64,000 nucleotides of DNA from Synergistales bacterium (GCA_018433595.1 JAHDQY010000046.1:1-64000), one strand, 5' to 3'. Counted from the first letter of the stretch, positions 1-64,000 are shown. The notes: generated by a model not told the origin, from the letters alone. Translations and numbers: made by a program.

Positions 1-90
1 CTGATCCACATCATCTGGGCCATCCTGAAGAGCCGGAAGCCCTTCGACCCCGGCCGAGTGCCCCCTGTTCCGGAAACCCAGCCGGTCTGA
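1..90 (+). CDS. IS110-family transposase, C-terminal end (partial)
   Basis: An open frame enters from the left edge and stops at 88-90. Only 29 residues are visible (beginning LIHIIWAILKSRKPFDP). The Ala/Leu-x-x-Ile-Trp-Ala-Ile/Met-Leu-Lys pattern followed by a Phe-Asp/Tyr-Asp pair is how the Transposase_20 domain of IS110/IS1111 DEDD transposases usually ends. This rests on a short tail, so the family call is tentative. The catalytic part lies outside the window, so it cannot be judged whether the element is intact. The sequence immediately downstream is hairpin-rich, as is common around IS110 insertion sites. Confidence 0.5.
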   Translation: MIHIIWAILKSRKPFDPGRVPPVPETQPV

Positions 91-125
91 AAGTTCCTCT
101 TTTCGGGGCTTGACGGAATACGGTA

Positions 126-168
126 TCTACACATTTGACAAGGAGATTCATCTTGTCAAATGTGTAGA
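126..168. repeat. Perfect 17-bp inverted repeat (hairpin)
   Basis: Arms 126-142 and 152-168 (TCTACACATTTGACAAG and its exact complement) enclose a 9-nt loop. It lies 36 nt after the transposase stop and has no U-tract on either side, so it is not an ordinary terminator. It may be a transposon-end or REP-type structure. Confidence 0.8.
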
Positions 169-169
169 C

Positions 170-209
170 CTGACCCCGACCTTGCTAGGTCTGACCCCGC
201 ATTAGACCT
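170..209. repeat. REP-like direct and inverted repeats
   Basis: The 9-mer CTGACCCCG occurs at 170-178 and again at 191-199. AGGTCT (187-192) and AGACCT (204-209) form a 6-bp stem around the second copy. Together with the hairpin at 126-168 this makes a compact palindromic cluster between the transposase and the next gene, resembling REP/BIME units. Confidence 0.55.
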
Positions 210-219
210 CTGGTTCGCG

Positions 220-978
220 CTACGGCCATTCGCGATAGTAGAGTTTCTTCCAGGTGAAGCTGGAGAGGGCCTCCGCAGAGGGATGATGTCCTTTGGACAT
301 GGTGCCGAAGTCCTTGGCCAGGCTGTCGTAGCTCTTGCGGAGGGCTTCATCTCCTTCGGCCTGAGCGACGAGGAGGGTGACCTCCTGAAGCTGCCGGTAG
401 ATTGCGGGGACGATGGTGAACCCCGGTCCGTCCGGAGTCAGACCGATGGTGTAGACGAAAGAAAGAGTTCGCCCTTCCCGAGTCGGGGCCTCGTCATGAT
501 AAGGAGGGAGAGCCGGTGAAACGTAGAGGGCTCTCCCGGGGGGGAGGTCGACCTTGATGTAGAGGGAGTCCCACAGGGTGGCCGCCGTAGGGCTCTCTGC
601 GACCCAGAGACGGGGGCGGCGGGAGAGGTGGGCGATCCAGAGGTCGACTCCCTTTTTTGCGTCATCCTGGGCGAAGGAGAGTTGCCAGAGGAGATCGGGC
701 TTCCAGTCCGAATCGATGTAAGGCTGGCTGCGGTATTCCCGGACGAGGCGGTGTCCTTTGAGAGAGGGCAGCTCCTCCGTACCTGCGGGGCAGCGGAGAT
801 AGGCGGCACGGATAAGCCCGTCTCTCTCGTCCAGCAGCAGCGCTATGGGTTGGCCCGATACGGAAAGAACCCGGATATTGGAACTCCCTTCAGCTCGATT
901 TCCCCAGGGGAGGAGAAACAGCAGGGAGAAGAGAAGCAGAAGAGAAAGGCTCTTTTTGGGCGAGAGAAGAAATGACAA
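220..978 (-). CDS. Secreted protein of unknown function
   Basis: About 252 residues. The N-terminus has Lys-Lys followed by a run of Leu/Phe (LSLLLLFSLLFLLPWG) and then polar sequence, which is a Sec signal peptide, so the product should be exported. The rest is mostly beta-like with many Trp/Tyr residues; no known domain was recognised. Two adjacent TTG codons (981 and 978) could start translation; the second has the better spacing from the GGGAGGT Shine-Dalgarno sequence, so 978 was chosen. It is transcribed leftward, after the flavoprotein gene and its terminator, and its 3' end lies against the REP-like repeats next to the IS110 remnant. Confidence 0.7.
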   Translation of the reverse strand: MSFLLSPKKSLSLLLLFSLLFLLPWGNRAEGSSNIRVLSVSGQPIALLLDERDGLIRAAYLRCPAGTEELPSLKGHRLVREYRSQPYIDSDWKPDLLWQLSFAQDDAKKGVDLWIAHLSRRPRLWVAESPTAATLWDSLYIKVDLPPGRALYVSPALPPYHDEAPTREGRTLSFVYTIGLTPDGPGFTIVPAIYRQLQEVTLLVAQAEGDEALRKSYDSLAKDFGTMSKGHHPSAEALSSFTWKKLYYREWP

Positions 979-1011
979 CAAGGGACCTCCCTTCAGGTGC
1001 CGCGAAACTGC

Positions 1012-1052
1012 AAAAAACCCCCGTCATCATAGGGCTCGGCTGCGGCGGGGGT
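1012..1052 (-). terminator. Rho-independent terminator after the flavoprotein gene
   Basis: Reading leftward, ACCCCCG (1052-1046) pairs with CGGGGGT (1023-1017) around a 22-nt loop and is followed at once by a U6 tract (complement of 1012-1017). It lies 30 nt after the stop of the flavoprotein gene. Confidence 0.7.
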
Positions 1053-1081
1053 CAAGGGCGGGGGGAGAGGTCCCTGAGGGA

Positions 1082-2506
1082 CTAGTTTCCGGCGAAGAGT
1101 TTCTGGGCCATGAAAAGGATCTGCAGGTAGGGGTCGTTGACGTCGTTGTGGGCCGGAGAATGAATGAAATAGTGTCCTGCGAGATCCATGACCGTCTCCC
1201 GGCGGGTGATGACGTCGAGGAAGCGCTCGGCCAGGAAGAGAGGCGACTTGCCCTCCATGACGGCCTGAAAGCCGACGATCTGACCGGGAACGATGCCTCG
1301 GGCCGCGTCTTTTCCCGTTGCCGTGACAAGCTTCCAGAGCCCCTGCCTGTTTTGAGCCATGTAGGGTTCATGGGTGTTGTAGGGCAGGGTGAGCCCCATC
1401 ACGGCCAGATCGATGGCGGCGGCGGCCTCCTCGGTCCACCCGACGCTGGCCCAATGGAGCCCCAGCGTTTTGCTGACGCCCCAGGGCGTCGCCGGGGCCA
1501 TGGTCATGGGGCGGCCCAGGATCTGGCTGACGGCGACGAGGGCCTGCCGCATGGCAAGAGTCCCGATCAGGGGAAGGACAGGAGTCCCCGTGGGGCCGTC
1601 CGTGATCTGGGCGGCATCTCCGACGGCGAAGACGTCCGGATGGGAGGTCCGCATGGTCTCGTCGACGACGATGCCCCGTTCGACCCGGATCCCGGCCTCG
1701 CGGGCCAGTTCGGCGTTGGGGCGTACGCCGGTGGCGAAGATGATGCCGTCGGCTTCGATGGAGGTTCCGTTTTCGAGGGTGACGCCTTCGGAGGTGACCT
1801 CGGCGAGGACTGCGCCCTTGCCCACGGTGACGCCCCGTTCGACAAGGCGCTGTTCCAGATGGGCGGCGATGTCGCTGTCGAGGGCGGATGTTACGTGGGG
1901 GAGGGCTTCGAGGACGGTTACCGCGAGTCCCCGTTCGACAAGGGCCTCGACGATTTCAAGCCCGATCGCTCCCGTTCCGACGACGACGGCCTTTCCGGCT
2001 TTTTCTGCAAAGCTGTCGAGGGATCTGGCGTCCTGGGCGCCCCTGAGGCTGTAGATGTTGGAAGCAAGACGGCTCCGACGCACCCGCTCCTTGCCGTACC
2101 AGACCCAGGTGCCTTCGGAACCGCCGTCACCGAGAACTCCCTTGACGGGAGGAATCCAGGGGAGGGCCCCCGGAGCGAGAATCAGCTTCTCGAAGACGAT
2201 CTCTCTGCGTCCCGACTTCCCTTCGACGAGGGCCCGATGGCTTTCCATGTCGATCCGGGTCACTTCACCGAGGATGACGTCTTTCATCGTGTCGGGAGGC
2301 AGCTTGTCCGGTTTGGAGAGGTCGACGACAACTTTTTCCGGACCCTCGGGAATGAGGTTTCTCCCGATGGAGTAGGGGAGGCTGCAGATGACCGTCGGTT
2401 CCTCGTTGACGACGAGAGCGGCGTCGTCGAACCCCATGTTCCGCAGCATCATGTAGGAGACGCGTCCTCCGGGTCCGCCTCCGACGATAAGAACTTCTCG
2501 TTTCAT
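1082..2506 (-). CDS. FAD-dependent pyridine nucleotide-disulfide oxidoreductase, single-Cys (CoA-disulfide/persulfide reductase-like)
   Basis: 474 residues. An N-terminal FAD-binding Rossmann motif (VLIVGGGPGG, residues 5-14) is followed by Cys41 in ICSLPYSIG, which aligns with the single redox Cys of the CoA-disulfide reductase/NADH oxidase/persulfide reductase group (NCGLPYYIG). A second Rossmann motif for NAD(P)H (VVGTGAIGLEIVEAL) and the late FAD motif (HPDVFAVGDAA) are present. No rhodanese domain is fused. Expected activity is NAD(P)H-dependent reduction of a disulfide, persulfide or O2; the substrate cannot be read from sequence. Start: ATG 2506, directly after GGAGAG and just before the FAD motif; an ATG at 2524 is possible. 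Its own promoter contains a CstR/CsoR-like palindrome, which favours a role with reactive sulfur or metal stress. Confidence 0.85.
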   Translation of the reverse strand: MKREVLIVGGGPGGRVSYMMLRNMGFDDAALVVNEEPTVICSLPYSIGRNLIPEGPEKVVVDLSKPDKLPPDTMKDVILGEVTRIDMESHRALVEGKSGRREIVFEKLILAPGALPWIPPVKGVLGDGGSEGTWVWYGKERVRRSRLASNIYSLRGAQDARSLDSFAEKAGKAVVVGTGAIGLEIVEALVERGLAVTVLEALPHVTSALDSDIAAHLEQRLVERGVTVGKGAVLAEVTSEGVTLENGTSIEADGIIFATGVRPNAELAREAGIRVERGIVVDETMRTSHPDVFAVGDAAQITDGPTGTPVLPLIGTLAMRQALVAVSQILGRPMTMAPATPWGVSKTLGLHWASVGWTEEAAAAIDLAVMGLTLPYNTHEPYMAQNRQGLWKLVTATGKDAARGIVPGQIVGFQAVMEGKSPLFLAERFLDVITRRETVMDLAGHYFIHSPAHNDVNDPYLQILFMAQKLFAGN

Positions 2507-2587
2507 GGCGTTCTCTCCGGTCATGAGTCCGTCACTTCCTTCCCTTGAATGTGGTATGGCGTGGGCCGAAAGAATGTTTCCAGCCCA

Positions 2588-2615
2588 AATATACCACAAG
2601 GGGGTATATTGTCAA
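2588..2615 (-). promoter_or_regulatory. Sigma-70 promoter of the flavoprotein gene
   Basis: Reading leftward, TTGACA (2615-2610), 16-nt spacer, TATATT (2593-2588). The -35 box overlaps the stop codon of the upstream histidine phosphatase gene. Transcription would start near 2580, leaving a leader of about 75 nt. Confidence 0.75.
2589..2609. promoter_or_regulatory. Candidate CsoR/CstR-type operator
   Basis: A 21-bp palindrome, ATATACC (2589-2595), 7-nt centre, GGTATAT (2603-2609), fills the space between the -35 and -10 boxes. ATACC...GGTAT with a C/G-rich centre resembles the operators of the CsoR/RcnR/CstR repressor family; CstR sites control persulfide-handling genes. No such repressor gene is in the window. 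Confidence 0.5.
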
Positions 2616-3259
2616 ACCCATTCGGAGCTGAAGTCGGCGAGGTGACTTGTCGCGTTGAGGGAGATGAGCGAGAATCCCCTCTGGCTCTCGAAGGTGAGGG
2701 TGGAGTAGGAGGCGGTGTCGAAGTGGATCCGCCAGAAGTAGGGTTCGGAGATGGCCAGGCAGGCTGCGACGAGGGCTTTCAGGACGGTGCGATGGGTGAC
2801 GACGGCGAAGGTTTCGCCCCGGTGGCGGCCGATGAGGTGTTGCAGGTTGGAATAGGCCCGGCTCTGTACCTGGTCGAGCGTTTCGGCTCCGGGAAGGTGG
2901 AGCCTTTCGGGGTTTTTGAGCCAGAGTTCCCACTCCTCGGGATAATTCTGGGCGACTTCCTCTTTGGGCTGTCCTTCCCAGGGGCCGAGGGCCATGTTGA
3001 TGAAGCCCTGGACCTTTTCCAATGGCGCCGAGGTGGCCTCGGCGATGGGGCGGGCCGTTGCGACGGCTCTCACCAACGGGCTTGTGAAGATGTACGATGG
3101 GCCGAGAGGGGCCAGGGCTTCGGCGAGAGCCTGAGATTGAGCGATTCCCTTCTCTGTCAGGGGGAAGTCGTTTCGTCCCCTGAAAAAACCCTTTTCGTTG
3201 CCCTCGCTTTCGCCGTGGCGCACAAGCAGAATGGTCGTCCTGCGGTTTTTTGAGCGCAA
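2612..3259 (-). CDS. Histidine phosphatase family protein (phosphoglycerate mutase-like)
   Basis: About 215 residues. The catalytic RHGE motif is at residues 14-17 (LLVRHGESEGN), followed by the family's L-T-x-x-G (PLTEKGIAQSQ), the S-P-L-x-R-A segment and the second histidine in VVTHRTVLKAL. This is the GpmB/CobC-type phosphohistidine family. It could dephosphorylate a sugar phosphate, a nucleotide or alpha-ribazole phosphate; the substrate is not determined. Start: TTG 3259 follows GGGGAGGGG at proper distance; a GTG at 3280 would add seven residues. Its stop overlaps the promoter of the downstream flavoprotein gene, and its own promoter is divergent from hrcA. Confidence 0.8.
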   Translation of the reverse strand: MRSKNRRTTILLVRHGESEGNEKGFFRGRNDFPLTEKGIAQSQALAEALAPLGPSYIFTSPLVRAVATARPIAEATSAPLEKVQGFINMALGPWEGQPKEEVAQNYPEEWELWLKNPERLHLPGAETLDQVQSRAYSNLQHLIGRHRGETFAVVTHRTVLKALVAACLAISEPYFWRIHFDTASYSTLTFESQRGFSLISLNATSHLADFSSEWV

Positions 3260-3306
3260 AGATCTTCCCCTCCCCGACACTACGGTAAGATTTCTATTGC
3301 GCTCTC

Positions 3307-3312
3307 ATTATA
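3307..3312 (-). promoter_or_regulatory. -10 box for the histidine phosphatase gene
   Basis: A perfect TATAAT reading leftward, about 48 nt before the TTG start. No convincing -35 box is seen, so only the -10 element is claimed. Confidence 0.45.
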
Positions 3313-3345
3313 GACAAGAGGATGATGTGAGGCCTTTGACCTGTC

Positions 3346-3374
3346 TTGACAATGGGCGTTGCGGTTGATAAGGT
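3346..3374 (+). promoter_or_regulatory. Promoter of the hrcA operon
   Basis: TTGACA (3346-3351), 17-nt spacer, TAAGGT (3369-3374). The -10 box is weak but the location, immediately upstream of the CIRCE element, fits a class I heat-shock promoter. Confidence 0.6.
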
Positions 3375-3396
3375 ACTGGCAGTTTCTGCGGGCCTT

Positions 3397-3423
3397 TTGG
3401 CACTCGACATGTTTGAGTGCTAC
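3397..3423. promoter_or_regulatory. CIRCE element (HrcA operator)
   Basis: TTGGCACTC (3397-3405), a 9-nt spacer, GAGTGCTAC (3415-3423). This matches the CIRCE consensus TTAGCACTC-N9-GAGTGCTAA at 16 of 18 arm positions. It lies between the promoter and hrcA, so HrcA should repress its own operon. Confidence 0.93.
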
Positions 3424-3446
3424 CAAAGGGCAGAGGGGGTGGGTTC

Positions 3447-4469
3447 ATGCTGACGGAAAGGCAGTTGGAAGTTGTGTTGTCTGTCGTCTACGACTACATC
3501 GCAACCGGCGAGCCTGTCGGTTCTCGAACCGTCTCCCGACGTTACCTGACGGGGAAGAGTGCCGCAACGATTCGTAACGAGATGTCGGAGCTGAGCGATA
3601 TGGGCTATCTGAATCAGCCTCATACCTCTGCGGGGCGCATCCCGACGGCTAAGGCCTATCGGCTCTATGTGGATGCCATCCTGCAGCGGCGTCGGGAGCC
3701 GCTGGCGACGCTCGATGCCTTGCTGGGTGACCTCAGATCCAGACGTCAGGATGTGGAAACGGCGCTGACGATGATCTCCCAGCTCCTCTCCCGGCTGACC
3801 CGCAGCATCGGTCTGGCCGGCATGGAACTTATGGAGGAGGTCCTTGTCCAGCGCATCGATTTCCTGCCCGTCGATAGCTGCCATGCCCTGGCTCTGATGA
3901 TCCTTCAGGGAGGGCTTGTTCATCACCGGATGATCGAGTTCCCTTTCGAGATCCACTCAGGAGATCTGGAGGAACTCTCGGCCCGAATCAACCTCCTGGC
4001 TTCAGGCAGAGCATGGAATCAGGTACGGCGGAGCCTGAGCGCCTACCTCTCGGGGACTCTGGATCATCTCTCGCGCATCTGTCTTTCGGCTCTGGATATC
4101 ATCGATGCGGTGCTTTCGGGCCGTTCCATGAAGGTTATCACAGGAGGTACCCATCATATCCTCGGCCTTCCCGATTTTCAGGATATCGGCAAGCTCCAGG
4201 CTCTGGTCGCCCTCCTCGAGGAGGAGACGGCCCTGGAGAATCTCGTCAGGAGCGTTCCTCATGAGGAGGGCGTTTCCGTCGTCATCGGAGAAGAAAATCC
4301 TATCGAGGAGATGCAGGACTGTTCCATCGTCCTCAGTTCGGGGCAGACCGAGGGGAAACGTATGGTCATCGGCCTCATCGGCCCTCAGCGAATGGATTAC
4401 GAGGGGGCCATTGTGCTGCTCGAAGGACTTCTTCCTTACCTGACCCGGGTGCAGGACGATGATCGCTAG
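3447..4469 (+). CDS. hrcA: Heat-inducible transcription repressor HrcA
   Basis: 340 residues, usual family length. The N-terminal winged helix carries the family motifs SAATIRNEMSELSDMGYL and HTSAGRIPT; the rest is the GAF-like effector region. HrcA binds CIRCE and blocks transcription of chaperone genes, its activity being promoted by GroE in studied bacteria. Start: ATG 3447 after GAGGGGGT. It is first in the operon, with a CIRCE site 24 nt upstream, so autoregulation is expected. Confidence 0.97.
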   Translation: MLTERQLEVVLSVVYDYIATGEPVGSRTVSRRYLTGKSAATIRNEMSELSDMGYLNQPHTSAGRIPTAKAYRLYVDAILQRRREPLATLDALLGDLRSRRQDVETALTMISQLLSRLTRSIGLAGMELMEEVLVQRIDFLPVDSCHALALMILQGGLVHHRMIEFPFEIHSGDLEELSARINLLASGRAWNQVRRSLSAYLSGTLDHLSRICLSALDIIDAVLSGRSMKVITGGTHHILGLPDFQDIGKLQALVALLEEETALENLVRSVPHEEGVSVVIGEENPIEEMQDCSIVLSSGQTEGKRMVIGLIGPQRMDYEGAIVLLEGLLPYLTRVQDDDR

Positions 4470-4488
4470 ACAAGGAGCGTGACAGTTA

Positions 4489-5079
4489 ATGACACGAAAG
4501 GGGAAGAAGGCTTCCCATCCGGAAGAGCCTGATACGGAAAGGACCTTGAAAGACGAGGTTCAGGCTTCAGAGGCGGAAAAGCCTCAGGACGAAACAGCGG
4601 CCCTGCGTGGCCGCATCGAGGAGCTGGAGGCCCTTGCCGAAGCGCTCAGGAATGAAGCGGCGCGTGCCAAGGCGGATCTCTATAATTTCCGGCAGCGTGT
4701 GGATCGCGACAGGGCCCGTATGCGCCAAACCCTTCTTGAGGAGCTGGCTCTGCGCCTGCTCCCCGTGGTGGATAATCTCGATCGGGCTCTGACCTCGGGA
4801 GAAGGGGTCGCCGTCAAGGATCTTCGTGACGGCGTTTCCATGGTTCAGCGTCAGTTCCTCCAGACCCTGGCCGGCTTCGGCATCGTTCCCATCGATGCTG
4901 TCGGCTCCTCTTTCGATCCGGCTTTCCATGAGGCGGTGGCCCTCTACGAAACCACGGAAGAAGAAAAGGAGGGACGGGTGATCTGCGAGATCCTTAAAGG
5001 GTACTGTCTGGACGATCGGGTCATCCGGCCCGCACAGGTTCAGGTGGGCAAAAAAGTCGATTCGGACGACACGAAATAG
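4489..5079 (+). CDS. grpE: Nucleotide exchange factor GrpE
   Basis: 196 residues. A charged N-terminal coiled coil (about residues 20-80, including [20 protein letters not shown]) is followed by the conserved [12 protein letters not shown] segment and the C-terminal beta domain with [10 protein letters not shown]. GrpE releases ADP from DnaK. It sits 19 nt after hrcA and 14 nt before dnaK in the same operon. An AAGGAG sequence precedes the ATG. Confidence 0.96.
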
Positions 5080-5093
5080 AAGAGGTGACTTTC

Positions 5094-6911
5094 ATGTCAA
5101 AGGTTATCGGTATCGATCTTGGCACGACAAACAGCGTTGTTGCCGTCAAAGAGGGAGAAAACATCACCATTATCGCCAACGCCGAGGGCAGCCGGCTGAC
5201 GCCTTCCGTCGTGGCCTTCACCAAGGAAGGGGAGCGTCTCGTCGGTCAGCTCGCCAAACGGCAGGCGATCGTCAACCCCGATCGGACCGTCCTGTCGATC
5301 AAGCGCAAGATGGGGACGGACCATGCCGTCGCCATCGACGGTAAGGCCTACACTCCCCAGGAGATCTCGGCCATGGTCCTTCAGAAGCTCAAAAAGGATG
5401 CCGAGGACTACCTGGGCGAGACGGTGACAAAGGCCATTGTCACCGTTCCGGCCTACTTCACTGACGCCCAGCGTCAGGCGACGAAGGATGCCGGGAAGAT
5501 TGCCGGCCTGGAAGTCCTGCGGATCATCAACGAACCGACGGCCGCCTGTTTGGCCTATGGAGCCAACAAGGAGGGGGAGCACAAGATTCTTGTCTTCGAT
5601 CTCGGCGGCGGGACCTTCGACGTCTCGATCCTCGATGTCGGCGAGGGAGTCTTCGAGGTCCTCGCCACCAGCGGTGACAATCTGCTCGGCGGTGACGACT
5701 GGGACGAGCGGATCGTCAAGTGGCTCGTCGAGGAGTTCCGCAAGGCTGAGGGGGTCGACCTCAGCAAGGACCGCATGGCCCTTCAGCGCCTCCGCGAGGC
5801 GGCGGAGAAGGCCAAGGTGGAGCTTTCCTCCATGGCGGAGACAACGCTCTCGCTGCCCTTCATCACGGCCAATCAGAGCGGCCCCAAGCACCTGGAGATG
5901 TCCCTCACGCGGGCGCGTTTCGAGGAGATGACGACGGATCTCATCGAACGCGTCGCCATCCCCTGCCGTCGCGCCCTTGAGGATTCGGGACTTTCGGCGT
6001 CTCAGATCGACAAGATCCTCCTTGTCGGCGGCTCGACGCGGATGCCCGCGGTTCAGCGCAAGGTCAAGGAGATCTTCGGCAAGGAGCCGACGAAGGGGAT
6101 CAACCCCGATGAATGCGTCGCCGCCGGTGCTGCGATCCAGGGCGCCATCATGACGGGCGAGCACAAGGACATCGTTCTCGTCGACGTGACTCCCCTCTCC
6201 CTGGGACTTGAAACGATGGGCGGCGTCTTCACGAAGATCATCGATCGCAACACGGCCATCCCTACGACGAAGAGTCAGATCTTCACCACCGCCGCCGATA
6301 ACCAGCCTCAGGTGGAGATCGTCGTCCTCCAGGGCGAGCGGGCCATGGCGGCCGACAACGTCAAACTGGGCTCGTTCACCCTCGACGGGATCCCCCCCGC
6401 ACCGCGGGGCATTCCTAAGATCGAGGTCTCCTTCAACATGGATGTCAACGGCATCCTCAACGTGACGGCCAAGGACATGGCCACCAACAAGGAGCAGCAC
6501 ATCACCATCGAGTCTTCCCGTCTCACCGACGAGGAGATCGAGCGCATGAAAAACGATGCCGAAGCCAACGAAGAGGCCGATCGCAGGAAGAAGGAGCTCA
6601 TCGAGGCCCGCAACGAGATCGAGAGCCTCAGCTATAACGCCGAAAAGCTGCTGAAAGATCTCGGCGACAAGGTCACGGCCGAGGAAAAAGGGCGCATCGA
6701 AGGCGAGATCTCCGAGGCGCGCAAGGCCCAGGAGGGCGAAGACGTCGGGGCCATCCGCAGCGTCGCCGAGAAGCTGACGAAGTCTCTTCAGGAGCTGTCG
6801 ACGCGTCTTTACGCCCAGCAGGCCGAGGCCGGCGGGAATTCGACGGATCAGTCCGGTGACGCTTCCGGAGAGACGGTGGACGCTGAATTCAAAGACTCCA
6901 CTCAGGCTTAG
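5094..6911 (+). CDS. dnaK: Molecular chaperone DnaK (Hsp70)
   Basis: 605 residues. It has all Hsp70 signatures: [12 protein letters not shown] near the start, the phosphate motif [27 protein letters not shown], the adenosine motif [13 protein letters not shown], the linker [13 protein letters not shown], then the substrate-binding beta domain and a complete helical lid. It is the general cytosolic Hsp70, working with the adjacent GrpE and DnaJ. Start: ATG 5094 after AGAGGTGA; an upstream GTG (5085) overlaps that Shine-Dalgarno sequence. A much shorter second Hsp70 is encoded at 11084. Confidence 0.98.
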
Positions 6912-6923
6912 GGGTGACATCAG

Positions 6924-8078
6924 TTGGCCCCCGGAGGACGTCGTGATTTCTATGAGGTTCTCGGCGTGCCGAAAGACGCCTCCGTCGAGGATATCAAGAA
7001 GGCCTACCGCCGTCTTGTTCGCAAGTACCATCCCGATGCCAATCCGGGCAACAAGGATGCGGAGCAGAAATTCAAGGAAGTCGCTGAGGCCTACGAGGTT
7101 CTGAGTGATTCTCAGAAACGGGCTCAGTACGATCAGTTCGGCACCGTCGGCGATATGCCGGGAGCCGGTTCGGGAGGGTTCCCCTTCGGAGAGGCCGGCG
7201 ATATGGGCGACGTCTTCGGAGACCTTTTCGAGACGATGTTCGGCGGCGGTTTCGGCGGATTCGGCGGTCGCCGCGCCGCTAACGCTCCGAGACGCGGCGC
7301 CGATCTGGAAATGGAAATCGTCCTCACTCTGGAGGAGGCCTATCGGGGGGTGACGCGGAAGATCGAGATCCCCCGGTGGCAGAGCTGTGAGCGCTGCGGC
7401 GGGACGGGCGCCGAGCCGGGCAGTTCCCCCAGGACCTGTCCCACCTGTGGCGGACGGGGGCAGGTGGAGCAGCGCCAGAAGACACCTTTCGGGGAGTTCG
7501 TTTCCGTCAACACCTGCCCCCAGTGTCAGGGACGGGGGAAGGTCATTGAAAAGCCCTGCTCGCGCTGCGGCGGCTCCGGCCGCTACCGTGACCGCCGCGC
7601 CGTCGAGGTGAAGATCCCTCCCGGCGTCGACAGGGGCACACGGCTGCGCATCGCCGGAGAAGGGGAGGCCGGCCTCAACGGGGGTCCGCCCGGTGATCTT
7701 TTCCTGATCATTTCCGTCAAGGCCGATCCCCGCTTCCGCCGTGAAGGCGATCACCTCCACGTGGAGGTTCACGTCGCCTTCCCCCAGGCGGCTCTGGGCT
7801 GCGAGATCAGAGTCCCGACTCTGGAGGGACTTCAGAACCTTGACGTCCCTTCGGGGACGCAGCCCGGTACGATCCTCCGCGTCAAGGGGAAGGGGATGCC
7901 CCGTCTTGCCGCCGGCGGCAGAATGGGCGATCTTTATGTCCACATCGCCGTCGACGTGCCTGTGAACCTGACGGAAAAGCAGAAGGCTCTGCTGGCCGGG
8001 CTGGCCAAGGAGATGGATGTTTCCGTCAAGGAATCTCAGGGCCTGCTGGACAAACTCAAAGGGTTTTTCGGCGCCTGA
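6924..8078 (+). CDS. dnaJ: Chaperone protein DnaJ (Hsp40)
   Basis: 384 residues. J-domain at 8-72 with the HPD motif in KYHPDANPG, a Gly/Phe-rich linker, the zinc region with four CxxCxGxG repeats ([32 protein letters not shown]) and the C-terminal substrate-binding domains. Stimulates DnaK ATPase. It starts with TTG after GGGGTGA, 12 nt downstream of dnaK. A strong terminator follows it. Confidence 0.97.
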
Positions 8079-8114
8079 AGAGGCCGTTCGTGCTAAACTT
8101 AAAAAGAGGGGTCA

Positions 8115-8143
8115 GGGGAGGCGACTACCGCCTCCCCTTTTTT
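8115..8143 (+). terminator. Rho-independent terminator after dnaJ
   Basis: GGGGAGGCG (8115-8123), 5-nt loop, CGCCTCCCC (8129-8137), then T6. A 9-bp perfect stem. It would separate heat-shock expression from the downstream methyltransferase genes, at least partly. Confidence 0.9.
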
Positions 8144-8190
8144 CACCCGATCCCCATCAAGATTTCGAGATCGGCGAAAGGAGGGAGACC

Positions 8191-9060
8191 ATGGCCACAT
8201 CGGAGAGTTACTGGTGGTACATCACTCTGGAGACGAAGGCCGGTGACGACGAAATGCTCGTCTCCCTGGCCGAACTCTGCGGGAGCATCGGCGCCGAAAT
8301 ACAGGATCTGCCTCTCTCGGTCCGGTCGCGGCTCTTTTTCCGCAGCGACAAGGACCTGGCCCACTGGTTGGGGGAGGTCAACGATGTTCTCGAGTCCTGG
8401 CCCGGTGTCGTCGTCGTCGACATGGGGCGCGTCGATAACCGCCCCTGGCACCGGGAGTGGAAGGAGGCCTTCCCGCCCCTTCCCATCGGCAAGGGACTGG
8501 TCGTTCTTGCCCCCTGGCACAGCGGCAGCGAGCCCGTGGGGAGGCTGCCTCTCTACATTCATCCCAAGAGCGCTTTCGGTACGGGATACCACGAGAGCAC
8601 CCAGCTGGCTCTGGAGTTCCTGGAGCGTTACCTTCAGAAAGGCATGTCCGTCGCCGACATCGGCACCGGTTCGGGCATCCTGGCCATCGCTGCGGCCAAG
8701 CTCGGCGCCTCGCATGTCCTGGCCCGGGATCTCGATCCGTCCGTCATCGTCGAAGTCCGCGAAAACTGTGCCCTCAACGGCCTCTCCGAGAAGGAGGTCG
8801 AGGTGGGAGAAGGGGATCTCCTCAAAGGGATCGACAGCCTCTTCGACCTCCTGACGGCCAATATTCTGTTTGAGCCCCTCGTTCAGATGCTGCCCGACCT
8901 GCCGCGCGTTCTCCGCCCCGGCGCGAGGGCGCTCTTCGCCGGTCTCTCCCTGAGGGATCGTGCTCCCTTCCGGGAGGTTCTTTCCCGGCAGGGCCTGGTC
9001 GAGATCGACGAGAAGACCAAGGGGGAGTGGTGGGGTGTCGTGGCCGAGATTCCGGCTTGA
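8191..9060 (+). CDS. prmA: Ribosomal protein L11 methyltransferase PrmA
   Basis: 289 residues. The N-terminal L11-recognition domain is followed by the family motif AFGTGYHESTQLALE, the SAM-binding motif VADIGTGSGILAIAAAK and TANILFEPL, which replaces the usual NPPY-like motif in PrmA. It trimethylates ribosomal protein L11. Start: ATG 8191 after AAAGGAGGGAG. It comes directly after the dnaJ terminator and overlaps rsmE by 26 nt. PrmA following dnaJ is a common arrangement. Confidence 0.94.
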   Translation: MATSESYWWYITLETKAGDDEMLVSLAELCGSIGAEIQDLPLSVRSRLFFRSDKDLAHWLGEVNDVLESWPGVVVVDMGRVDNRPWHREWKEAFPPLPIGKGLVVLAPWHSGSEPVGRLPLYIHPKSAFGTGYHESTQLALEFLERYLQKGMSVADIGTGSGILAIAAAKLGASHVLARDLDPSVIVEVRENCALNGLSEKEVEVGEGDLLKGIDSLFDLLTANILFEPLVQMLPDLPRVLRPGARALFAGLSLRDRAPFREVLSRQGLVEIDEKTKGEWWGVVAEIPA

Positions 9061-9772
9061 GGAGTGCCCTCTCCTTGAAGAGGGGCTTTGGCGTCTCGCT
9101 CCCGAGGAGGCCCGCCATCTGGTGACGGTGCGGCACTGCCGGGAGGGGGATTCCGTGGAAGGGCTGATGCCTGGGCGCCTGCTGCTCTTCCGCCTGGAGC
9201 GGTGTGATGGGGGATGGGCCGTCCGTCTCATCGAAGAGATGGCGATGACCGACGATATCCCCGAGATCGTTCTGCTGGCCGGGCTGCTCAAGGGCGATGC
9301 CTTCGATCTTCTTCTGCGTCAGGTGACGGAGCTGGGAGTGAGCAGGATCGTCCCCCTGCTCTGCGATCATTCCGTCGTCCGCCTGGAGGGGGGACGGGCC
9401 GATAAAAAACAGGCCCGCTGGCTCCGGATCGTTCAGGAAGAATCCAAACAGTGCCGTTCGCCGATGGTTCCCCTTATTGAGGTTCCCCGCCCCGTCGAAG
9501 GGGCTTTGGCGTTGGACCTCCCCCGCCACCGTTTCCTTGCCGCCATCGAGAAGGAGGCGACACCTCTGGGCGCTCTTGACGTTCCTTCCTCTGTTGTCCT
9601 GGCTGTCGGCCCCGAGGGTGACTGGTCCCTCCGGGAGCGTTCCCTTTTCGAAGAGGCCTGTTTCAGCCCGGTCTACCTGGGCGACCGGATCCTGAGGGCC
9701 TTCACTGCGGCTGCCGTTGTCACCTCCTGGGCTGTCCTGGGCTGGAAAGGGGGCCGCCGTGTCGATTCTTGA
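9035..9772 (+). CDS. rsmE: 16S rRNA (uracil-1498-N3)-methyltransferase RsmE
   Basis: 245 residues, normal for the family. N-terminal PUA-like segment (PRFRLEE...EEARHLVTVRHCREGD), then a SPOUT knot domain with LLKGDAFDLLLRQVTELG, AVGPEGDWS and LGDRILRAFTAA; these correspond to the GPEGG and LG-RILR-ETA motifs, with Asp in place of the last Gly and Phe in place of Glu. Start: GTG 9035, inside prmA, after a GGGGGAG sequence. Stop overlaps mtaB by 14 nt. Confidence 0.92.
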   Translation: MSWPRFRLEECPLLEEGLWRLAPEEARHLVTVRHCREGDSVEGLMPGRLLLFRLERCDGGWAVRLIEEMAMTDDIPEIVLLAGLLKGDAFDLLLRQVTELGVSRIVPLLCDHSVVRLEGGRADKKQARWLRIVQEESKQCRSPMVPLIEVPRPVEGALALDLPRHRFLAAIEKEATPLGALDVPSSVVLAVGPEGDWSLRERSLFEEACFSPVYLGDRILRAFTAAAVVTSWAVLGWKGGRRVDS

Positions 9773-11096
9773 GGGGCTGCGGGTCCATGTCGAGGCGCTG
9801 GGCTGCCGGAGCAATCAGTACGAGGCCGAAGCGCTGGCCGACGCTTTCGCCGCCCGGGGAAGCGAGCTCGTCGGCGAGCCGCCTTGGGATGTGGCCGTCG
9901 TCGTCTCCTGCTCCGTAACCGCCGCGGCCGACGGCAAGAGCCGTCAGCTCCTTCGCCGGTTCCGCCGTTGCTGTCCCGAAGGCGTTGTCGTCGCGACGGG
10001 CTGCTGGGCCCAGAAGGCCTCCCCTGGGGAGTTTCGGTCCGTCGGCGCTGACCTGATGGTCGGCAACGGCCGGAAGGTTGAGTTGCCCCGCGCCGTCGAG
10101 TCCCTCCTTGAGGGGAGCCTCCCCTCGGGGACGATCCTGCGTGACGGAGTTCCTCCGCGGCGCTGGGATGCGCTTTTCATGTGTCGCCCGAGGCTTCACA
10201 GCCGGGCGTTCATCAAGGTCCAGGATGGCTGTGACCATTTCTGCAGCTACTGCATCATCCCCTACCTGAGAGGGCTTTCCGTCAGCCGTCCCCTGGCCGA
10301 TGTGGAAAGGGAGGTCCGCTCCGTCGTCGCCTCCGGTTGTCCCGAAGTGGTGCTCACCGGAATTCACCTCGGCCTGTACGGTCGGGACATCGGTTCTTCG
10401 CTGGGAGAGCTCGTCTCGGTCGTGACCGCCGTGGAGGGACTCCGGCGCCTCCGCTTCGGCTCCCTCGAACCCTTCGCCATCGAAGAAAAGCTTCTTGCCG
10501 TCCTGGCCTCCTCTCCGGTATTCTCTCCTCATCTCCACCTGCCTCTTCAAAGCGGGGACGATGAGGTGCTCCGCCGGATGAGGCGAGGCTACTCGGCGGA
10601 CGATTTCCGACGTCTCGTCGCGAAGTTGCGCGGTCTTTTCGGCGACGACCTCCATCTCGGCACGGACCTCCTTGTCGGCTTCCCCGGCGAGACCGATGCG
10701 GCGTTCGACCGCTCAATGGAACTTCTGGAAGAGCTCGCCTTCGGCCGCCTTCACATCTTTCCTTTCTCGCCCCGCGAGGGAACCGCTGCGGCGTCCCTCG
10801 GGGATCGAATCGCTCCGGACGTCGTCCGCGAACGCTGCGGCCGCGCCGTCGCCCTGGGAGAGCGTCTTCTTTCCCGGTATGCCCGGCGCTGGATCGGAAG
10901 AGAGGTCGAAACCGTCGTCGAGCGGGTTGATGGAGGCACACTGAGAGGTCTGACGGCTCATTTCGTTGAAGTCGAGGCTCCCGCTCCCGAGGGGATGGAA
11001 GTCAATGATGTCGTTGCTCTCCAAGTCGGAAAGGAACAGGCGGGGAGCCTTCTGGCTGCACCGGTCATCAGTGAGGTGATTCGATGGAAGAGGTGA
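9759..11096 (+). CDS. mtaB: tRNA (N6-threonylcarbamoyladenosine-37) methylthiotransferase MtaB
   Basis: 445 residues. The N-terminal UPF0004 domain has three cluster Cys (LGCRSNQYE, SCSVTAAADG, TGCWAQK); the radical SAM domain has CDHFCSYC, the C-x3-C-x2-C iron-sulfur motif; a TRAM-like C-terminal segment follows. It converts t6A37 to ms2t6A37 in tRNAs. Start: GTG 9759 within rsmE. The end overlaps the next gene by 13 nt, so rsmE-mtaB-hsp70 are probably translationally coupled. Confidence 0.92.
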   Translation: MSILEGLRVHVEALGCRSNQYEAEALADAFAARGSELVGEPPWDVAVVVSCSVTAAADGKSRQLLRRFRRCCPEGVVVATGCWAQKASPGEFRSVGADLMVGNGRKVELPRAVESLLEGSLPSGTILRDGVPPRRWDALFMCRPRLHSRAFIKVQDGCDHFCSYCIIPYLRGLSVSRPLADVEREVRSVVASGCPEVVLTGIHLGLYGRDIGSSLGELVSVVTAVEGLRRLRFGSLEPFAIEEKLLAVLASSPVFSPHLHLPLQSGDDEVLRRMRRGYSADDFRRLVAKLRGLFGDDLHLGTDLLVGFPGETDAAFDRSMELLEELAFGRLHIFPFSPREGTAAASLGDRIAPDVVRERCGRAVALGERLLSRYARRWIGREVETVVERVDGGTLRGLTAHFVEVEAPAPEGMEVNDVVALQVGKEQAGSLLAAPVISEVIRWKR

Positions 11097-12646
11097 TGCT
11101 CGGCATCGACTTGGGGACGCGTTACGCCCTGACGGCACTCTGCAGGGAGGATCACAGACCCTATATCCTGCCCAATCGCTGGGGGAGCGAAAGAACGCCT
11201 TCCGTCGTTGCCCTGACCGAGCGAGGCTGGGTGGCCGGAGAGGAGGCGGCTCGAGTCTCTCTTCTTCGGCCCGACCGGGCCTGGTGGAACGTCAAGCGCC
11301 GCATCGGAACGGGATGGAAGGCCCGCTGCGACGGTCGGTCCTATTCGCCGGAAGAGCTCCTGGTGCCGTTGCTGCGGCTTCTGCGGGAAGATGCCGAGGC
11401 CCTGCTGGGGCGCTACGTGCTCTCCGGTGTCCTCGCTCTGCCGGCCCACTTCAGCTTTTCTGAGAGGGAGGCCCTTTCCCGGGCGGCCCGCGAGGCGGGG
11501 TTTGAAAAAGTCATTCTCGTCAACGAGCCGACGGCCGCCGCCCTGGCCAGCGAAAGCCGGGGCCGGCACCTTGTCCTCGATTTCGGAGCCGGTACCGTCG
11601 ATCTCTCCGTCGTCGAAGTCGAGGACGGCGTCTGGCAGATCCTGGAAAGCCGGGGGCGGAGCGACCTGGGAGGCGCCGATATCGATCGCCTCCTGGCCGA
11701 AGATCTCTTCCGGCGCTGCGGCGAGAGAGGGGACGAGGACGATTCCCGGTGGCCTCTTCTGCAGGCCGAGTCGGAGGCCGTCAAGGTGGCCCTTTCCGAG
11801 GCTCGATCCTGCCCTTGGCATGTCCCGGCCGGCCTCTTCCCCGGCGTCTCCTCGCCTGTCGACGTCACACGGGCGGAGCTGGAGACGCTCATCACCCCTC
11901 TTCTGGAGCAGGTTGTCGATCTGACGGAAGACCTCTGGCTTCGCCATCGCCCCGAAAGCCTCCTCCTCGTCGGAGGGAGCAGCCGCATCCCCCTGCTGAG
12001 GAGGCTTCTCGAAGAGCGTGGAATGAAGGCCGGGAGACTTCGCCTCTGTCCCGATGAGGCCGTCGTCTTCGGCGCCGCCCTGCGGGGACTTCCTCAGAAA
12101 GCGGAGCGCCTTCTTCTCGATGTCCTCTCCGAGGGGCTGGGGATACGCACCGCCGATGGGGCCGTCGCCCTTCTTCTCGACAGGGGCACGCCTCTTCCCG
12201 CCGCGGCCAGGCGACGGTTCGTGGCGACGGGGAGCGGCCGGATCCAGGTCGAGGTCCTTCAGGTCGCCCGAGAGGGGGAGCGAGCCCTGGGCAGCCTCTC
12301 CATCTCCTCTCTCTCCCGGGGAGACGAGGTGGAAGTCGCTTTTCGTGTCGACGGCGGCGGCTCCTTGCACGTGGAAATCCGCTACGGCCAGGAGAGGCTC
12401 TGGCGGATTCTGCCCCTTGAGGGAGAGAAGGAAGATCGCGGCGAGGCCTTCCGACGGAACCGGGAGCGGCTGGAACACAAGCTGGCTCTTCTGTCGGGGC
12501 TGCTCGACGCCGAGAGGCAGGATCGCCTTCGGTCCCTCGTCGGCAAGATCAGGCTTCTTCCCGATGACGATGAAGCGGTCCGAAGCGAGGCGATGGAGGT
12601 TCTTGATCACCTTGCCGCCGCTCTCGAAGGAGAGGACGTCTCATGA
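11084..12646 (+). CDS. Divergent short Hsp70 (second DnaK-like chaperone)
   Basis: 520 residues, about 85 shorter than the DnaK at 5094. The ATPase domain is intact by motif: LGIDLGTRYALTAL with the catalytic Asp, the conserved Lys in WNVKRRIGTG, NEPTAAALAS, LDFGAGTVDLSVVEV and LLLVGGSSRIPLLRR. The interdomain linker (RLLLDVLSEGLG) and a beta substrate-binding domain follow, but the helical lid is short and no EEVD-type tail exists. It overlaps the next gene, a J-protein, by 4 nt (ATGA), so the pair likely acts together. HscC-like specialised Hsp70s are the nearest general comparison; the client is unknown. Confidence 0.88.
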   Translation: MEEVMLGIDLGTRYALTALCREDHRPYILPNRWGSERTPSVVALTERGWVAGEEAARVSLLRPDRAWWNVKRRIGTGWKARCDGRSYSPEELLVPLLRLLREDAEALLGRYVLSGVLALPAHFSFSEREALSRAAREAGFEKVILVNEPTAAALASESRGRHLVLDFGAGTVDLSVVEVEDGVWQILESRGRSDLGGADIDRLLAEDLFRRCGERGDEDDSRWPLLQAESEAVKVALSEARSCPWHVPAGLFPGVSSPVDVTRAELETLITPLLEQVVDLTEDLWLRHRPESLLLVGGSSRIPLLRRLLEERGMKAGRLRLCPDEAVVFGAALRGLPQKAERLLLDVLSEGLGIRTADGAVALLLDRGTPLPAAARRRFVATGSGRIQVEVLQVAREGERALGSLSISSLSRGDEVEVAFRVDGGGSLHVEIRYGQERLWRILPLEGEKEDRGEAFRRNRERLEHKLALLSGLLDAERQDRLRSLVGKIRLLPDDDEAVRSEAMEVLDHLAAALEGEDVS

Positions 12647-13590
12647 TCCCCTCCGAGCTGGAAGCCTGTTTCCGCGTTCTCGGCATCACTCCCCGGGCGG
12701 ACTGGGACGAGGTCAAATCCGCCTTTCGGCGCCTGGCCCGGACCTGCCACCCCGACGTGGCCGGTCCCGAAAGCTCCTCGCACTTCGCCGAGATCAACGA
12801 AGCCTATATGGATATCAAGCGTTTCCTTCTCTCCGGCAAGCCCCCTGAAAGACCTCTGCGCCGACGGGATGCCTCGCCGAAAAACCGGACGGGGGCCGAC
12901 GGAAACAGGACAGGCCGCAAGGGTTTCGGAGAAAGGATGCGGCAGCGGCGTCTTGATGAGGCGCTCAACGAGGCGGCCCGTCGTGTCGAATCCCTGCTCA
13001 GGAGAGCTGCGGAGAAAAAGGAGGAGGGCCTGTCGAGCCACCTCGAGAGGCTGCGCAGCGTCCATCCCGCCGTGATTCTCCTCGCTTTAGAGGCGCTTTC
13101 GGGGCGGACCGGAGAGGAGGAGGTCCGCAAGGCTCTCGTCGAGCTTCTCTGCCGGCCCTCGCTGGAGAGGGAGGTGCTTCACCGCGCCCTGGACCTTATC
13201 GGTCCGGCCGACCGCGACATCATCACTCTTCTTTCCCGCAGGGCGGGCTCTGTCGACGCCGAGGCGGCCTTGGCGCTTCTCCGTTCCTTACGGGGAACCC
13301 CGGACGTGGAGACTCTGCTCGTCCGATGGCTTTCTCACCGCTCGGAGAAAGTCGTTGCAGAGGCCCTCGCCCAATGGCCTCTTTCGGCGCCGCCGCCTGA
13401 CGATCTGAGTCTCTCGAGGCTTCTTCGGAGGCGGGAGGAAATCGTCCTCATTCCTCTTCTCAGGCTCCTTTACCGCTACGGTGCTCCGCCCTGGGCCTTT
13501 TTCTCCCTCAGGAACCTGGCCGCCGATCACCCTTCAACGGCCGTTCGAGTCTGGGCTCGTTCTGTTGTGTCACAAGGCGACGTAGTATAG
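12643..13590 (+). CDS. J-domain protein with HEAT-like C-terminus, partner of the second Hsp70
   Basis: 315 residues. The N-terminal J-domain (about 5-70) contains the HPD motif in CHPDVAG. There is no Gly/Phe region and no zinc-finger repeats. After a basic linker (residues 70-105), residues about 105-310 are Leu/Arg-rich paired helices resembling HEAT/ARM repeats (for example VRKALVELLCRPSLEREVLH), which may bind a client. It starts with ATG inside the ATGA overlap with the Hsp70 gene, preceded by AAGGAGAGG. A J-protein paired with a lid-reduced Hsp70 suggests a dedicated machine. A promoter for the next genes overlaps its 3' end. Confidence 0.85.
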   Translation: MIPSELEACFRVLGITPRADWDEVKSAFRRLARTCHPDVAGPESSSHFAEINEAYMDIKRFLLSGKPPERPLRRRDASPKNRTGADGNRTGRKGFGERMRQRRLDEALNEAARRVESLLRRAAEKKEEGLSSHLERLRSVHPAVILLALEALSGRTGEEEVRKALVELLCRPSLEREVLHRALDLIGPADRDIITLLSRRAGSVDAEAALALLRSLRGTPDVETLLVRWLSHRSEKVVAEALAQWPLSAPPPDDLSLSRLLRRREEIVLIPLLRLLYRYGAPPWAFFSLRNLAADHPSTAVRVWARSVVSQGDVV

Positions 13591-13593
13591 AAT
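13565..13593 (+). promoter_or_regulatory. Candidate promoter for hit-rpsU-yqeY
   Basis: TTGTGT (13565-13570), 17-nt spacer, TAGAAT (13588-13593), overlapping the stop codon of the J-protein gene. Confidence 0.5.
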
Positions 13594-13630
13594 GACAAGG
13601 AGTTACTGTAGAAGGAAAGGAGCCGATTCG

Positions 13631-13969
13631 TTGGAGTCCTGCGTGTTTTGCCAGATTGCCGAGGGTCGGCTGCCGGCGGACGTTCTTTTCGAAGACGATG
13701 ACGTGCTCGTTATCAGAGACATTGCGCCTAAGGCTCCGGTCCATCTCCTTGTGTTTCCGAGAAAGCACCTGACTTCCGCCGTTGAAGTGGATGACGGTTC
13801 TCTCTGGTCGAAGCTCATGACCGTTGCCGTCTCCACAGCGAAACGGATGGAGCTTGTCGAGCGAGGTTTCCGCCTGGTCGTCAACACCGGCGATGAGGCG
13901 GGGCAGACAATCCCCCACCTTCACGTTCACCTGTTAGCGGGACGTTCTTTCCGCTGGCCACCGGGTTAG
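13631..13969 (+). CDS. HIT family hydrolase (HinT-like)
   Basis: 112 residues. It starts with CVFCQIAEG, typical of HinT, and contains the histidine triad HLHVHLL (H-x-H-x-H-x-x) near the C-terminus. HIT proteins hydrolyse nucleoside phosphoramidates or adenylated compounds. Start: TTG 13631 after AAAGGAG; the longer frame from 13592 lacks family similarity. It precedes rpsU and yqeY, a common arrangement. Confidence 0.92.
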   Translation: MESCVFCQIAEGRLPADVLFEDDDVLVIRDIAPKAPVHLLVFPRKHLTSAVEVDDGSLWSKLMTVAVSTAKRMELVERGFRLVVNTGDEAGQTIPHLHVHLLAGRSFRWPPG

Positions 13970-14000
13970 GTGATGGTGGCATAGAAAGGGGGGAATGTGG

Positions 14001-14183
14001 ATGACCACAATCGTTCGCAGAGAGAACGAGTCCATCGACGACACCTTGCGTCGTTTCAAAAGGCTTGTCTCCAAGGACGGCAATCTGAGGGAGGCTCGCA
14101 AGCGGGAACACTACGAGAAGCCCAGTGAGGCGAAAAAACGCAAGATTGCCGACGCCAGACGGCGGGGTTCAAAAAAGAGGTAG
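14001..14183 (+). CDS. rpsU: 30S ribosomal protein S21
   Basis: 60 residues, basic, with the S21 pattern: [20 protein letters not shown], then [16 protein letters not shown]. Start: ATG 14001 after GGGGGGA; an in-frame ATG at 13995 would add two residues. Followed 4 nt later by yqeY. Confidence 0.95.
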
Positions 14184-14187
14184 GCAA

Positions 14188-14643
14188 GTGAGCCTTCTGG
14201 AACAGGTCCATCAAGATATCGTCAAAGCCATGAAGGAACGCGACGAATCTCGCCTGTCCGCTCTTCGCCTTCTCAAGGCGGCTTTTGAGACGGCCAGAGC
14301 CCAGGGTGGGCGATCGGGCCCTCTCAGTGCTGAAGAGGAGATCGTCCTTGTCAGGCGTCTCGTCAAGCAGCGGAAAGAGGCAGTTGACGCTTTCCGGAAG
14401 GGAGGTGCCGAAGATCGTGCCCGGTCCGAAGAGGCCGAGGCCCATCTTCTGAGTGCCTACCTGCCGCCGGAGCTCTCCCGGGAGGAGATCGAAGCTGCCA
14501 TCGCCGATGTGGTCCGGGAGGTGGGAGCCACTGGCCCCCGGGACCTCGGGCGTGTCATGGGCCCCGTCATGGCCCGCCTGAAAGGAAAGGCTGACGGCAA
14601 TCAGGTCCGTCAGCTCGTTCAGCAGAATCTTGAAAGTCTTTGA
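14188..14643 (+). CDS. GatB/YqeY domain-containing protein
   Basis: 151 residues, the standard YqeY length. It has the typical helical core (MKERDESRLSALRLLKAA), the hinge (LSAYLPPELSREEIE) and the C-terminal tail domain (GRVMGPVMARLKGKADG) similar to the tRNA-binding part of GatB. Molecular role is not settled. Start: GTG 14188 after AAGAGGTAGG. A terminator-like hairpin follows. Confidence 0.92.
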   Translation: MSLLEQVHQDIVKAMKERDESRLSALRLLKAAFETARAQGGRSGPLSAEEEIVLVRRLVKQRKEAVDAFRKGGAEDRARSEEAEAHLLSAYLPPELSREEIEAAIADVVREVGATGPRDLGRVMGPVMARLKGKADGNQVRQLVQQNLESL

Positions 14644-14658
14644 CTGGGCTATCCCGTT

Positions 14659-14700
14659 GAGAGGGCCGGACGTTTTGAAATCGTCCGGCCCTCTCTTGTA
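14659..14700 (+). terminator. Terminator-like hairpin after yqeY
   Basis: A perfect 14-bp stem: GAGAGGGCCGGACG (14659-14672), 9-nt loop, complement at 14682-14695, followed by TTGTA. The U-tract is short but the stem is very stable. Confidence 0.75.
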
Positions 14701-14720
14701 GACAGGGAGGTGTCCAAACG

Positions 14721-15239
14721 ATGCGCTGCCCCCGCTGTGATGCGCCTGAAACGCGCGTGATCGAGACGCGGCTGTCCAACGAGGGACGCGTTGTCCGACG
14801 TCGTCGGGAGTGCCCCTGCTGTGAGGCCCGTTTCACGACCTACGAACGCCTCGAGGAGTGGCAGACGCTCTGCGTCATCAAAAAGGACGGCCGTCGCGAG
14901 AACTTCGATGCCGACAAGCTCCTTCACGGTCTCTGCCGGGCTTGCGAGAAACTTCCCGTCCCTCTCGACCTCCTTCAGGATGCCGTCGATCGCATTGAGA
15001 CGAAGGTCCGTGACCAGGGGGCTCTGGAGGTACCGGCATCCCTTCTGGGAGAACTGGCCATGGAGGAGCTCCGCAAGATCCACCAGGTGGCCTATGTCCG
15101 CTTCGCCTCGGTCTACCGGGAATTCACCGATCTCTCCAACTTCGCTTCTGAAATTGCACGTCTCTGCGGAACTCTTGCCGACTCGACTTCGAGAAACGGG
15201 AGAGACCCTTCCGCTGAGGCCAAGCGAAAACGCTCTTGA
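14721..15239 (+). CDS. nrdR: Transcriptional regulator NrdR
   Basis: 172 residues. Zinc ribbon MRCPRCDAPE...CPCCEARFTTYE (Cys3, Cys6 and a second CxxC pair), then an ATP-cone domain (VIKKDGRRENFDADKLLHGL). NrdR senses ATP/dATP and represses ribonucleotide reductase genes. The class II enzyme nrdJ lies far downstream at 60542; no NrdR box was recognised at either gene. The last 20 residues are a polar extension beyond the usual family end. Confidence 0.96.
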   Translation: MRCPRCDAPETRVIETRLSNEGRVVRRRRECPCCEARFTTYERLEEWQTLCVIKKDGRRENFDADKLLHGLCRACEKLPVPLDLLQDAVDRIETKVRDQGALEVPASLLGELAMEELRKIHQVAYVRFASVYREFTDLSNFASEIARLCGTLADSTSRNGRDPSAEAKRKRS

Positions 15240-15252
15240 GAGAAGATTTAGA

Positions 15253-15281
15253 TTTCCAAAAGCGAGGAACTCTTGTATGAT
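15253..15281 (+). promoter_or_regulatory. Promoter of the liv operon
   Basis: TTTCCA (15253-15258), 17-nt spacer, TATGAT (15276-15281), 41 nt before the livJ start. It matches sigma-70 boxes at 4/6 and 5/6 positions. Confidence 0.6.
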
Positions 15282-15321
15282 GGGTTTACCATTTTTCAAT
15301 AGCATTAGGAGGGATTAAACG

Positions 15322-16455
15322 GTGAAGAAAATAGCGGTTCTGGTATCTCTGTTGGTAATTCTCGGTGCAGTCGGGGCGGCCTGTGCCGAGGAACCCGTCA
15401 GGATCGGTGTCTATCTGCCTCTGACGGGCCAGAACGCCTTCGGCGGCCAGCTCGAGTGCGACGGCATCCTCATGGCTTACGACGAGAAGCCCGAAGTCCT
15501 GGGCAGAAAGATCGAAGTGATTGTCGTCGACAACAAGTCCGACAAGGTCGAGGCAGCCAACGCCGTCGTCCGCCTCATCGAGAAGGAGAAGGTCCACGCC
15601 ATTCTCGGCACTTACGGCTCCTCCCTGGCCATGGCCGGCGGTGAAGTCGCCGAAAAGGCCGGAATCCCCGTTCTCGGCACCTCCTGCACCAACCCGCTTG
15701 TCACCCAGGGCAAGAAGTACTACTTCCGAGCCTGCTACATCGATCCGCTCCAGGGTTCGGCTGCCGCCAAATTTGCCATGGATGTCCTCGGCGCCAAGCA
15801 GGCCGCCGTTCTGAAGGACGTGGCCCAGGACTACTGCGTCGGTCTGGCCGCCTACTTCAAGCGCGCCTTCGAAGCCGCCGGGGGCGAGGTCGTTGCCGAC
15901 CTCAACTACCAGTCGGGTGACCAGGACTTCACGGCCCAGCTGACGACGATCATCAGCAAGAAGCCGGGCGTTCTCTTCATTCCCTCCTATTTCGCCGAAG
16001 GCGCCATCATCATCAAGCAGGCCCGTGAGCTGGGCGGGACCTTCCACATCATGGGCGCCGACGCCATGGACAATCCCGACATGATCACCATCGGCGGCAA
16101 GGACATCGAGGGCTTCGTCTACTCCACCTTCCCCTACGCCCCCGACATGCCTGACATGAGCCCCATGGCCAAGACCTTCACCGAGAACTGGAAGGTCAAG
16201 TTCCCCGACAAGGACCCCAACGCCAACTCGGCCATCGGCTACGACTCCTACATGCTCCTCGTCGACGCCATCGAGCGGGCCGGCAGCACCGATCCCGAGG
16301 CGATCACCGAGGCCCTGGCCAAGACGATGAACTGGGAGGGCGTCACGGGATCGACGACGATCAACGAGACCCACGATGCCGTCAAGCCCGTCGGCTTCAA
16401 GATGGTCAAGGATGGCAAGCAGGTCTACGTCGGCGCCGTCATCCCCGAGATGTAG
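15322..16455 (+). CDS. livJ: Branched-chain amino acid ABC transporter, substrate-binding protein
   Basis: 377 residues. Signal peptide 1-22 (Lys-Lys, hydrophobic core, ACA/EE cleavage); a lipobox is not convincing. The mature part has the type I periplasmic-binding fold with VRIGVYLPLTGQNAFGG at its start, as in LivJ/LivK-type receptors. It delivers amino acids to the LivHMGF permease encoded directly downstream. Ligand cannot be fixed from sequence. Start: GTG 15322 after TAGGAGGG. Confidence 0.92.
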   Translation: MKKIAVLVSLLVILGAVGAACAEEPVRIGVYLPLTGQNAFGGQLECDGILMAYDEKPEVLGRKIEVIVVDNKSDKVEAANAVVRLIEKEKVHAILGTYGSSLAMAGGEVAEKAGIPVLGTSCTNPLVTQGKKYYFRACYIDPLQGSAAAKFAMDVLGAKQAAVLKDVAQDYCVGLAAYFKRAFEAAGGEVVADLNYQSGDQDFTAQLTTIISKKPGVLFIPSYFAEGAIIIKQARELGGTFHIMGADAMDNPDMITIGGKDIEGFVYSTFPYAPDMPDMSPMAKTFTENWKVKFPDKDPNANSAIGYDSYMLLVDAIERAGSTDPEAITEALAKTMNWEGVTGSTTINETHDAVKPVGFKMVKDGKQVYVGAVIPEM

Positions 16456-16463
16456 CGTTCCGA

Positions 16464-16480
16464 CGTTCGACTCTCGAACG
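16464..16480 (+). other. Small intercistronic hairpin after livJ
   Basis: CGTTCGA (16464-16470), 3-nt loop, TCGAACG (16474-16480). It sits 9 nt after the livJ stop and may protect the 3' end of the livJ message. Confidence 0.5.
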
Positions 16481-16483
16481 TTC

Positions 16484-16514
16484 GAGGGGGAGGTCTTCCT
16501 CCCCCTCCTTTCTT
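16484..16514 (+). terminator. Terminator-like attenuator between livJ and livH
   Basis: GAGGGGGAGG (16484-16493), TCTT loop, exact 10-bp complement to 16507, then CTTTCTT. A partial terminator here would give more binding protein than permease, as is usual for such operons. Confidence 0.7.
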
Positions 16515-16530
16515 GCGAGGAGGAGCTCTC

Positions 16531-17424
16531 ATGAGCCTCGAAATGTTCATCCAGCACTTTCTGAACGCGCTCACTCTGGGGAGTCTCTACGGCCTGATCG
16601 CCATCGGCTACACCATGGTTTACGGTATCCTGAGGCTCATCAACTTCGCCCACGGCGACATCTTCATGCTGGGGGCCTATTTCGTCTTCTGGGGGGGGGC
16701 CCTTTTCAAGCTCCCCTGGGGACTTGCCGTTGTCGCCGCGATCGCCTTCACCTCTTTCTGCGGCGTCCTCGTCGACAGAGCCGCCTACCGTCCCCTGAGG
16801 GAGGCGCCCCGCATCTCGGCTCTGATCAGCTCCATCGGCGTCTCCTTCTTCATCGAGAATCTGTGCATCGTCACCTTTTCGGCCATCCCGAGGGCCGTTC
16901 ACGTCCCTCAATGGCTGGGTCAGGTTCACCTCATCGGGAAGGTGCGTCTCCTTCCCCTGGCCGTCGTCGTTCCCATCGTCTCCATGGTGCTCACGTCGGG
17001 TCTTCTCTGGATCGTCTACCGGACCAAGCCGGGACTGGCCATGAGGGCCATCTCCAAGGATATCGAAACGACCCGCCTCATGGGCGTCCCCGTCAACCGG
17101 ATCATCGCCATCACCTTCGGACTTGGCTCGGCCCTGGCCGCCGCCTCGGGCATCATGTGGGCCCTGCGCTACCCCCAGATCCATCCTTTCATGGGAGTCA
17201 TTCCCGGCTTCAAGGCCTTCATCGCCGCCGTCCTGGGCGGCATCGGGTCCATCCAGGGAGCCGTCCTGGGAGGCATGCTGCTGGGCTTTATCGAGATCAT
17301 GATCATCGCCTTTCTTCCCGCCCTTTCGGGGTACCGCGATGCCTTCGCCTTCGTGCTCCTCATCGCCATCCTTCTCGTCAGGCCTTCCGGCCTGATGGGT
17401 GAGAAACTGGAGGAAAAGGTCTAA
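16531..17424 (+). CDS. livH: Branched-chain amino acid ABC transporter, permease LivH
   Basis: 297 residues with about eight membrane segments. Family motifs include GSLYGLIAIGYTMVYGILRLINFAHGD near the N-terminus (positions 17-39) and the cytoplasmic EAA-like loop (GLAMRAISKDIETTRLMGV). Forms the membrane channel with LivM. Start: ATG 16531 after GAGGAGGAG. The stop overlaps the livM start (TAATG). Confidence 0.94.
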   Translation: MSLEMFIQHFLNALTLGSLYGLIAIGYTMVYGILRLINFAHGDIFMLGAYFVFWGGALFKLPWGLAVVAAIAFTSFCGVLVDRAAYRPLREAPRISALISSIGVSFFIENLCIVTFSAIPRAVHVPQWLGQVHLIGKVRLLPLAVVVPIVSMVLTSGLLWIVYRTKPGLAMRAISKDIETTRLMGVPVNRIIAITFGLGSALAAASGIMWALRYPQIHPFMGVIPGFKAFIAAVLGGIGSIQGAVLGGMLLGFIEIMIIAFLPALSGYRDAFAFVLLIAILLVRPSGLMGEKLEEKV

Positions 17425-18470
17425 TGTCTGCCGAAAGGAAAAAGCTTCTCAGCGTTGCCGCTCTCAGCCTGATGGCCCTCTTCCTCTGGTGGGCTCAGGG
17501 GCACCTCGACGGATACAAGATCCAGATCCTGAACCTTGTGGCCATCAACATCATCCTGGCCCTGAGCCTGAACCTCATCTACGGTTTCACGGGCCTCTTC
17601 TCGCTGGGCCATGCCGGCTTCATGGCCGTCGGAGCCTACGTCAGCTCGCTGCTGATCCTGCCGGCGGCCCAGAAGGAGACGATCTTCCTCCTGGAGCCCC
17701 TGGTCTGGCCTCTTTCGGTTCTCCAGGCTCCCTTTTTCGTCGCCGTCCTGGCCGGCGGGGTTGCCGCGGCTCTCTTCGGCCTTCTCATCAGTCTCCCCGT
17801 CCTGCGCCTCGGCGGAGATTATCTCGGCATTGCCACGCTGGGATTCGCCGAGATCGTCCGCGTCGTCGCCAACAACCTCCCTGGCATCACCAACGGCGCC
17901 CTGGGACTCAAGGGGATTCCCCATTACGCCAATATCTGGTGGAACTACGGCTGGTGTCTCTTCACGCTTTATTTCATCGTCCGCATCGTCAACAGCAACT
18001 TCGGCAACGTCCTCAAGGCCATCAGGGATGACGAGACGGCGGCGCGTGCCATGGGCATCGACGTGTTGCGCTGCAAGGTCATCTCGTTCGCTTTGGGCGC
18101 CTTCTTCGCGGGCGTCGGGGGGGCCCTGCTGGCGAGCCTGCTGACGACGATCGACCCCAAGATGTTTCTTTTCCTCCTCACCTTCAACGTTCTCATGATC
18201 GTCGTCGCCGGCGGTCTGGGCTCCATCTCGGGGACGGTCATCGCCGGAGTCGTCATCACCGTCCTCCTCGAGTGGCTCCGCTTCGTCGAAAACCCCATCG
18301 ATTTCGGCCCCATCCACATCCCCGGCATTCCCGGCATGCGGATGGTGATCTTCTCGCTGGCCCTGCTTTTCATCATTCTCTTCCGCCGCGAGGGGATCAT
18401 GGGTATGAGGGAGATCACCTGGGACGGCCTGGCCTGCGCCTGCCGGAGAGGGGGGAAGGACCGTGGTTGA
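17424..18470 (+). CDS. livM: Branched-chain amino acid ABC transporter, permease LivM
   Basis: 348 residues, about nine or ten membrane segments. Contains NLIYGFTGLFSLGHAGFMAVGAY and the coupling loop VLKAIRDDETAARAMGID. Second permease subunit; starts one nucleotide inside livH and overlaps livG by 8 nt. Confidence 0.94.
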   Translation: MSAERKKLLSVAALSLMALFLWWAQGHLDGYKIQILNLVAINIILALSLNLIYGFTGLFSLGHAGFMAVGAYVSSLLILPAAQKETIFLLEPLVWPLSVLQAPFFVAVLAGGVAAALFGLLISLPVLRLGGDYLGIATLGFAEIVRVVANNLPGITNGALGLKGIPHYANIWWNYGWCLFTLYFIVRIVNSNFGNVLKAIRDDETAARAMGIDVLRCKVISFALGAFFAGVGGALLASLLTTIDPKMFLFLLTFNVLMIVVAGGLGSISGTVIAGVVITVLLEWLRFVENPIDFGPIHIPGIPGMRMVIFSLALLFIILFRREGIMGMREITWDGLACACRRGGKDRG

Positions 18471-19248
18471 ACGGGAGACGGTCCTTGAGACCCGGAATGT
18501 GACGATGCGCTTCGGCGGTCTGACGGCCCTGCACGACTTCTCGATCCGTGTCCTCCGGGGATCGATCGTCGGCCTCATCGGTCCCAACGGGGCGGGCAAG
18601 ACGACCTGCTTCAACGTCATGACCGGCTTCTATGCTCCCACGGAGGGCAAGGTCCTCTTCGAGGGGAGGGATCTCACCGGCAAGGGACCGCATCAGGTCT
18701 GCCGCGAGGGGATTGCCAGAACCTTTCAGAACATACGCCTTTTTTCCAACGAGACGGTTCTTCAGAACGTCATGATCGGCTGCCATGTCCGCACTCCGCT
18801 CCGTTGGTGGGAGGCTCCCTTCCCTTGCAGCGGCACCCGCAAGGAGAGGGAGATCCGTGAAAAGGCCATGACCCTTCTTGAAGAGGTCGAGCTGGCCCGT
18901 CTTGCCGATGAATGCGCCGCCTCTCTTCCCTACGGGGCCCAGAGACGCCTGGAAATCGCTCGGGCGCTGGCCACGGAACCCCGGTTCCTTCTTCTCGACG
19001 AGCCGGCGGCGGGAATGAACCCCCAGGAGACGCAGAAACTGATGGCCTTCATCCGTCACATCCGGGACCGATTCAACCTGACGGTGATGCTTATCGAACA
19101 CGATATGAGAGTGGTCATGGGCGTCTGCGAACACATCTGGGTTCTCGACTACGGTGTCCTCATCGCCGAGGGTGCCCCCCGGGAGATCCAGGCCGACCCG
19201 CGCGTTATCGAAGCCTATCTGGGAGAGGAGTACATCGCCGATGCTTAG
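18463..19248 (+). CDS. livG: Branched-chain amino acid ABC transporter, ATPase LivG
   Basis: 261 residues. Walker A GPNGAGKTT, Q-loop region (ARTFQNIRLF), signature-like YGAQRRLEIARAL, Walker B LLLDEPAAGMNP and switch His in IEHDM. The signature has Ala-Gln instead of Gly-Gln, common in LivG. Start: GTG 18463 inside livM, after GGAAGGA. Stop overlaps livF. Confidence 0.94.
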   Translation: MVERETVLETRNVTMRFGGLTALHDFSIRVLRGSIVGLIGPNGAGKTTCFNVMTGFYAPTEGKVLFEGRDLTGKGPHQVCREGIARTFQNIRLFSNETVLQNVMIGCHVRTPLRWWEAPFPCSGTRKEREIREKAMTLLEEVELARLADECAASLPYGAQRRLEIARALATEPRFLLLDEPAAGMNPQETQKLMAFIRHIRDRFNLTVMLIEHDMRVVMGVCEHIWVLDYGVLIAEGAPREIQADPRVIEAYLGEEYIADA

Positions 19249-19942
19249 GGCAGAGCATCTCGACGTCTTTTACGGCGGCATCCATGCCCTGAAAGATGTT
19301 TCCATCAACATTCCGCAGGGCAAGATCGTGACCCTCATCGGCGCCAACGGCGCCGGCAAGAGCAGCACCCTCCGTGCGATCTCGGGACTGATCCGAAAGA
19401 CAGGGAAGGTTTTTCTCGGCGGGGAGGACATCTCTTCCGCCACGCCGGAGGCGATCACGGCGGGAGGGCTTGTGCTCGTCCCCGAGGGGAGGAAGATCTT
19501 TCCTCATCTGACGGTCTACGAGAACCTCATGCTCGGTGCCTATGTTCGCAACGATAAGGCCGGCGTCAATGAGACGAGGGACTGGGTCTACGACCTCTTT
19601 CCCCGGCTGAGGGAACGGGCCTGGCAGAAGGGAGGGACTCTATCCGGCGGCGAGCAGCAGATGCTGGCTCTGGGACGGGCGCTTATGAGCAGACCCGGCG
19701 TGATCATGATGGACGAACCTTCGTTGGGACTGGCACCGCTGCTGGTGCGCGAGGTCTTCGAGATCATCTCCACGATCAACGCCGAAGGGGTCACCCTTCT
19801 TCTGGTCGAACAGAACGCTTTCGCCGCCCTTCGGGTGGCCCATTACGCCTATGTCCTCGAGGTGGGACGGATTGTCCTTGAGGGAACGGGAGCGGAACTC
19901 CTCGCCGACAGCAGGGTCCGGGAAGCCTATCTGGGGGGGTGA
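19241..19942 (+). CDS. livF: Branched-chain amino acid ABC transporter, ATPase LivF
   Basis: 233 residues. Walker A GANGAGKSS, signature LSGGEQQMLALGRALM, Walker B VIMMDEPSLGLAP, switch region LLVEQNAFAAL, where Gln-Asn replaces the His as is usual in LivF. Start: ATG 19241 within livG after GGGAGAGGAG. Last gene of the operon; the terminator overlaps its stop codon. Confidence 0.94.
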   Translation: MLRAEHLDVFYGGIHALKDVSINIPQGKIVTLIGANGAGKSSTLRAISGLIRKTGKVFLGGEDISSATPEAITAGGLVLVPEGRKIFPHLTVYENLMLGAYVRNDKAGVNETRDWVYDLFPRLRERAWQKGGTLSGGEQQMLALGRALMSRPGVIMMDEPSLGLAPLLVREVFEIISTINAEGVTLLLVEQNAFAALRVAHYAYVLEVGRIVLEGTGAELLADSRVREAYLGG

Positions 19943-19963
19943 GGCCCCTAAGCCACCTTTTTT
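19938..19963 (+). terminator. Terminator of the liv operon
   Basis: GGT-(GA)-GGC pairs with GCC-ACC across a CCCTAA loop (19938-19957) and is followed by T6. The 6-bp stem has a two-base bulge; it includes the livF stop codon. Confidence 0.65.
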
Positions 19964-19968
19964 CTGTG

Positions 19969-19974
19969 TATAAT
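19969..19974 (+). promoter_or_regulatory. -10 box for pgsA
   Basis: Perfect TATAAT just after the liv terminator and 47 nt before pgsA. No good -35 box is visible. Confidence 0.45.
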
Positions 19975-20020
19975 AAGGCCAGGGCCCGGAGGGGCACATT
20001 CCGAGGAGGCGATCGGTGTC

Positions 20021-20563
20021 ATGTCGGCGTGGAATCTCCCCAACCTGCTGAGTCTGTCTCGAGTCTTTCTCGCTCCGTTGGTGATGCTCTTCCTTACCTT
20101 GAGGGGGCAGTTCGGGAACGTCTTCGGGCAGCCTTTCGGCGACGTGTTGGCCGGGCTGGTCTTTCTCCTGGCAGCCCTCACCGACACGGCCGACGGCTAC
20201 ATCGCCCGCAAGCGGGGAATCGTCACCAACCTGGGCAAGTTCATCGACCCTCTGGCCGACAAGATCCTTGTCACGGCGGCCCTCATCGCCCTGGTTGAGC
20301 TCCAGCGTCTCAGCGCTTGGATCGTCGTCGTCATCGTCTCCAGAGAGTTCATCGTCACGGGAATCCGGATGGTCGCCGCCGCCGAAGGCGTCGTCATCGC
20401 CGCCTCCAAGGGCGGCAAGGCCAAAACGGTGAGCCAGATCATCGCCATCGGCCTTCTGATCTTCAACCTGCCCGGCGGCACACTGGCCATGTGGGTCGCC
20501 ATGATCCTGACCGTCTGGTCCGGAATGGATTATCTGATCAAGTCCAAGGACCTTCTTTCCTGA
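20021..20563 (+). CDS. pgsA: CDP-diacylglycerol-glycerol-3-phosphate 3-phosphatidyltransferase
   Basis: 180 residues, four to six membrane helices. The CDP-alcohol phosphotransferase signature D-x2-D-G-x2-A-R-x8-G-x3-D-x3-D is complete (DTADGYIAR then GKFIDPLAD). It makes phosphatidylglycerol phosphate at the inner membrane. Start: ATG 20021 after CGAGGAGGCG. The M20 peptidase gene follows after 9 nt. Confidence 0.94.
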   Translation: MSAWNLPNLLSLSRVFLAPLVMLFLTLRGQFGNVFGQPFGDVLAGLVFLLAALTDTADGYIARKRGIVTNLGKFIDPLADKILVTAALIALVELQRLSAWIVVVIVSREFIVTGIRMVAAAEGVVIAASKGGKAKTVSQIIAIGLLIFNLPGGTLAMWVAMILTVWSGMDYLIKSKDLLS

Positions 20564-20572
20564 GGCGGTGAC

Positions 20573-21808
20573 GTGATGATGACGGACATGGAAAAGCTCT
20601 TCGCGGAAGTCGAAGCCCTTCGTCCCTTCATGGTGGAGACCCTGAGCCGTCTCGTCGAGATCCCCGCCGTATCGCCTCTGGACGGGGGGCAGGGAGAGGC
20701 GGCCAAGGCCGCCTGGCTGTCCGACCTTATCGAGGAGCTCGATCTCGGGAAGATCGGGCGTTACGACGCCCCTGACGATGACGCCCCTGGCGGATTCCGC
20801 CCCAACCTGGTTCTTTCCGTCGCCGGCGGCAGGGCCGTCGGAAGGCTTGCCCTTGTTACCCATCTCGACGTCGTCCCCGAGGGGAACCGCGCTCTCTGGG
20901 AGACCGATCCCTTCAAGGCCGTCGTCAGAGAGGGGCGGATCTACGGCCGGGGAAGCTGCGACAACGGCCAGGAACTGACGGCCTCCCTCTGTGCCGCCCT
21001 GGCCCTGAAAAAGGCGGGCCTTACCCCATCGCGGGAGGTCCTTCTCTGCTTTGTCGCTGACGAGGAGCGAGGCAGCACCAAGGGGATCCGCCATCTCCTC
21101 AAGGAGGGGTTCTTCCGGTCCGACGATCTCGTCGTCGTTCCCGACGGAGGCAATGAGAAGGGCGATTTCATCGAAGTGGCCGAAAAGAGCGTTCTCTGGC
21201 TTCAGTTCCGCGTCAAGGGGCGTCAGGTCCATGCCAGCCGCCCCGACCTGGGGCTCAACGCCTGCCGGGTCGCCAACGCCTTCGCCGTCGAGCTCGACGG
21301 CGCGCTGCACCGGGTTTTCCCCGACGTCGACGACCTTTTCATCCCTTCTCGCTCGACCTTCGAACCGACGAAACGCCTCCTCAACGTGGCCAACGTCAAC
21401 ACCGTGCCGGGCGAAGAGGTCTTCTGCATCGACTGCCGCGTCCTTCCTGCCGTTTCGCTGGACGAGGTCCTCAAAGTCATCAAGGTGATCATGACCGAAA
21501 CCGAAAGGAAGACGGGGGCGACGATCGGGCTGGAGGTCCTGGAACGCAGTGACGCCGCTGCCCCGACCCCCGCCGAGGCACCTGTGGTGACGGCCCTGAG
21601 CGAAGCCCTTCGGGAGGTCTACCGCTTCGAGCCCCTTGTGGGGGGCATCGGGGGAGCCACCTGCGCCGCCTGCTTCCGTCAGGCCGGCATTCCCGCCGTC
21701 GTCTGGGCTCAGGAGGCCGAGTGCGCCCACATGCCTAACGAATATGCCGTCATCGATCACCTCGTCTCGGAGGCCAAGGTCTTCGCGCTGCTCATGGCGA
21801 GACCGTGA
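20573..21808 (+). CDS. M20-family metallopeptidase (ArgE/DapE/Ygey type)
   Basis: 411 residues. Metal-binding and catalytic motifs are in order: THLDVVPEG (His and Asp), GRGSCDNGQE (bridging Asp), VADEERGST (catalytic Glu pair), a dimerisation domain with the conserved VHASRP, and a C-terminal His in CAHMPNE. It is a two-zinc hydrolase of an amide in a small N-acyl amino acid or dipeptide; the exact substrate is not clear. In an amino-acid fermenter, a carbamoyl- or N-acyl-amino-acid hydrolase is plausible. GTG 20573 and in-frame ATG codons at 20576 and 20579 are alternative starts behind GAGGCGGTGA. Confidence 0.85.
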   Translation: MMMTDMEKLFAEVEALRPFMVETLSRLVEIPAVSPLDGGQGEAAKAAWLSDLIEELDLGKIGRYDAPDDDAPGGFRPNLVLSVAGGRAVGRLALVTHLDVVPEGNRALWETDPFKAVVREGRIYGRGSCDNGQELTASLCAALALKKAGLTPSREVLLCFVADEERGSTKGIRHLLKEGFFRSDDLVVVPDGGNEKGDFIEVAEKSVLWLQFRVKGRQVHASRPDLGLNACRVANAFAVELDGALHRVFPDVDDLFIPSRSTFEPTKRLLNVANVNTVPGEEVFCIDCRVLPAVSLDEVLKVIKVIMTETERKTGATIGLEVLERSDAAAPTPAEAPVVTALSEALREVYRFEPLVGGIGGATCAACFRQAGIPAVVWAQEAECAHMPNEYAVIDHLVSEAKVFALLMARP

Positions 21809-21847
21809 CGGCGGCTGAAGCTGCCGCCGGACCCGTTCTGAAGGAAA

Positions 21848-21880
21848 GAAGGGGAGGCCCCGAGGGGACCTCCCCTTCTT
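21848..21880. terminator. Bidirectional terminator between convergent genes
   Basis: GAAGGGGAGG (21848-21857) pairs with CCTCCCCTTC (21869-21878); the inner CCCC and GGGG can extend the stem. Followed by TTGT rightward. Serves the M20 peptidase gene and the leftward protease gene. Confidence 0.7.
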
Positions 21881-21897
21881 GTCCCTGAGGGATCTTT

Positions 21898-23532
21898 TCA
21901 GGCTCCGCGCCTTGTCAGGAGCAGACCCAGAGGAAGAGCCAGGAGAAGGAAGGCTGAAAAGGCCCCGGAGCCGGTGGAGCAGCCGCCTCCACCGGCTCCG
22001 GCGGGCATGTCGGGGTTGACGCGGGCCGGCCCGGTAAAGGCCTTGAGGCAGACATTGGCGTTGTTCACGACGGCGGTCAGGTCCGTCCAGTAATCGCCGT
22101 GCTGGCTGATGAAGCTCTGGCCGGCTCGTGCCGTCGCCTTGTCGCTGTACCCTGCTTCCGGATACTCCAGGGGGATCGGGGAGCCGTAGCCGGGAGTGGT
22201 GAGCCGCACCACGACGGCGAAGGGATCGCCCCCTTTCAGGATGACCTCCTCGGGAAGGCGGATCGTGTGGTAACCGGCAGCGGCCAGCTTCCCGTCGAAC
22301 TCGGCGGCGAGGATGCCGCCCCGGGGGTTATGGCCTGCGGCGCCGATGTAAACCTCGATATGGTAGGAGGCGCCCGACTGTCCGGCGTAGAAGGAGACGG
22401 CCTTGAGGGCCTCCGTCTCGGAGCCGGAGGCGGTGAAGACGTTGGCGAACCAGGCCGTATCGCCGCCGTAGCCGGAGGAGTCGACCCAGCCCAGCGGATC
22501 GTACTGGTAGACGCGGCTGAAATTCGTTGCGTCGCTCCCGATGAAGAGGGTGGCCTGACTGACCGTCGGGTCGGCGTAGGAGAGCCAGAAGCAGCCTTTG
22601 TCGCCCCACTCCGTCCCCCAGCTGTTCTTGACGAGCCAGGCTCCGTCTTGTCCCGGATTGACGGCGAAACGCCCGGCAGGGAAGCTGTCGTCCCAGCCGA
22701 TGATCGTGACGATGTGGCCGGTGCCGTCGGCGAGCGGGTTGCAGTAGCTGTTCTCTCTCGGATCGAAGGCCCGGGGGTCCCAGAGCAGGCGGATGGCCAT
22801 GGCGCCATGAGCCATGAGGGCCTTTTTGATCGTCTTTCCGTCGGCGGGAGGCTGGTCCTTGTTGTCGAGAAAAAGAACCTGCTCCAGGTGTTTCGATACG
22901 GGGTCCGCTGCCTTCGGCCTGGCTGATTCCGGCCAGGGTTTCGCGTTCTGATAGGGACGGTCCGCTTCGTCGACGGTCCCCGTCCACCGGGCCAGAAGGG
23001 CCGTCGACATCCAGGGATGACCTCCCGGATCGAAGACGGGGTCTTCTCCGGGCCTGACGGGCTGGGGCGTGAAAGCCGGCAGCGAAGGACTCTCGTCGAC
23101 GTAGGCGAAGTAGGCCAGGTGCCATTCGGAGAAGTCGAAGGTCCCCTTGCCGGCCTTCCTGAAGGTCGATTCAAGGGAGGCCAGAGCGCCGTGAGCCCAG
23201 CAGGTGCCGTAGGGGACCTGGTCTCGTACGGCCGTTACGGCATCCTGCTCGCGCAGGTCGTACCGGCGGGGCGGCGCCGCGGCGGTTTCGAAAAAGTCCG
23301 CTGCCGGTGCCCTGACGTGAGAGAGATCGAGGGGGCCGGGCCGGTAGCCCAGAGGGCACCCTGCGGCTGCGGCCGCGCTCAGGGCCGGCTTTGCCGCTTC
23401 CTCCCGGCACTTCAGAAACTCGGGGTTGAGCGGCGCGAGCCGGAGCGCTTCGGCGAAGGCTCCGGAGGAGAGAGTGACTAAAAACAGCGCTGTCAGAAGC
23501 GGGAGGAAGAGGGAAGAACGAAACCGACTCAT
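21898..23532 (-). CDS. Secreted papain-family (C1) cysteine protease with Synergist-CTERM tail, copy 1
   Basis: 544 residues. Signal peptide 1-27 (SSGAFA/EA). The papain core begins near 91 (YDLREQDAVTAVRDQ). Catalytic residues are present: Gln105, Cys111 in YGTCWAHGA, His273 in TGHIVTIIGWDD and Asn303 in VKNSWGTEWG. Residues about 330-510 form a beta-rich lectin-like region common in bacterial C1 proteases. The tail is GGGGC, a hydrophobic helix and Arg-Arg, matching the Synergist-CTERM sorting signal, so the enzyme is probably processed and displayed on or released from the surface. No classical I29 propeptide is seen. It is 60-65 percent similar by eye to the next protease gene and lies downstream of it. 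Confidence 0.9.
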   Translation of the reverse strand: MSRFRSSLFLPLLTALFLVTLSSGAFAEALRLAPLNPEFLKCREEAAKPALSAAAAAGCPLGYRPGPLDLSHVRAPAADFFETAAAPPRRYDLREQDAVTAVRDQVPYGTCWAHGALASLESTFRKAGKGTFDFSEWHLAYFAYVDESPSLPAFTPQPVRPGEDPVFDPGGHPWMSTALLARWTGTVDEADRPYQNAKPWPESARPKAADPVSKHLEQVLFLDNKDQPPADGKTIKKALMAHGAMAIRLLWDPRAFDPRENSYCNPLADGTGHIVTIIGWDDSFPAGRFAVNPGQDGAWLVKNSWGTEWGDKGCFWLSYADPTVSQATLFIGSDATNFSRVYQYDPLGWVDSSGYGGDTAWFANVFTASGSETEALKAVSFYAGQSGASYHIEVYIGAAGHNPRGGILAAEFDGKLAAAGYHTIRLPEEVILKGGDPFAVVVRLTTPGYGSPIPLEYPEAGYSDKATARAGQSFISQHGDYWTDLTAVVNNANVCLKAFTGPARVNPDMPAGAGGGGCSTGSGAFSAFLLLALPLGLLLTRRGA

Positions 23533-23565
23533 GGCGGATTCACGTGCCTTTCATATGTGGGATTC

Positions 23566-23618
23566 TCCGTCGGGGCGAAAAGCCCTTCGGGAGGATGCCG
23601 ATCCGGCCCGTTTTGGCG
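23566..23618 (-). promoter_or_regulatory. Conserved leader block of protease copy 1
   Basis: This segment of the 5' leader is clearly similar to 25597-25657 in front of copy 2: both read CGCCAAAACG, GGCCGGA-CGGCA-CC, a small hairpin around GGGCTT/GGCT, then CCCGACGG. It could be a shared RNA element, or just DNA carried along in the duplication. Confidence 0.45.
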
Positions 23619-23748
23619 TTTCAGCAGCTGTCGGAGGATTGAGCCGAGCGAGGCAGGCCATGAGGAGCGGCGCAAGAGAGCAGAAACCGCAACGGAACAT
23701 CGTCGTATTTAATGTTTCGGCACGACAAATTAAGCGGAATGCGACCAG

Positions 23749-23777
23749 ATTATAACAGCTCATTTTAGGTCTGTCGA
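23749..23777 (-). promoter_or_regulatory. Promoter of protease copy 1
   Basis: Reading leftward TCGACA (23777-23772), 17-nt spacer, TATAAT (23754-23749). The local sequence is AT-rich, unlike the surroundings. It gives a leader of about 210 nt before the ATG at 23532. The rest of the 370-nt gap holds this leader and the terminator of copy 2. Confidence 0.7.
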
Positions 23778-23845
23778 TATTAATAAAACAATCTCCTGCT
23801 CTTGAATGGGCGCCGATTGTCGGTTCGGTGCAGGGAAGGCATGAA

Positions 23846-23876
23846 GAGGGAGGTCCCCCTCAGGAGAACCTCCCTC
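23846..23876 (-). terminator. Hairpin after protease copy 2
   Basis: GAGGGAGGT (23846-23854) and ACCTCCCTC (23868-23876) form a perfect 9-bp stem with a 13-nt loop, 27 nt after the copy 2 stop. No strong U-tract follows. Confidence 0.55.
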
Positions 23877-23902
23877 CATCCTGTCCGCGGAATCTCCCGG
23901 GA

Positions 23903-25561
23903 TCAGCGTCTTCTGAGAATCAGCGTCAGAGGAGCGGCCAGCAGCAGAAGGGCCGTCAGGCCGCCGGTGCCGAGGTCGCAGCCGCCGCCACCGCCGCCGG
24001 AGGCGGGGACATCGGGATCGACAGGGACGTCGGGATCGACGGGCTCGGAGGTCATCGGCCCCGTGAAGGCCTTGAGGCAGACGTTGGCGTTGTCTGCGGC
24101 GGCGGTCAAGTCAGCCCAGGACGTGCCGTCGAGGCTGATGAAGCTCTGGCCGGCTTGTGCCGTTGCCTTGTCGCTGTACTCGGCCTCCGGATACTCGATG
24201 GGGATGGGGAAGTTGTAGCCCGGCGTCGTCAGACGCACCACGACGGCAAAGCGCTCGCCCCTGACGAGAGGTACTTCGGGCAGACCGACGGTGTGGTAGC
24301 CGGCTGTGGAAAGCGTGCTTGCCGACGATGCGGCCAGGGATCCGCTGCGAGGGGAGCTGGCGGTAACGCCCGTGTAGACTTCGATCCGGTAGGAGGTGCC
24401 CGATTGGCCGGCGTAGAAGGAGACGGCCTTGAGAGCCTCCGTCTCGGAGCCGAGGCCGGAGGCGGTGAAGACGTTGGCGAACCAGGCCGTCTCGTTCCCG
24501 TAGCCGTAACTGCCAATCCAGCCGAGCGGATCGTACTGATAGACGCGGCTGTAGTTCGCCTTGTCCGCTCCGACGAAGATGGCGGGGTATCCCAGGGTGA
24601 CGTCGGCGTAGGAGAGCCAGAAGTAGCCCTCGTTGCCGAAAACCGTCCCCCAGCTGTTCTTGACGAGCCAGGCACCGTTTTGTCCCGGATTGACGGCGAA
24701 ACGCTCGGCGGGGAAGCTGTCGTCCCAGCCGACGAGGGTGACGATGTGGCCTCCCCCCGGAGTTTCTTCTGGCGCGTAGTAAGCGGCATTCTCGACGCTG
24801 AAGAAGGAGTCTCTCCACTCCATCCGGAAGGCCACGGCGCCGTAGGTCATGATGGCTCTTTTGATCGATGGGGCGTCGAAATCGTTGCCGACTTTGAGGA
24901 GGTGAACCTGCTCCAGGTGTTTCGACACGGCGTCTGCAGCCTGGGGCGTGCTCTCCGGAGGCCAGGGGGTCACGTTCTGGTAGGGACGGGCCGCTTCGTC
25001 GACGGCCCCTGTCCATCGGGCGAGGAGGGCCGTCGCCTGCGATACATTGCCTCCCTGGTCGAAGATGGGGTCGTCGCCGTATTCGGCGGCGCGCTGCGTG
25101 AATGCCGGCAGGGAGGTGCTCTCGTCGACGTAGGCGAAGTAGGCCAGGTGCCATTCGGAGAAGTCGAAGGTCCCCTTGCCGGCCTTCCTGAAGGTCGATT
25201 CAAGCGAGGCCAGGGCGCCGTGGGCCCAGCAGGTGCCGTAGGGGGCCTGGTCCCGGACGGCTGTTACGGCTCCCTCTATCCGCAGGTCGTAGCTGGCCGG
25301 CAGCGTTGCGGCGGATTCGAGGAACTCCGGCTCCGGTGCCCTGACGTGGGAGAGGTCGAGAGGGCCGGGCCGGTAGCCCAGTGGGCGCCCTTCGGCGGCG
25401 GCCGTCTTCAGGGCCGGGTCTGTCGCCTCCTCCCGGTATTTCAGGAACTCGGGGTTGATCGGGGCGAGCCGGGACGTTCCGGCGAAGGCCACAGAGGCGA
25501 CAAGAAGGAGAAGCAGGGCCGTCAGGAGCGGTCGAGCGAGTGACGAGCGGAATCGACGCAT
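23903..25561 (-). CDS. Secreted papain-family (C1) cysteine protease with Synergist-CTERM tail, copy 2
   Basis: 552 residues. Signal peptide 1-27 (ASVAFA/GT). Gln105, Cys111 (YGTCWAHGA), His272 (GHIVTLVGWDD) and Asn302 (VKNSWGTVFG) complete the papain catalytic set. A lectin-like beta region follows, then a Pro-Val-Asp-Pro-Asp repeat linker (PVDPDVPVDPDVP), six Gly, Cys, a hydrophobic helix and Arg-Arg-Arg: the Synergist-CTERM tail. An 86-nt run (25119-25204) is identical to 23090-23175 in copy 1. It lies 112 nt downstream of the chagasin-like inhibitor gene in the same direction, so enzyme and inhibitor are probably co-transcribed. Start: ATG 25561 with an upstream GAAAGGAAAG. Confidence 0.9.
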   Translation of the reverse strand: MRRFRSSLARPLLTALLLLLVASVAFAGTSRLAPINPEFLKYREEATDPALKTAAAEGRPLGYRPGPLDLSHVRAPEPEFLESAATLPASYDLRIEGAVTAVRDQAPYGTCWAHGALASLESTFRKAGKGTFDFSEWHLAYFAYVDESTSLPAFTQRAAEYGDDPIFDQGGNVSQATALLARWTGAVDEAARPYQNVTPWPPESTPQAADAVSKHLEQVHLLKVGNDFDAPSIKRAIMTYGAVAFRMEWRDSFFSVENAAYYAPEETPGGGHIVTLVGWDDSFPAERFAVNPGQNGAWLVKNSWGTVFGNEGYFWLSYADVTLGYPAIFVGADKANYSRVYQYDPLGWIGSYGYGNETAWFANVFTASGLGSETEALKAVSFYAGQSGTSYRIEVYTGVTASSPRSGSLAASSASTLSTAGYHTVGLPEVPLVRGERFAVVVRLTTPGYNFPIPIEYPEAEYSDKATAQAGQSFISLDGTSWADLTAAADNANVCLKAFTGPMTSEPVDPDVPVDPDVPASGGGGGGCDLGTGGLTALLLLAAPLTLILRRR

Positions 25562-25596
25562 GACGCATTCACTTTCCTTTCTCTAAAATGAGATGG

Positions 25597-25657
25597 TCCG
25601 TCGGGCCGGAAAGCCTTCCGGGTGGGTGCCGGTCCGGCCTGTTACGCCGTTTTGGCG
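25597..25657 (-). promoter_or_regulatory. Conserved leader block of protease copy 2
   Basis: Counterpart of 23566-23618. Here the hairpin is stronger: CCGGAA, GGCT loop, TTCCGG. It lies in the gap between the inhibitor gene and protease copy 2, 36 nt before the start codon. Confidence 0.45.
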
Positions 25658-25673
25658 GGAGATCCTTTCGCGA

Positions 25674-26300
25674 CTAGCGGACGGTCAGGGCGAGCACGTG
25701 ATAGCGGGCCGGCGAGACGGGCTTCTCCCAGGGGCGGAAGTAGCCGAGGACGACGACGGCCTCTCCTCTTCCCGCGGCTTCGAAGGTCCAGACTTCCGTG
25801 CCTCCCCGTCCCGACAGGGGAGGAAGGGAGGCGTCGACCTGCTGCGGCGCTTCCATTCCCCTTTCGACCAGCCGGGCCGTCGATTCCCTGCCCGGGTTCA
25901 TGAGGGACCAGCCGTAGCCTGTCGACGGGTTGGAGGAGAGGTGCGAGAGGTGCCGTGCTCCCCTTTTGAGGGAGACGTGTTCCAGACTCAGGAGAAGGTC
26001 CCCCTTTTCGGGGAAGCGCAGACCGTCGGCACGCGCCGACGGGTGCCCCGCAGGACTGAACCGGACGGCGAAAGAGGAACCGGGATTGAGGCCGGCGAGG
26101 GAAAACCTCCCCTCATCGTCGGTGACAGCTCTGTAGTTGTTCCGGCCGTCCCAGACGCTGATCGGGGTTCCCGGCGAAGGCATCCCTTCCCCGTCGGTGA
26201 CGATCCCTTCAAGGATCGCTCCGGCGCTTTGGGCGGGGGCGGCTGCGGCAAGAGAGAAAAAGAAAGCGGCAAGAAGCGATAGAGTCAGAAAATTCCTCAA
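25674..26300 (-). CDS. Secreted CarboxypepD_reg-like domain fused to chagasin-family (I42) cysteine-protease inhibitor
   Basis: 208 residues from TTG 26300 (AAGGGGTG Shine-Dalgarno). Signal peptide 1-24 (hydrophobic, AAAAPAQS). Residues about 29-80 look like a CarboxypepD_reg/Cna-B-type beta-sandwich (EGIVTDGEGMPSPGTPISVW, then TDDEGRFSLAGLNPG). Residues about 105-208 carry all three inhibitory loops of chagasin: NPSTGYGW (124-131), GRGGTEVW (164-171) and FRPW (188-191). Chagasins block papain-like proteases by inserting these loops in the active site. The two genes immediately downstream encode exactly such proteases. Function is therefore probably protection of the cell or control of these enzymes. 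A longer frame back to 26435 would span the promoter and is not used. Confidence 0.85.
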   Translation of the reverse strand: MRNFLTLSLLAAFFFSLAAAAPAQSAGAILEGIVTDGEGMPSPGTPISVWDGRNNYRAVTDDEGRFSLAGLNPGSSFAVRFSPAGHPSARADGLRFPEKGDLLLSLEHVSLKRGARHLSHLSSNPSTGYGWSLMNPGRESTARLVERGMEAPQQVDASLPPLSGRGGTEVWTFEAAGRGEAVVVLGYFRPWEKPVSPARYHVLALTVR

Positions 26301-26355
26301 AAGGCAACACCCCTTCAGATGTGTGTTAGTTGCAGTTTTATTTGATGTGATTTGA

Positions 26356-26384
26356 ATCATAGCGAACGACTTAAAGTCGGTCAA
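26356..26384 (-). promoter_or_regulatory. Promoter of the inhibitor-protease cluster
   Basis: Reading leftward TTGACC (26384-26379), 17-nt spacer, TATGAT (26361-26356), 56 nt before the TTG start of the inhibitor gene. Confidence 0.75.
26367..26379. promoter_or_regulatory. Palindrome in the promoter spacer
   Basis: CGACTTAAAGTCG: two 6-bp arms around a central A, lying between the -35 and -10 boxes and touching the -35. A bound repressor would block RNA polymerase. No regulator is assigned. Confidence 0.45.
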
Positions 26385-26546
26385 TGCTTTTTCAAGAGAA
26401 TCGCTAAAATCCGACGTAAAAGCAAAGGGAAGCAATAAAAAGTTAAAATAATCTATGGCGTCGTCTTTAAGCTCCAGTTCCCTCGGCGTGGTTTTTAACG
26501 CTTATCGAAGAAAAACCCTTCAGAAAGGCCCTGTTTCCGGCTCCGT

Positions 26547-27692
26547 TCAATCCTCGAGGATCTGCCATGCGAAAAGTTTCATGGCGGCGACGGCCGCGGC
26601 GAGTCCCAGGCCGACGAAGCGCAGGATGCCGCCGTAGCCCAGGTTGCCGGCCAGGGAGGAGATGCACAGGGGGGCGACGGCCCAGGCGAGGTCGACGGCC
26701 GTTCCGTAGAGGGTGAAGACGGCGGTGTATTCGCTCTTGGGTGCCCGCTTGGAAAGGACGGCGTAGAGGAGAGGGAAGGTGAGTCCCGTGCCGACGCCAT
26801 GGAGGCTGCCGCCGACGACGAAGGCCGCCGTCGAAGCCCCCCAGGTGGCGATGATGATGCCCGTGACGAGGGAGCCGAAGGCAGGGAGGAGGAGTCTGGT
26901 TCCCTTACGGTCGACGAGGTGGCCCAGGAGAAAGCGGACGGCCAGGGCGGCAAGGCCGCTGGGCAGCAGGAAGGCCGATCCCGTCGTGGACCACTCCCTG
27001 GCGGCGTTGGCGATGAAGGGCATGACAGGGGCGGCGCCGAGGGCGAAAAGAGTCCCCGACAGCAGGAGGACACGCAGATCGGGGCGTCTCCAGGCCAGTC
27101 TGAGGGCCTGAATGAAGGAGGTTCCCTCCCGTTCCGGTTCCCCCCTTTCCTTGAGGAGTCGCGACAGGGCCAGAGCTGCGGTGCAGCAGGCGAGACCGGC
27201 GAGAAGGGGCGCTCGATGCTGTCCGTCGAGGATGAGCCACTCGGCGGGCGGGATGAGGAAGATCTGGGGAATCAGGGGTGAGAGGCCGCTGAGGCCGAAC
27301 CCGCGTCCCCTGGCGTCGGGGGGGAGGACGCGGGCGAGGTGGAGCGGATTGGCCACGGAAAAGAGCCCCCAGCCGAGTCCCTGGAGGCCCCGCCCCAGGA
27401 GGACGAGAGGGAGAGGCGGGAAGGTGACGAGAAGGCAGATGCCGGAGATCATGAGGATGTTGCCGAGAATCATGCCGGACCGGGTTCCGTGGCGGGCCAG
27501 GAAGGCCTGGTTCCAGGGGCGGCCGGCCAGAAGGACCACCTCGAAAATGATCCATGCCACGCCGATGGCCAGGGGAGAGAGCCCTCTCAGGGTGAGGACG
27601 AGGGGGTAGAGGAAGAAAAGGGTGATCGAGACGTAGGCCGTCATGTTGATGGCAAGGGCGATGAAAAACTCCCTGGGGAGGCGGCTGTTCAT
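26547..27692 (-). CDS. MFS transporter
   Basis: 381 residues with about twelve hydrophobic helices and short loops. The interdomain half-repeat is visible, with a basic loop between TM2 and TM3 (RPWNQAFLARHGTRSG) and a corresponding one in the second half (GHLVDRKGTRLLLPA), as in major facilitator proteins. Probably a drug/metabolite exporter; substrate unknown. It is divergent from secA. Start: ATG 27692 after AAGGAGC. The region 26385-26546 contains no gene; a weak hairpin with a U-tract near 26510-26535 may end this transcript. Confidence 0.8.
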   Translation of the reverse strand: MNSRLPREFFIALAINMTAYVSITLFFLYPLVLTLRGLSPLAIGVAWIIFEVVLLAGRPWNQAFLARHGTRSGMILGNILMISGICLLVTFPPLPLVLLGRGLQGLGWGLFSVANPLHLARVLPPDARGRGFGLSGLSPLIPQIFLIPPAEWLILDGQHRAPLLAGLACCTAALALSRLLKERGEPEREGTSFIQALRLAWRRPDLRVLLLSGTLFALGAAPVMPFIANAAREWSTTGSAFLLPSGLAALAVRFLLGHLVDRKGTRLLLPAFGSLVTGIIIATWGASTAAFVVGGSLHGVGTGLTFPLLYAVLSKRAPKSEYTAVFTLYGTAVDLAWAVAPLCISSLAGNLGYGGILRFVGLGLAAAVAAMKLFAWQILED

Positions 27693-27775
27693 GGCGGGGC
27701 TCCTTTCTTCGTCGAAATGACGGCCCCATCATTGTAGACTGCATAAAGGGGCGGCGAAAGATAGGCTCCTGCTTT

Positions 27776-27805
27776 TTGACGCTCCCGATGCCGAAAGCCT
27801 ATAAT
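27776..27805 (+). promoter_or_regulatory. Promoter of secA
   Basis: TTGACG (27776-27781), 18-nt spacer, TATAAT (27800-27805), 61 nt before the secA start. Confidence 0.75.
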
Positions 27806-27866
27806 GGGTCGAATTGACTCGAGACGTTTCCCCCTGCGGGACAGACAGACAATAGAGGTGACCGTT

Positions 27867-30548
<2,682 letters not shown>

Positions 30549-30579
30549 GAACATCTGGAGCCTGGAGGGGGATAGGCCG

Positions 30580-32379
30580 ATGAGGATCCTTCGCGTCATT
30601 GCTCTGCTGATCTGCCTGACCGCTCTTTCCGCCGGCGCTGCCTGCGCCGACGTGTGGAGCGTTTCAGCCGAGATCGATCGCCTCGTCTCCGAGGCGCCGC
30701 CTCTGGTTTCCTTTTCCGGGGCCGAAGGGCTCGTCTGGCAGCGGGCCTTCTCCTATTCCCTGGCGGCTGACGGCAGCCTGACCCGCAGCCAGCATTGGCT
30801 TGTTCTGGCTGGCCCTCTGGGGTTCCCGTCTGCCTGGCGTCACTGGTCCATCCCCGTTCCGCCGGGGGGATCGGCGGAGGTCCTGGAAGCCGGCCTGTAC
30901 GACCCTGTCACGTCGCGCCTCGTCGTCCCCCTGCTTCCGGTGGTGAAAGAGGAAGAGGGGCTCTCCCTCATCGAAGTCCGTCTTCCGCCGGAGACGGGAG
31001 ATCTCGTCCTGGCCCTGGACTTTCACCAGACCTTCCCGAAACGATGTAACGTCGATGACCGTCTCTGGACCAATCTCGATCTCCCCCTCTGGGAGAGCGA
31101 GATCGTCGTCGACGTCCCTCAGGGGGCTGATCTCACCTGGGCTTCGACGGAGGGCTTTTCGCCGTCGAAGGAGACGGAACGAGGGCGCGACCGCTACGTG
31201 TGGCGCCTTGTCAACCGATCACCCTGGGAGGGCGGCGGTCTCGTCGACGAGGAGCGCCCTGCGCTGACCTTCAGCTTGCGCAAGGGTCTGAGGAGCTCCC
31301 TTGAGGAGCTGGGAACCCTCGCCGCCGGCCTCTCCGTCCCGATGCCGTCGCCGCTGTCGTCCTCTCAGCCCAACGTCGTCAAGCGGGGGGAGAGGATTTT
31401 CAGTTTCGTGGGCGACGAGAGCCGCCTCCGCCGTGACCTGCCGTCCGGATGGGTGCGGCCCCAGGAGGGATTGCCTTCCGAAGGTCCCTGGACCGAGTGG
31501 GAGCGGACCCTTATCCTCTCGCAATGGCTCAAGGCGTCCGGCTGGAATTGCGACGTCTACTGGCAGCCGATGACGGCACTGGACGAGACGGTTCCGGCGA
31601 CACACTCCCTCTGGCTCCGCCCCGTCCTCCTGCTGTCGGCGCCGGGCCTTTCTCAGACCTTCTACCTTCCGGGGCAGCTTGCGCCTTTAGGCGGAACGCC
31701 CTCCGAGATCCGGGGCAAGACGCTTTACCGTCTCGATACGGGCAAGATCATCACTGCCGCCGTGCCTGGCGGAGACCCCGGCGAGAACCGTCTCTCTCTG
31801 ACCTGGCGCCTTGTTGTCGACGAGCGCGGCTTCGCCTCGGGCGACCTCGTCATCGACCTCTTCGGAGGATGGCTTTCCCTCGCCGGAGCCGTTTCCTCCT
31901 GCGGAATTGAAGGCCTTCCCTTCGCCGAAGGGTCTTTCTCGCTGGGCGATCCCGAGATCAGCAGGCGTAAGGCGGGGTTGCGCGTGGTCTATCCCGTGCG
32001 GGGGAGTCTCGGCATTCCCGGCAACGAGGCGCTTCTTCTCCAGGTGCCCGGCGTTAAGCCTCGGGCCTTCTCCGATCTCAAGCGGGGGCTGGGACCTCTG
32101 GTGCTCCGGTTTCCCTTCGTTTTCGAGCAGTCTTTCGAATTCACGTTGCCTGCGGGATATCGTCCCCTCGACTTTCCGACCAAGCGGAACCTTGAGACCG
32201 GTCCCGTCAGACTCTATGAATCTTTCCGAGAAAAGAAAAAGACGGGGACCGTCGAGGGGAGTTCCCGCCTTGTCGTGGCTTCGGGTTCTCTCGATGACCA
32301 CGGGGCGGGGACGCTGGCTGCCCTGATCCAGCGCAGCGGCCAGTGGAGCGCCCTCACTGTTCCGGTTCGGAAACGCTGA
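30580..32379 (+). CDS. Secreted protein, DUF3857-like N-terminal region
   Basis: 599 residues. Signal peptide 1-23 (Leu/Ala-rich, ending GAACA/DV). The first 200 residues resemble the beta-rich DUF3857 domain often found before transglutaminase-like domains (QRAFSYSLAADGSLTRSQHW, IPVPPGGSAEVLEAGLYDP), but no Cys-His-Asp transglutaminase triad was recognised; Cys residues are few. Exported, periplasmic or outer-membrane-attached role unknown. Start: ATG 30580 after GGAGGGGG. Placed between secA and argS, co-directional. Confidence 0.75.
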   Translation: MRILRVIALLICLTALSAGAACADVWSVSAEIDRLVSEAPPLVSFSGAEGLVWQRAFSYSLAADGSLTRSQHWLVLAGPLGFPSAWRHWSIPVPPGGSAEVLEAGLYDPVTSRLVVPLLPVVKEEEGLSLIEVRLPPETGDLVLALDFHQTFPKRCNVDDRLWTNLDLPLWESEIVVDVPQGADLTWASTEGFSPSKETERGRDRYVWRLVNRSPWEGGGLVDEERPALTFSLRKGLRSSLEELGTLAAGLSVPMPSPLSSSQPNVVKRGERIFSFVGDESRLRRDLPSGWVRPQEGLPSEGPWTEWERTLILSQWLKASGWNCDVYWQPMTALDETVPATHSLWLRPVLLLSAPGLSQTFYLPGQLAPLGGTPSEIRGKTLYRLDTGKIITAAVPGGDPGENRLSLTWRLVVDERGFASGDLVIDLFGGWLSLAGAVSSCGIEGLPFAEGSFSLGDPEISRRKAGLRVVYPVRGSLGIPGNEALLLQVPGVKPRAFSDLKRGLGPLVLRFPFVFEQSFEFTLPAGYRPLDFPTKRNLETGPVRLYESFREKKKTGTVEGSSRLVVASGSLDDHGAGTLAALIQRSGQWSALTVPVRKR

Positions 32380-32414
32380 ACAGGGTGACTCTTGATGCTT
32401 TTGGAGGTGCGACG

Positions 32415-34091
32415 ATGATCAATGTAGAGGAAACATTGCGCTCCCTCATCGGCGGAGCGCTGAAGAAGGCTGCATCCGACAGGGGGGTCGAGCTTGTCGG
32501 GGAGCCGGTGATCATGTTGGAGAAGCCCCGCAGGGAGGGGCAGGGGGACTGGGCCTCCAACGTGGCCATGCAGATGGCCAAAGCCTTCGGCGCCAGCCCC
32601 CGTGAAATCGCCCAGGCCGTCGTCGACCGTCTCGACCTGGAAAGCGGCTATCTCGACAGGGCCGAGGTGGCCGGACCGGGGTTCATCAACTTCTTCCTCT
32701 CACCTCTCTGGGCGTCCGAGGTCGTCGCCGGGATCCGGCGTCAGGGTGAAGCCTACGGCCGCTGCGGCATCGGGAGGGGGCGGAAGGTGCAGGTCGAGTT
32801 CGTGTCGGCCAACCCCACGGGGCCCCTCCATGTTGGCCACGGCCGCGGTGCCGTCGTCGGCGACGTTACGGCCAACATCCTTGCCGCCGCCGGTTGGGAG
32901 GTGGAGCGCGAGTATTACATCAACGATGCGGGCCTCCAGATGACACTGCTGGGGAAATCCGTCCAGAGCCGTTACTTCGATCTTCTTGGCAGGAGCGATG
33001 CGGCCCCCTTTCCCGAGGATGGCTACAAGGGGGAGTATATCTACGACCTGGCCCGGGAGCTTGTCGATCGTGACGGGGACGTTCACCTCGAAGAGCCCCT
33101 GGAGACGAGCCTTCCTGTCTTCCAGGCCCACGCCGTCGAAGCCATACTGGGGATGATCCGCCGCGATCTGAAGGATTTCGGCGTCTGTTACGATGTCTGG
33201 TTTTCGGAGAAGAGCCTCTACGACTCGGGCGCCGTTCGGGAGGCCGCGGAGTTTCTCAAGAAACGGGGCTTCGCCTACGAGAAGGACGGGGCCGTCTGGT
33301 TCAAGGCGACGGAGTTCGATGACGCCAAGGACCGGGTCCTCTTTCGGAGCAACGGCGTGGCCACCTATTTCATGTCCGATATCGCCTACCACAAGAACAA
33401 GTACGACAGAGGCTTCGACCTGGTCATCGACGTCTGGGGCGCCGATCACCACGGCTATGTTCCCCGGATGACGGCAGCCGTCGAATCCCTTGGCCGCAAG
33501 GCGGAAGACCTCCGTGTCCTTCTCATTCAGTTCGTCAATCTCCTGCGGGGAGGCGAACAGGTCGCCATGTCGACCCGGTCCGGCCAGTTTGTCACCCTCC
33601 GCGACGTCATCGATGAGGTCGGCGTCGATGCCTCCCGCTACTTTTTCGTCATGCGAAGCTGCGACAGCCATCTCGATTTCGATCTGGCCCTGGCCAAGGA
33701 GGCCTCCAACGAGAACCCCGTCTACTATGTCCAGTACGCCCATGCCCGGATTCACAGCCTTTTCCGCGAGGCTGCCGGTCGTGGTGTCGCCCTCTCCGGG
33801 GAGGACGTCGACCTCCGTCTTCTCGATACCGCCGAGGAGCAGGCGCTGATACGCAAGCTGGCCGCCTTTCCCGAGGAGGTGGCCAAGGCCTCCGAAGAGC
33901 TGGCCCCCCACCGGGTGACCTTCTACCTTTACGATCTGGCCTCCCACTTCCACAGTTTCTATAACGCCCACCGCGTTCTCGATGCGGAGCCCGATCTTCG
34001 CCGGGCCCGGCTGGTCCTCCTCGACGCCACGAGGATCACCCTGGCCAACGCGCTGGGTCTTCTGGGAGTTCAGGCCCCCCAGAACATGTGA
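32415..34091 (+). CDS. argS: Arginyl-tRNA synthetase
   Basis: 558 residues. N-terminal ArgRS-specific domain, class I HIGH motif in NPTGPLHVGHGRGA, the KMSK-equivalent AMSTRSGQF (the first Lys is replaced by Ala, as in many ArgRS), and the DALR anticodon-binding domain near the C-terminus. Charges tRNA-Arg. Start: ATG 32415 after TTGGAGGTG. The ftsB-like gene begins 1 nt after the stop. Confidence 0.96.
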   Translation: MINVEETLRSLIGGALKKAASDRGVELVGEPVIMLEKPRREGQGDWASNVAMQMAKAFGASPREIAQAVVDRLDLESGYLDRAEVAGPGFINFFLSPLWASEVVAGIRRQGEAYGRCGIGRGRKVQVEFVSANPTGPLHVGHGRGAVVGDVTANILAAAGWEVEREYYINDAGLQMTLLGKSVQSRYFDLLGRSDAAPFPEDGYKGEYIYDLARELVDRDGDVHLEEPLETSLPVFQAHAVEAILGMIRRDLKDFGVCYDVWFSEKSLYDSGAVREAAEFLKKRGFAYEKDGAVWFKATEFDDAKDRVLFRSNGVATYFMSDIAYHKNKYDRGFDLVIDVWGADHHGYVPRMTAAVESLGRKAEDLRVLLIQFVNLLRGGEQVAMSTRSGQFVTLRDVIDEVGVDASRYFFVMRSCDSHLDFDLALAKEASNENPVYYVQYAHARIHSLFREAAGRGVALSGEDVDLRLLDTAEEQALIRKLAAFPEEVAKASEELAPHRVTFYLYDLASHFHSFYNAHRVLDAEPDLRRARLVLLDATRITLANALGLLGVQAPQNM

Positions 34092-34092
34092 G

Positions 34093-34392
34093 ATGCCGAA
34101 GCTTCGCTGGGTCCTCCTCTCCACGATCGCCGTCGTTTTTCTCACGATCACGCTGACGGCCTATGTGACGGAGTTCCAGCGGATGGCGAGGCTTACCCGC
34201 GCCGTCGACAGGAAGATGACCGAGCTGGTCCGCCTGTCACGGACGATCCAGGAGATGGAGGAACAGGTTTCCTTTTACGGGACCAGGGAAGGTCTGGCCC
34301 GGCTGGCGCGGGAACAGTTCAATCTCGTCAGGCCCGGAGAAAGGATCTATCGTCTTGAGGTCGTTTCTCCCGACGAGGCCTTGCCGCACTGA
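34093..34392 (+). CDS. Septum formation initiator family protein (FtsB/DivIC-like)
   Basis: 99 residues. One membrane helix (about 5-25, WVLLSTIAVVFLTITLTAYV), a coiled coil (30-65) and the short FtsB/DivIC tail (REGLARLAREQFNLVRPGERIY). Such bitopic proteins join FtsL/FtsQ in the divisome. The family call rests on architecture and the tail motif. Starts 1 nt after argS. Confidence 0.82.
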   Translation: MPKLRWVLLSTIAVVFLTITLTAYVTEFQRMARLTRAVDRKMTELVRLSRTIQEMEEQVSFYGTREGLARLAREQFNLVRPGERIYRLEVVSPDEALPH

Positions 34393-34409
34393 TCCTCTGC
34401 GGGTATAAT
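34381..34409 (+). promoter_or_regulatory. Promoter of the rpsF-ssb-rpsR operon
   Basis: TTGCCG (34381-34386), 17-nt spacer, TATAAT (34404-34409). The -35 box lies in the end of the FtsB-like gene. Confidence 0.75.
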
Positions 34410-34477
34410 CCTCAAGCATGTGTCCCTGTCTCTCTCGATGAAGAGAGACCACAGTCCATAGGGAGGAGGTGAAAATC

Positions 34478-34762
34478 GTGCGACCCTACGAGTTGATGGT
34501 TCTGCTCAAGCCCGAGATCGAAGATCACAAGGCGGCGGTTGAAGCGCTGGGCGAGGTCGTGCGGGGTCTTGGCGGAGAGATCGCCAAGGTCGACATCTGG
34601 GGGAAACGGCGTCTGGCCTACCCCATCGACAAGATTACCGATGGATTCTACGCTCTTTATACCCTCGACATGGATCCCCCCCAGGTTCAGGAACTGGATC
34701 GCCTGTTCAAGCTGCGCGAAGATGTGATCCGTCACATCGTCGTCAGGCTCGACGAAAAATAG
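34478..34762 (+). CDS. rpsF: 30S ribosomal protein S6
   Basis: 94 residues. Starts RPYELMVLLKPEIE and contains WGKRRLAYPI, both S6 signatures. Start: GTG 34478, 6 nt after GGGAGGAGGTGA; the GTG at 34469 is part of that Shine-Dalgarno sequence. First gene of the classic rpsF-ssb-rpsR group. Confidence 0.96.
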   Translation: MRPYELMVLLKPEIEDHKAAVEALGEVVRGLGGEIAKVDIWGKRRLAYPIDKITDGFYALYTLDMDPPQVQELDRLFKLREDVIRHIVVRLDEK

Positions 34763-34778
34763 GCGGGAGGTGGATCGA

Positions 34779-35285
34779 TTGGCACGAGGCTTCAACAAGG
34801 TCATCATCATGGGCAACCTGACGCGGGATCCCGAGATCCGCTACACGGCGTCCAATAAGGCCTACGCACGTTTCACCATTGCCGTGGGCCGGACGTGGAA
34901 GGGGAGCAACGGCGAGCTTCAGGAGCACACCGACTTCATCCCCGTCGTCGTCTGGGGCCCTCAGGCGGAGAACTGCGAGCGTTACCTCGGCAAGGGGCGG
35001 GCCGTACTCGTCGAAGGAAGCATCAACACCCGCTCTTACGAGACTCAGCAGGGAGAGAAACGCTACGTGACGGAGGTCCAGGCCCTGGGAGTCACTTTCC
35101 TGGGCGGCGGACGCCGGGACGAGGGCGGCGCCTCCCCGTCGCGGGGGGGCGATGTCGGCAGCTTCCGCGAGGGCGGGTTCGACAAGCCGGGACCGAAACA
35201 GGATGCCGATGATTTCCCCCTTGACATCTCCGAATATGAAGGCGGAGAGGAGTCAGGCGAGGAAGAGGCCGATATCCCCTTCTGA
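34779..35285 (+). CDS. ssb: Single-stranded DNA-binding protein
   Basis: 168 residues. OB-fold N-terminal 110 residues (FNKVIIMGNLTRDPEIRYT, then AVGRTWKG and VWGPQAENCERYLGKG), a Gly/Ser/Pro-rich linker, and the acidic tip EEEADIPF that binds partner proteins. Start: TTG 34779 after GGGAGGTGG. Between the S6 and S18 genes, as in most bacteria. Confidence 0.96.
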   Translation: MARGFNKVIIMGNLTRDPEIRYTASNKAYARFTIAVGRTWKGSNGELQEHTDFIPVVVWGPQAENCERYLGKGRAVLVEGSINTRSYETQQGEKRYVTEVQALGVTFLGGGRRDEGGASPSRGGDVGSFREGGFDKPGPKQDADDFPLDISEYEGGEESGEEEADIPF

Positions 35286-35327
35286 GGAGGGGCCTCGTGA
35301 GCCGTTCAGTGCAAGGAGGATAGCATC

Positions 35328-35561
35328 ATGGCGTTCAATAAAAGGCGCGGCAAGCGCCGCCCCAAGGTCTGTTTCTTCTGTGTCGACAAGATCGACCACG
35401 CTGACTATAAAGATCTTGACCGTCTCCGCAAGTATCTCTCCGAGCGGGGCAAGATTCTTCCCCGTCGCGTGACGGGCAACTGCGCCAAGCATCAGCGGCA
35501 GTTGACGACGGCTATCAAACGGGCCCGCATCATGGCCCTTCTGCCTTACAGCACCGACTGA
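35328..35561 (+). CDS. rpsR: 30S ribosomal protein S18
   Basis: 77 residues. Zinc-binding C+ form: CFFC and a later Cys ([11 protein letters not shown]). [29 protein letters not shown] is the family hallmark at positions 46-74. Preceded by GCAAGGAGG. Confidence 0.96.
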
Positions 35562-35657
35562 GGGCTGTGGAGGCCTTCTCCGAAACTGGCTCCTGAAGGC
35601 CTTAAGAGGCTTCGGGGTCTCCATCGACCTGTGGAGTTGACCTGTCGTTTAGTCGGA

Positions 35658-35697
35658 GCAGCCGGAGTCCCTTGGGGCTTTCGGCTGCTTTCGATCT
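35658..35697 (+). terminator. Terminator-like hairpin between rpsR and yybS
   Basis: GCAGCCG (35658-35664) pairs with CGGCTGC (35682-35688); inside, AGTCC and GGGCT close a CTTG tetraloop. TTTCGATCTTT follows. May lower expression of the downstream genes relative to the ribosomal protein genes. Confidence 0.55.
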
Positions 35698-35747
35698 TTA
35701 ACGGGCTTTCCGCTTCTGCCGGGCCCGTGAGTCGAAGGAGGAGATTC

Positions 35748-36692
35748 ATGTCACCGACGCGGGCCCTCGTGGAAGCATCCCTGCTCGTCTCCCTGGCCGT
35801 CGTCCTCTTTGCGGCGAGCCATTATCTGCCTCTGGTGGGGCTTTTCGTCTCCCTCGTCTGTCCGGCGCCTCTGGTGGTGCTGGGACTGCGTCATGATCTG
35901 AAACGGGCCCTCCTGGGCACCTTTGTGGCGACGCTTCTGACGGCGGCTCTCCTGGGGGTCGTGACGGCTCTCTTTTTCCTGCTGGGATTCGGGATCCTCG
36001 GCATCGGCCTCGGATACCTCGCCCGTCGCTGCAAAAGCGGAGCCGAAGTCATGCTCTACGGTCTCATCCTTTCTCTTGTCAGCAAGCTGGCTCTCATGGC
36101 GATCCTGCTGAAGATTACGGGAGTCAATCCCTTTGGTCTCGACGGGGCCTCCTTCAAGGAAGCCATTGACGGCGTCGCGAAGTTTTACGGCACGGTGGGG
36201 CTTCCGATGGAGGCCATCGAGGGAATGAAGGGCCAGTTCGAGGCGATGGCGGAGGCGCTGCCCAGGATTTTCCCCGCCCTTCTCGTCATGGCTTCGGCCA
36301 TGGACTGTTTCTTGAGCTACGTGATCAGCGGGGCCGTCGTCAGACGTCTCGGCGGTCTGAGGCTTCCTCCTCTGCCGTCTTTCGCCCAGTGGCGTTTCCC
36401 GCGGAGCGTTTTCTGGGCCCTGCTTGCGTCGATGGCTCTTCAGCTTCTGGGTCCCTCCCTCGGCTCTTTCGCCGCCGAAGCGGGGCTCAATCTGCGTCTT
36501 ATCGTCTCCATGCTCTTTTTCTTCCAGGGACTCTCTGTGGTATGGTTTTTCTTGACATCCAGGAAGATGGCGGCCGCCTTTCGTTTTCTTGCCGTCTTCC
36601 TTCTGGTTTTCGTTCCCTTCCTCTCTCAGCTCGTCCTCGTTCTGGGAGTGGTCGATATCTGGTACGATCTCAGAAATCGTCGCAGGAGGTGA
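35748..36692 (+). CDS. YybS-like (DUF2232) membrane protein
   Basis: 314 residues, about eight membrane helices. Position between rpsR and rplI and the overall length and helix pattern match YybS/DUF2232 of Gram-positives and Synergistetes, where it is followed by gdpP-rplI-dnaB; here gdpP is missing. Function unknown. Start: ATG 35748 after AAGGAGGAG. Confidence 0.8.
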   Translation: MSPTRALVEASLLVSLAVVLFAASHYLPLVGLFVSLVCPAPLVVLGLRHDLKRALLGTFVATLLTAALLGVVTALFFLLGFGILGIGLGYLARRCKSGAEVMLYGLILSLVSKLALMAILLKITGVNPFGLDGASFKEAIDGVAKFYGTVGLPMEAIEGMKGQFEAMAEALPRIFPALLVMASAMDCFLSYVISGAVVRRLGGLRLPPLPSFAQWRFPRSVFWALLASMALQLLGPSLGSFAAEAGLNLRLIVSMLFFFQGLSVVWFFLTSRKMAAAFRFLAVFLLVFVPFLSQLVLVLGVVDIWYDLRNRRRR

Positions 36693-36700
36693 CCGGTGCG

Positions 36701-37147
36701 ATGAAAGTCATTCTGTTGCAGGACGTCAGCAAGCTGGGCAAGAAAGGGGATCTCGTCGAGGTCAACGACGGCTACGGGCGCAATTTCCTCATTCCCCGCG
36801 AGCTCGCGGAAGAGGCGACTTCCGGCAAGATAAAGACATGGAAGGAACTCCAGAGTTCCAAGGAGGCGCGCCAGGAGAAGGAACGTCTTCAGGCGGAGCA
36901 GGTAAAAAAACATCTCCAGGGCCGCCAGGTCACCATCAAGGTCAGCGCGGGAGAGGGAGGGAAGCTCTTCGGCAGCGTCACCTCGTCGCAGATCGCCGAG
37001 GCGCTGGTCTCTCAGCTTCAGACCAGAGTCGACAAAAAGGAGATCCGCCTTGATGAGGCGATTCGCCAGGTCGGGAATTTCCCCTTCAAGATCCGTCTTG
37101 CCCCGTCCATCGAGGTGGAGATGACCGTCAAGGTGGAGGCCGACTAG
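36701..37147 (+). CDS. rplI: 50S ribosomal protein L9
   Basis: 148 residues. MKVILLQDVSKLGKKGD at the start and GYGRNFLIPRELAEEAT are L9 signatures; long connecting helix and C-terminal domain follow. Start: ATG 36701 after GCAGGAGGTGACC. dnaB begins 1 nt after the stop. Confidence 0.96.
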   Translation: MKVILLQDVSKLGKKGDLVEVNDGYGRNFLIPRELAEEATSGKIKTWKELQSSKEARQEKERLQAEQVKKHLQGRQVTIKVSAGEGGKLFGSVTSSQIAEALVSQLQTRVDKKEIRLDEAIRQVGNFPFKIRLAPSIEVEMTVKVEAD

Positions 37148-37148
37148 A

Positions 37149-38495
37149 TTGGCCGAACCGCTTCGTGTCCCGCCTCATAACCTGGAGGCCGAAAGAGCCG
37201 TTCTTGGAGCCGCGCTTCTGGACAAGGACGGCCTGCTTTACGTGACCGAAACCCTTCAGACGGAGGACTTCTACGACCTGCGCCATCGCCGTGCCTTTGG
37301 CGTCATGACCGAAATGGCCCAGAAAAACTGTCCCGTCGACCCTCTGACCTTCATGGAAGAGGCCGGTCGCAGGGGGCTTCTGGAGGAGCTGGGAGGCCAG
37401 CCCTTCCTCGCCGATCTCGTCGATTCGGTGACGACCGTGGCCAACGTGGAATATCATGTCGCCATCGTTCGCGATAAGAGCGTCCATCGCCGTCTGATCC
37501 AGGTCGGCAGCGATATCGTGCGCCTCGGCTATTCGGAGGATCGGGATGTCGATGAAATTCTCGACGAGGCCGAGAGGGCCGTTTTCGAGATCTCCCAGAG
37601 GGGAGGGAAGAACCTCTTCCGTCACGTGGGCGACGTGCTGGGTCCGACCTTCCGCCAGATCGAAGTGCAGTACCAGTCCGGCGAGGCCGTCACGGGCATC
37701 TCGACGGGCTTCGCCGATCTCGATCGCCTCACCGGAGGTCTCCAGCCGGGAAGCCTCAATATCGTCGCCGCCCGTCCCTCCATGGGGAAGACGGCCCTGG
37801 CTCTCAACATTGCCCAGCATGCGGCGGTGCGGAAAAAACGGCCCGTGCTCGTCTTCAGCCTCGAAATGGGGGCGGAACAGCTCGTTCAGCGCCTTCTGGG
37901 CGCCGAAGCCCGGGTCAACATCCACGATCTGCGTACCGGCTCTTTTCACGAGAACGCCTGGGAGTCCCTGGCCGAGGCCGCCGGCGTTCTGGCTCAGGCT
38001 CCCTTTTACATCGACGACAGCTCTATCCTCTCCACCCTGGAGCTGCGGGCCCGGTGCCGCCGTTTCAAGGCGCTCTACCCCGAGCTCGGCCTCGTTGTCG
38101 TCGACTATCTTCAGCTCATGTCCATGCCTCGCCGCATCGAGAGCAAACAGCAGGAGGTGGCCGAGATTTCCCGGGCCCTCAAGGCTGTCGCCCGGGAGCT
38201 GGAGGTCCCCGTCGTCGCCCTTTCCCAGCTCTCCCGAGCCGTCGAGTCCCGCAACGACAAGCGTCCCATGCTCTCCGATCTTCGGGACAGCGGCGCCATT
38301 GAGCAGGATGCCGATCTTGTCGCCTTCCTTTACCGGGGCGGCTATTACAATGCCACGACGGCCGAGGAGACGGACAACGCCGCCGAGATCATCGTGGCCA
38401 AGCATCGCAACGGGCCGACGGGGACGGTGCATCTCGTCTTCCTGCGCGAATACGCCCGCTTCGTCAACGCCGACCAGATCTACAGCCGGCGCTGA
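37149..38495 (+). CDS. dnaB: Replicative DNA helicase DnaB
   Basis: 448 residues. N-terminal primase-binding domain (PPHNLEAERAVLGAAL), RecA-like ATPase with Walker A ARPSMGKTALALN, Walker B VVVDYLQLMS, and motif H4/arginine-finger region DLRDSGAIEQDADLV. Start: TTG 37149 following GGTGGAGG. Unwinds DNA at the replication fork. No intein interrupts it. Confidence 0.96.
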   Translation: MAEPLRVPPHNLEAERAVLGAALLDKDGLLYVTETLQTEDFYDLRHRRAFGVMTEMAQKNCPVDPLTFMEEAGRRGLLEELGGQPFLADLVDSVTTVANVEYHVAIVRDKSVHRRLIQVGSDIVRLGYSEDRDVDEILDEAERAVFEISQRGGKNLFRHVGDVLGPTFRQIEVQYQSGEAVTGISTGFADLDRLTGGLQPGSLNIVAARPSMGKTALALNIAQHAAVRKKRPVLVFSLEMGAEQLVQRLLGAEARVNIHDLRTGSFHENAWESLAEAAGVLAQAPFYIDDSSILSTLELRARCRRFKALYPELGLVVVDYLQLMSMPRRIESKQQEVAEISRALKAVARELEVPVVALSQLSRAVESRNDKRPMLSDLRDSGAIEQDADLVAFLYRGGYYNATTAEETDNAAEIIVAKHRNGPTGTVHLVFLREYARFVNADQIYSRR

Positions 38496-38518
38496 CCGGC
38501 AGAAAGGGGAGGGGGGCC

Positions 38519-39451
38519 TTGGGGAACCGATTCGTCTGGGACGTTGCCCGCTTTCTCGGCGCTTCGGCGCCGGTGCGCAAGGCGTCCTTGCCGGAGGCTT
38601 CGTCGGGGACGGCGGAGCGTCTCCTCGTTGAAATTCCCCTCCGGTTCGTCCGTCCCAACCCGAACCAGCCGAGGCAGCATTTCGATGAAGACGAGCTGGA
38701 GGAGCTGGCCCAGTCCATCCGCTCCCTCGGTCTGATCCAGCCCATCGTCGTCCGCCGCCGTGATGAGGAGACCTTCGAGCTCATCGCCGGCGAACGGAGG
38801 CTTCGGGCCTGTGAAAGGGCCGGATTGGAATCGATCGCCGCCGTTGTCATGGAAGCCGACGAAACGACGCGGCAGATCATGGCCCTTGTCGAAAACCTTC
38901 AGCGGCGGGACCTTTCGGCCGTAGAGGAGGCCCGCTCCTTCAATGCCATCATGGAACGGACCGGCTGGAGCCAGATCGAACTGGCCCGCAGGCTGGGCCG
39001 CTCTCAGGCCGCCGTCGCCAACAAACTGCGACTTCTTCAGCTGCCAGAGGCGGTCCTTGACCTTGTCGTCGCCGGCAGGCTTTCGGAGCGTCATGCCAGA
39101 GCCCTTCTTCCCCTGTCCGAAGACCTCAGGGTCGATCTGGCCCGAAAGACAGTCGAAGAGGGGCTTCGCGTGCGGGAGCTCGAGAAGCTTGCTGCAGCGG
39201 CCTTGAAATCCTCGGCGAAACCGGCCTTGAAAGGGCCGCCCTCTTCGCCTTCCGGAACGGCCGACCCGCCGCCTTCCTGCCTCGCAGGGGATGACGCCTT
39301 TCTGCGGGCGCTGGCCTACCTCGTGGAGAGGGTACGTGCCTCTGGGACGACGGTCCATTGGAAGGTCCGCGAGGAAAGGCAGCGGGAACGGGTTGTGGAG
39401 ATCCGCATCGCCCTGAACCATTCCGGCTCCGAAGCCGATGAAAGGTCGTGA
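38519..39451 (+). CDS. ParB/Noc/Spo0J-family protein
   Basis: 310 residues. The N-terminal ParB/CTPase domain has NPNQPRQHFDEDELEELA, the GERRLRA motif (GxxRxxA) and ENLQRRDLSAVEEA; a helix-turn-helix follows (WSQIELARRLGRSQAAVANKLRLL). ParB-type proteins bind parS sites and clamp DNA using CTP. No parA neighbour and no parS consensus was noticed in the window, so it may be chromosome partition ParB with parA elsewhere, or a Noc-like protein. Start: TTG 38519 after GGGGAGG. Confidence 0.85.
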   Translation: MGNRFVWDVARFLGASAPVRKASLPEASSGTAERLLVEIPLRFVRPNPNQPRQHFDEDELEELAQSIRSLGLIQPIVVRRRDEETFELIAGERRLRACERAGLESIAAVVMEADETTRQIMALVENLQRRDLSAVEEARSFNAIMERTGWSQIELARRLGRSQAAVANKLRLLQLPEAVLDLVVAGRLSERHARALLPLSEDLRVDLARKTVEEGLRVRELEKLAAAALKSSAKPALKGPPSSPSGTADPPPSCLAGDDAFLRALAYLVERVRASGTTVHWKVREERQRERVVEIRIALNHSGSEADERS

Positions 39452-41276
39452 AGATCGAGTGGCTCGAAACGCCAAGGCAGGACAGGAAAGAGCACCCCGA
39501 AAGCAGAGGACCCTTTTCGCGAAAGGGGGGGGACAGATTGCTGCGATCCCGAAGAGCCTGGCTCCGGACTGGCTCCTGGAGAGCATGCTTTTTGTCTCTC
39601 TTGTCATCCCCAACCTCGTTTTTTCCGGTTCCTACTGGTATCAGACGCTCCATCTCATGAAATGGTTCCTCGCCATGGTTCCCGTCGCCGTTATCTCCGC
39701 TGTCGCCGGCTGGCGGCTTCTGAGGCGGGGGCCTGAGATGACGGGCTTTTCGCTTGACCCGTTCGGCGTCGTCTGGCTTCTTATGCTTCTTTATGTGACG
39801 GTACAGCCTCTCTGGGCACCGATCACCTCCTATCCGACGCTGGTGCGGGAATGGTTCTTCTTCGCCGCTCTTTTCGGCGCCTACCTCTGGATTCGCCATG
39901 ACTTCAAGGGAGAGCGCCTTCCCCTCTTCCTGCTGGCGGCGGCCCTCAACAGCGCCGTCAATATCGTCTTCGCCGAACTTCAGATCCGCGATCTCAACGG
40001 ACTGTTCCCCTTTATCCTCCCCACGCCGGGCAACTACATCGGCAATACGGGTCAGCAGAACATGTTCGGAGTCTGGATTGCCATCACCCTCTACGGAGGG
40101 GCGTTCCTCCACCTCTCCAATTGGGGCGGCAAATGGGGACGGCCTCTCAATCTCCTCCTCTTCTCCGCCAACGCCTGGGGCTTGTGGAACACGACGAGCC
40201 GTTCGGCCTACCTGAGCTTCTTCGTCGGCCTCATCACCCTTTCCGCCGTCTACGGCCGTCTCATTGACCGCAAGGGACTGCGCCGTCTCCTGGTGCTGGG
40301 CCTTATCCTCGCGGCCACCTTTTTTGCCGTGAATCAATTCGGCCGAGGCGGCAGCCTCATCGCCAAGGCAGCCGACATGGTGTACAACGCCCGTGAACTG
40401 GGACAGCGGGACGGCATCTGGGCCACGTCGTGGGTGATGTTCAAGAAACATCCCCTCACCGGCGTCGGTCTGGGGCACTACAAGTGGAATTACCTTGATG
40501 CCCAGCGCGACATGTTCGAAAGATTTCCTGACAAAAAATTCCAGTTCACCCTCTGGGCTCACAGCGAGATCTTTCAGTGGGGCTGCGAGTTCGGTCTTTT
40601 CGGCATCACCCTTCTTGCCGGGCTGGGCGGATGGTGGCTCGTCTCTTTCTTGCGGGCCATGGTCCGCAAGAAGGATCTTTCGTCGGCCGCCGTCTGGGCG
40701 GTGGGACTTCTCTTCCTTTTCTGGTTCGACGCTTTCTGGACGCGTCCCTTCCACCGCATCGAGAATGTCCTGTGGCTGAGCTTCGCCTTCGCTCTGGCCA
40801 ACAGGGAGCTTCTGCCTCAAGAGACGTCCTGGTCCCGCATCGGGCGTCCCGCAATCCTCAGGGCCTTCGGTGGGCTTGCCGTCGCCGTCGCCTGCGCCGG
40901 GACCTTCCTCATGGTCGATTCCATGGTGGGAGACCGTAAAATTGCGGTTGCCATGGAAAACAGGGACGCTCAAACTCAAAGAAGGATGCTTGAAGATGCC
41001 TACAGGCACTTCCTCGTCCGTGACATTGCCCGCAAGCGTCTCGCCTATCATTACATCGCCTATGCGGAGGCGATAGGGAGTCGGGACGTGATGGTTGAGG
41101 GGGTCGACCTTCTTGACGAGGTGTTCCGCTACGAACCTCACAGCCAGGAGCTGTCGACTCTTCTCAAGTGGGAAGGGAAGCTGGGAAGGAAAGAAAAGCT
41201 GATGGAGATCGCCACTTACCTCAAGCCCGGGACCTACCGCGTCGGAGTCCGCTCCGCTTCCGGCGAGGGGCAATGA
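39438..41276 (+). CDS. O-antigen ligase-family membrane protein
   Basis: 612 residues with ten to twelve membrane helices and a periplasmic loop containing TGVGLGHYKWNY, the usual His-Pro-x-x-G-x-G-x-G-like loop of Wzy_C/WaaL proteins. The C-terminal 120 residues are soluble and helical, TPR-like (DARTYRHFLVRD... region about 505-610). Wzy_C proteins transfer glycans onto lipid A, or, in PglL-type enzymes, onto proteins such as pilins. It overlaps parB by 14 nt and lies 64 nt before the gsp operon, so a role in glycosylating pseudopilins or secreted proteins is possible but unproven. Start uncertain: ATG 39438 has no good Shine-Dalgarno sequence; GTG 39459 is an alternative. Confidence 0.78.
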   Translation: MKGREDRVARNAKAGQERAPRKQRTLFAKGGGQIAAIPKSLAPDWLLESMLFVSLVIPNLVFSGSYWYQTLHLMKWFLAMVPVAVISAVAGWRLLRRGPEMTGFSLDPFGVVWLLMLLYVTVQPLWAPITSYPTLVREWFFFAALFGAYLWIRHDFKGERLPLFLLAAALNSAVNIVFAELQIRDLNGLFPFILPTPGNYIGNTGQQNMFGVWIAITLYGGAFLHLSNWGGKWGRPLNLLLFSANAWGLWNTTSRSAYLSFFVGLITLSAVYGRLIDRKGLRRLLVLGLILAATFFAVNQFGRGGSLIAKAADMVYNARELGQRDGIWATSWVMFKKHPLTGVGLGHYKWNYLDAQRDMFERFPDKKFQFTLWAHSEIFQWGCEFGLFGITLLAGLGGWWLVSFLRAMVRKKDLSSAAVWAVGLLFLFWFDAFWTRPFHRIENVLWLSFAFALANRELLPQETSWSRIGRPAILRAFGGLAVAVACAGTFLMVDSMVGDRKIAVAMENRDAQTQRRMLEDAYRHFLVRDIARKRLAYHYIAYAEAIGSRDVMVEGVDLLDEVFRYEPHSQELSTLLKWEGKLGRKEKLMEIATYLKPGTYRVGVRSASGEGQ

Positions 41277-41340
41277 GCCCTGCGCGACGGCAGACTGGCA
41301 TGAGCGGTACGAATCAGCCTCGATCGGATGGAGCAGGGGA

Positions 41341-41934
41341 TTGAAGATCCGACAGCAGGGTTTCACTCTTGTCGAGGTCCTCGTCGTTGTGGCGATGACG
41401 GGCCTTATCGCCGTGACGGCCTTTGCTCCCCTGATCCATACCGTCGGTGTCCTGCGCGATCTGGAGCGTTCCTTCGGAGGCGCTTCGGGCCTTCGCCTCG
41501 CCTCAGCTCATATCGTCGGCGATATGCGCCAGTACCAGCAGGCGCCGCGTGGCCCCGCCTTCCGGCTGATCCGGCACGACCTTCTTGGCGGCAAGGCCGA
41601 CGATGTCCTCCTGTTCTGGAGCATCTCTCCTCTCCGTCAGGGGCAGCCGGCCGGGACGGTTGTCTACCGGCTGAGTTCGAAGAAGGAGACGGCGGGCTCT
41701 CTACTGCGATGGGTCCTTTCGGGCGTCATCCCCCAGGAGGTCAACCCCGCCGCTCTCGACGAGCGGGAGGGGCAGCTCGTCCTTCAGGGAGTTGAAGCCT
41801 TTCGCGTGGCGGCCCTCCAGGGAGGACGGTGGGTCGACGAGTACGCCGGAATCCTGCCTCAGGCCGTCAGGCTGACGCTGGGTCGAGGGGAGGTCGAATC
41901 GGTCTATGAAGACTGGCTTCCCCAGGTGCGGTAG
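41341..41934 (+). CDS. gspJ: Type II secretion system minor pseudopilin GspJ
   Basis: 197 residues. Prepilin site QQG/FTLVEV at residues 5-12 with Glu at +5, then a hydrophobic helix. Length, the R/Q-rich globular region and position before gspK indicate GspJ, part of the pseudopilus tip. Start: TTG 41341. Overlaps gspK by 29 nt. Confidence 0.85.
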   Translation: MKIRQQGFTLVEVLVVVAMTGLIAVTAFAPLIHTVGVLRDLERSFGGASGLRLASAHIVGDMRQYQQAPRGPAFRLIRHDLLGGKADDVLLFWSISPLRQGQPAGTVVYRLSSKKETAGSLLRWVLSGVIPQEVNPAALDEREGQLVLQGVEAFRVAALQGGRWVDEYAGILPQAVRLTLGRGEVESVYEDWLPQVR

Positions 41935-42835
41935 GCGGGAGGGATTCGTCCTTGTGGCCGTCCTCTTCGCCGTGACGGTCCTTCTCGGCGCCGCCACGGG
42001 CCTTGCCTGGTTCGTGCGGAGCCAGGTGCGGCAGGTCGAGCGGGAGAAAGAGAGCCTTCTGGCACGGAGCGTGGCCCTCGTGGCTGCCCGCCAGATGGCC
42101 TCGGGGTTGGCTTTCGATACCAATGACTATGATTCCGCTGAAGAACGCTGGTTCGGAGCTCACGTCATCCCCGTCGAGGAGATCGGCGGGGCCTTCGTCA
42201 CCTTTCTTCCCGGCGACGACAAAATCTCTCTGGCCGGGCTTTTTCTCCCCGACGGCGAAACTCTTCGCCTCGAAATGGAACAGCCCTGGCGCCGCATCTG
42301 GGAGCGACTCGAGCGAACCGACCTGGAGCAGGTCGTGCTCGACTTCATGGACGGGAACGCTGTCCCCCGTCTGGGGGGGGCCGAGCGGGAGGGGTTCCCC
42401 AACCGGGTCCCGGCCGACCTTTCGGAACTTTTGGCCTGTCCCGGCGTCGATGCCAGGGTCCTTTACGGTGACCCTGACCGGGAACTCCCGGGGCTGGTCG
42501 ATTTCGTCTCGCCCTGGGGAGGCAATCGGATCAACGTCAATGTCGCAGGCAGGGAAATCCTGGCCATCCTGGACGAGCTCATCACCCTTGATGTCGCCGA
42601 TACCCTTATCGAGGCCAGGAGAGGAAGGCCTTTCAAGAAAGTGGAGGAGCTCAAGGAGCGCGGCGACGTGGCGGAGGCGGCTCTGCCCCGTCTTTCCAAC
42701 CTTGTCGGTTTCAAGAGCGAGACCTTCAGAGCCGAGGTTCAGGTTCAGCTTCTCTCGGGCGCTCAGCGTTATTTCGAGATCCTGCTCCGCAAGCGGGGCA
42801 ATACGACGGATATCATTCTCTGGAAGGAGCGATAG
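41906..42835 (+). CDS. gspK: Type II secretion system minor pseudopilin GspK
   Basis: 309 residues, larger than the other pseudopilins, as expected for GspK. Prepilin site EG/FVLVAVL lacks Glu at +5, which is normal for GspK at the pseudopilus tip. Contains the helical insertion (RIWERLERTDLEQVVLDFMDG) and NRINVNVAG. Confidence 0.88.
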   Translation: MKTGFPRCGRREGFVLVAVLFAVTVLLGAATGLAWFVRSQVRQVEREKESLLARSVALVAARQMASGLAFDTNDYDSAEERWFGAHVIPVEEIGGAFVTFLPGDDKISLAGLFLPDGETLRLEMEQPWRRIWERLERTDLEQVVLDFMDGNAVPRLGGAEREGFPNRVPADLSELLACPGVDARVLYGDPDRELPGLVDFVSPWGGNRINVNVAGREILAILDELITLDVADTLIEARRGRPFKKVEELKERGDVAEAALPRLSNLVGFKSETFRAEVQVQLLSGAQRYFEILLRKRGNTTDIILWKER

Positions 42836-42838
42836 TCC

Positions 42839-44011
42839 ATGGCCGATATGCCCAGGATATGCCTCTCTCAAAAGGGCTCCCTCCTGGAGCTGGACGGCGG
42901 GGGGAAAGGGAGGACTCTGTCTCCTTCAGGAGGAAGAGAGCCGCTTGTCGTTCTCTGCCCTTTCCGAACCTTGGCGATCCATCCCTATGAACTGCCCCTG
43001 ATGAACCTCGCGCAGATCCGGGAGGCCCTCAAGCTCCGTTTCCAGCCCTATCTCGCCGGAGGGACTCTGGAACTGCTGCCGACGGTATTCGCCAAAGAGG
43101 CGAAGAAAAGCCGCGGCGTCGCCTGGCTTGTCTCCAGAGTCGAGAGGGATGCCCATGAACGCCTTCTGGGCGGTCGTCAGGCCCGTCTCATCCCGGCCGT
43201 GCTGGCTCTTGCCGCGGGAGGCGATCCGGACGGAGCCGTTCTGGGAGATGAAGATCACCTCTATTCCGTCGCCTTCCGGAACGGCGAGCCTTTGGCCTTT
43301 CGCTGCCAACCCCGGTCACGGCGGGACTTCGCCGCCGAGGCCGCCTGGCTCCGCGAATTTCTCGGCGACGGAGAGGCGGAGATCGTTACGGCCGACCTTG
43401 CCGATGACGAGGAAGAAACCCTCGCCAGGCTTCATCGAGGCGCCGAAAACCTTCTTGCTCCCGACCACCGGCTTGGTGCCGTCGATCTCTCGGGAAAGGC
43501 CATCGATGCCGCTCTTCGCGTCGACCGGTTCATGGCAACGACGAAGAAGGCTGTCTACGCCCTGGTTGCAGGCGGGACCTGTGCTGTCCTCGTCACGGCG
43601 GCCTTCCTTTTTTTTCTCAAGGCCGACATGAGGGATCTTCAGGAGCGGTCGGTGGCTCTCTACCGGGAGACTTTCGGTGACGAGGGTGTCATCCGCGATC
43701 CTCTAAGCCAGGCAAGGGCGCGTCTCATGACCTCTCAGGGGGGAAGCTCCGCTCCCGACTTGGCGGAAATCCTCTCTTCCGTCGGAGTCGCCTGGGCGGC
43801 GGGAGAGACTCTCAAGGCGCTTACCCTGGAGACGTTGCGGTATAATGCCTTCGGCTCCGACGTTGTCGGTGTCGCACCGGACGTCAAGGATATCGAGAAC
43901 CTTCAGGCCAGGCTGAAGGAACAGGGGCTGGAGTCGCGTCTCGGCGACATCCAGCAGACATCGGGAGGGAAGCTCCGCTTCTCTCTTTCGTTGAGGTGGG
44001 AACAGCCATGA
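42839..44011 (+). CDS. gspL: Type II secretion system protein GspL-like
   Basis: 390 residues. Cytoplasmic actin-like N-terminal part (about 1-230), one membrane helix (about 235-260, VAGGTCAVLVTAAFLFFL), periplasmic ferredoxin-like part (270-390). That layout, between gspK and gspM, defines GspL, which ties the ATPase GspE to the inner membrane. Sequence motifs are weak, as is usual for this family. Confidence 0.78.
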   Translation: MADMPRICLSQKGSLLELDGGGKGRTLSPSGGREPLVVLCPFRTLAIHPYELPLMNLAQIREALKLRFQPYLAGGTLELLPTVFAKEAKKSRGVAWLVSRVERDAHERLLGGRQARLIPAVLALAAGGDPDGAVLGDEDHLYSVAFRNGEPLAFRCQPRSRRDFAAEAAWLREFLGDGEAEIVTADLADDEEETLARLHRGAENLLAPDHRLGAVDLSGKAIDAALRVDRFMATTKKAVYALVAGGTCAVLVTAAFLFFLKADMRDLQERSVALYRETFGDEGVIRDPLSQARARLMTSQGGSSAPDLAEILSSVGVAWAAGETLKALTLETLRYNAFGSDVVGVAPDVKDIENLQARLKEQGLESRLGDIQQTSGGKLRFSLSLRWEQP

Positions 44012-44502
44012 GCGTTATCGAGCGCCATCTTCGTCCCCTTATCGAGTATGTCAAGGCCAACCGTCAGGCTCAACGGCTGGCGCTCCTTTCCCTGGCGGGG
44101 CTCCTGCTCTGGATGACGGCGCTCAACCTTTCCGGAGAGGTTGAAGCTCTCCGCTCCCGAATGGCTCTTCAGGAGGATCGTTTCCGCCGCCTGGCCCAGG
44201 TCGTCCGGAGCTATCGAAACGAACCGCACCAGGAAACGGCGCCGGTGCCTACGGGGGACATCCTCTCCTCTCTCTCATCGCTCATCGATCAGGTGGGAAT
44301 CAAGGATCGCCTCGTCCAGCTTTCCACGGGTTCCACTGGGGCCACGCTCCAGCTGGAGCGTCTCTATGGCGAGGAGCTGGCGACGCTTCTTCAGGAGCTG
44401 GAGCGCAGAGGGCTGCCGCTCCTTTCGGCGGAGCTCCGCTCCGTTCCTTACGGTGAGGCTCGCCTTTTCGCCTGCTCGCTTCTCGTTGGAGGGGGGAAAT
44501 GA
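44008..44502 (+). CDS. gspM: Type II secretion system protein GspM-like
   Basis: 164 residues. Short cytoplasmic start, one membrane helix (about 25-42), coiled coil, small C-terminal domain. ATGA overlap with gspL. Start: ATG 44008 after GAGGTGGG; a GTG at 43996 falls within that Shine-Dalgarno sequence. Assigned by size, topology and position. Confidence 0.72.
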   Translation: MSVIERHLRPLIEYVKANRQAQRLALLSLAGLLLWMTALNLSGEVEALRSRMALQEDRFRRLAQVVRSYRNEPHQETAPVPTGDILSSLSSLIDQVGIKDRLVQLSTGSTGATLQLERLYGEELATLLQELERRGLPLLSAELRSVPYGEARLFACSLLVGGGK

Positions 44503-45098
44503 TGAAAGCCTTGCGATTTCTCCTTCTGGTTTTCTCTCTTTTGATCGGCGTCGCTGCCGGACTCTGGGCCTTTTTCCCCTGGGATCAGGCGGTACAGGTC
44601 GCTTTCGATGAGGCAGCACGAGAGGCGGGGCGCCGAGGGGGGGAACTCTCGGCTCTGGAGATCTCCGGCAGCGGAGGCATGAAGCCGCTTTTCAGAGCCA
44701 GAGGTCTCTCGATGCGCCACTCCCTGCTCACGGTCAACGCCGCTCTCGTCGAGGCTCGTCTCAGCCCCTTCAAGTCGCTTCTGGCCCGATCGCTCGTCAT
44801 GGATCTCAGCCTCGGCGCCGGCGATCTCCTTCTGCTTCAGGGGCACCGCCTCTCCTGGCGGGACGGCTTCCTCCACCTTGCGGCCGGTCCCGGGACATTC
44901 GACGTCTCCCGACTCGACATGACAGGCGACCTGACCGTGAAGGGCGGCTTCTCGATCGACCCCTCTACGAGCCGGCTGACGGGAGCCGCCCTCGATATCA
45001 GCGTTCCCGCCGAGATGGACTCGGCTCTGGCGGGGCTTCAGGCTCTGCTTCCCATCCGAAAAGAGGGAGAGGGACAATGGAAGGTGGAACGGCCATGA
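44499..45098 (+). CDS. gspN: Type II secretion system protein GspN-like
   Basis: 199 residues. N-terminal membrane helix (about 5-27) and a beta-rich periplasmic part (GDLLLLQGHRLSWRDG, then GDLTVKGGFSID) as in GspN/AsmA-like proteins. Overlaps gspM and gspC. Assigned mainly from position and architecture. Confidence 0.65.
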   Translation: MMKALRFLLLVFSLLIGVAAGLWAFFPWDQAVQVAFDEAAREAGRRGGELSALEISGSGGMKPLFRARGLSMRHSLLTVNAALVEARLSPFKSLLARSLVMDLSLGAGDLLLLQGHRLSWRDGFLHLAAGPGTFDVSRLDMTGDLTVKGGFSIDPSTSRLTGAALDISVPAEMDSALAGLQALLPIRKEGEGQWKVERP

Positions 45099-46039
45099 AA
45101 AAAATCTCCCTGTCCCGTCTCGAAGGGCTGCGTCAGTTTCCCTTGACGCCTTTTGCACGATGGGGTAAGGCTCTGCTGCTTCCGTTGGCCTTTGCCGCCG
45201 TCGGTTTCCTCGTCGGCATGGTCGCTTCCAGAGGAGCCGAGATCCTCTTCCGCCGTCACCTTCTTGACGGTGTCCATTCCTGGGCCCTGCGCACCGACGG
45301 TGTGGAGATTGCGCCGTCGACGGATCCTCTCAGCGAGGGGCTCAAGTCCTTCGTCGAGGCCAATCCCTTCGGCGTCGACCGGCAGGCCCGGAGTGCCGTA
45401 TCGGACTCGGTGACGACTCATCCCGGTCGCGGCTCCTTCCGTGACGCCCGCCTCGTCGGCACCCTGCCGCCGGAAGGGGCTTTCGTTGTCTTTGAAGAGG
45501 CCCTGATCTTCCTCCTTCGTGGACAGAGCGAGGGCGGATACGAGCTCGTCGATGTCACGCCGGACAAGGCTTTCTTCCGTGACGGGCAGGATCAGGAGCT
45601 GATCCTGATCCTGGAATTCGCCAAGGCCGGCGCTCCCGTCACCGAAAAGGCCGCTCCCCAGGCGGAAGCGGCGTCGACGCCGCCTCCGCCTTCGGGCAAC
45701 GTCACGGCGGCGGCACCGGGCAAGGAGGGAGCCGTTGACCGGGATCTTGTCAACAGCCTCCTCATGAACCCCTTCGAGGAACTTCGCAAGATCCGTCTTC
45801 AGCCCCACGTCAGGGATGGGCGATCCGTCGGGATCGAGGTCCGTTTCATCCGCGACAACAGCATCCTTCACCAGCTCGGCGTCTCACGGGGCGATGTCAT
45901 TCAGGCCGTCAACGGCGTTCAGATCCAGAACATGAACGACGTGGCCAACGCCATCTCCTCTCTCATGGGAGGCTCGCGGTTCGATGTCTCCGTACTCAGG
46001 GGCGGCGAGTCCGTCGAGCTGAGCTATACGGTGAAGTGA
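45095..46039 (+). CDS. gspC: Type II secretion system protein GspC with PDZ domain
   Basis: 314 residues. Membrane helix about 28-48 (LLLPLAFAAVGFLVGMVAS), homology region (about 95-160: DARLVGTLPPEGAFVVFE), Pro/Ala linker, and a C-terminal PDZ (about 250-312: LGVSRGDVIQAVNGVQIQNM). Links inner membrane to the secretin. ATGA overlap with gspN. In many T2SS loci gspC is first; here it follows N. Confidence 0.86.
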   Translation: MKKISLSRLEGLRQFPLTPFARWGKALLLPLAFAAVGFLVGMVASRGAEILFRRHLLDGVHSWALRTDGVEIAPSTDPLSEGLKSFVEANPFGVDRQARSAVSDSVTTHPGRGSFRDARLVGTLPPEGAFVVFEEALIFLLRGQSEGGYELVDVTPDKAFFRDGQDQELILILEFAKAGAPVTEKAAPQAEAASTPPPPSGNVTAAAPGKEGAVDRDLVNSLLMNPFEELRKIRLQPHVRDGRSVGIEVRFIRDNSILHQLGVSRGDVIQAVNGVQIQNMNDVANAISSLMGGSRFDVSVLRGGESVELSYTVK

Positions 46040-46040
46040 C

Positions 46041-46364
46041 ATGAAGGCCCGAGGTTTCACCCTTATGGAGGTCCTCGTGGCCGTGGCTGTCCTGGCGCTT
46101 GCGGCGACGGGGGCGCTTCGCCTTGTGGCCATGTCTCAGCAGAGTCTGGCCGAGGTGCGGATCCAGCGGGAAATGCTCGACCTGAGCCGCAGTCTTCAGA
46201 TCCGGGCCCTTGCCGGAGATCTTCCCTCTTCCGGCGTCGAGGGGGAGCTGGCCTGGGAGGTGCGCCCCATGACGCGGGAGCTGCTGGAGGGGCTTTGGAC
46301 GATCCGATACGGCCTTCTCCGCGTCCGGTTTCAGGGCCGATCCATGACGCTATGTCTACCTTAG
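46041..46364 (+). CDS. gspI: Type II secretion system minor pseudopilin GspI
   Basis: 107 residues. Prepilin site ARG/FTLMEVLVAVAVLALA with Glu at +5. The short length and QIRALA region suggest GspI. It begins one base after the gspC stop. Confidence 0.78.
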   Translation: MKARGFTLMEVLVAVAVLALAATGALRLVAMSQQSLAEVRIQREMLDLSRSLQIRALAGDLPSSGVEGELAWEVRPMTRELLEGLWTIRYGLLRVRFQGRSMTLCLP

Positions 46365-46384
46365 AGCGAGACGGAGGGTTTTTT

Positions 46385-48346
46385 ATGGGAAGGACCACAT
46401 GCTTTATCATTCTCTGCCTGGGGCTGCTCTTTGCGGCGCCCCTGTCTCTGGCGGCGCAGGAGCCCCCCGTTGTTGCCGAGGAGCTGACGGAGCAGAATCT
46501 CGTCGAGGCGGCCCGAGTGATGCGCGACGCCGGACGGGTGCAGCTCAATTTCAAGGAACTCGATGTCGTCAAGTTCATGCGTTTCATGACGGAGCTTCTT
46601 CAGGAGAACATCCTCGTCGATCCCGAAGTGAAGGGGACGGTGACTGTCGTCTCGCCCCGCGCCGTTTCACTGGAACAGGCCCGGGTTCTCATGGTCTCCG
46701 TCCTGGAGATGAACGGTCTCTCCCTTCAGAGCTATGACGGTTACAGCAAGCTTGTCCCCGCCAAGAAGGGACCCAGCTCGGACAATATCGTCCGCAAGGG
46801 GCGCGTCGGCCCCGGATCGGGCGATCAGACCGTCGTTCAGCTTGTTCCCCTCGACTATGTCTCGGCCAATTTCGTTGTCAACGCCGTCCAGACGTCTCTG
46901 GGCAAGGACGTTTCCATCGTCCCTCTGCTTTCGGGCAACGGTGTCGTCCTCTCCGGCGTTTCAAGCCGTGTGCAGCAGGCCGTGGGGATCATCCGCGCCG
47001 TCGATTCCCCCGAAAGCGTCAAGGTCAGCCTGGCCGTTCCCATCGCCAGCGGGTCGCCCAGGACGATCGCCCAGCATCTGACGCTTCTGTCGAAGGAACA
47101 GAACTCCCCTCTTTTCGGCATCTTCGTCGCCGCTGACGAGGCCAGCCGCAAGCTCGTCATCGTCGGTGACAGCGCTGCTCTCGCTGAGGCTGCCCGCGTC
47201 GTCAAGGAGCTCGATGTTCCGGCACGGGCCGGCGATTTTCACATCTACAGGCTCCAGAACGCCGATGCCGCCGCCGTCGCCGAGCAGCTGAGCCAGCTTC
47301 TGGCCGTAGCCGCCCGACTCGAGGCCGACAAGGAAGGCAAGATCCCCAACACCGTCGTGGCCGACACAGCCACCAACAGCCTCATTTTCGCCGCTCCCCC
47401 GAGCCAGTACGAGGACCTGATCAAGATCATCGAGGCTCTTGATACCCAGCCCAAGCAGGTTCTTCTCCGGGGGCTCATCGCGGAGGTCAATTTGACGCGG
47501 CTTAACAGCGCCGGCTTCGATTGGGCCGCCTTCGGAGGCGCCGAGCTGGGCAGCGATGCCATTCTCGGCGGTCAGATCCAGCTGGGCAATGCGGCGGTCC
47601 CCTCGATGATGCTCGACTACTTCAAGGACCTGACGACGCAGGAAGAGCTTCAGACGAGGGATGGCCAGACCTACAAGGTCACCAATACCGAGACCAAGGG
47701 TCTTCTCTACTCGTCGATCAACCTGCTCAACAAGTACGACGCCATCAACGTCCTCTCCATGCCGCGCCTCATGTGCACCGACAACATGGAGAGCCAGCTC
47801 CAGGTGGGGCAGGTCATCCCCCAGCTCACATCGAAGGCGTCGGATATCACCAACCCCTCGGCCGTGCAGAGCAGCTACGAATACAAGGACACGGGCATCG
47901 TCCTCAAGGTGACGCCCCATGTGCGGAGCGGCAACCTGGTTGCCCTCGATATCGAGCAGCGCACCGAGGATGTCCTCTCGGCCCAGACGTCGGATACGCC
48001 CGTAACAGCCAAGCGAGAGATCAAGACCACCGTCCTGGTCCGTAACGGCGACACCATCGTCCTCGGCGGGCTCATCACCGAGTCGGAGAAGTTCCTCAAA
48101 AACCGTGTCCCCGGTCTTTCCTACATCCCCCTGCTGGGCAACCTTTTCACGACGACGGCCAAGCAGAAGGAGAAGGTCGAACTCATTCTCCTGCTGACGC
48201 CGGAGATCCTGGAGACGCCGGAGATGGCCGGCAAGGCGACGCAGAGGATCATGGACGGAGAGGAGCATGACGGCAAGACCGAATCGGAGAAGGAACTGCA
48301 GCAGCGTTTCGAGGCGCTCTACCGCGAGGCGGTGAAAAAACAGTGA
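46385..48346 (+). CDS. gspD: Type II secretion system secretin GspD
   Basis: 653 residues. Signal peptide 1-24 (ending SLAAQ). Repeated N domains (N0 to N3; for example VQLVPLDYVSANFVVNAVQ) followed by the secretin domain with VPGLSYIPLLGNLF and LILLLTPEIL. Forms the outer-membrane channel, direct evidence of a diderm. Start: ATG 46385 after GGAGGG. Overlaps gspE by 4 nt (GTGA). Confidence 0.94.
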   Translation: MGRTTCFIILCLGLLFAAPLSLAAQEPPVVAEELTEQNLVEAARVMRDAGRVQLNFKELDVVKFMRFMTELLQENILVDPEVKGTVTVVSPRAVSLEQARVLMVSVLEMNGLSLQSYDGYSKLVPAKKGPSSDNIVRKGRVGPGSGDQTVVQLVPLDYVSANFVVNAVQTSLGKDVSIVPLLSGNGVVLSGVSSRVQQAVGIIRAVDSPESVKVSLAVPIASGSPRTIAQHLTLLSKEQNSPLFGIFVAADEASRKLVIVGDSAALAEAARVVKELDVPARAGDFHIYRLQNADAAAVAEQLSQLLAVAARLEADKEGKIPNTVVADTATNSLIFAAPPSQYEDLIKIIEALDTQPKQVLLRGLIAEVNLTRLNSAGFDWAAFGGAELGSDAILGGQIQLGNAAVPSMMLDYFKDLTTQEELQTRDGQTYKVTNTETKGLLYSSINLLNKYDAINVLSMPRLMCTDNMESQLQVGQVIPQLTSKASDITNPSAVQSSYEYKDTGIVLKVTPHVRSGNLVALDIEQRTEDVLSAQTSDTPVTAKREIKTTVLVRNGDTIVLGGLITESEKFLKNRVPGLSYIPLLGNLFTTTAKQKEKVELILLLTPEILETPEMAGKATQRIMDGEEHDGKTESEKELQQRFEALYREAVKKQ

Positions 48347-49824
48347 CCTTGCCCGAGCCTTCCCAGGTTCTGGCCTTTCTGCCCGAAACGCTGAGCCTCG
48401 ATACCCTGCGTCAGCAGGGGATGGTTCCCTTACGCCGCGAAGAGGATCTGCTCATCGTCGGGGCCGCCTCCCTGGAGGCCTTCCCTCAGGCCCAGATTCT
48501 CGGGGCCTCTCTGGGCTGCCCCGTGGAGATCGAGATTCACCCCCGCGAGGAGATCGACAAGCTGCTCCGGGCCCTATACGATCTGCGCAGCGGAATCGCC
48601 GATGACGATGTCAGCGCCGTCGAGGCCGTCGACGACCTGGACGATCTGGCCCGGGAGGACGTCCTGAGCGACTCCGTCGATGTCCCCATCATCCGCCTCG
48701 TCAACGGCCTCATCGCCGAGGCGATCCGTGAGCGCGTCACCGATATCCACATCGAGCCCTACGAGGAGAGCGTGCTCGTCCGCTTCCGCGTCGACGGCGT
48801 CCTCCACGACAGGCTCCGTCTGCCCAAGGGACATCAGGCGCCTCTGACGAGCCGCGTCAAGGTCATGGCCCGCATGGACATCGCCGAGCGCTTCGTCTCC
48901 CAGGACGGCCGCATCGGCATCACCGTCGGCGGGCACGCCATCGACATCCGCGTCGGCGCCATCCCGACCCAGCACGGCGAGCGACTGGCTCTTCGCATCC
49001 TCGACAAGGGACAGGGGCTTCTCTCTCTGGAACATCTGGGCATGGCCGAGAGGGAGCGGACGATGTTGGAGGAGGTCATCCGCAAGCCCCATGGCATCGT
49101 CCTTCTGACGGGTCCGACGGGCTCGGGAAAGACGACGACTCTCTATGCCATCCTTCAGGCTCTGGCCCGGCCGGAAGTGAACATCCTCACCGTCGAGGAC
49201 CCCATCGAGTACGATCTTCCCGGCGTGGCCCAGATCCAGGTCAACGAAAAGGTGGGGCTCACCTTTTCCGGGGCTCTCCGGGAAATTCTGCGCCAGGACC
49301 CCGATATCATCATGATCGGGGAGATGCGGGACTATGAGACGGCCCATATCGGCGTTCAGGCGGCCCTGACGGGACACCTCGTCCTCTCGACGCTCCACAC
49401 CAACGATTCGACGAGCGCCGTGACCCGACTCATCGACATGGGCGTCGAGCCCTACCTGCTGGCGGGCTCTCTCAACGGCGTCGTCGCCCAGCGTCTCGTC
49501 CGCCGCCTCTGTCCCCGCTGCCGACAGGAAGAGGAGGCGACGCCCCTTCTGAAACGGAACGGCCTCGAACGTCACTGGCGGGCCCGGGGTTGCGATCATT
49601 GCGGCGGCACGGGCTATCGGGGCCGCGTCGGCCTCTACGAGCAGTTCGTCGTCGATGAGGCGGCCCAGGAGGCCATTTCCCAGTCGCTGGCTTCGTCGCG
49701 TCTGAGGACCATGGCCGTCGAAAGGGGACTGGTGAGCCTCTGGCAATTGGGGCTGGAAAAGGTCGCTTCGGGCGTGACGTCGATCGAAGAGGTCCTGCGC
49801 GTCACCGGTGAGGATCCGTCGTGA
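48343..49824 (+). CDS. gspE: Type II secretion system ATPase GspE
   Basis: 493 residues. N-terminal GspE_N domain, Walker A TGPTGSGKTTTLYAI, Asp box TVEDPIEYD, Walker B IIMIGEMRDYET, His box HLVLSTLHTNDS and the zinc motif CPRC...CDHC typical of GspE/PilB. Powers pseudopilus assembly. Starts GTG 48343 and overlaps gspF by 4 nt. Confidence 0.95.
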   Translation: MTLPEPSQVLAFLPETLSLDTLRQQGMVPLRREEDLLIVGAASLEAFPQAQILGASLGCPVEIEIHPREEIDKLLRALYDLRSGIADDDVSAVEAVDDLDDLAREDVLSDSVDVPIIRLVNGLIAEAIRERVTDIHIEPYEESVLVRFRVDGVLHDRLRLPKGHQAPLTSRVKVMARMDIAERFVSQDGRIGITVGGHAIDIRVGAIPTQHGERLALRILDKGQGLLSLEHLGMAERERTMLEEVIRKPHGIVLLTGPTGSGKTTTLYAILQALARPEVNILTVEDPIEYDLPGVAQIQVNEKVGLTFSGALREILRQDPDIIMIGEMRDYETAHIGVQAALTGHLVLSTLHTNDSTSAVTRLIDMGVEPYLLAGSLNGVVAQRLVRRLCPRCRQEEEATPLLKRNGLERHWRARGCDHCGGTGYRGRVGLYEQFVVDEAAQEAISQSLASSRLRTMAVERGLVSLWQLGLEKVASGVTSIEEVLRVTGEDPS

Positions 49825-50972
49825 CGACCTATCGCTACAGCGCCTACGACAGCGAAGGGAAGCTGCGGCGAGGACGGATCGACGGGGCCTCGTCGGAATC
49901 CGCCCTGAAGGAGCTCTCCCTCCAGGGGCTCGTCGTCGTCGAGATCGCTGCCGAAGAGAAGAAGCGGACCGTCTCGGGCCGCCCCCTCTCCCTGGCCTCT
50001 CACGTTCTTTTCTGCAAAAGCCTCAGCGCCTACCTCAAGAGCGGCCTGCCCGTCACGGATGCTCTGGAGATGCTTCGTCGCCAGACGCCGGACAAGCGCC
50101 TCGGTGAGGCCTACAGCGCTCTCCTTGAGGCCGTCCAGGGAGGGAGGCGTCTGGGGGCGGCCATGAGGGACCAGGGCGTCTTCCGCGAGGGCCTCATCGG
50201 GATGGTCGAATCGGGGGAGACGAGCGGCTCTCTCGTGGAGATCCTCCTCAAGGGGTCCGAGGTCTACCAGTCGGAGCTCCGGCTGCGGCGCAAGGTTCAG
50301 TCGGCCCTGATCTATCCCGCCGTCATGGTTGTCGTCGGGCTGGGAGTCATCGCCTTTCTTCTCACTTATGTCGTGCCGCGGCTGACGGCCCTTTTTTCCG
50401 ACATCGGTCAGGCTCTGCCTCTTCCGACGAGGGTTCTCCTGGCCCTTTCCGCGGGAGCCAAGGTTGCGGGACTTCCCCTGCTTGTCGGCGCTTTCGTCCT
50501 GGCTCTCCTCGTCCGTCGGGGAAAGGTGAAGCTGCGCCTTCCCTTCCTGAGGGGGCTGAGGGAGCGGATCTCTCTTTCCCTCGTCTTCTCCCATCTGTCG
50601 ACGCTCGTCTCGTCGGGGATCCCCCTCGTCCAGGCCGTCCAGATGACGGCGCCGATGGATGCGAACCGTGAGCGGTGGAAAGAGGTGGCCCAGAGCGTCC
50701 GCGAGGGCTACCGTTTCGCTCAGGCCCTGGATCGTCAGGGAAGTTTCCCTGACGATGTGGTCTACGTCGTCCGCGTCGGAGAAATGGGCGCCGAACTTTC
50801 CGAGGCGCTGGAGCGGGTCGCCGAAAACAGCTGGGAGATGGCGGAATCTCAGATGGAGCGCCTCGCCAGCCTCGTCGAACCCCTGCTGATTCTTTTTCTC
50901 GGCGGCGCCGTCGGCTTCGTTGTCGTCGCCATCTTGCTGCCGATTTTCGATCTCTCGGGATTGGTGAAGTGA
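49821..50972 (+). CDS. gspF: Type II secretion system inner-membrane protein GspF
   Basis: 383 residues. Two T2SSF domains, each with a helical bundle and a membrane helix (ALIYPAVMVVVGLGVIAFLL; LLILFLGGAVGFVVVAIL). Contains SGLPVTDALEML and GESVEEMAR-like segments. The platform protein of the system. Starts GTG 49821 in the gspE stop. Confidence 0.93.
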   Translation: MTTYRYSAYDSEGKLRRGRIDGASSESALKELSLQGLVVVEIAAEEKKRTVSGRPLSLASHVLFCKSLSAYLKSGLPVTDALEMLRRQTPDKRLGEAYSALLEAVQGGRRLGAAMRDQGVFREGLIGMVESGETSGSLVEILLKGSEVYQSELRLRRKVQSALIYPAVMVVVGLGVIAFLLTYVVPRLTALFSDIGQALPLPTRVLLALSAGAKVAGLPLLVGAFVLALLVRRGKVKLRLPFLRGLRERISLSLVFSHLSTLVSSGIPLVQAVQMTAPMDANRERWKEVAQSVREGYRFAQALDRQGSFPDDVVYVVRVGEMGAELSEALERVAENSWEMAESQMERLASLVEPLLILFLGGAVGFVVVAILLPIFDLSGLVK

Positions 50973-51011
50973 GGGAAGGTCCCTTCCAAAACATTTGAAG
51001 AGGTGATGCAG

Positions 51012-51437
51012 GTGAAAGGTCGTCGCAGAAGTGCGTTTACCCTTGTCGAGGTGCTTGTCGTCGTCGTTATCATCGGCCTTCTGGCCGGTCTCGTCGTTCC
51101 CCGCATCGTCGGCCGAGGTGAAGAGGCCAAACGTACGGCCACCCAGGTTCAGATCCGTCAGCTTGGCCAGGCTCTCGACCTTTTCAAGCTCGACAACGGG
51201 TTTTACCCCACGACGGATCAGGGCCTGGAAGCTCTCCTTACCCGTCCCACTCTCCCTCCGGAGCCGCGGAACTATCGCGAGGGCGGCTACATGCAGAAGC
51301 TGCCCGTCGATCCCTGGGGAAGCCCCTATGTCTATCGTTCGCCCGGTGACCACGACGAATTCGATCTCTTTTCCTACGGTCCCGACGGGGAAGAGGGCGG
51401 CGAGGGTGCCAACGCCGACATCACCAGCTGGGAGTAG
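51012..51437 (+). CDS. gspG: Type II secretion system major pseudopilin GspG
   Basis: 141 residues. Signature: FTLVEVLVVVVIIGLLAGLV, DNGFYPTTDQGLEALL, LPVDPWGSPY. The residue before the cleavage site is Ala (RRSA/FTLVE) rather than the usual Gly, which is tolerated but unusual. Start GTG 51012 after GAGGTGATGCAG; GTG 51003 or ATG 51006 would add two or three residues. Confidence 0.93.
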   Translation: MKGRRRSAFTLVEVLVVVVIIGLLAGLVVPRIVGRGEEAKRTATQVQIRQLGQALDLFKLDNGFYPTTDQGLEALLTRPTLPPEPRNYREGGYMQKLPVDPWGSPYVYRSPGDHDEFDLFSYGPDGEEGGEGANADITSWE

Positions 51438-51440
51438 GCC

Positions 51441-51875
51441 GTGAAAGGCGTTGCGAGGCGGCGGGGCTTCACCATGGCGGAGCTTCTCGTGGTGGTGGCC
51501 CTTCTTGCCGTTCTGGCCGCCGTTGTCCTCCCCCGTCTCGTCGCCCCCGACCCCGATCCGGCTCTGGAGCTGGGGCGGATTCTCTCCGAAGGTGCCTTGA
51601 CGGCGCAGAGGGAGGGGCAGGTGCACTTTTTCAGGGCCGAGGGCAACGAGATGATTCTCGTCCTTTCCGGCGGCGCTGCCGGAGAGGACGAGACGGAAGT
51701 CCGGCGCTATCCTCTCGGCGGCCGTCGTGAAGTGGCGCTCCTCCCCGAGAGGCTCCCCCTCTTTCCTGACGGTTCGTTCGGACCGTCGCGCATTCTCGTC
51801 AAATCCCCTTCAGGGGACCTTGCCTTTCACGTCACCGTCACGGGGCAGCTGCTGGAAGTCACTCAAGGGCGCTGA
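51441..51875 (+). CDS. gspH: Type II secretion system minor pseudopilin GspH
   Basis: 144 residues. RRG/FTMAELLVVVALLAVLAAV with Glu at +5, and a small beta-rich globular domain. Last of the operon; its stop lies inside a hairpin. Starts GTG 51441. Confidence 0.82.
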   Translation: MKGVARRRGFTMAELLVVVALLAVLAAVVLPRLVAPDPDPALELGRILSEGALTAQREGQVHFFRAEGNEMILVLSGGAAGEDETEVRRYPLGGRREVALLPERLPLFPDGSFGPSRILVKSPSGDLAFHVTVTGQLLEVTQGR

Positions 51876-51895
51876 TGAGGCGCCCTGTCCTTATT
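51866..51895 (+). terminator. Terminator-like hairpin at the end of the gsp operon
   Basis: AGGGCGC (51866-51872), 7-nt loop, GCGCCCT (51880-51886), then GTCCTTATT. Overlaps the gspH stop codon. Stem is good; U-tract is weak. Confidence 0.5.
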
Positions 51896-53288
51896 GGCTC
51901 TGCTCCAGAAACGAGAACCGTTCCTGAAGCTCTTCCCGGCCCGAGACTCCCGTCTTGCGGTAGATGTTTTTCAGGTGGGTCCGCACGGTATTGTTCGTGA
52001 TATTGAGGGCACAGCAGATCTCGGCGTTGGAGCGCCTCTCCACGACGAGAAGGGCGACGCGGCTCTCCTGGCGGGTCAGATCGGTGTCGATAAGCTCCGT
52101 CCGGAGAAGCGGCTCCCGTGGCGGACCGTCGTCGATCCCGCTTTTCTGAAGGTCGTAGCCGGCAAAGGTCTCGCGGTCGTCGTCGAAGGCCAGCCCTGCC
52201 AGGAAAAGGAGGGCGATGCCGAGCAGGCTCAGGGAGGGGAGGAGGGCCAGCTCCGCCTTCTGAGCGGTGGCGAGGCCCCTTTCCGTCAGAAGGGCTCCGG
52301 CGAGGACCGAGGCGGCGACGATGAACTGCCCCCGGGCGACGACGGAGAGGGCCTTATCTCTTCCTGCCCTGGCGGCGAGGTAGGAGATCAGGACCCAGGA
52401 GTAGGTTCCGAAAATGCCGTAGCCGACCTGAAACAAGGAGACGGGAAGGAAGGGGTGTCCGCTTCCCAAGAGGAGGAGGAAGGCGAAACCGAGACCCAGA
52501 AGAGGCTGGGCCCATCGATAGAGATTGCGCAGATCCGTTCCGGGGGCGTACAGAATAAGGAGCCCTGTGGCGAAAGAGGCCGCGCTGTAGAGCACCTCCG
52601 TCATCTTCCAGGTCCGCTGGAGCTCGGGAGAGGACGACGAGAGCAGAATGGCGTGGAGGATGGAGCAGGTGAGAAAAAAGGAGGCGAACCGAAGGGCCAG
52701 CTTCGGCGAAAACGGGGCGATTCCCCAGCCCGGAGGATCGAGGGGGAGCGCCTCGCCGAGGCCGAAGGCATCCTTTGCCGGAGGAGACCAGAGCAGGGCG
52801 CCCAGGAAGGGGAGGCCCAGGGTCAGCCAGAGGAACGGCTCTCTTGGCAGCCATGAAAAGAGGATGACAAGGAGAGAGGCCAAAACGTTGGCGCTCCCCA
52901 GAAGAAGGGCGCAGCGTCCCGGCGGAAACTCGCTCAGTTTCCAGCACCAGAGCACCATGAGGGCTGTTGCTCCCAGGGCTCCAAGAAAGATCGTGAAAAC
53001 CACCGGCTCCGTCGAGGTGAAATGCCCCGGGAAAAGGAGGGGGGCCAGAGCCGCCGAGGACAGGAGGGCTCCCAAGAGGGCGACACCCCGGGCCGGCCTT
53101 TCGCCGGCTCGGGAGATATAGCGGGCCGTCAGGAGCAGTGTCAGCCCGTGAAAGAAGGTGAAAAGCAGGAAGGCGTTTCGGGGGTCGAGGGTCTGGATCT
53201 CGGGAAAGACCTCAAAGAGATGTCCCTCAAGGAAGGTCAACCACCACCATGCGGTGACGGCTCCCAGGCCGAGAGAGGAGAGAGTCAT
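51891..53288 (-). CDS. Membrane-embedded LuxR-type transcription regulator (12 TM helices + HTH)
   Basis: 465 residues. Residues 1-390 contain about twelve hydrophobic helices with MFS-like layout. The C-terminal 65 residues are a LuxR/GerE helix-turn-helix (LTRQESRVALLVVERRSNAE, NITNNTVRTHLKNIYRKTGV). Such fusions, well known in Eggerthella and Synergistetes, are thought to sense a small molecule at the membrane. Convergent with the gsp operon, 15 nt apart. Start: ATG 53288 after CCTAGGAGGTCC. Confidence 0.86.
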   Translation of the reverse strand: MTLSSLGLGAVTAWWWLTFLEGHLFEVFPEIQTLDPRNAFLLFTFFHGLTLLLTARYISRAGERPARGVALLGALLSSAALAPLLFPGHFTSTEPVVFTIFLGALGATALMVLWCWKLSEFPPGRCALLLGSANVLASLLVILFSWLPREPFLWLTLGLPFLGALLWSPPAKDAFGLGEALPLDPPGWGIAPFSPKLALRFASFFLTCSILHAILLSSSSPELQRTWKMTEVLYSAASFATGLLILYAPGTDLRNLYRWAQPLLGLGFAFLLLLGSGHPFLPVSLFQVGYGIFGTYSWVLISYLAARAGRDKALSVVARGQFIVAASVLAGALLTERGLATAQKAELALLPSLSLLGIALLFLAGLAFDDDRETFAGYDLQKSGIDDGPPREPLLRTELIDTDLTRQESRVALLVVERRSNAEICCALNITNNTVRTHLKNIYRKTGVSGREELQERFSFLEQSQ

Positions 53289-53322
53289 CGAAGGACCTCC
53301 TAGGAAAGATCATCTTGTCTCT

Positions 53323-53350
53323 AAGATAGCATGGCCTGCTTTTTCTGCAA
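53323..53350 (-). promoter_or_regulatory. Promoter of the LuxR-type regulator gene
   Basis: Reading leftward TTGCAG (53350-53345), 16-nt spacer, TATCTT (53328-53323), 35 nt before the start. The remaining gap (53351-53570) shows no gene or clear RNA. Confidence 0.55.
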
Positions 53351-53570
53351 ACCCTTACGGGATCTGGATCCCTTAAAGGGGGGGTGATGAAATTCACCCT
53401 TCCCTCAGGGCCCTTTTCGGGCTATCTTCCCGGTGTCGGATGGTGCCTTCAGGGGCCTTGTCGATCGCGGCCTCTCCCTAGAGACTGGTCCCTCTCGGGA
53501 GAGCGCCGGAGCCTGCCTCTCTCCCGACTTGGGGTAGGTCCCCGATCGGCCATCTGCGGTTTATCCAAAG

Positions 53571-53605
53571 CGCGAGGAGGTTCCTCCCTCAGGAACCTCC
53601 TCGCG
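53571..53605 (-). terminator. Terminator of the glutamine synthetase gene
   Basis: A perfect 15-bp stem: CGCGAGGAGGTTCCT (53571-53585), loop CCCTC, exact complement to 53605. Reading leftward it is followed by CTTTGG, so the U-tract is weak, but the position, 27 nt after the stop, fits. Confidence 0.7.
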
Positions 53606-53631
53606 TCGATGTCGACATCAGGCGTCGCTAC

Positions 53632-55749
53632 TCAGCGTAAGGCGAAAATATCCCGATAGGTGGGGTAGGGCCAGAGGGAGAGGGCCACCAATCCCTCCAC
53701 TTCGTCGCACATGGCGCGGAGTCCCTCGTAAAGGGGGAGCCCCTCTTCCGTCAGGCGGCGGGCCTGTTCCTCGAGGTCGGCGAAAAGGAGCGATTTCCTG
53801 AGGCTCTCCAGCTTCTGGGCTCCCGTCATGATGCTCCGGCGGAGGCGGACCAGCCGTTGCAGTTCTCCTTGCCACTCCCTCGTCTCCTCTTGCAGTGCCT
53901 CGGGGAGATGGTGCAGGGCCTGGGCCTCCTGCCCGATCTGCTGGGAGAGGGCGGGGAGGATTCCCTCCCAGATCATGGAGGAGAAAATACCCATTTCGAT
54001 ATCGACGGTCTTGAAATACTGTTCCAGGCGTGTCTCGTAGTAGGCCACGATTTCCCGGTCCGACATGATCCCCAGCGAATCAAGAAGTTTGCGGTGTTCG
54101 GGCACCAGATAGAGAGCCAGTGCCTCATGTGTCGTGTCGGCCAGGGGGAGCCCCCGCCGTTTTGCTTCCTCACGCCACTCCTGGGAGTAGCAGTTGCCGT
54201 CAAAGCAGATGAAGCTGCTTTCCCGATAGGCCTGGCGGACGGCGTCAAGGGCCGCGTCGGTGATGTCCCAGCCTCCGTCGGTCCGTTTTTCGATCATCTC
54301 GGCCATGCGTTCCATCCCCCAGCTCCAGAGGGCCAGGATCATCGTCACCGGTCCCGAGATGGACTGGGAGGCTCCTGTGGCGCGGAATTCGAACTTGTTG
54401 CCGGTGAAGGCGATGGGGGAGGTCCTGTTCCGGTCGGTGTTGTCGACCTTGACGGAGGGAAGCCGGTTGAGCCCGAGATCAAGTACCCCCTTGTCGGGCA
54501 TGTCGCCGAAAGAGCCCTCTTTGATCTGTTCCAGAAGCTGGCTTAAGACCTCGCCGAGATAGACGCTCATGATCGTCGGCGGTGCCTCGTTTCCGCCGAG
54601 GCGGTGCATGTTTCCCGCCGAGGCGACGGAGGCCCGCAGCAGCCCGCCGTACCGGGAGACGCCGAGGAGGAAGGCGGTGAGGAAGGCCAGAAACTGGAGG
54701 TTGCGCCTCTGATTGTTTGACGGTTCCAGAAGGTTGCGCCCCTCGCTGTCGACAAGGGAGAAATTGGTATGCTTGCCGCTGCCGTTGAGTCCCATGAAAG
54801 GTTTCTCATGGAGCAGGAGGCGGAAGCCGTGTTTGCGCGCCAGCTTGCGCATGACGCCCATGGTGAGCTGGTTCTGATCCGAGGCCAGGTTGGCCTCTCC
54901 GTGAAGAGGGGCGAATTCGTACTGGCAGGGGGCAACTTCGTTGTGGCGCGTCTTGATGACGATGCCCAGTCGGGTCAGCTCCTCCTCGACCTCGCCCATG
55001 TAGGCCAGAACCCGGGGGTGGATGGAGCCGAAGTAGTGGTCCTCCATCTGCTGGGCCTTGGGGGGCAGGGAACCGAAAACGGTCATGCCGCAGTAGAGGA
55101 GGTCGGGGCGACGGCGGGCCACGTCCTCATCGACGAGGAAAAACTCCTGTTCGGCTCCGACGGTAACCTGGACGTTCTTGACGGTCCTGTTGCCGAAGAG
55201 CTTGAGCAGCCGCAGCGCCCGAGGCTCCATGGCGGCGAGGCTGCGCAGCAGCGGCGTTTTGAGGTCAAGAGGTGTCCCGTCGTGAGAGATGAAGACGCAG
55301 GGAATGAAGAGGGTGCCGCCTGCGCTGTCCTCCATGATGAAGGCGGGGCTCGTCGGGTCCCAGGCCGTGTAGCCCCGGGCCTCGAAGGTGCTGCGAATGC
55401 CGCCCGAGGGAAGGGAGGAGGCGTCGGGCTCGCTCTGAATCAGCTCGTTCCCCGTGAAGGTCTCCAGGGGGAACCCTTTGCGGTCCAGAGAGAGGAAAGC
55501 CATGTGCTTCTCGGCCGTCATCTCCGTGCGGGGTTGAAACCAATGGGTATAGTGGGTCACGCCCTGGGCGATGGCCCATTCCTTCATCGCCATGGCGACG
55601 GCGTTGGCTACGGACTCGCCCAGGGGCGCTCCGCCTTCGACGGCGGCCACGAGCTGATCGTAAATGTCACGGGGCAGGCGCTCACGCAGGGTCTGCCGAT
55701 CGAAAACGTTGATGCCGAACATGGAAGAGGGTCGGGCAGATGGGGACAA
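53632..55749 (-). CDS. glnN: Type III glutamine synthetase (GlnN)
   Basis: 705 residues, the GSIII size. Conserved GS motifs: VGAEQEFFLVDE, NGSGKHTNFSLVDSEG, and RNRTSPIAFTGNKFEFR. GSIII lacks the adenylylation Tyr loop of GSI. Makes glutamine from glutamate and ammonia. Start: TTG 55749, 9 nt after AAGGAGG; the ATG codons upstream overlap the Shine-Dalgarno sequence. Confidence 0.95.
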   Translation of the reverse strand: MSPSARPSSMFGINVFDRQTLRERLPRDIYDQLVAAVEGGAPLGESVANAVAMAMKEWAIAQGVTHYTHWFQPRTEMTAEKHMAFLSLDRKGFPLETFTGNELIQSEPDASSLPSGGIRSTFEARGYTAWDPTSPAFIMEDSAGGTLFIPCVFISHDGTPLDLKTPLLRSLAAMEPRALRLLKLFGNRTVKNVQVTVGAEQEFFLVDEDVARRRPDLLYCGMTVFGSLPPKAQQMEDHYFGSIHPRVLAYMGEVEEELTRLGIVIKTRHNEVAPCQYEFAPLHGEANLASDQNQLTMGVMRKLARKHGFRLLLHEKPFMGLNGSGKHTNFSLVDSEGRNLLEPSNNQRRNLQFLAFLTAFLLGVSRYGGLLRASVASAGNMHRLGGNEAPPTIMSVYLGEVLSQLLEQIKEGSFGDMPDKGVLDLGLNRLPSVKVDNTDRNRTSPIAFTGNKFEFRATGASQSISGPVTMILALWSWGMERMAEMIEKRTDGGWDITDAALDAVRQAYRESSFICFDGNCYSQEWREEAKRRGLPLADTTHEALALYLVPEHRKLLDSLGIMSDREIVAYYETRLEQYFKTVDIEMGIFSSMIWEGILPALSQQIGQEAQALHHLPEALQEETREWQGELQRLVRLRRSIMTGAQKLESLRKSLLFADLEEQARRLTEEGLPLYEGLRAMCDEVEGLVALSLWPYPTYRDIFALR

Positions 55750-55782
55750 GATCGTCATCCTCCTTGGGAAGAGCATGGAGGA

Positions 55783-55811
55783 GTTGTACCACGCACGGGA
55801 GGATCAAGCAA
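55783..55811 (-). promoter_or_regulatory. Promoter of glnN
   Basis: Reading leftward TTGCTT (55811-55806), 17-nt spacer, TACAAC (55788-55783). The -35 region lies within the left copy of an inverted repeat (55800-55818). Confidence 0.5.
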
Positions 55812-55913
55812 GCTTTTTTTGAAAAACGAAGAAACATGAAGCCGCTTTGGCCTTTTTGGCAGGGCTTAGTCGGTCTCCTGGCATGTTTTATCGGAAAAGG
55901 CCTGCTTGATCCT
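55800..55913. repeat. Inverted 19-bp repeat pair flanking the lysO-glnN gap
   Basis: Arms 55800-55818 (AGGATCAAGCAAGCTTTTT) and 55895-55913 (complement of AGGATCAAGCAGGCCTTTT) match at 17 of 19 positions, the outer 11 bp exactly. They are 76 nt apart; one covers the glnN -35 box and the other ends 6 nt before the lysO coding end. Confidence 0.6.
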
Positions 55914-55918
55914 GAAGC

Positions 55919-56527
55919 TTAGCTTAAGAGGCGATAGATCAGCGGGACCGAAAGAGGGATGATCAGGCTGAGGATCACTCCGGAGACAAAGGCATGGACA
56001 GCCACCTCTTTGCCGGCGCTGCGGATGATGAAGGGAAGCGCCGTGTCCATGGCCGTTGCCCCGGCCGCTCCGAGGGCGCCGGCCTTTCCGAAATAGCGGA
56101 CAAAAAGAGGCATGGCCAGGATGGTCAGGACCTCCCGGGCCAGGTTGGCGACGAATCCGATCGTGGCCGCCTCGATGCCGGCCGCTTCCTTGAGCAGAAT
56201 CATGGTGATGCTGTAGTAGCCGCAGCCGGCCGAGGCTGATGCCGCCAGGCCGACGGGAAGACCGACGGTGATCCCTGTCAGGATGCCGCCGGCGACGCTT
56301 CCCAGAAGGGCAGCGACGGGCATCATCAGAGCCCGCCCCGAGAGCGAGCGAAGGGTTTCCCAGAGGCGGGGCTCCTTTCCCATGTCGAAGCCGATGGCGA
56401 GGAAAAGCAGAATCAGGGCGCCTCGAAGCAGGGGGCCGATGAGATCGTCGAAACCTTCCGGGAGATGGCCCATGGCGCCCAGGATCACTCCGGCAAGAAG
56501 GACAAGGATCGGTTTCGGATCAAACAC
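55919..56527 (-). CDS. lysO: Lysine exporter LysO, C-terminal half
   Basis: 202 residues, six or so membrane helices (GLAASASAGCGYYSITMI, ATIGFVANLAREVLTILAM). It corresponds to the C-terminal two thirds of the LysO (YbjE, DUF340) lysine exporter. Starts GTG 56527, 8 nt before the stop of the N-terminal half, in a different frame. A +1 frameshift would join the two; however separately encoded halves occur in other anaerobes. Probable function: export of excess lysine. Confidence 0.8.
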   Translation of the reverse strand: MFDPKPILVLLAGVILGAMGHLPEGFDDLIGPLLRGALILLFLAIGFDMGKEPRLWETLRSLSGRALMMPVAALLGSVAGGILTGITVGLPVGLAASASAGCGYYSITMILLKEAAGIEAATIGFVANLAREVLTILAMPLFVRYFGKAGALGAAGATAMDTALPFIIRSAGKEVAVHAFVSGVILSLIIPLSVPLIYRLLS

Positions 56528-56792
56528 CGCCGCCGCCTCCGACGATGCGGCAGAGAAGGGCGCTGCCCAAAAGACCTCCCAGACAGAGGGCCGCTGCCTG
56601 AACTCCCAGGCCGCTCATCTGTTCCAGGACGGATCGGTAGCTGCCCAGCTCGCAGCCGATGAGGAAAAGGAGAAGGTAGACGGCCGCCGTAAGTCCCCAG
56701 GAGCTTCTCGACGTCAGGTATGGAGGCAGCCAGTTCCTGTATCCGGCGGCGATGCCTATGGCCAGGCAGAGGGCGAAGACCAGGATGTCCAC
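56520..56792 (-). CDS. lysO: Lysine exporter LysO, N-terminal half
   Basis: 90 residues, three membrane helices (LVFALCLAIGIAAGY, AAVYLLLFLIGCELG, LGGLLGSALLC), matching the LysO N-terminal region. Ends with a poly-Gly tail just as the C-terminal half starts. Expression is probably coupled. Preceded 6 nt by the stop of the flavodoxin-like gene. Confidence 0.75.
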   Translation of the reverse strand: MDILVFALCLAIGIAAGYRNWLPPYLTSRSSWGLTAAVYLLLFLIGCELGSYRSVLEQMSGLGVQAAALCLGGLLGSALLCRIVGGGGGV

Positions 56793-56798
56793 AGGTTC

Positions 56799-57353
56799 TT
56801 AAAGGACGGACTGTCCGGCCAGTTTGAGCTTTTGGAGCAGCTCCGGCTTTTTTGAGGCGGCGTCGGCTTCGAAAAGGCCGCCGAAGCAGAACTCTCCGGC
56901 GATGGCCATTTTCATGAGGGAGCAGGAGCGGCGGAAGCTGAAGAGGAGCCCTTGAAAGCAGTTTGAATCCTCATCGCCTGCGGCGCCGATGAGGACGGCC
57001 CGCTTGCCCTCGAGATTGAAGCCTCCGGGGTGGTCTCCATGGAGAGGCAGAAGACGGTCCCACAGGGTCTTGACGGGGCCGCTCCAGCTGTACCAGTAGA
57101 GGGGGGAGGCGAAAAGGAGGGTGTCCGATTCTTTCAACGAGGCGTAGAGGCCGTCCATGTCGTCGTCGATGATGCAGGGTCTGTTCCGGCTCCAGCATTG
57201 GCGGCAGTCGTTGCAGCCGTTGAGGGACATGCCGTAAAGGCGGAAACGGTCGATTCGCTCCGCTTTTCCCGGAGTCGAAAGAAAAGCCTCCGCAAGGGTC
57301 TCCGTGTTTCCGCCTTTGCGGGGGCTCCCGAGAATAAGGGTGACCTTTGTCAT
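56799..57353 (-). CDS. NADPH-dependent FMN reductase/flavodoxin-family protein
   Basis: 184 residues. Flavodoxin-like fold with SPRKGGNTETLAEAFL phosphate-binding loop at residues 10-25, CNDCRQCWSRNRPC (CxxC plus further Cys of the iron-sulfur flavoprotein/NAD(P)H oxidoreductase subgroup), and LFASPLYWYSWSG flavin loop. Likely FMN-binding redox protein; partner unknown. Start: ATG 57353, after AAGGAGGA. A 13-bp palindrome TTGCCGTCGGCAA lies at 57387-57399 upstream. Confidence 0.85.
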   Translation of the reverse strand: MTKVTLILGSPRKGGNTETLAEAFLSTPGKAERIDRFRLYGMSLNGCNDCRQCWSRNRPCIIDDDMDGLYASLKESDTLLFASPLYWYSWSGPVKTLWDRLLPLHGDHPGGFNLEGKRAVLIGAAGDEDSNCFQGLLFSFRRSCSLMKMAIAGEFCFGGLFEADAASKKPELLQKLKLAGQSVL

Positions 57354-57386
57354 GAGTTCATTCCTCCTTCTTCCATCTTTGGGGGG

Positions 57387-57399
57387 TTGCCGTCGGCAA
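57387..57399. promoter_or_regulatory. Palindrome upstream of the FMN reductase gene
   Basis: TTGCCGTCGGCAA: a perfect 6-bp inverted repeat around one base. A related half-site TGTCGGCA lies at 57411-57418. Candidate operator; no regulator assigned. Confidence 0.35.
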
Positions 57400-57434
57400 T
57401 AAGCATACCATGTCGGCAGACGTGACGTTCCCTT

Positions 57435-58412
57435 TCATCTCCGTTCGCAGAGCCCTTTGAGGAACCAGAAAAGGACCGCCGCCGCCAGGGCCGAAGTCCT
57501 CCCGTCGACATCGAGGGGCGGGCTCATCTCCATGATATCGAAAAATCCGACCCGCTCCGTTCTTCCGGCCAGGTAGGCCACCTTTTCCAGGTCCTGGGCC
57601 GAGAGACCGTTGGGATTACTCGCCGAGGCTCCCGGAGCGTCGGTGCTTCGTGCGGCGTCGATGTCGACGGAGACGGCGACGATCCGGGTTCCCTCGCCCG
57701 AAACCTGGAGGGCCTGGAGAAAGGTCTCCATCGGTCGCCCCTGAAGAGATTTGAGCGTGAAGACGGTAGCTCCCGTCTTGCGGAGCCACTGATAGTACCA
57801 GGGCGAGTTGTGGAGCTCCTGAACGCCGAACTCCACGAAGTTGCCTCCCTTGAGAGGCTTCCCCGGTAGCTCTTCGAGGGCCCGGAAGAAAGGCGTGCCG
57901 CTGGTGATGCCGTGGCTCATGTCGCGGACGTCGAGATGACTGTCGACGTTGACGACGCCCAGCTCTCCTTCTTTCAGGCAGAGCCCGTCGACGAGCCCGT
58001 GAAGTCCGGGGAACGTCAGATCGTGGCCGCCGCCGAGGACGACGGGGAGTACGCCTCGGGAGGCGATGGAGGCCACAATGGCCCTGGCGCTTTCATGGAC
58101 CTCATCGAGGCTGCGTCCCTCGGTCCGGACATCCCCGACGTCGGCGATGGACAGATCGCTCAGGGAGGGGCGGAAGCCCGGCGTCAGACGGTAGAAGGCC
58201 TTCCTGATGAACCGGGGGCCCAGCCGCGCCCCTTCCCGGCCTCCGTTGGCAAGGATGCCTCGATCCTCGGGGAGACCGATAAGGGCCACATCGTATCCCT
58301 CAAGAGAGTCGTCGGCGGCGAGGGGGTGGACGATCTCTCCCATGCGGGGGTCCTTCTCATCGTTTTTCGAGAAAAAAAGCTCTCTTTCAGGCGGTACAAG
58401 TTCGTTCCACAT
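57435..58412 (-). CDS. Arginase/agmatinase/formimidoylglutamase family hydrolase
   Basis: 325 residues. Binuclear manganese motifs are complete: GGGHD, NVDSHLDVR (Asp-x-His-x-Asp) and SVDIDAARS (Asp-x-Asp). The His-Leu-Asp-Val-Arg form of the second motif is typical of formimidoylglutamases (HutG) as well as of some agmatinases, so histidine degradation to glutamate is the leading role; agmatine or another guanidine compound cannot be excluded. Start: ATG 58412 after GCGAGGTG; the in-frame GTG at 58421 belongs to that Shine-Dalgarno sequence. It fits an amino-acid-degrading lifestyle. Confidence 0.85.
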   Translation of the reverse strand: MWNELVPPERELFFSKNDEKDPRMGEIVHPLAADDSLEGYDVALIGLPEDRGILANGGREGARLGPRFIRKAFYRLTPGFRPSLSDLSIADVGDVRTEGRSLDEVHESARAIVASIASRGVLPVVLGGGHDLTFPGLHGLVDGLCLKEGELGVVNVDSHLDVRDMSHGITSGTPFFRALEELPGKPLKGGNFVEFGVQELHNSPWYYQWLRKTGATVFTLKSLQGRPMETFLQALQVSGEGTRIVAVSVDIDAARSTDAPGASASNPNGLSAQDLEKVAYLAGRTERVGFFDIMEMSPPLDVDGRTSALAAAVLFWFLKGLCERR

Positions 58413-58450
58413 GGCGTTCACCTCGCAAGAATCGGTACAGGGTGTCGGAC

Positions 58451-58479
58451 ATTATAGGTCAGGCGGGCTGGTTGAACAA
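58451..58479 (-). promoter_or_regulatory. Promoter of the arginase-family gene
   Basis: Reading leftward TTGTTC (58479-58474), 17-nt spacer, TATAAT (58456-58451), 39 nt before the start. Confidence 0.65.
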
Positions 58480-58504
58480 CGGATCTCACGAAAGAGATTA
58501 CTTC

Positions 58505-58513
58505 TGCTAATAT
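58505..58513 (+). promoter_or_regulatory. Extended -10 promoter for the small ORF and rlmI-like gene
   Basis: TGC followed by TAATAT (58508-58513): a TGn extended -10. No -35 box is evident. It lies 29 nt before the small ORF start. Confidence 0.45.
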
Positions 58514-58541
58514 AGGAAGGCTCATGGGGGAGGTGTCGGGG

Positions 58542-58646
58542 ATGGAAACCCTTTGTTGCGACAGATCTTTGGAACGTGGCCGTGAGGTTGTCGCGCCGCT
58601 CTTTTCAGGGCTGCGGGATTTTGTCTTGAGGAGGGAACGAGCATGA
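58542..58646 (+). CDS. Small ORF (34 codons) coupled to the RlmI-like gene
   Basis: 34 residues beginning METLCCDRSLERGREVV; a charged, partly amphipathic peptide with a Cys pair. It has an excellent Shine-Dalgarno sequence (GGGGGAGGTG, 6 nt from the ATG) and its TGA overlaps the start ATG of the following gene (ATGA). This layout is that of a real small gene or a leader peptide that controls translation of the methyltransferase. No homolog is recognised. Confidence 0.5.
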   Translation: METLCCDRSLERGREVVAPLFSGLRDFVLRRERA

Positions 58647-59827
58647 GAGAGCAGGCCCTGACGGCACCGCGGGGCCTGGAACGGCTTCTTGCCCGTCATC
58701 CCTGGATTTTTCGGGGCGATCTGGCGGCTCTCCCCGAAGCTGCGGAAGGCGATCTCGTCGCCGTCGGCAGCGTTAAAGGGAAACCCCTTGCCTGGGGATT
58801 CTGGAACCCTCACTCCTCTTTGGCCCTGAGGCTTCTTCTCTGGGGAGACAGGAAGCCGGACCTGCCCCGGCTCCTTCGGGAGCGGTTGCGGTCGGCTCTT
58901 GCCCTCCGTCGCCGCTGGTGCCCCGGCGAGGACGCTTTCCGCCTCGTGCACGGCGAGGCCGATGGACTGCCGGGTCTGGTCGTCGACGTCTACGGCGATG
59001 TCCTCTGCCTTCAGCTTCTCTCCCTGGGCTGGCACCGGCGCAGGGAGCTCGTCGCTGACGCTCTCGTCGAGCTTCTCGAGCCATCGGCGGTGATCCTCCG
59101 AAACGATGTGCGCAAGATCGAACAGGAGGGGCTCGCTCCGGAGACGGCGCTCCTGCGCGGTCGCTTCAGCTCCGACGAGAGCCGTGTCGTCACGTCGGGC
59201 GATCTCAAGGGAGTCGTCTATCCTCTGGCCGGTCAGAAGACGGGGCTTTATCTCGACGTACGCCGCTTTCCCCGCCTCCTTCACTCTCTCTGTCAGGGGG
59301 CTTCCGTCCTCGACGCCTTCTGTTTCCAGGGGCAGTTCGCCCTTCATTCCCTCCTCTACGGAGCACGGGAAGTGACGGCCATCGATCAATCCTCGTCGGC
59401 TCTCGAGGCGGCTCGTCGGAATCTTTCTCTTGCCGGTCTGCCTCCGCGGGTGGACTGGGTCTGCGGAAACGTTTTCGATGAGCTCCGGCGCTACGAGGAA
59501 GAGAGACGTTCCTTTGACCTTGTCGTCGTCGATCCGCCTCCCTTCGCGCCCAGCCGCCGCCACGTCGATTCGGCCAGGAGGGGGTATAAGGACCTGGCTC
59601 TTCGGAGCCTCCGTCTTCTCAGCCAGGGGGGGACGCTCTTCTTCTTCTCCTGTTCTCACGCCTTCGGACGGGAGGCTCTTCTTGGCGTTCTGCATGAGGC
59701 CTCTCAGGATGCGAGGCGCTCTCTGAGAATCGTTGCCGAGCTTCATCAGCCGCCCGATCACCCCGTTCTGCCTCAAGTTCCCGAAACGGACTATCTCAAA
59801 GGTTTTGTGTTGGAGGTTTCGATGTGA
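58643..59827 (+). CDS. Class I SAM-dependent rRNA methyltransferase, RlmI-like
   Basis: 394 residues. N-terminal PUA domain (PRGLERLLARHPWIFRGDL), central domain (DGLPGLVVDVYGD), then the Rossmann methyltransferase: motif I LDAFCFQGQFALHSLLYG and the catalytic DPPPFAPSRRHVDSA. Family members methylate cytosine C5 in 23S rRNA (RlmI, position 1962) or similar sites. Start: ATG 58643 after GAGGAGGG. Overlaps the next gene by 4 nt. Confidence 0.88.
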   Translation: MREQALTAPRGLERLLARHPWIFRGDLAALPEAAEGDLVAVGSVKGKPLAWGFWNPHSSLALRLLLWGDRKPDLPRLLRERLRSALALRRRWCPGEDAFRLVHGEADGLPGLVVDVYGDVLCLQLLSLGWHRRRELVADALVELLEPSAVILRNDVRKIEQEGLAPETALLRGRFSSDESRVVTSGDLKGVVYPLAGQKTGLYLDVRRFPRLLHSLCQGASVLDAFCFQGQFALHSLLYGAREVTAIDQSSSALEAARRNLSLAGLPPRVDWVCGNVFDELRRYEEERRSFDLVVVDPPPFAPSRRHVDSARRGYKDLALRSLRLLSQGGTLFFFSCSHAFGREALLGVLHEASQDARRSLRIVAELHQPPDHPVLPQVPETDYLKGFVLEVSM

Positions 59828-60486
59828 AAGCAGCGATCCGGGTTCTTCTTTTCGATTTCGATCTGACTCTCGTCGACAGCAGTTGGGGGATCACCCACTG
59901 CCTCAATCTCCTTGCCTCCGATGAGGGATTGCGCCCTGTCTCCCGGGAGGAGGTCCTCCAGACCATCGGTGAGCCGATTTCCCTTGCATGGGAACGTCTT
60001 TGGGGGGTTTTCGACCCGCAATGGGTCGAGAAGTATCGGGAGCGCTACCGCGCTGAAGAGATAACGAGAATCCGCCCCTTCCCGTCGGCGATCCCCGTCC
60101 TGGAAGCCCTCAAAAGCGAAGGATTCCGTCTTGGCGTCGTCTCCAACAGGGGGAACGCCGGGATCGCCGTCGAGGGAGCCGGTCTGGCCTGGGCCTTTGA
60201 CGTCGTTCTGGGGCTGGAGGCGTTCGAACGGCCCAAGCCCGCCGCCGATCCGCTTCTCAAGGCCATGGCCATCCTCGGCGTCGAGGCCGCTCAGACTCTT
60301 TATGTCGGAGATACCGACATCGACATGGCCACAGCTCAGGCCGCCTCGGTCCGCGGTGTGGGCCTGACGTCGGGGAACTTCGGCCGGGAGGGGCTTTTCG
60401 CCGCGGGAGCCTGGGCGGTCCTTGATGACCTCTCGGAGCTCTGTCCTCTCGTCAGGGGCGGGAAGCCCTGCCTTCCCGGCGCGTGA
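59824..60486 (+). CDS. HAD-family hydrolase (phosphoglycolate phosphatase-like)
   Basis: 220 residues. HAD motif I FDFDLTLVDSS, motif II VVSNRG, motif III Lys in RPKPAADPLL, motif IV YVGDTDIDMATAQAA. Cap domain of type I between. Probably dephosphorylates phosphoglycolate or another small phosphate; specificity unknown. Starts GTG 59824 within the ATGTGA at the end of the methyltransferase gene. Confidence 0.85.
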   Translation: MKAAIRVLLFDFDLTLVDSSWGITHCLNLLASDEGLRPVSREEVLQTIGEPISLAWERLWGVFDPQWVEKYRERYRAEEITRIRPFPSAIPVLEALKSEGFRLGVVSNRGNAGIAVEGAGLAWAFDVVLGLEAFERPKPAADPLLKAMAILGVEAAQTLYVGDTDIDMATAQAASVRGVGLTSGNFGREGLFAAGAWAVLDDLSELCPLVRGGKPCLPGA

Positions 60487-60541
60487 TCCCAAAAGATAGG
60501 GCCTTGCCGGTTCTTGTCTGACTTCGCAGGAGGAGGAACTC

Positions 60542-62719
60542 ATGGAAGAGCGGAGAAAGGTGGAGGTTCCCGCCAACGCCGTACCCATTCTTGAGCAGCG
60601 CTATCTGCGCAAGGATGAGGAAGGACAAGTCGTTGAGACGGTGGAGGAGATGTTCTGGCGCGTGGCCGAGGCCGTGGCCGAGGCGGAGGCCCGCTGGGGC
60701 GTCGCCCCTGAAGTCTGGGCCGAACGCTTCTACGACATGATGGCCCGCCTCGATTTTCTGCCGAACTCACCGACGCTGATGAACGCCGGAACGCTCAGGG
60801 GACAGCTCTCGGCCTGTTTTGTCCTTCCCGTCGGCGACAGCATGGAAGAGATCTTTGACGCCTTGAAATGGACGGCCCTTGTCCACAAATCGGGCGGGGG
60901 AACGGGGTTCAATTTCTCCGGCCTGCGTCCCGCCGGCGACGTGGTGCGAAGCACCCGCGGCGTCGCCTCGGGGCCCGTCTCCTTCATGGAGCTTTTCGAC
61001 GGCTGCACCGAGGTGGTCAAGCAGGGAGGCATGAGGCGGGGCGCCAATATGGGGATCCTTGACTGCGATCATCCTGACCTCCTCGATTTCCTACAGGCCA
61101 AGACCCGTGAGGGGCGCCTGGCCAACTTCAACATTTCCGTGGCCTGCTCCGACGCCTTCATGGAGGCTCTTGAGGCCGACGAGGAGTGGGCGCTGATCAA
61201 CAGGAGGACCGGTGAGATCGTCAAGGCGCTTCCGGCCCGTGAAATTTTCGACCTTCTCGTCGAGAGCGCCTGGGCTACGGGAGATCCCGGCCTCGTCTTC
61301 TCCGACCGACTCGAAGCCGATAATCCCACGCCCAGGGTGGGGCGCATCACGGCCACCAACCCCTGCGGCGAGCAGCCGCTGCTTCCTTTCGAAAGCTGCA
61401 ATCTCGGATCGATCAATCTGCTCCACATGATCGAAGGCGGCGACTTCGACTGGAAGCAGCTGGAACGGACGGTCCGCCTGGCCGTGCGTTTTCTCGACGA
61501 CGTCATCGAAATCAACGGCTTCCCGCTTCCCCAGATCGCCGAGCTTTCACGGGGCAACCGCAAGATCGGCCTGGGAGTCATGGGCTGGGCCGAAGCCCTC
61601 TTCCGGTTGGGGTTGCCCTACGACAGCGAAGAGGCCCTTCGGGCGGCGGAGAAACTGATGGGCTTCATCAATTCCGTCGGCCAAGAGGAGAGCCGTCTTC
61701 TGGCCGAAGAGCGCGGTGTCTTTCCCAACTGGGAGGGGAGCCGGTGGCAGGAGAAGGGGATTCCGCTGAGAAACGCCACGGTGACGACGATCGCGCCGAC
61801 GGGGACGATCGCCCTCATCTGCGGCTGCTCCAGCGGTATCGAGCCGGTCTTCGCCCTGGCCTATCGCCGCAAGGTCTTCGATGATCAGGTGCTGACCTAC
61901 GTCAACGTCATCCTTACAGAAGAGCTTCAGCGTCGGGGTCTCTACGACGACGAGCTGGCCCGACGCATCGCCGAGTCGGGATCGCTGGAGGGACTGGGGC
62001 TTCCCGAAGACCTGACGCGCCGTTTCGTGACATCTCACGAGATCCGGCCTCAGTGGCACGTCCGGATGCAGGCGGCCTTTCAGCGGCATACCGACAACGC
62101 CGTCTCCAAGACGATCAACCTTCCTCACGAAGCCTCCATCGACGATGTGGCCGCCGCCTTTCTCCTGGCCTATCAGGAGGGCTGCAAGGGGATCACCGTC
62201 TATCGGGACCGCTGCAAGGCCTCTCAGATCCTTTACCGCGGAGAGGAGAAGGGACGTGAGTCGGGGAAGGAAAAAGGAAAACGCGGTCCGGCCGGTCGGC
62301 CCGGCGTGCTCCGGGGCACGACGGTGAAGATCATGACCTCCTTCGGAAATCTCTATCTCACCGTCAACGAACTCGACGGGAAGCCCTTCGAGGTCTTCGC
62401 CACCCTGGGGAAATCGGGGAAGGATACGATGGCCCACACGGAGGCTCTGGGCCGGCTCATTTCCCTTGCCCTCCGCAGTGGCGTCTCGTCCCGTCAGATC
62501 GTCGAACAGCTCAAGGGGATCGGTGGCAGCCAGCCCGTCTGGGAGAGTGACGGCGTGATCCTCAGTTTGCCCGATGCCGTCGCCAGGGGGCTCGAACGGG
62601 CGTTGGGGGAGTCGTTCAGCGACTCCTCCCGGGAGATGTGCCCCTCCTGCGGAGCACCCCTTGTCGCCGCCGAGGGCTGCCTGAAGTGCGAAAGGTGCGG
62701 CTACTCCAAATGCGGCTGA
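60542..62719 (+). CDS. nrdJ: Adenosylcobalamin-dependent (class II) ribonucleotide reductase
   Basis: 725 residues. Catalytic barrel motifs: SACFVLPV with the first redox Cys, KSGGGTGFNFSGLRP, NPCGEQPLLPFESCNLGSINL (active-site thiyl Cys), and PTGTIALICGCSSGIEP. The C-terminal region after about 560 has two further parts, ending in a zinc-ribbon-like CPSCGAPL...CLKCERCGYSKCG, common in NrdJ. Reduces ribonucleotides using B12 radicals, with no oxygen need. Start: ATG 60542 after GGAGGAGG. NrdR is encoded at 14721. Confidence 0.96.
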   Translation: MEERRKVEVPANAVPILEQRYLRKDEEGQVVETVEEMFWRVAEAVAEAEARWGVAPEVWAERFYDMMARLDFLPNSPTLMNAGTLRGQLSACFVLPVGDSMEEIFDALKWTALVHKSGGGTGFNFSGLRPAGDVVRSTRGVASGPVSFMELFDGCTEVVKQGGMRRGANMGILDCDHPDLLDFLQAKTREGRLANFNISVACSDAFMEALEADEEWALINRRTGEIVKALPAREIFDLLVESAWATGDPGLVFSDRLEADNPTPRVGRITATNPCGEQPLLPFESCNLGSINLLHMIEGGDFDWKQLERTVRLAVRFLDDVIEINGFPLPQIAELSRGNRKIGLGVMGWAEALFRLGLPYDSEEALRAAEKLMGFINSVGQEESRLLAEERGVFPNWEGSRWQEKGIPLRNATVTTIAPTGTIALICGCSSGIEPVFALAYRRKVFDDQVLTYVNVILTEELQRRGLYDDELARRIAESGSLEGLGLPEDLTRRFVTSHEIRPQWHVRMQAAFQRHTDNAVSKTINLPHEASIDDVAAAFLLAYQEGCKGITVYRDRCKASQILYRGEEKGRESGKEKGKRGPAGRPGVLRGTTVKIMTSFGNLYLTVNELDGKPFEVFATLGKSGKDTMAHTEALGRLISLALRSGVSSRQIVEQLKGIGGSQPVWESDGVILSLPDAVARGLERALGESFSDSSREMCPSCGAPLVAAEGCLKCERCGYSKCG

Positions 62720-62745
62720 CTTCCCGTTAGAGAGGAACGCTTGAG

Positions 62746-63672
62746 ATGATCCTGCCCCGGAAGGGACGCGACGTCGTCTCCTTTATCATCGCCCTTGCCA
62801 TCGTCGGTTGCGGTGCCTGGTTCCTTGTGGCCTGGTGGGATCATTTTCAGGAAAGGCATCAGTCTCTCGTCCAGTCCCGCCCCTATGTCTATCACAACGA
62901 TGTCCCCTTCAAGGCGGCTCTTCTCTGGGAGGAAAAGGTCCTCATCTCTCCCATCGACGGGAAAGTGTCTTTACCGGGCGGCATCGCCCCAAGGCGGGTT
63001 GCCAAGGGAGACCTCGTCGCCGTCGTGACCGGAGGCGAAGGGTCCCGGCGCCTCTTTGCCCCCAGCCCCGGCTATTTCGCCGCCTCTGTGGACGGGAACG
63101 AGGGCAAATGGCGTTACGCCGACCTCTGGCTTGATGAAAAACCCTTGCCTGACCCGGGGCGGAAGGCCAATATAGCTGAAGGGACGATTCTCCGGAAAGG
63201 CGACCCGCTGGGTGTTTTCATCCCTCAGCCGCAGGAGCTGCGGGCCATCGGGTACGTCGATCGTCTCCCTTCCGTGGAAGCCGACATGGGGCGAGGCTTC
63301 ATCCGGCTTCGTCTGCGGGAGACGGACCTCCCCTTTCGCGCGACGTTGAGGGTGTCACGGGATCTCGGACCCCGCTTCAAGGTCTACCTTACGCTGCCTC
63401 TCTTTCCCAGCGATTTCCTCAAAGAGAGGATCCGAACCTTCATCCTCTCCGGTGAGGAGAGAATCGGCGTCGTCCTGCCCGAGGCGGCCGTCGTCCTTCG
63501 CCAGGGGAAACAGGGCGTTTTCGTCGTCCAGGGGCAGACCGTCTCGTTCCGTGAAGTGCAGGGGCTTCCCGTTCCGGGAAAGCAGTTCCTTGTCGTCGAA
63601 GGCCTACGGGCCGGAGAGGTTGTCGTCGCTCGTGGAGGGCGTGCGAAGGAGGGTAAAATCCGATTATGGTAG
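62746..63672 (+). CDS. HlyD-family periplasmic adaptor-like protein
   Basis: 308 residues. One N-terminal membrane helix (about 11-31, SFIIALAIVGCGAWFLVAWW). Residues about 60-100 look like a barrel-sandwich/lipoyl hairpin (SPIDGKVSLPGGIAPRRVAKGD), and 240-305 like the HlyD C-terminal domain (LPEAAVVLRQGKQGVFVV, VEGLRAGEVVVARG). Usual partners (inner-membrane pump, TolC) are not in the window, so a transport role is uncertain. It overlaps yggS by 7 nt. Confidence 0.7.
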   Translation: MILPRKGRDVVSFIIALAIVGCGAWFLVAWWDHFQERHQSLVQSRPYVYHNDVPFKAALLWEEKVLISPIDGKVSLPGGIAPRRVAKGDLVAVVTGGEGSRRLFAPSPGYFAASVDGNEGKWRYADLWLDEKPLPDPGRKANIAEGTILRKGDPLGVFIPQPQELRAIGYVDRLPSVEADMGRGFIRLRLRETDLPFRATLRVSRDLGPRFKVYLTLPLFPSDFLKERIRTFILSGEERIGVVLPEAAVVLRQGKQGVFVVQGQTVSFREVQGLPVPGKQFLVVEGLRAGEVVVARGGRAKEGKIRLW

Positions 63673-64000
63673 AGGGAGCGCGGGAGCGCGTGGCGTCGAT
63701 CCGGGCTGCGATCAAAGAGGCGGCCCGTCGTTCGGGGCGGAAGAGTGGGGACGTCGCCTTGCTGGCCGTCTCGAAAACGCATTCCGTCGAGGCGATGCGG
63801 GAGCTTCTGGCCGGGCCCGTCGACGGGTTCGGAGAGAACCGCGTTCAGGAGGCTCAGACGAAGCGTGCCCTTTGGCCTGACGGCGGTGGCCTGCCCTGGC
63901 GGATGATCGGCCATCTTCAGAGGAACAAGGTCCGCAAGGCCCTTGAGATATTCGACTCCGTCGACAGTCTCGACAGCGTTGATCTGGCCCTCTCCCTGGA
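63666..64000 (+). CDS. YggS-family PLP-binding protein (partial, continues past right edge)
   Basis: The first 111 residues of a PLP homeostasis protein (PROSC/YggS). Lys in LLAVSKTHSVEAM is the PLP-binding Lys; GFGENRVQEA and WRMIGHLQRNKVR are family motifs. Start: ATG 63666 inside the ATGGTAG at the end of the HlyD-like gene. Broken only by the window edge. Confidence 0.93.
   Translation, partial: MVEGARERVASIRAAIKEAARRSGRKSGDVALLAVSKTHSVEAMRELLAGPVDGFGENRVQEAQTKRALWPDGGGLPWRMIGHLQRNKVRKALEIFDSVDSLDSVDLALSL

Follow-up and report, generated by a model that had tools for sequence, protein, structure and literature searches.

The window analysed here, a 64,000-nucleotide stretch of DNA from a Synergistales bacterium, contains a gene for an exported chagasin-type (I42) inhibitor followed by genes for two exported papain-family (C1) proteases, A and B. 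These genes probably form a protease/inhibitor module, in which the exported inhibitor would protect the cell from matured surface proteases of its own. The module is supported by the linkage of the two gene types in 13 of 188 Synergistota genomes, the specificity of this linkage for one protease clade, co-distribution in 12 of 12 genomes, tree congruence, and intact inhibitory loops and catalytic residues. What the analysis establishes directly is the genes and their domains, the intact motifs and predicted fold, and the linkage, co-distribution and co-inheritance. The first-pass annotation of this DNA had described an exported 208-residue protein with three chagasin loops and two exported C1 proteases with intact Gln, Cys, His and Asn residues; this is confirmed, and the genes lie on the minus strand.

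The source genome (2.53 Mb in 72 contigs, 99.65% complete) encodes one I42 protein and three C1 proteases, each with a Lectin_like domain. In the direction of transcription the gene order is inhibitor, protease A, protease B (Table 1). The sequence GAAGGGG precedes the TTG start of the inhibitor gene. The third C1 protease is unlinked: it neighbours a family-3 glycoside hydrolase on contig C18, and the inhibitor is not adjacent to it.

Table 1. Features of the inhibitor and protease genes, in order of transcription; positions are those of the window.
Feature	Position	Strand	Description
Promoter-like site 5' of inhibitor gene, TTGACC-17-TATGAT	26356..26384	-	Consensus scan, 10/12 matches; first base 26384, the end coordinate of the first-pass annotation
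Inhibitor gene	25674..26300	-	208 aa; TTG start at 26300; signal-peptide-like hydrophobic N-terminus; lipobox cysteine absent
CarboxypepD_reg / transthyretin-like N-domain	25968..26216	-	Residues 29-111; PF13620, E 6e-8; 5aq0_B, TM 0.70, 2.9 Å
Chagasin (I42) domain	25704..25943	-	PF09394, E 2.8e-15; chagasin 2nqd_A, TM 0.73 on target, 2.5 Å
Loop L2, NPSTGYGW	25908..25931	-	Residues 124-131
Loop L4, GRGG	25800..25811	-	Residues 164-167
Loop L6, RPW	25728..25736	-	Residues 189-191
Leader of protease A	25562..25652	-	Duplicated unit (blastn), common to protease B
Protease A	23903..25561	-	552 aa: signal peptide, Cwp84-type propeptide, Peptidase_C1, Lectin_like, GGGC-hydrophobic-Arg tail
Propeptide of protease A, Cwp84-type	25304..25480	-	Residues ~28-86; G62 and P65 invariant
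Peptidase_C1 domain of protease A	24608..25303	-	Contains Q105, C111, H272, N302
Lectin_like domain of protease A	24062..24544	-	Pfam PF18560
Promoter-like site of protease B, TCGACA-17-TATAAT, extended -10	23749..23777	-	Consensus scan, 11/12 matches
Protease B	21898..23532	-	544 aa; architecture as A; 68% identical to A (tandem duplicate)

Linkage was surveyed in 188 Synergistota genomes, and the loci were then read gene by gene. I42 is present in 34 of these genomes and Lectin_like in 108. An I42 gene lies directly upstream of a C1-Lectin_like gene, on the same strand, in 13 genomes from five families (f1: G000, G021, G022; f4: G017, G018; f5: G024, G025, G042; f6: G111, G112, G113; f11: G002, G004). 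G043 has the same order with a subtilase in between. The stop and start codons of the two genes overlap in G111 and G113 (TGATG) and in G004 (ATGA); in the other linked genomes the gap ranges from 19 to about 420 bases, and in G024 and G025 it contains a terminator-like hairpin. Neighbouring genes vary among families, and the I42-protease pair is retained. The C1-Lectin_like gene behind I42 in G004 (L098:5879-7073, minus strand) is split into two overlapping frames, from either a pseudogene or a sequencing error.

Linked proteases are concentrated in one lineage. In a tree of 63 C1-Lectin_like proteins, 16 of them I42-linked, 15 of the linked proteins fall within one clade of 17 (SH-aLRT 100); other paralogues of the same genomes lie outside it. 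The linked/unlinked label changes three times on the tree, compared with 14.4 times in shuffles. The clade's two unlinked members belong to G022 and G023, both of which are genomes with I42; the G023 copy, on contig C9, contains an in-frame TAG. When all 188 genomes were searched with protease A, a clade-level match (at least 480 bits) was found in 12, and all 12 have I42, compared with 22 of the 176 others (Fisher p 2e-10, which overstates the association because the genomes are related by descent). The clade pattern and the agreement between trees carry more weight as evidence.

The inhibitor tree agrees with the tree of linked proteases (Mantel r 0.84, p 1e-4). Both place G021 and G022, which belong to the same genus as the source genome, with f6 and away from the source's own sequences; a caveat is that each tree has long branches that meet, and that the inhibitor tree is moderately supported (80/92). 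A departure from taxonomy shared by inhibitor and protease is expected of a unit that is inherited or transferred together. The protease/inhibitor pair proposed in the first-pass annotation is thus borne out across Synergistota, where I42 and one C1-Lectin_like clade are linked, co-distributed and co-inherited; the pattern it had set against a pair, protease loci consistently without the inhibitor, does not hold for the linked clade. The pairing may have more than one origin, since the linked protease of G112 (a MAG, 66% complete) comes from another clade and the I42 gene of f11, which encodes no N-domain, precedes a divergent C1 gene.

The clade pattern already disfavours the notion that adjacency reflects only an ancestral neighbourhood with no functional connection, which we regard as highly improbable. 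I42 is kept near a hemL-like neighbour in G023 (L069) and near a gmhA-like neighbour in G003 (L097), and in both it lacks the C1 protease that adjoins it in relatives; synteny is similar, so adjacency is not obligatory, as this notion would allow. However, the pair stays together while flanking genes vary between families, the adjacent protease of G112 belongs to another clade, and I42 is present in every genome that bears the clade, even where the clade copy is unlinked.

The linkage does not extend to C1-Lectin_like proteases in general. Most such proteases have no I42 nearby, and a general coupling was rejected. Of the 79 loci drawn from the genome collection, only two have an I42-like frame within about 6 kb: L146, the G042 locus already in the Synergistota set, and L163, an archaeal (Methanospirillaceae) MAG in which the frame is at a contig end. 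Outside Synergistota, I42 occurs anywhere in the genome in 7 of 26 genomes with a C1-Lectin_like protease, mainly methanogens. Within Synergistota, many I42 genes are located away from any C1 gene; G028, G134, G136 and G167 each have I42 and no C1 match, so some Synergistota I42 proteins must serve another role. G137 has a tandem pair of I42 genes (L092:7181-8036, plus strand) with no N-domain and no protease beside them.

I42 genes in genomes without a C1 gene are also what would be expected if the inhibitor targeted foreign cysteine proteases, from neighbours, prey or a host, and the locus were common only as a set of extracellular-proteolysis genes. There is precedent for such targets in the tomato proteases acted on by Cip1 of Pseudomonas syringae, and most Pseudomonas have no C1A proteases (PMC5014320). 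Subtilase and M6 protease genes are also present at several of the loci. However, this explanation predicts neither stop/start overlaps nor congruent trees, and linkage that is confined to one C1-Lectin_like clade, to the exclusion of other paralogues of the same genomes, is equally unexpected. It is therefore considered unlikely, and a module directed at the cell's own proteases is preferred.

The inhibitor exceeds Pfam cut-offs only for Inhibitor_I42 (56.8 bits, cut-off 27.2) and CarboxypepD_reg (33.4 bits, cut-off 32.3); a staphostatin-type domain is not matched. All three chagasin loops are present: NPSTG corresponds to L2 (NPTTG), GRGG to L4 (GXGG) and RPW to L6 (RPW/F). Serine occupies the position of chagasin Thr31; the T31S substitution in chagasin is near-neutral, with a Ki for cruzipain of 11 pM compared with 7.6 pM for wild type (PMC2607524). 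An AlphaFold2 model of the inhibitor (pLDDT 89.1, pTM 0.79) resembles chagasin from its complex with cathepsin L, and the N-domain of the model resembles the transthyretin-like domain of carboxypeptidase D (Table 1). A hydrophobic N-terminal helix is predicted at residues 2-19. The N-domain is found in the I42 proteins of f1, f4, f5, f6 and genus g36 of f8; it is absent from those of the remaining f8 members and f11. Unlike the 208-residue inhibitor, the I42 proteins of G021 (L067:7811-8455, plus strand) and G022 carry a cysteine close to where the signal peptide ends (LLFASCSAAEG), a possible lipobox.

Both proteases begin with a hydrophobic stretch and match Peptidase_C1 (E 9.6e-23 for A and 2.8e-19 for B) and, C-terminal of it, Lectin_like (E 5.6e-52 and 176.5 bits for A; E 8.6e-50 and 169.4 bits for B), a domain which the first-pass annotation had not named. 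Cell-wall-binding repeats (PF04122) are found in neither by the Pfam scan. Q105, C111, H272 and N302 (protease A numbering) are invariant across 22 homologues. Among solved structures, Clostridioides difficile Cwp84 is nearest; the protease model (pLDDT 83.1, pTM 0.82) matches Cwp84 4ci7 with a TM of 0.84 and 22-24% identity in the structural alignment. The C-terminal tails, similar to Synergist_CTERM (TIGR04564), score 20.5 (A) and 12.6 (B) bits against it, both under the cut-off of 22.5; despite this, G526-G527-C528 of the tail is invariant in 22 of 22 homologues. No paper on Synergist-CTERM was found in the open-access literature searched.

It had been suggested at first pass that the proteases lack a classical inhibitory propeptide and that the inhibitor may take its place. 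The first part stands insofar as a classical I29 propeptide is absent, but a conserved Cwp84-type propeptide is present. In a profile of 22 relatives, a 58-residue segment behind the signal peptide aligns with the Cwp84 propeptide, where NGVIPFPHEM of Cwp84 lies opposite a conserved G-x-x-P-x-P motif. The Cwp84 propeptide occupies the active-site groove in the crystal structure, around Asn64-Ile67 and Pro70-Glu72 (PMC4089489). The protease model aligns to the pro-form 4ci7_B over 496 columns and to cleaved 4d59 over 436, a difference consistent with a propeptide seated as in Cwp84; the propeptide is ordered in the model at residues 31-50 and 61-70. Alignment and model together suggest that the propeptide lies in the active-site groove. 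The motif is equally conserved in those paralogues of the 22-sequence alignment that have no linked inhibitor. The inhibitor as a substitute for the propeptide was rejected on these grounds. A Cwp84-type propeptide is conserved whether or not a paralogue is linked to I42, so that action of the inhibitor on the matured enzyme is more likely than a propeptide-like role.

From these features we infer inhibition, localisation and a protective purpose. Proteases A and B would be exported as Cwp84-type zymogens with their own propeptide in the active-site groove. Once matured, they would be retained at the cell surface, probably by the conserved GGGC-hydrophobic-Arg tail. The exported I42 protein would then reversibly block the matured enzyme, its three loops (NPSTG, GxGG and RPW) wedging over the catalytic cysteine, and would thereby shield the cell envelope from the cell's own proteases or time their action. 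A more elaborate version can be offered only tentatively, and is rather doubtful: a dedicated bacterial chagasin/protease self-protection cassette that is inherited as a unit and has at times moved between families, its transthyretin-like domain making an additional contact, such as one with the lectin-like domain, that confers specificity for the cognate clade over other C1-Lectin_like paralogues in that cell.

Several points count against the module. The zymogen is already kept inactive by its propeptide, I42 occurs in some genomes that have no C1 gene, a terminator-like hairpin separates the genes in G024 and G025, and protease B is possibly transcribed separately. The lectin-like domain of Cwp84 deepens the groove (PMC4089489); an equivalent effect in the present proteases could hinder a chagasin. 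It is also conceivable, though very unlikely, that the I42 protein mainly assists the proteases in folding or maturation, for instance by keeping hold of them while they are exported or sorted, and that inhibition comes second. Such a helper would suit the upstream position of the I42 gene in the operon, the need of Cwp84 for its propeptide in folding, and the added N-domain, which has no known role. However, the inhibitory loops are conserved in sequence and spacing, which is unnecessary for a pure chaperone, and members of the protease clade occur away from the inhibitor gene, though in genomes with I42. Inhibition of the matured enzyme remains the preferred reading.

The 112-base gap between the inhibitor and protease A has no promoter-like site on the minus strand in a consensus scan, whereas protease B has its own; co-transcription with the inhibitor is thus more plausible for protease A, and B may be transcribed separately, bearing in mind that such sites are consensus matches and that a match alone is no evidence of function. 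In view of this site, and of the many Synergistota I42 genes located away from C1 genes, the first-pass term "self-contained" is too strong for the system. Proteases A and B are 74% identical over the leader and the 5' end of the gene (blastn), with about 90 bases of leader in common. Nothing convincing resembles this leader elsewhere in the genus. A common regulatory leader was rejected, since the sequence is restricted to A and B and is a trace of their duplication. Searches of the leaders for riboswitches and other known RNAs gave weak matches only, under the gathering scores.

Other protease genes are also found at these loci. Subtilase genes adjoin I42 at four loci of family f5 (L075, L077, L078 and L079), and L078 also has an M6 metalloprotease gene; the locus in several relatives thus has the appearance of a secreted-protease island. 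A free-standing exported protein of 137 residues is encoded directly before a subtilase at L084:5523-5936 (-), L082:4315-4728 (+) and L081:6607-7020 (-). It has no Pfam match, and is 35% identical to the prodomain of that subtilase over 114 columns (E 4e-10). With the subtilase it may make up another protease/inhibitor pair at these loci, or one in which it assists folding.

The inhibitor has the domain, loops and predicted fold of the chagasin/ICP family (MEROPS I42), which includes T. cruzi chagasin, P. aeruginosa ICP (2wgn) and P. syringae Cip1. It differs from this family by its fusion to an N-terminal transthyretin-like domain. Pseudomonas chagasins likewise have a signal peptide; in contrast to them, the inhibitor gene adjoins candidate target proteases. 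In most Pseudomonas genomes with a chagasin a C1A protease is absent, and foreign targets have been argued (PMC5014320). The same 2016 paper reports a bacterial chagasin that targets plant proteases, and notes that no role had been worked out for bacterial chagasins (PMC5014320). No report of an endogenous chagasin/protease pairing in bacteria was found in the open-access literature searched. The present locus is the opposite of the Pseudomonas situation, in that genes for candidate endogenous targets adjoin that of the chagasin. For endogenous control by a bacterial chagasin, it offers a concrete pair together with an unlinked paralogue from the same genome as a control.

Proteases A and B share with Cwp84 the combination of C1 and Lectin_like domains and a non-classical propeptide; they differ by having no cell-wall-binding repeats in the Pfam scan, by their GGGC-hydrophobic-Arg tail, and by linkage to an I42 gene. 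The staphopain/staphostatin systems also co-encode a secreted papain-like protease with its inhibitor. Staphostatins have a different fold, act in the cytoplasm, and are encoded 3' of the protease gene; the present inhibitor, in contrast, is an I42 protein, is predicted to be exported, and is encoded upstream. AprA/AprI, the SMI metalloprotease/inhibitor pairs and the Tannerella potempins combine an exported inhibitor with a co-encoded exported protease, and envelope protection has been proposed for them; their protease classes and inhibitor folds differ from those of the present pair. The best reading is that the module operates like these known co-encoded protease/inhibitor pairs, but with an inhibitor that belongs to I42 by its features.
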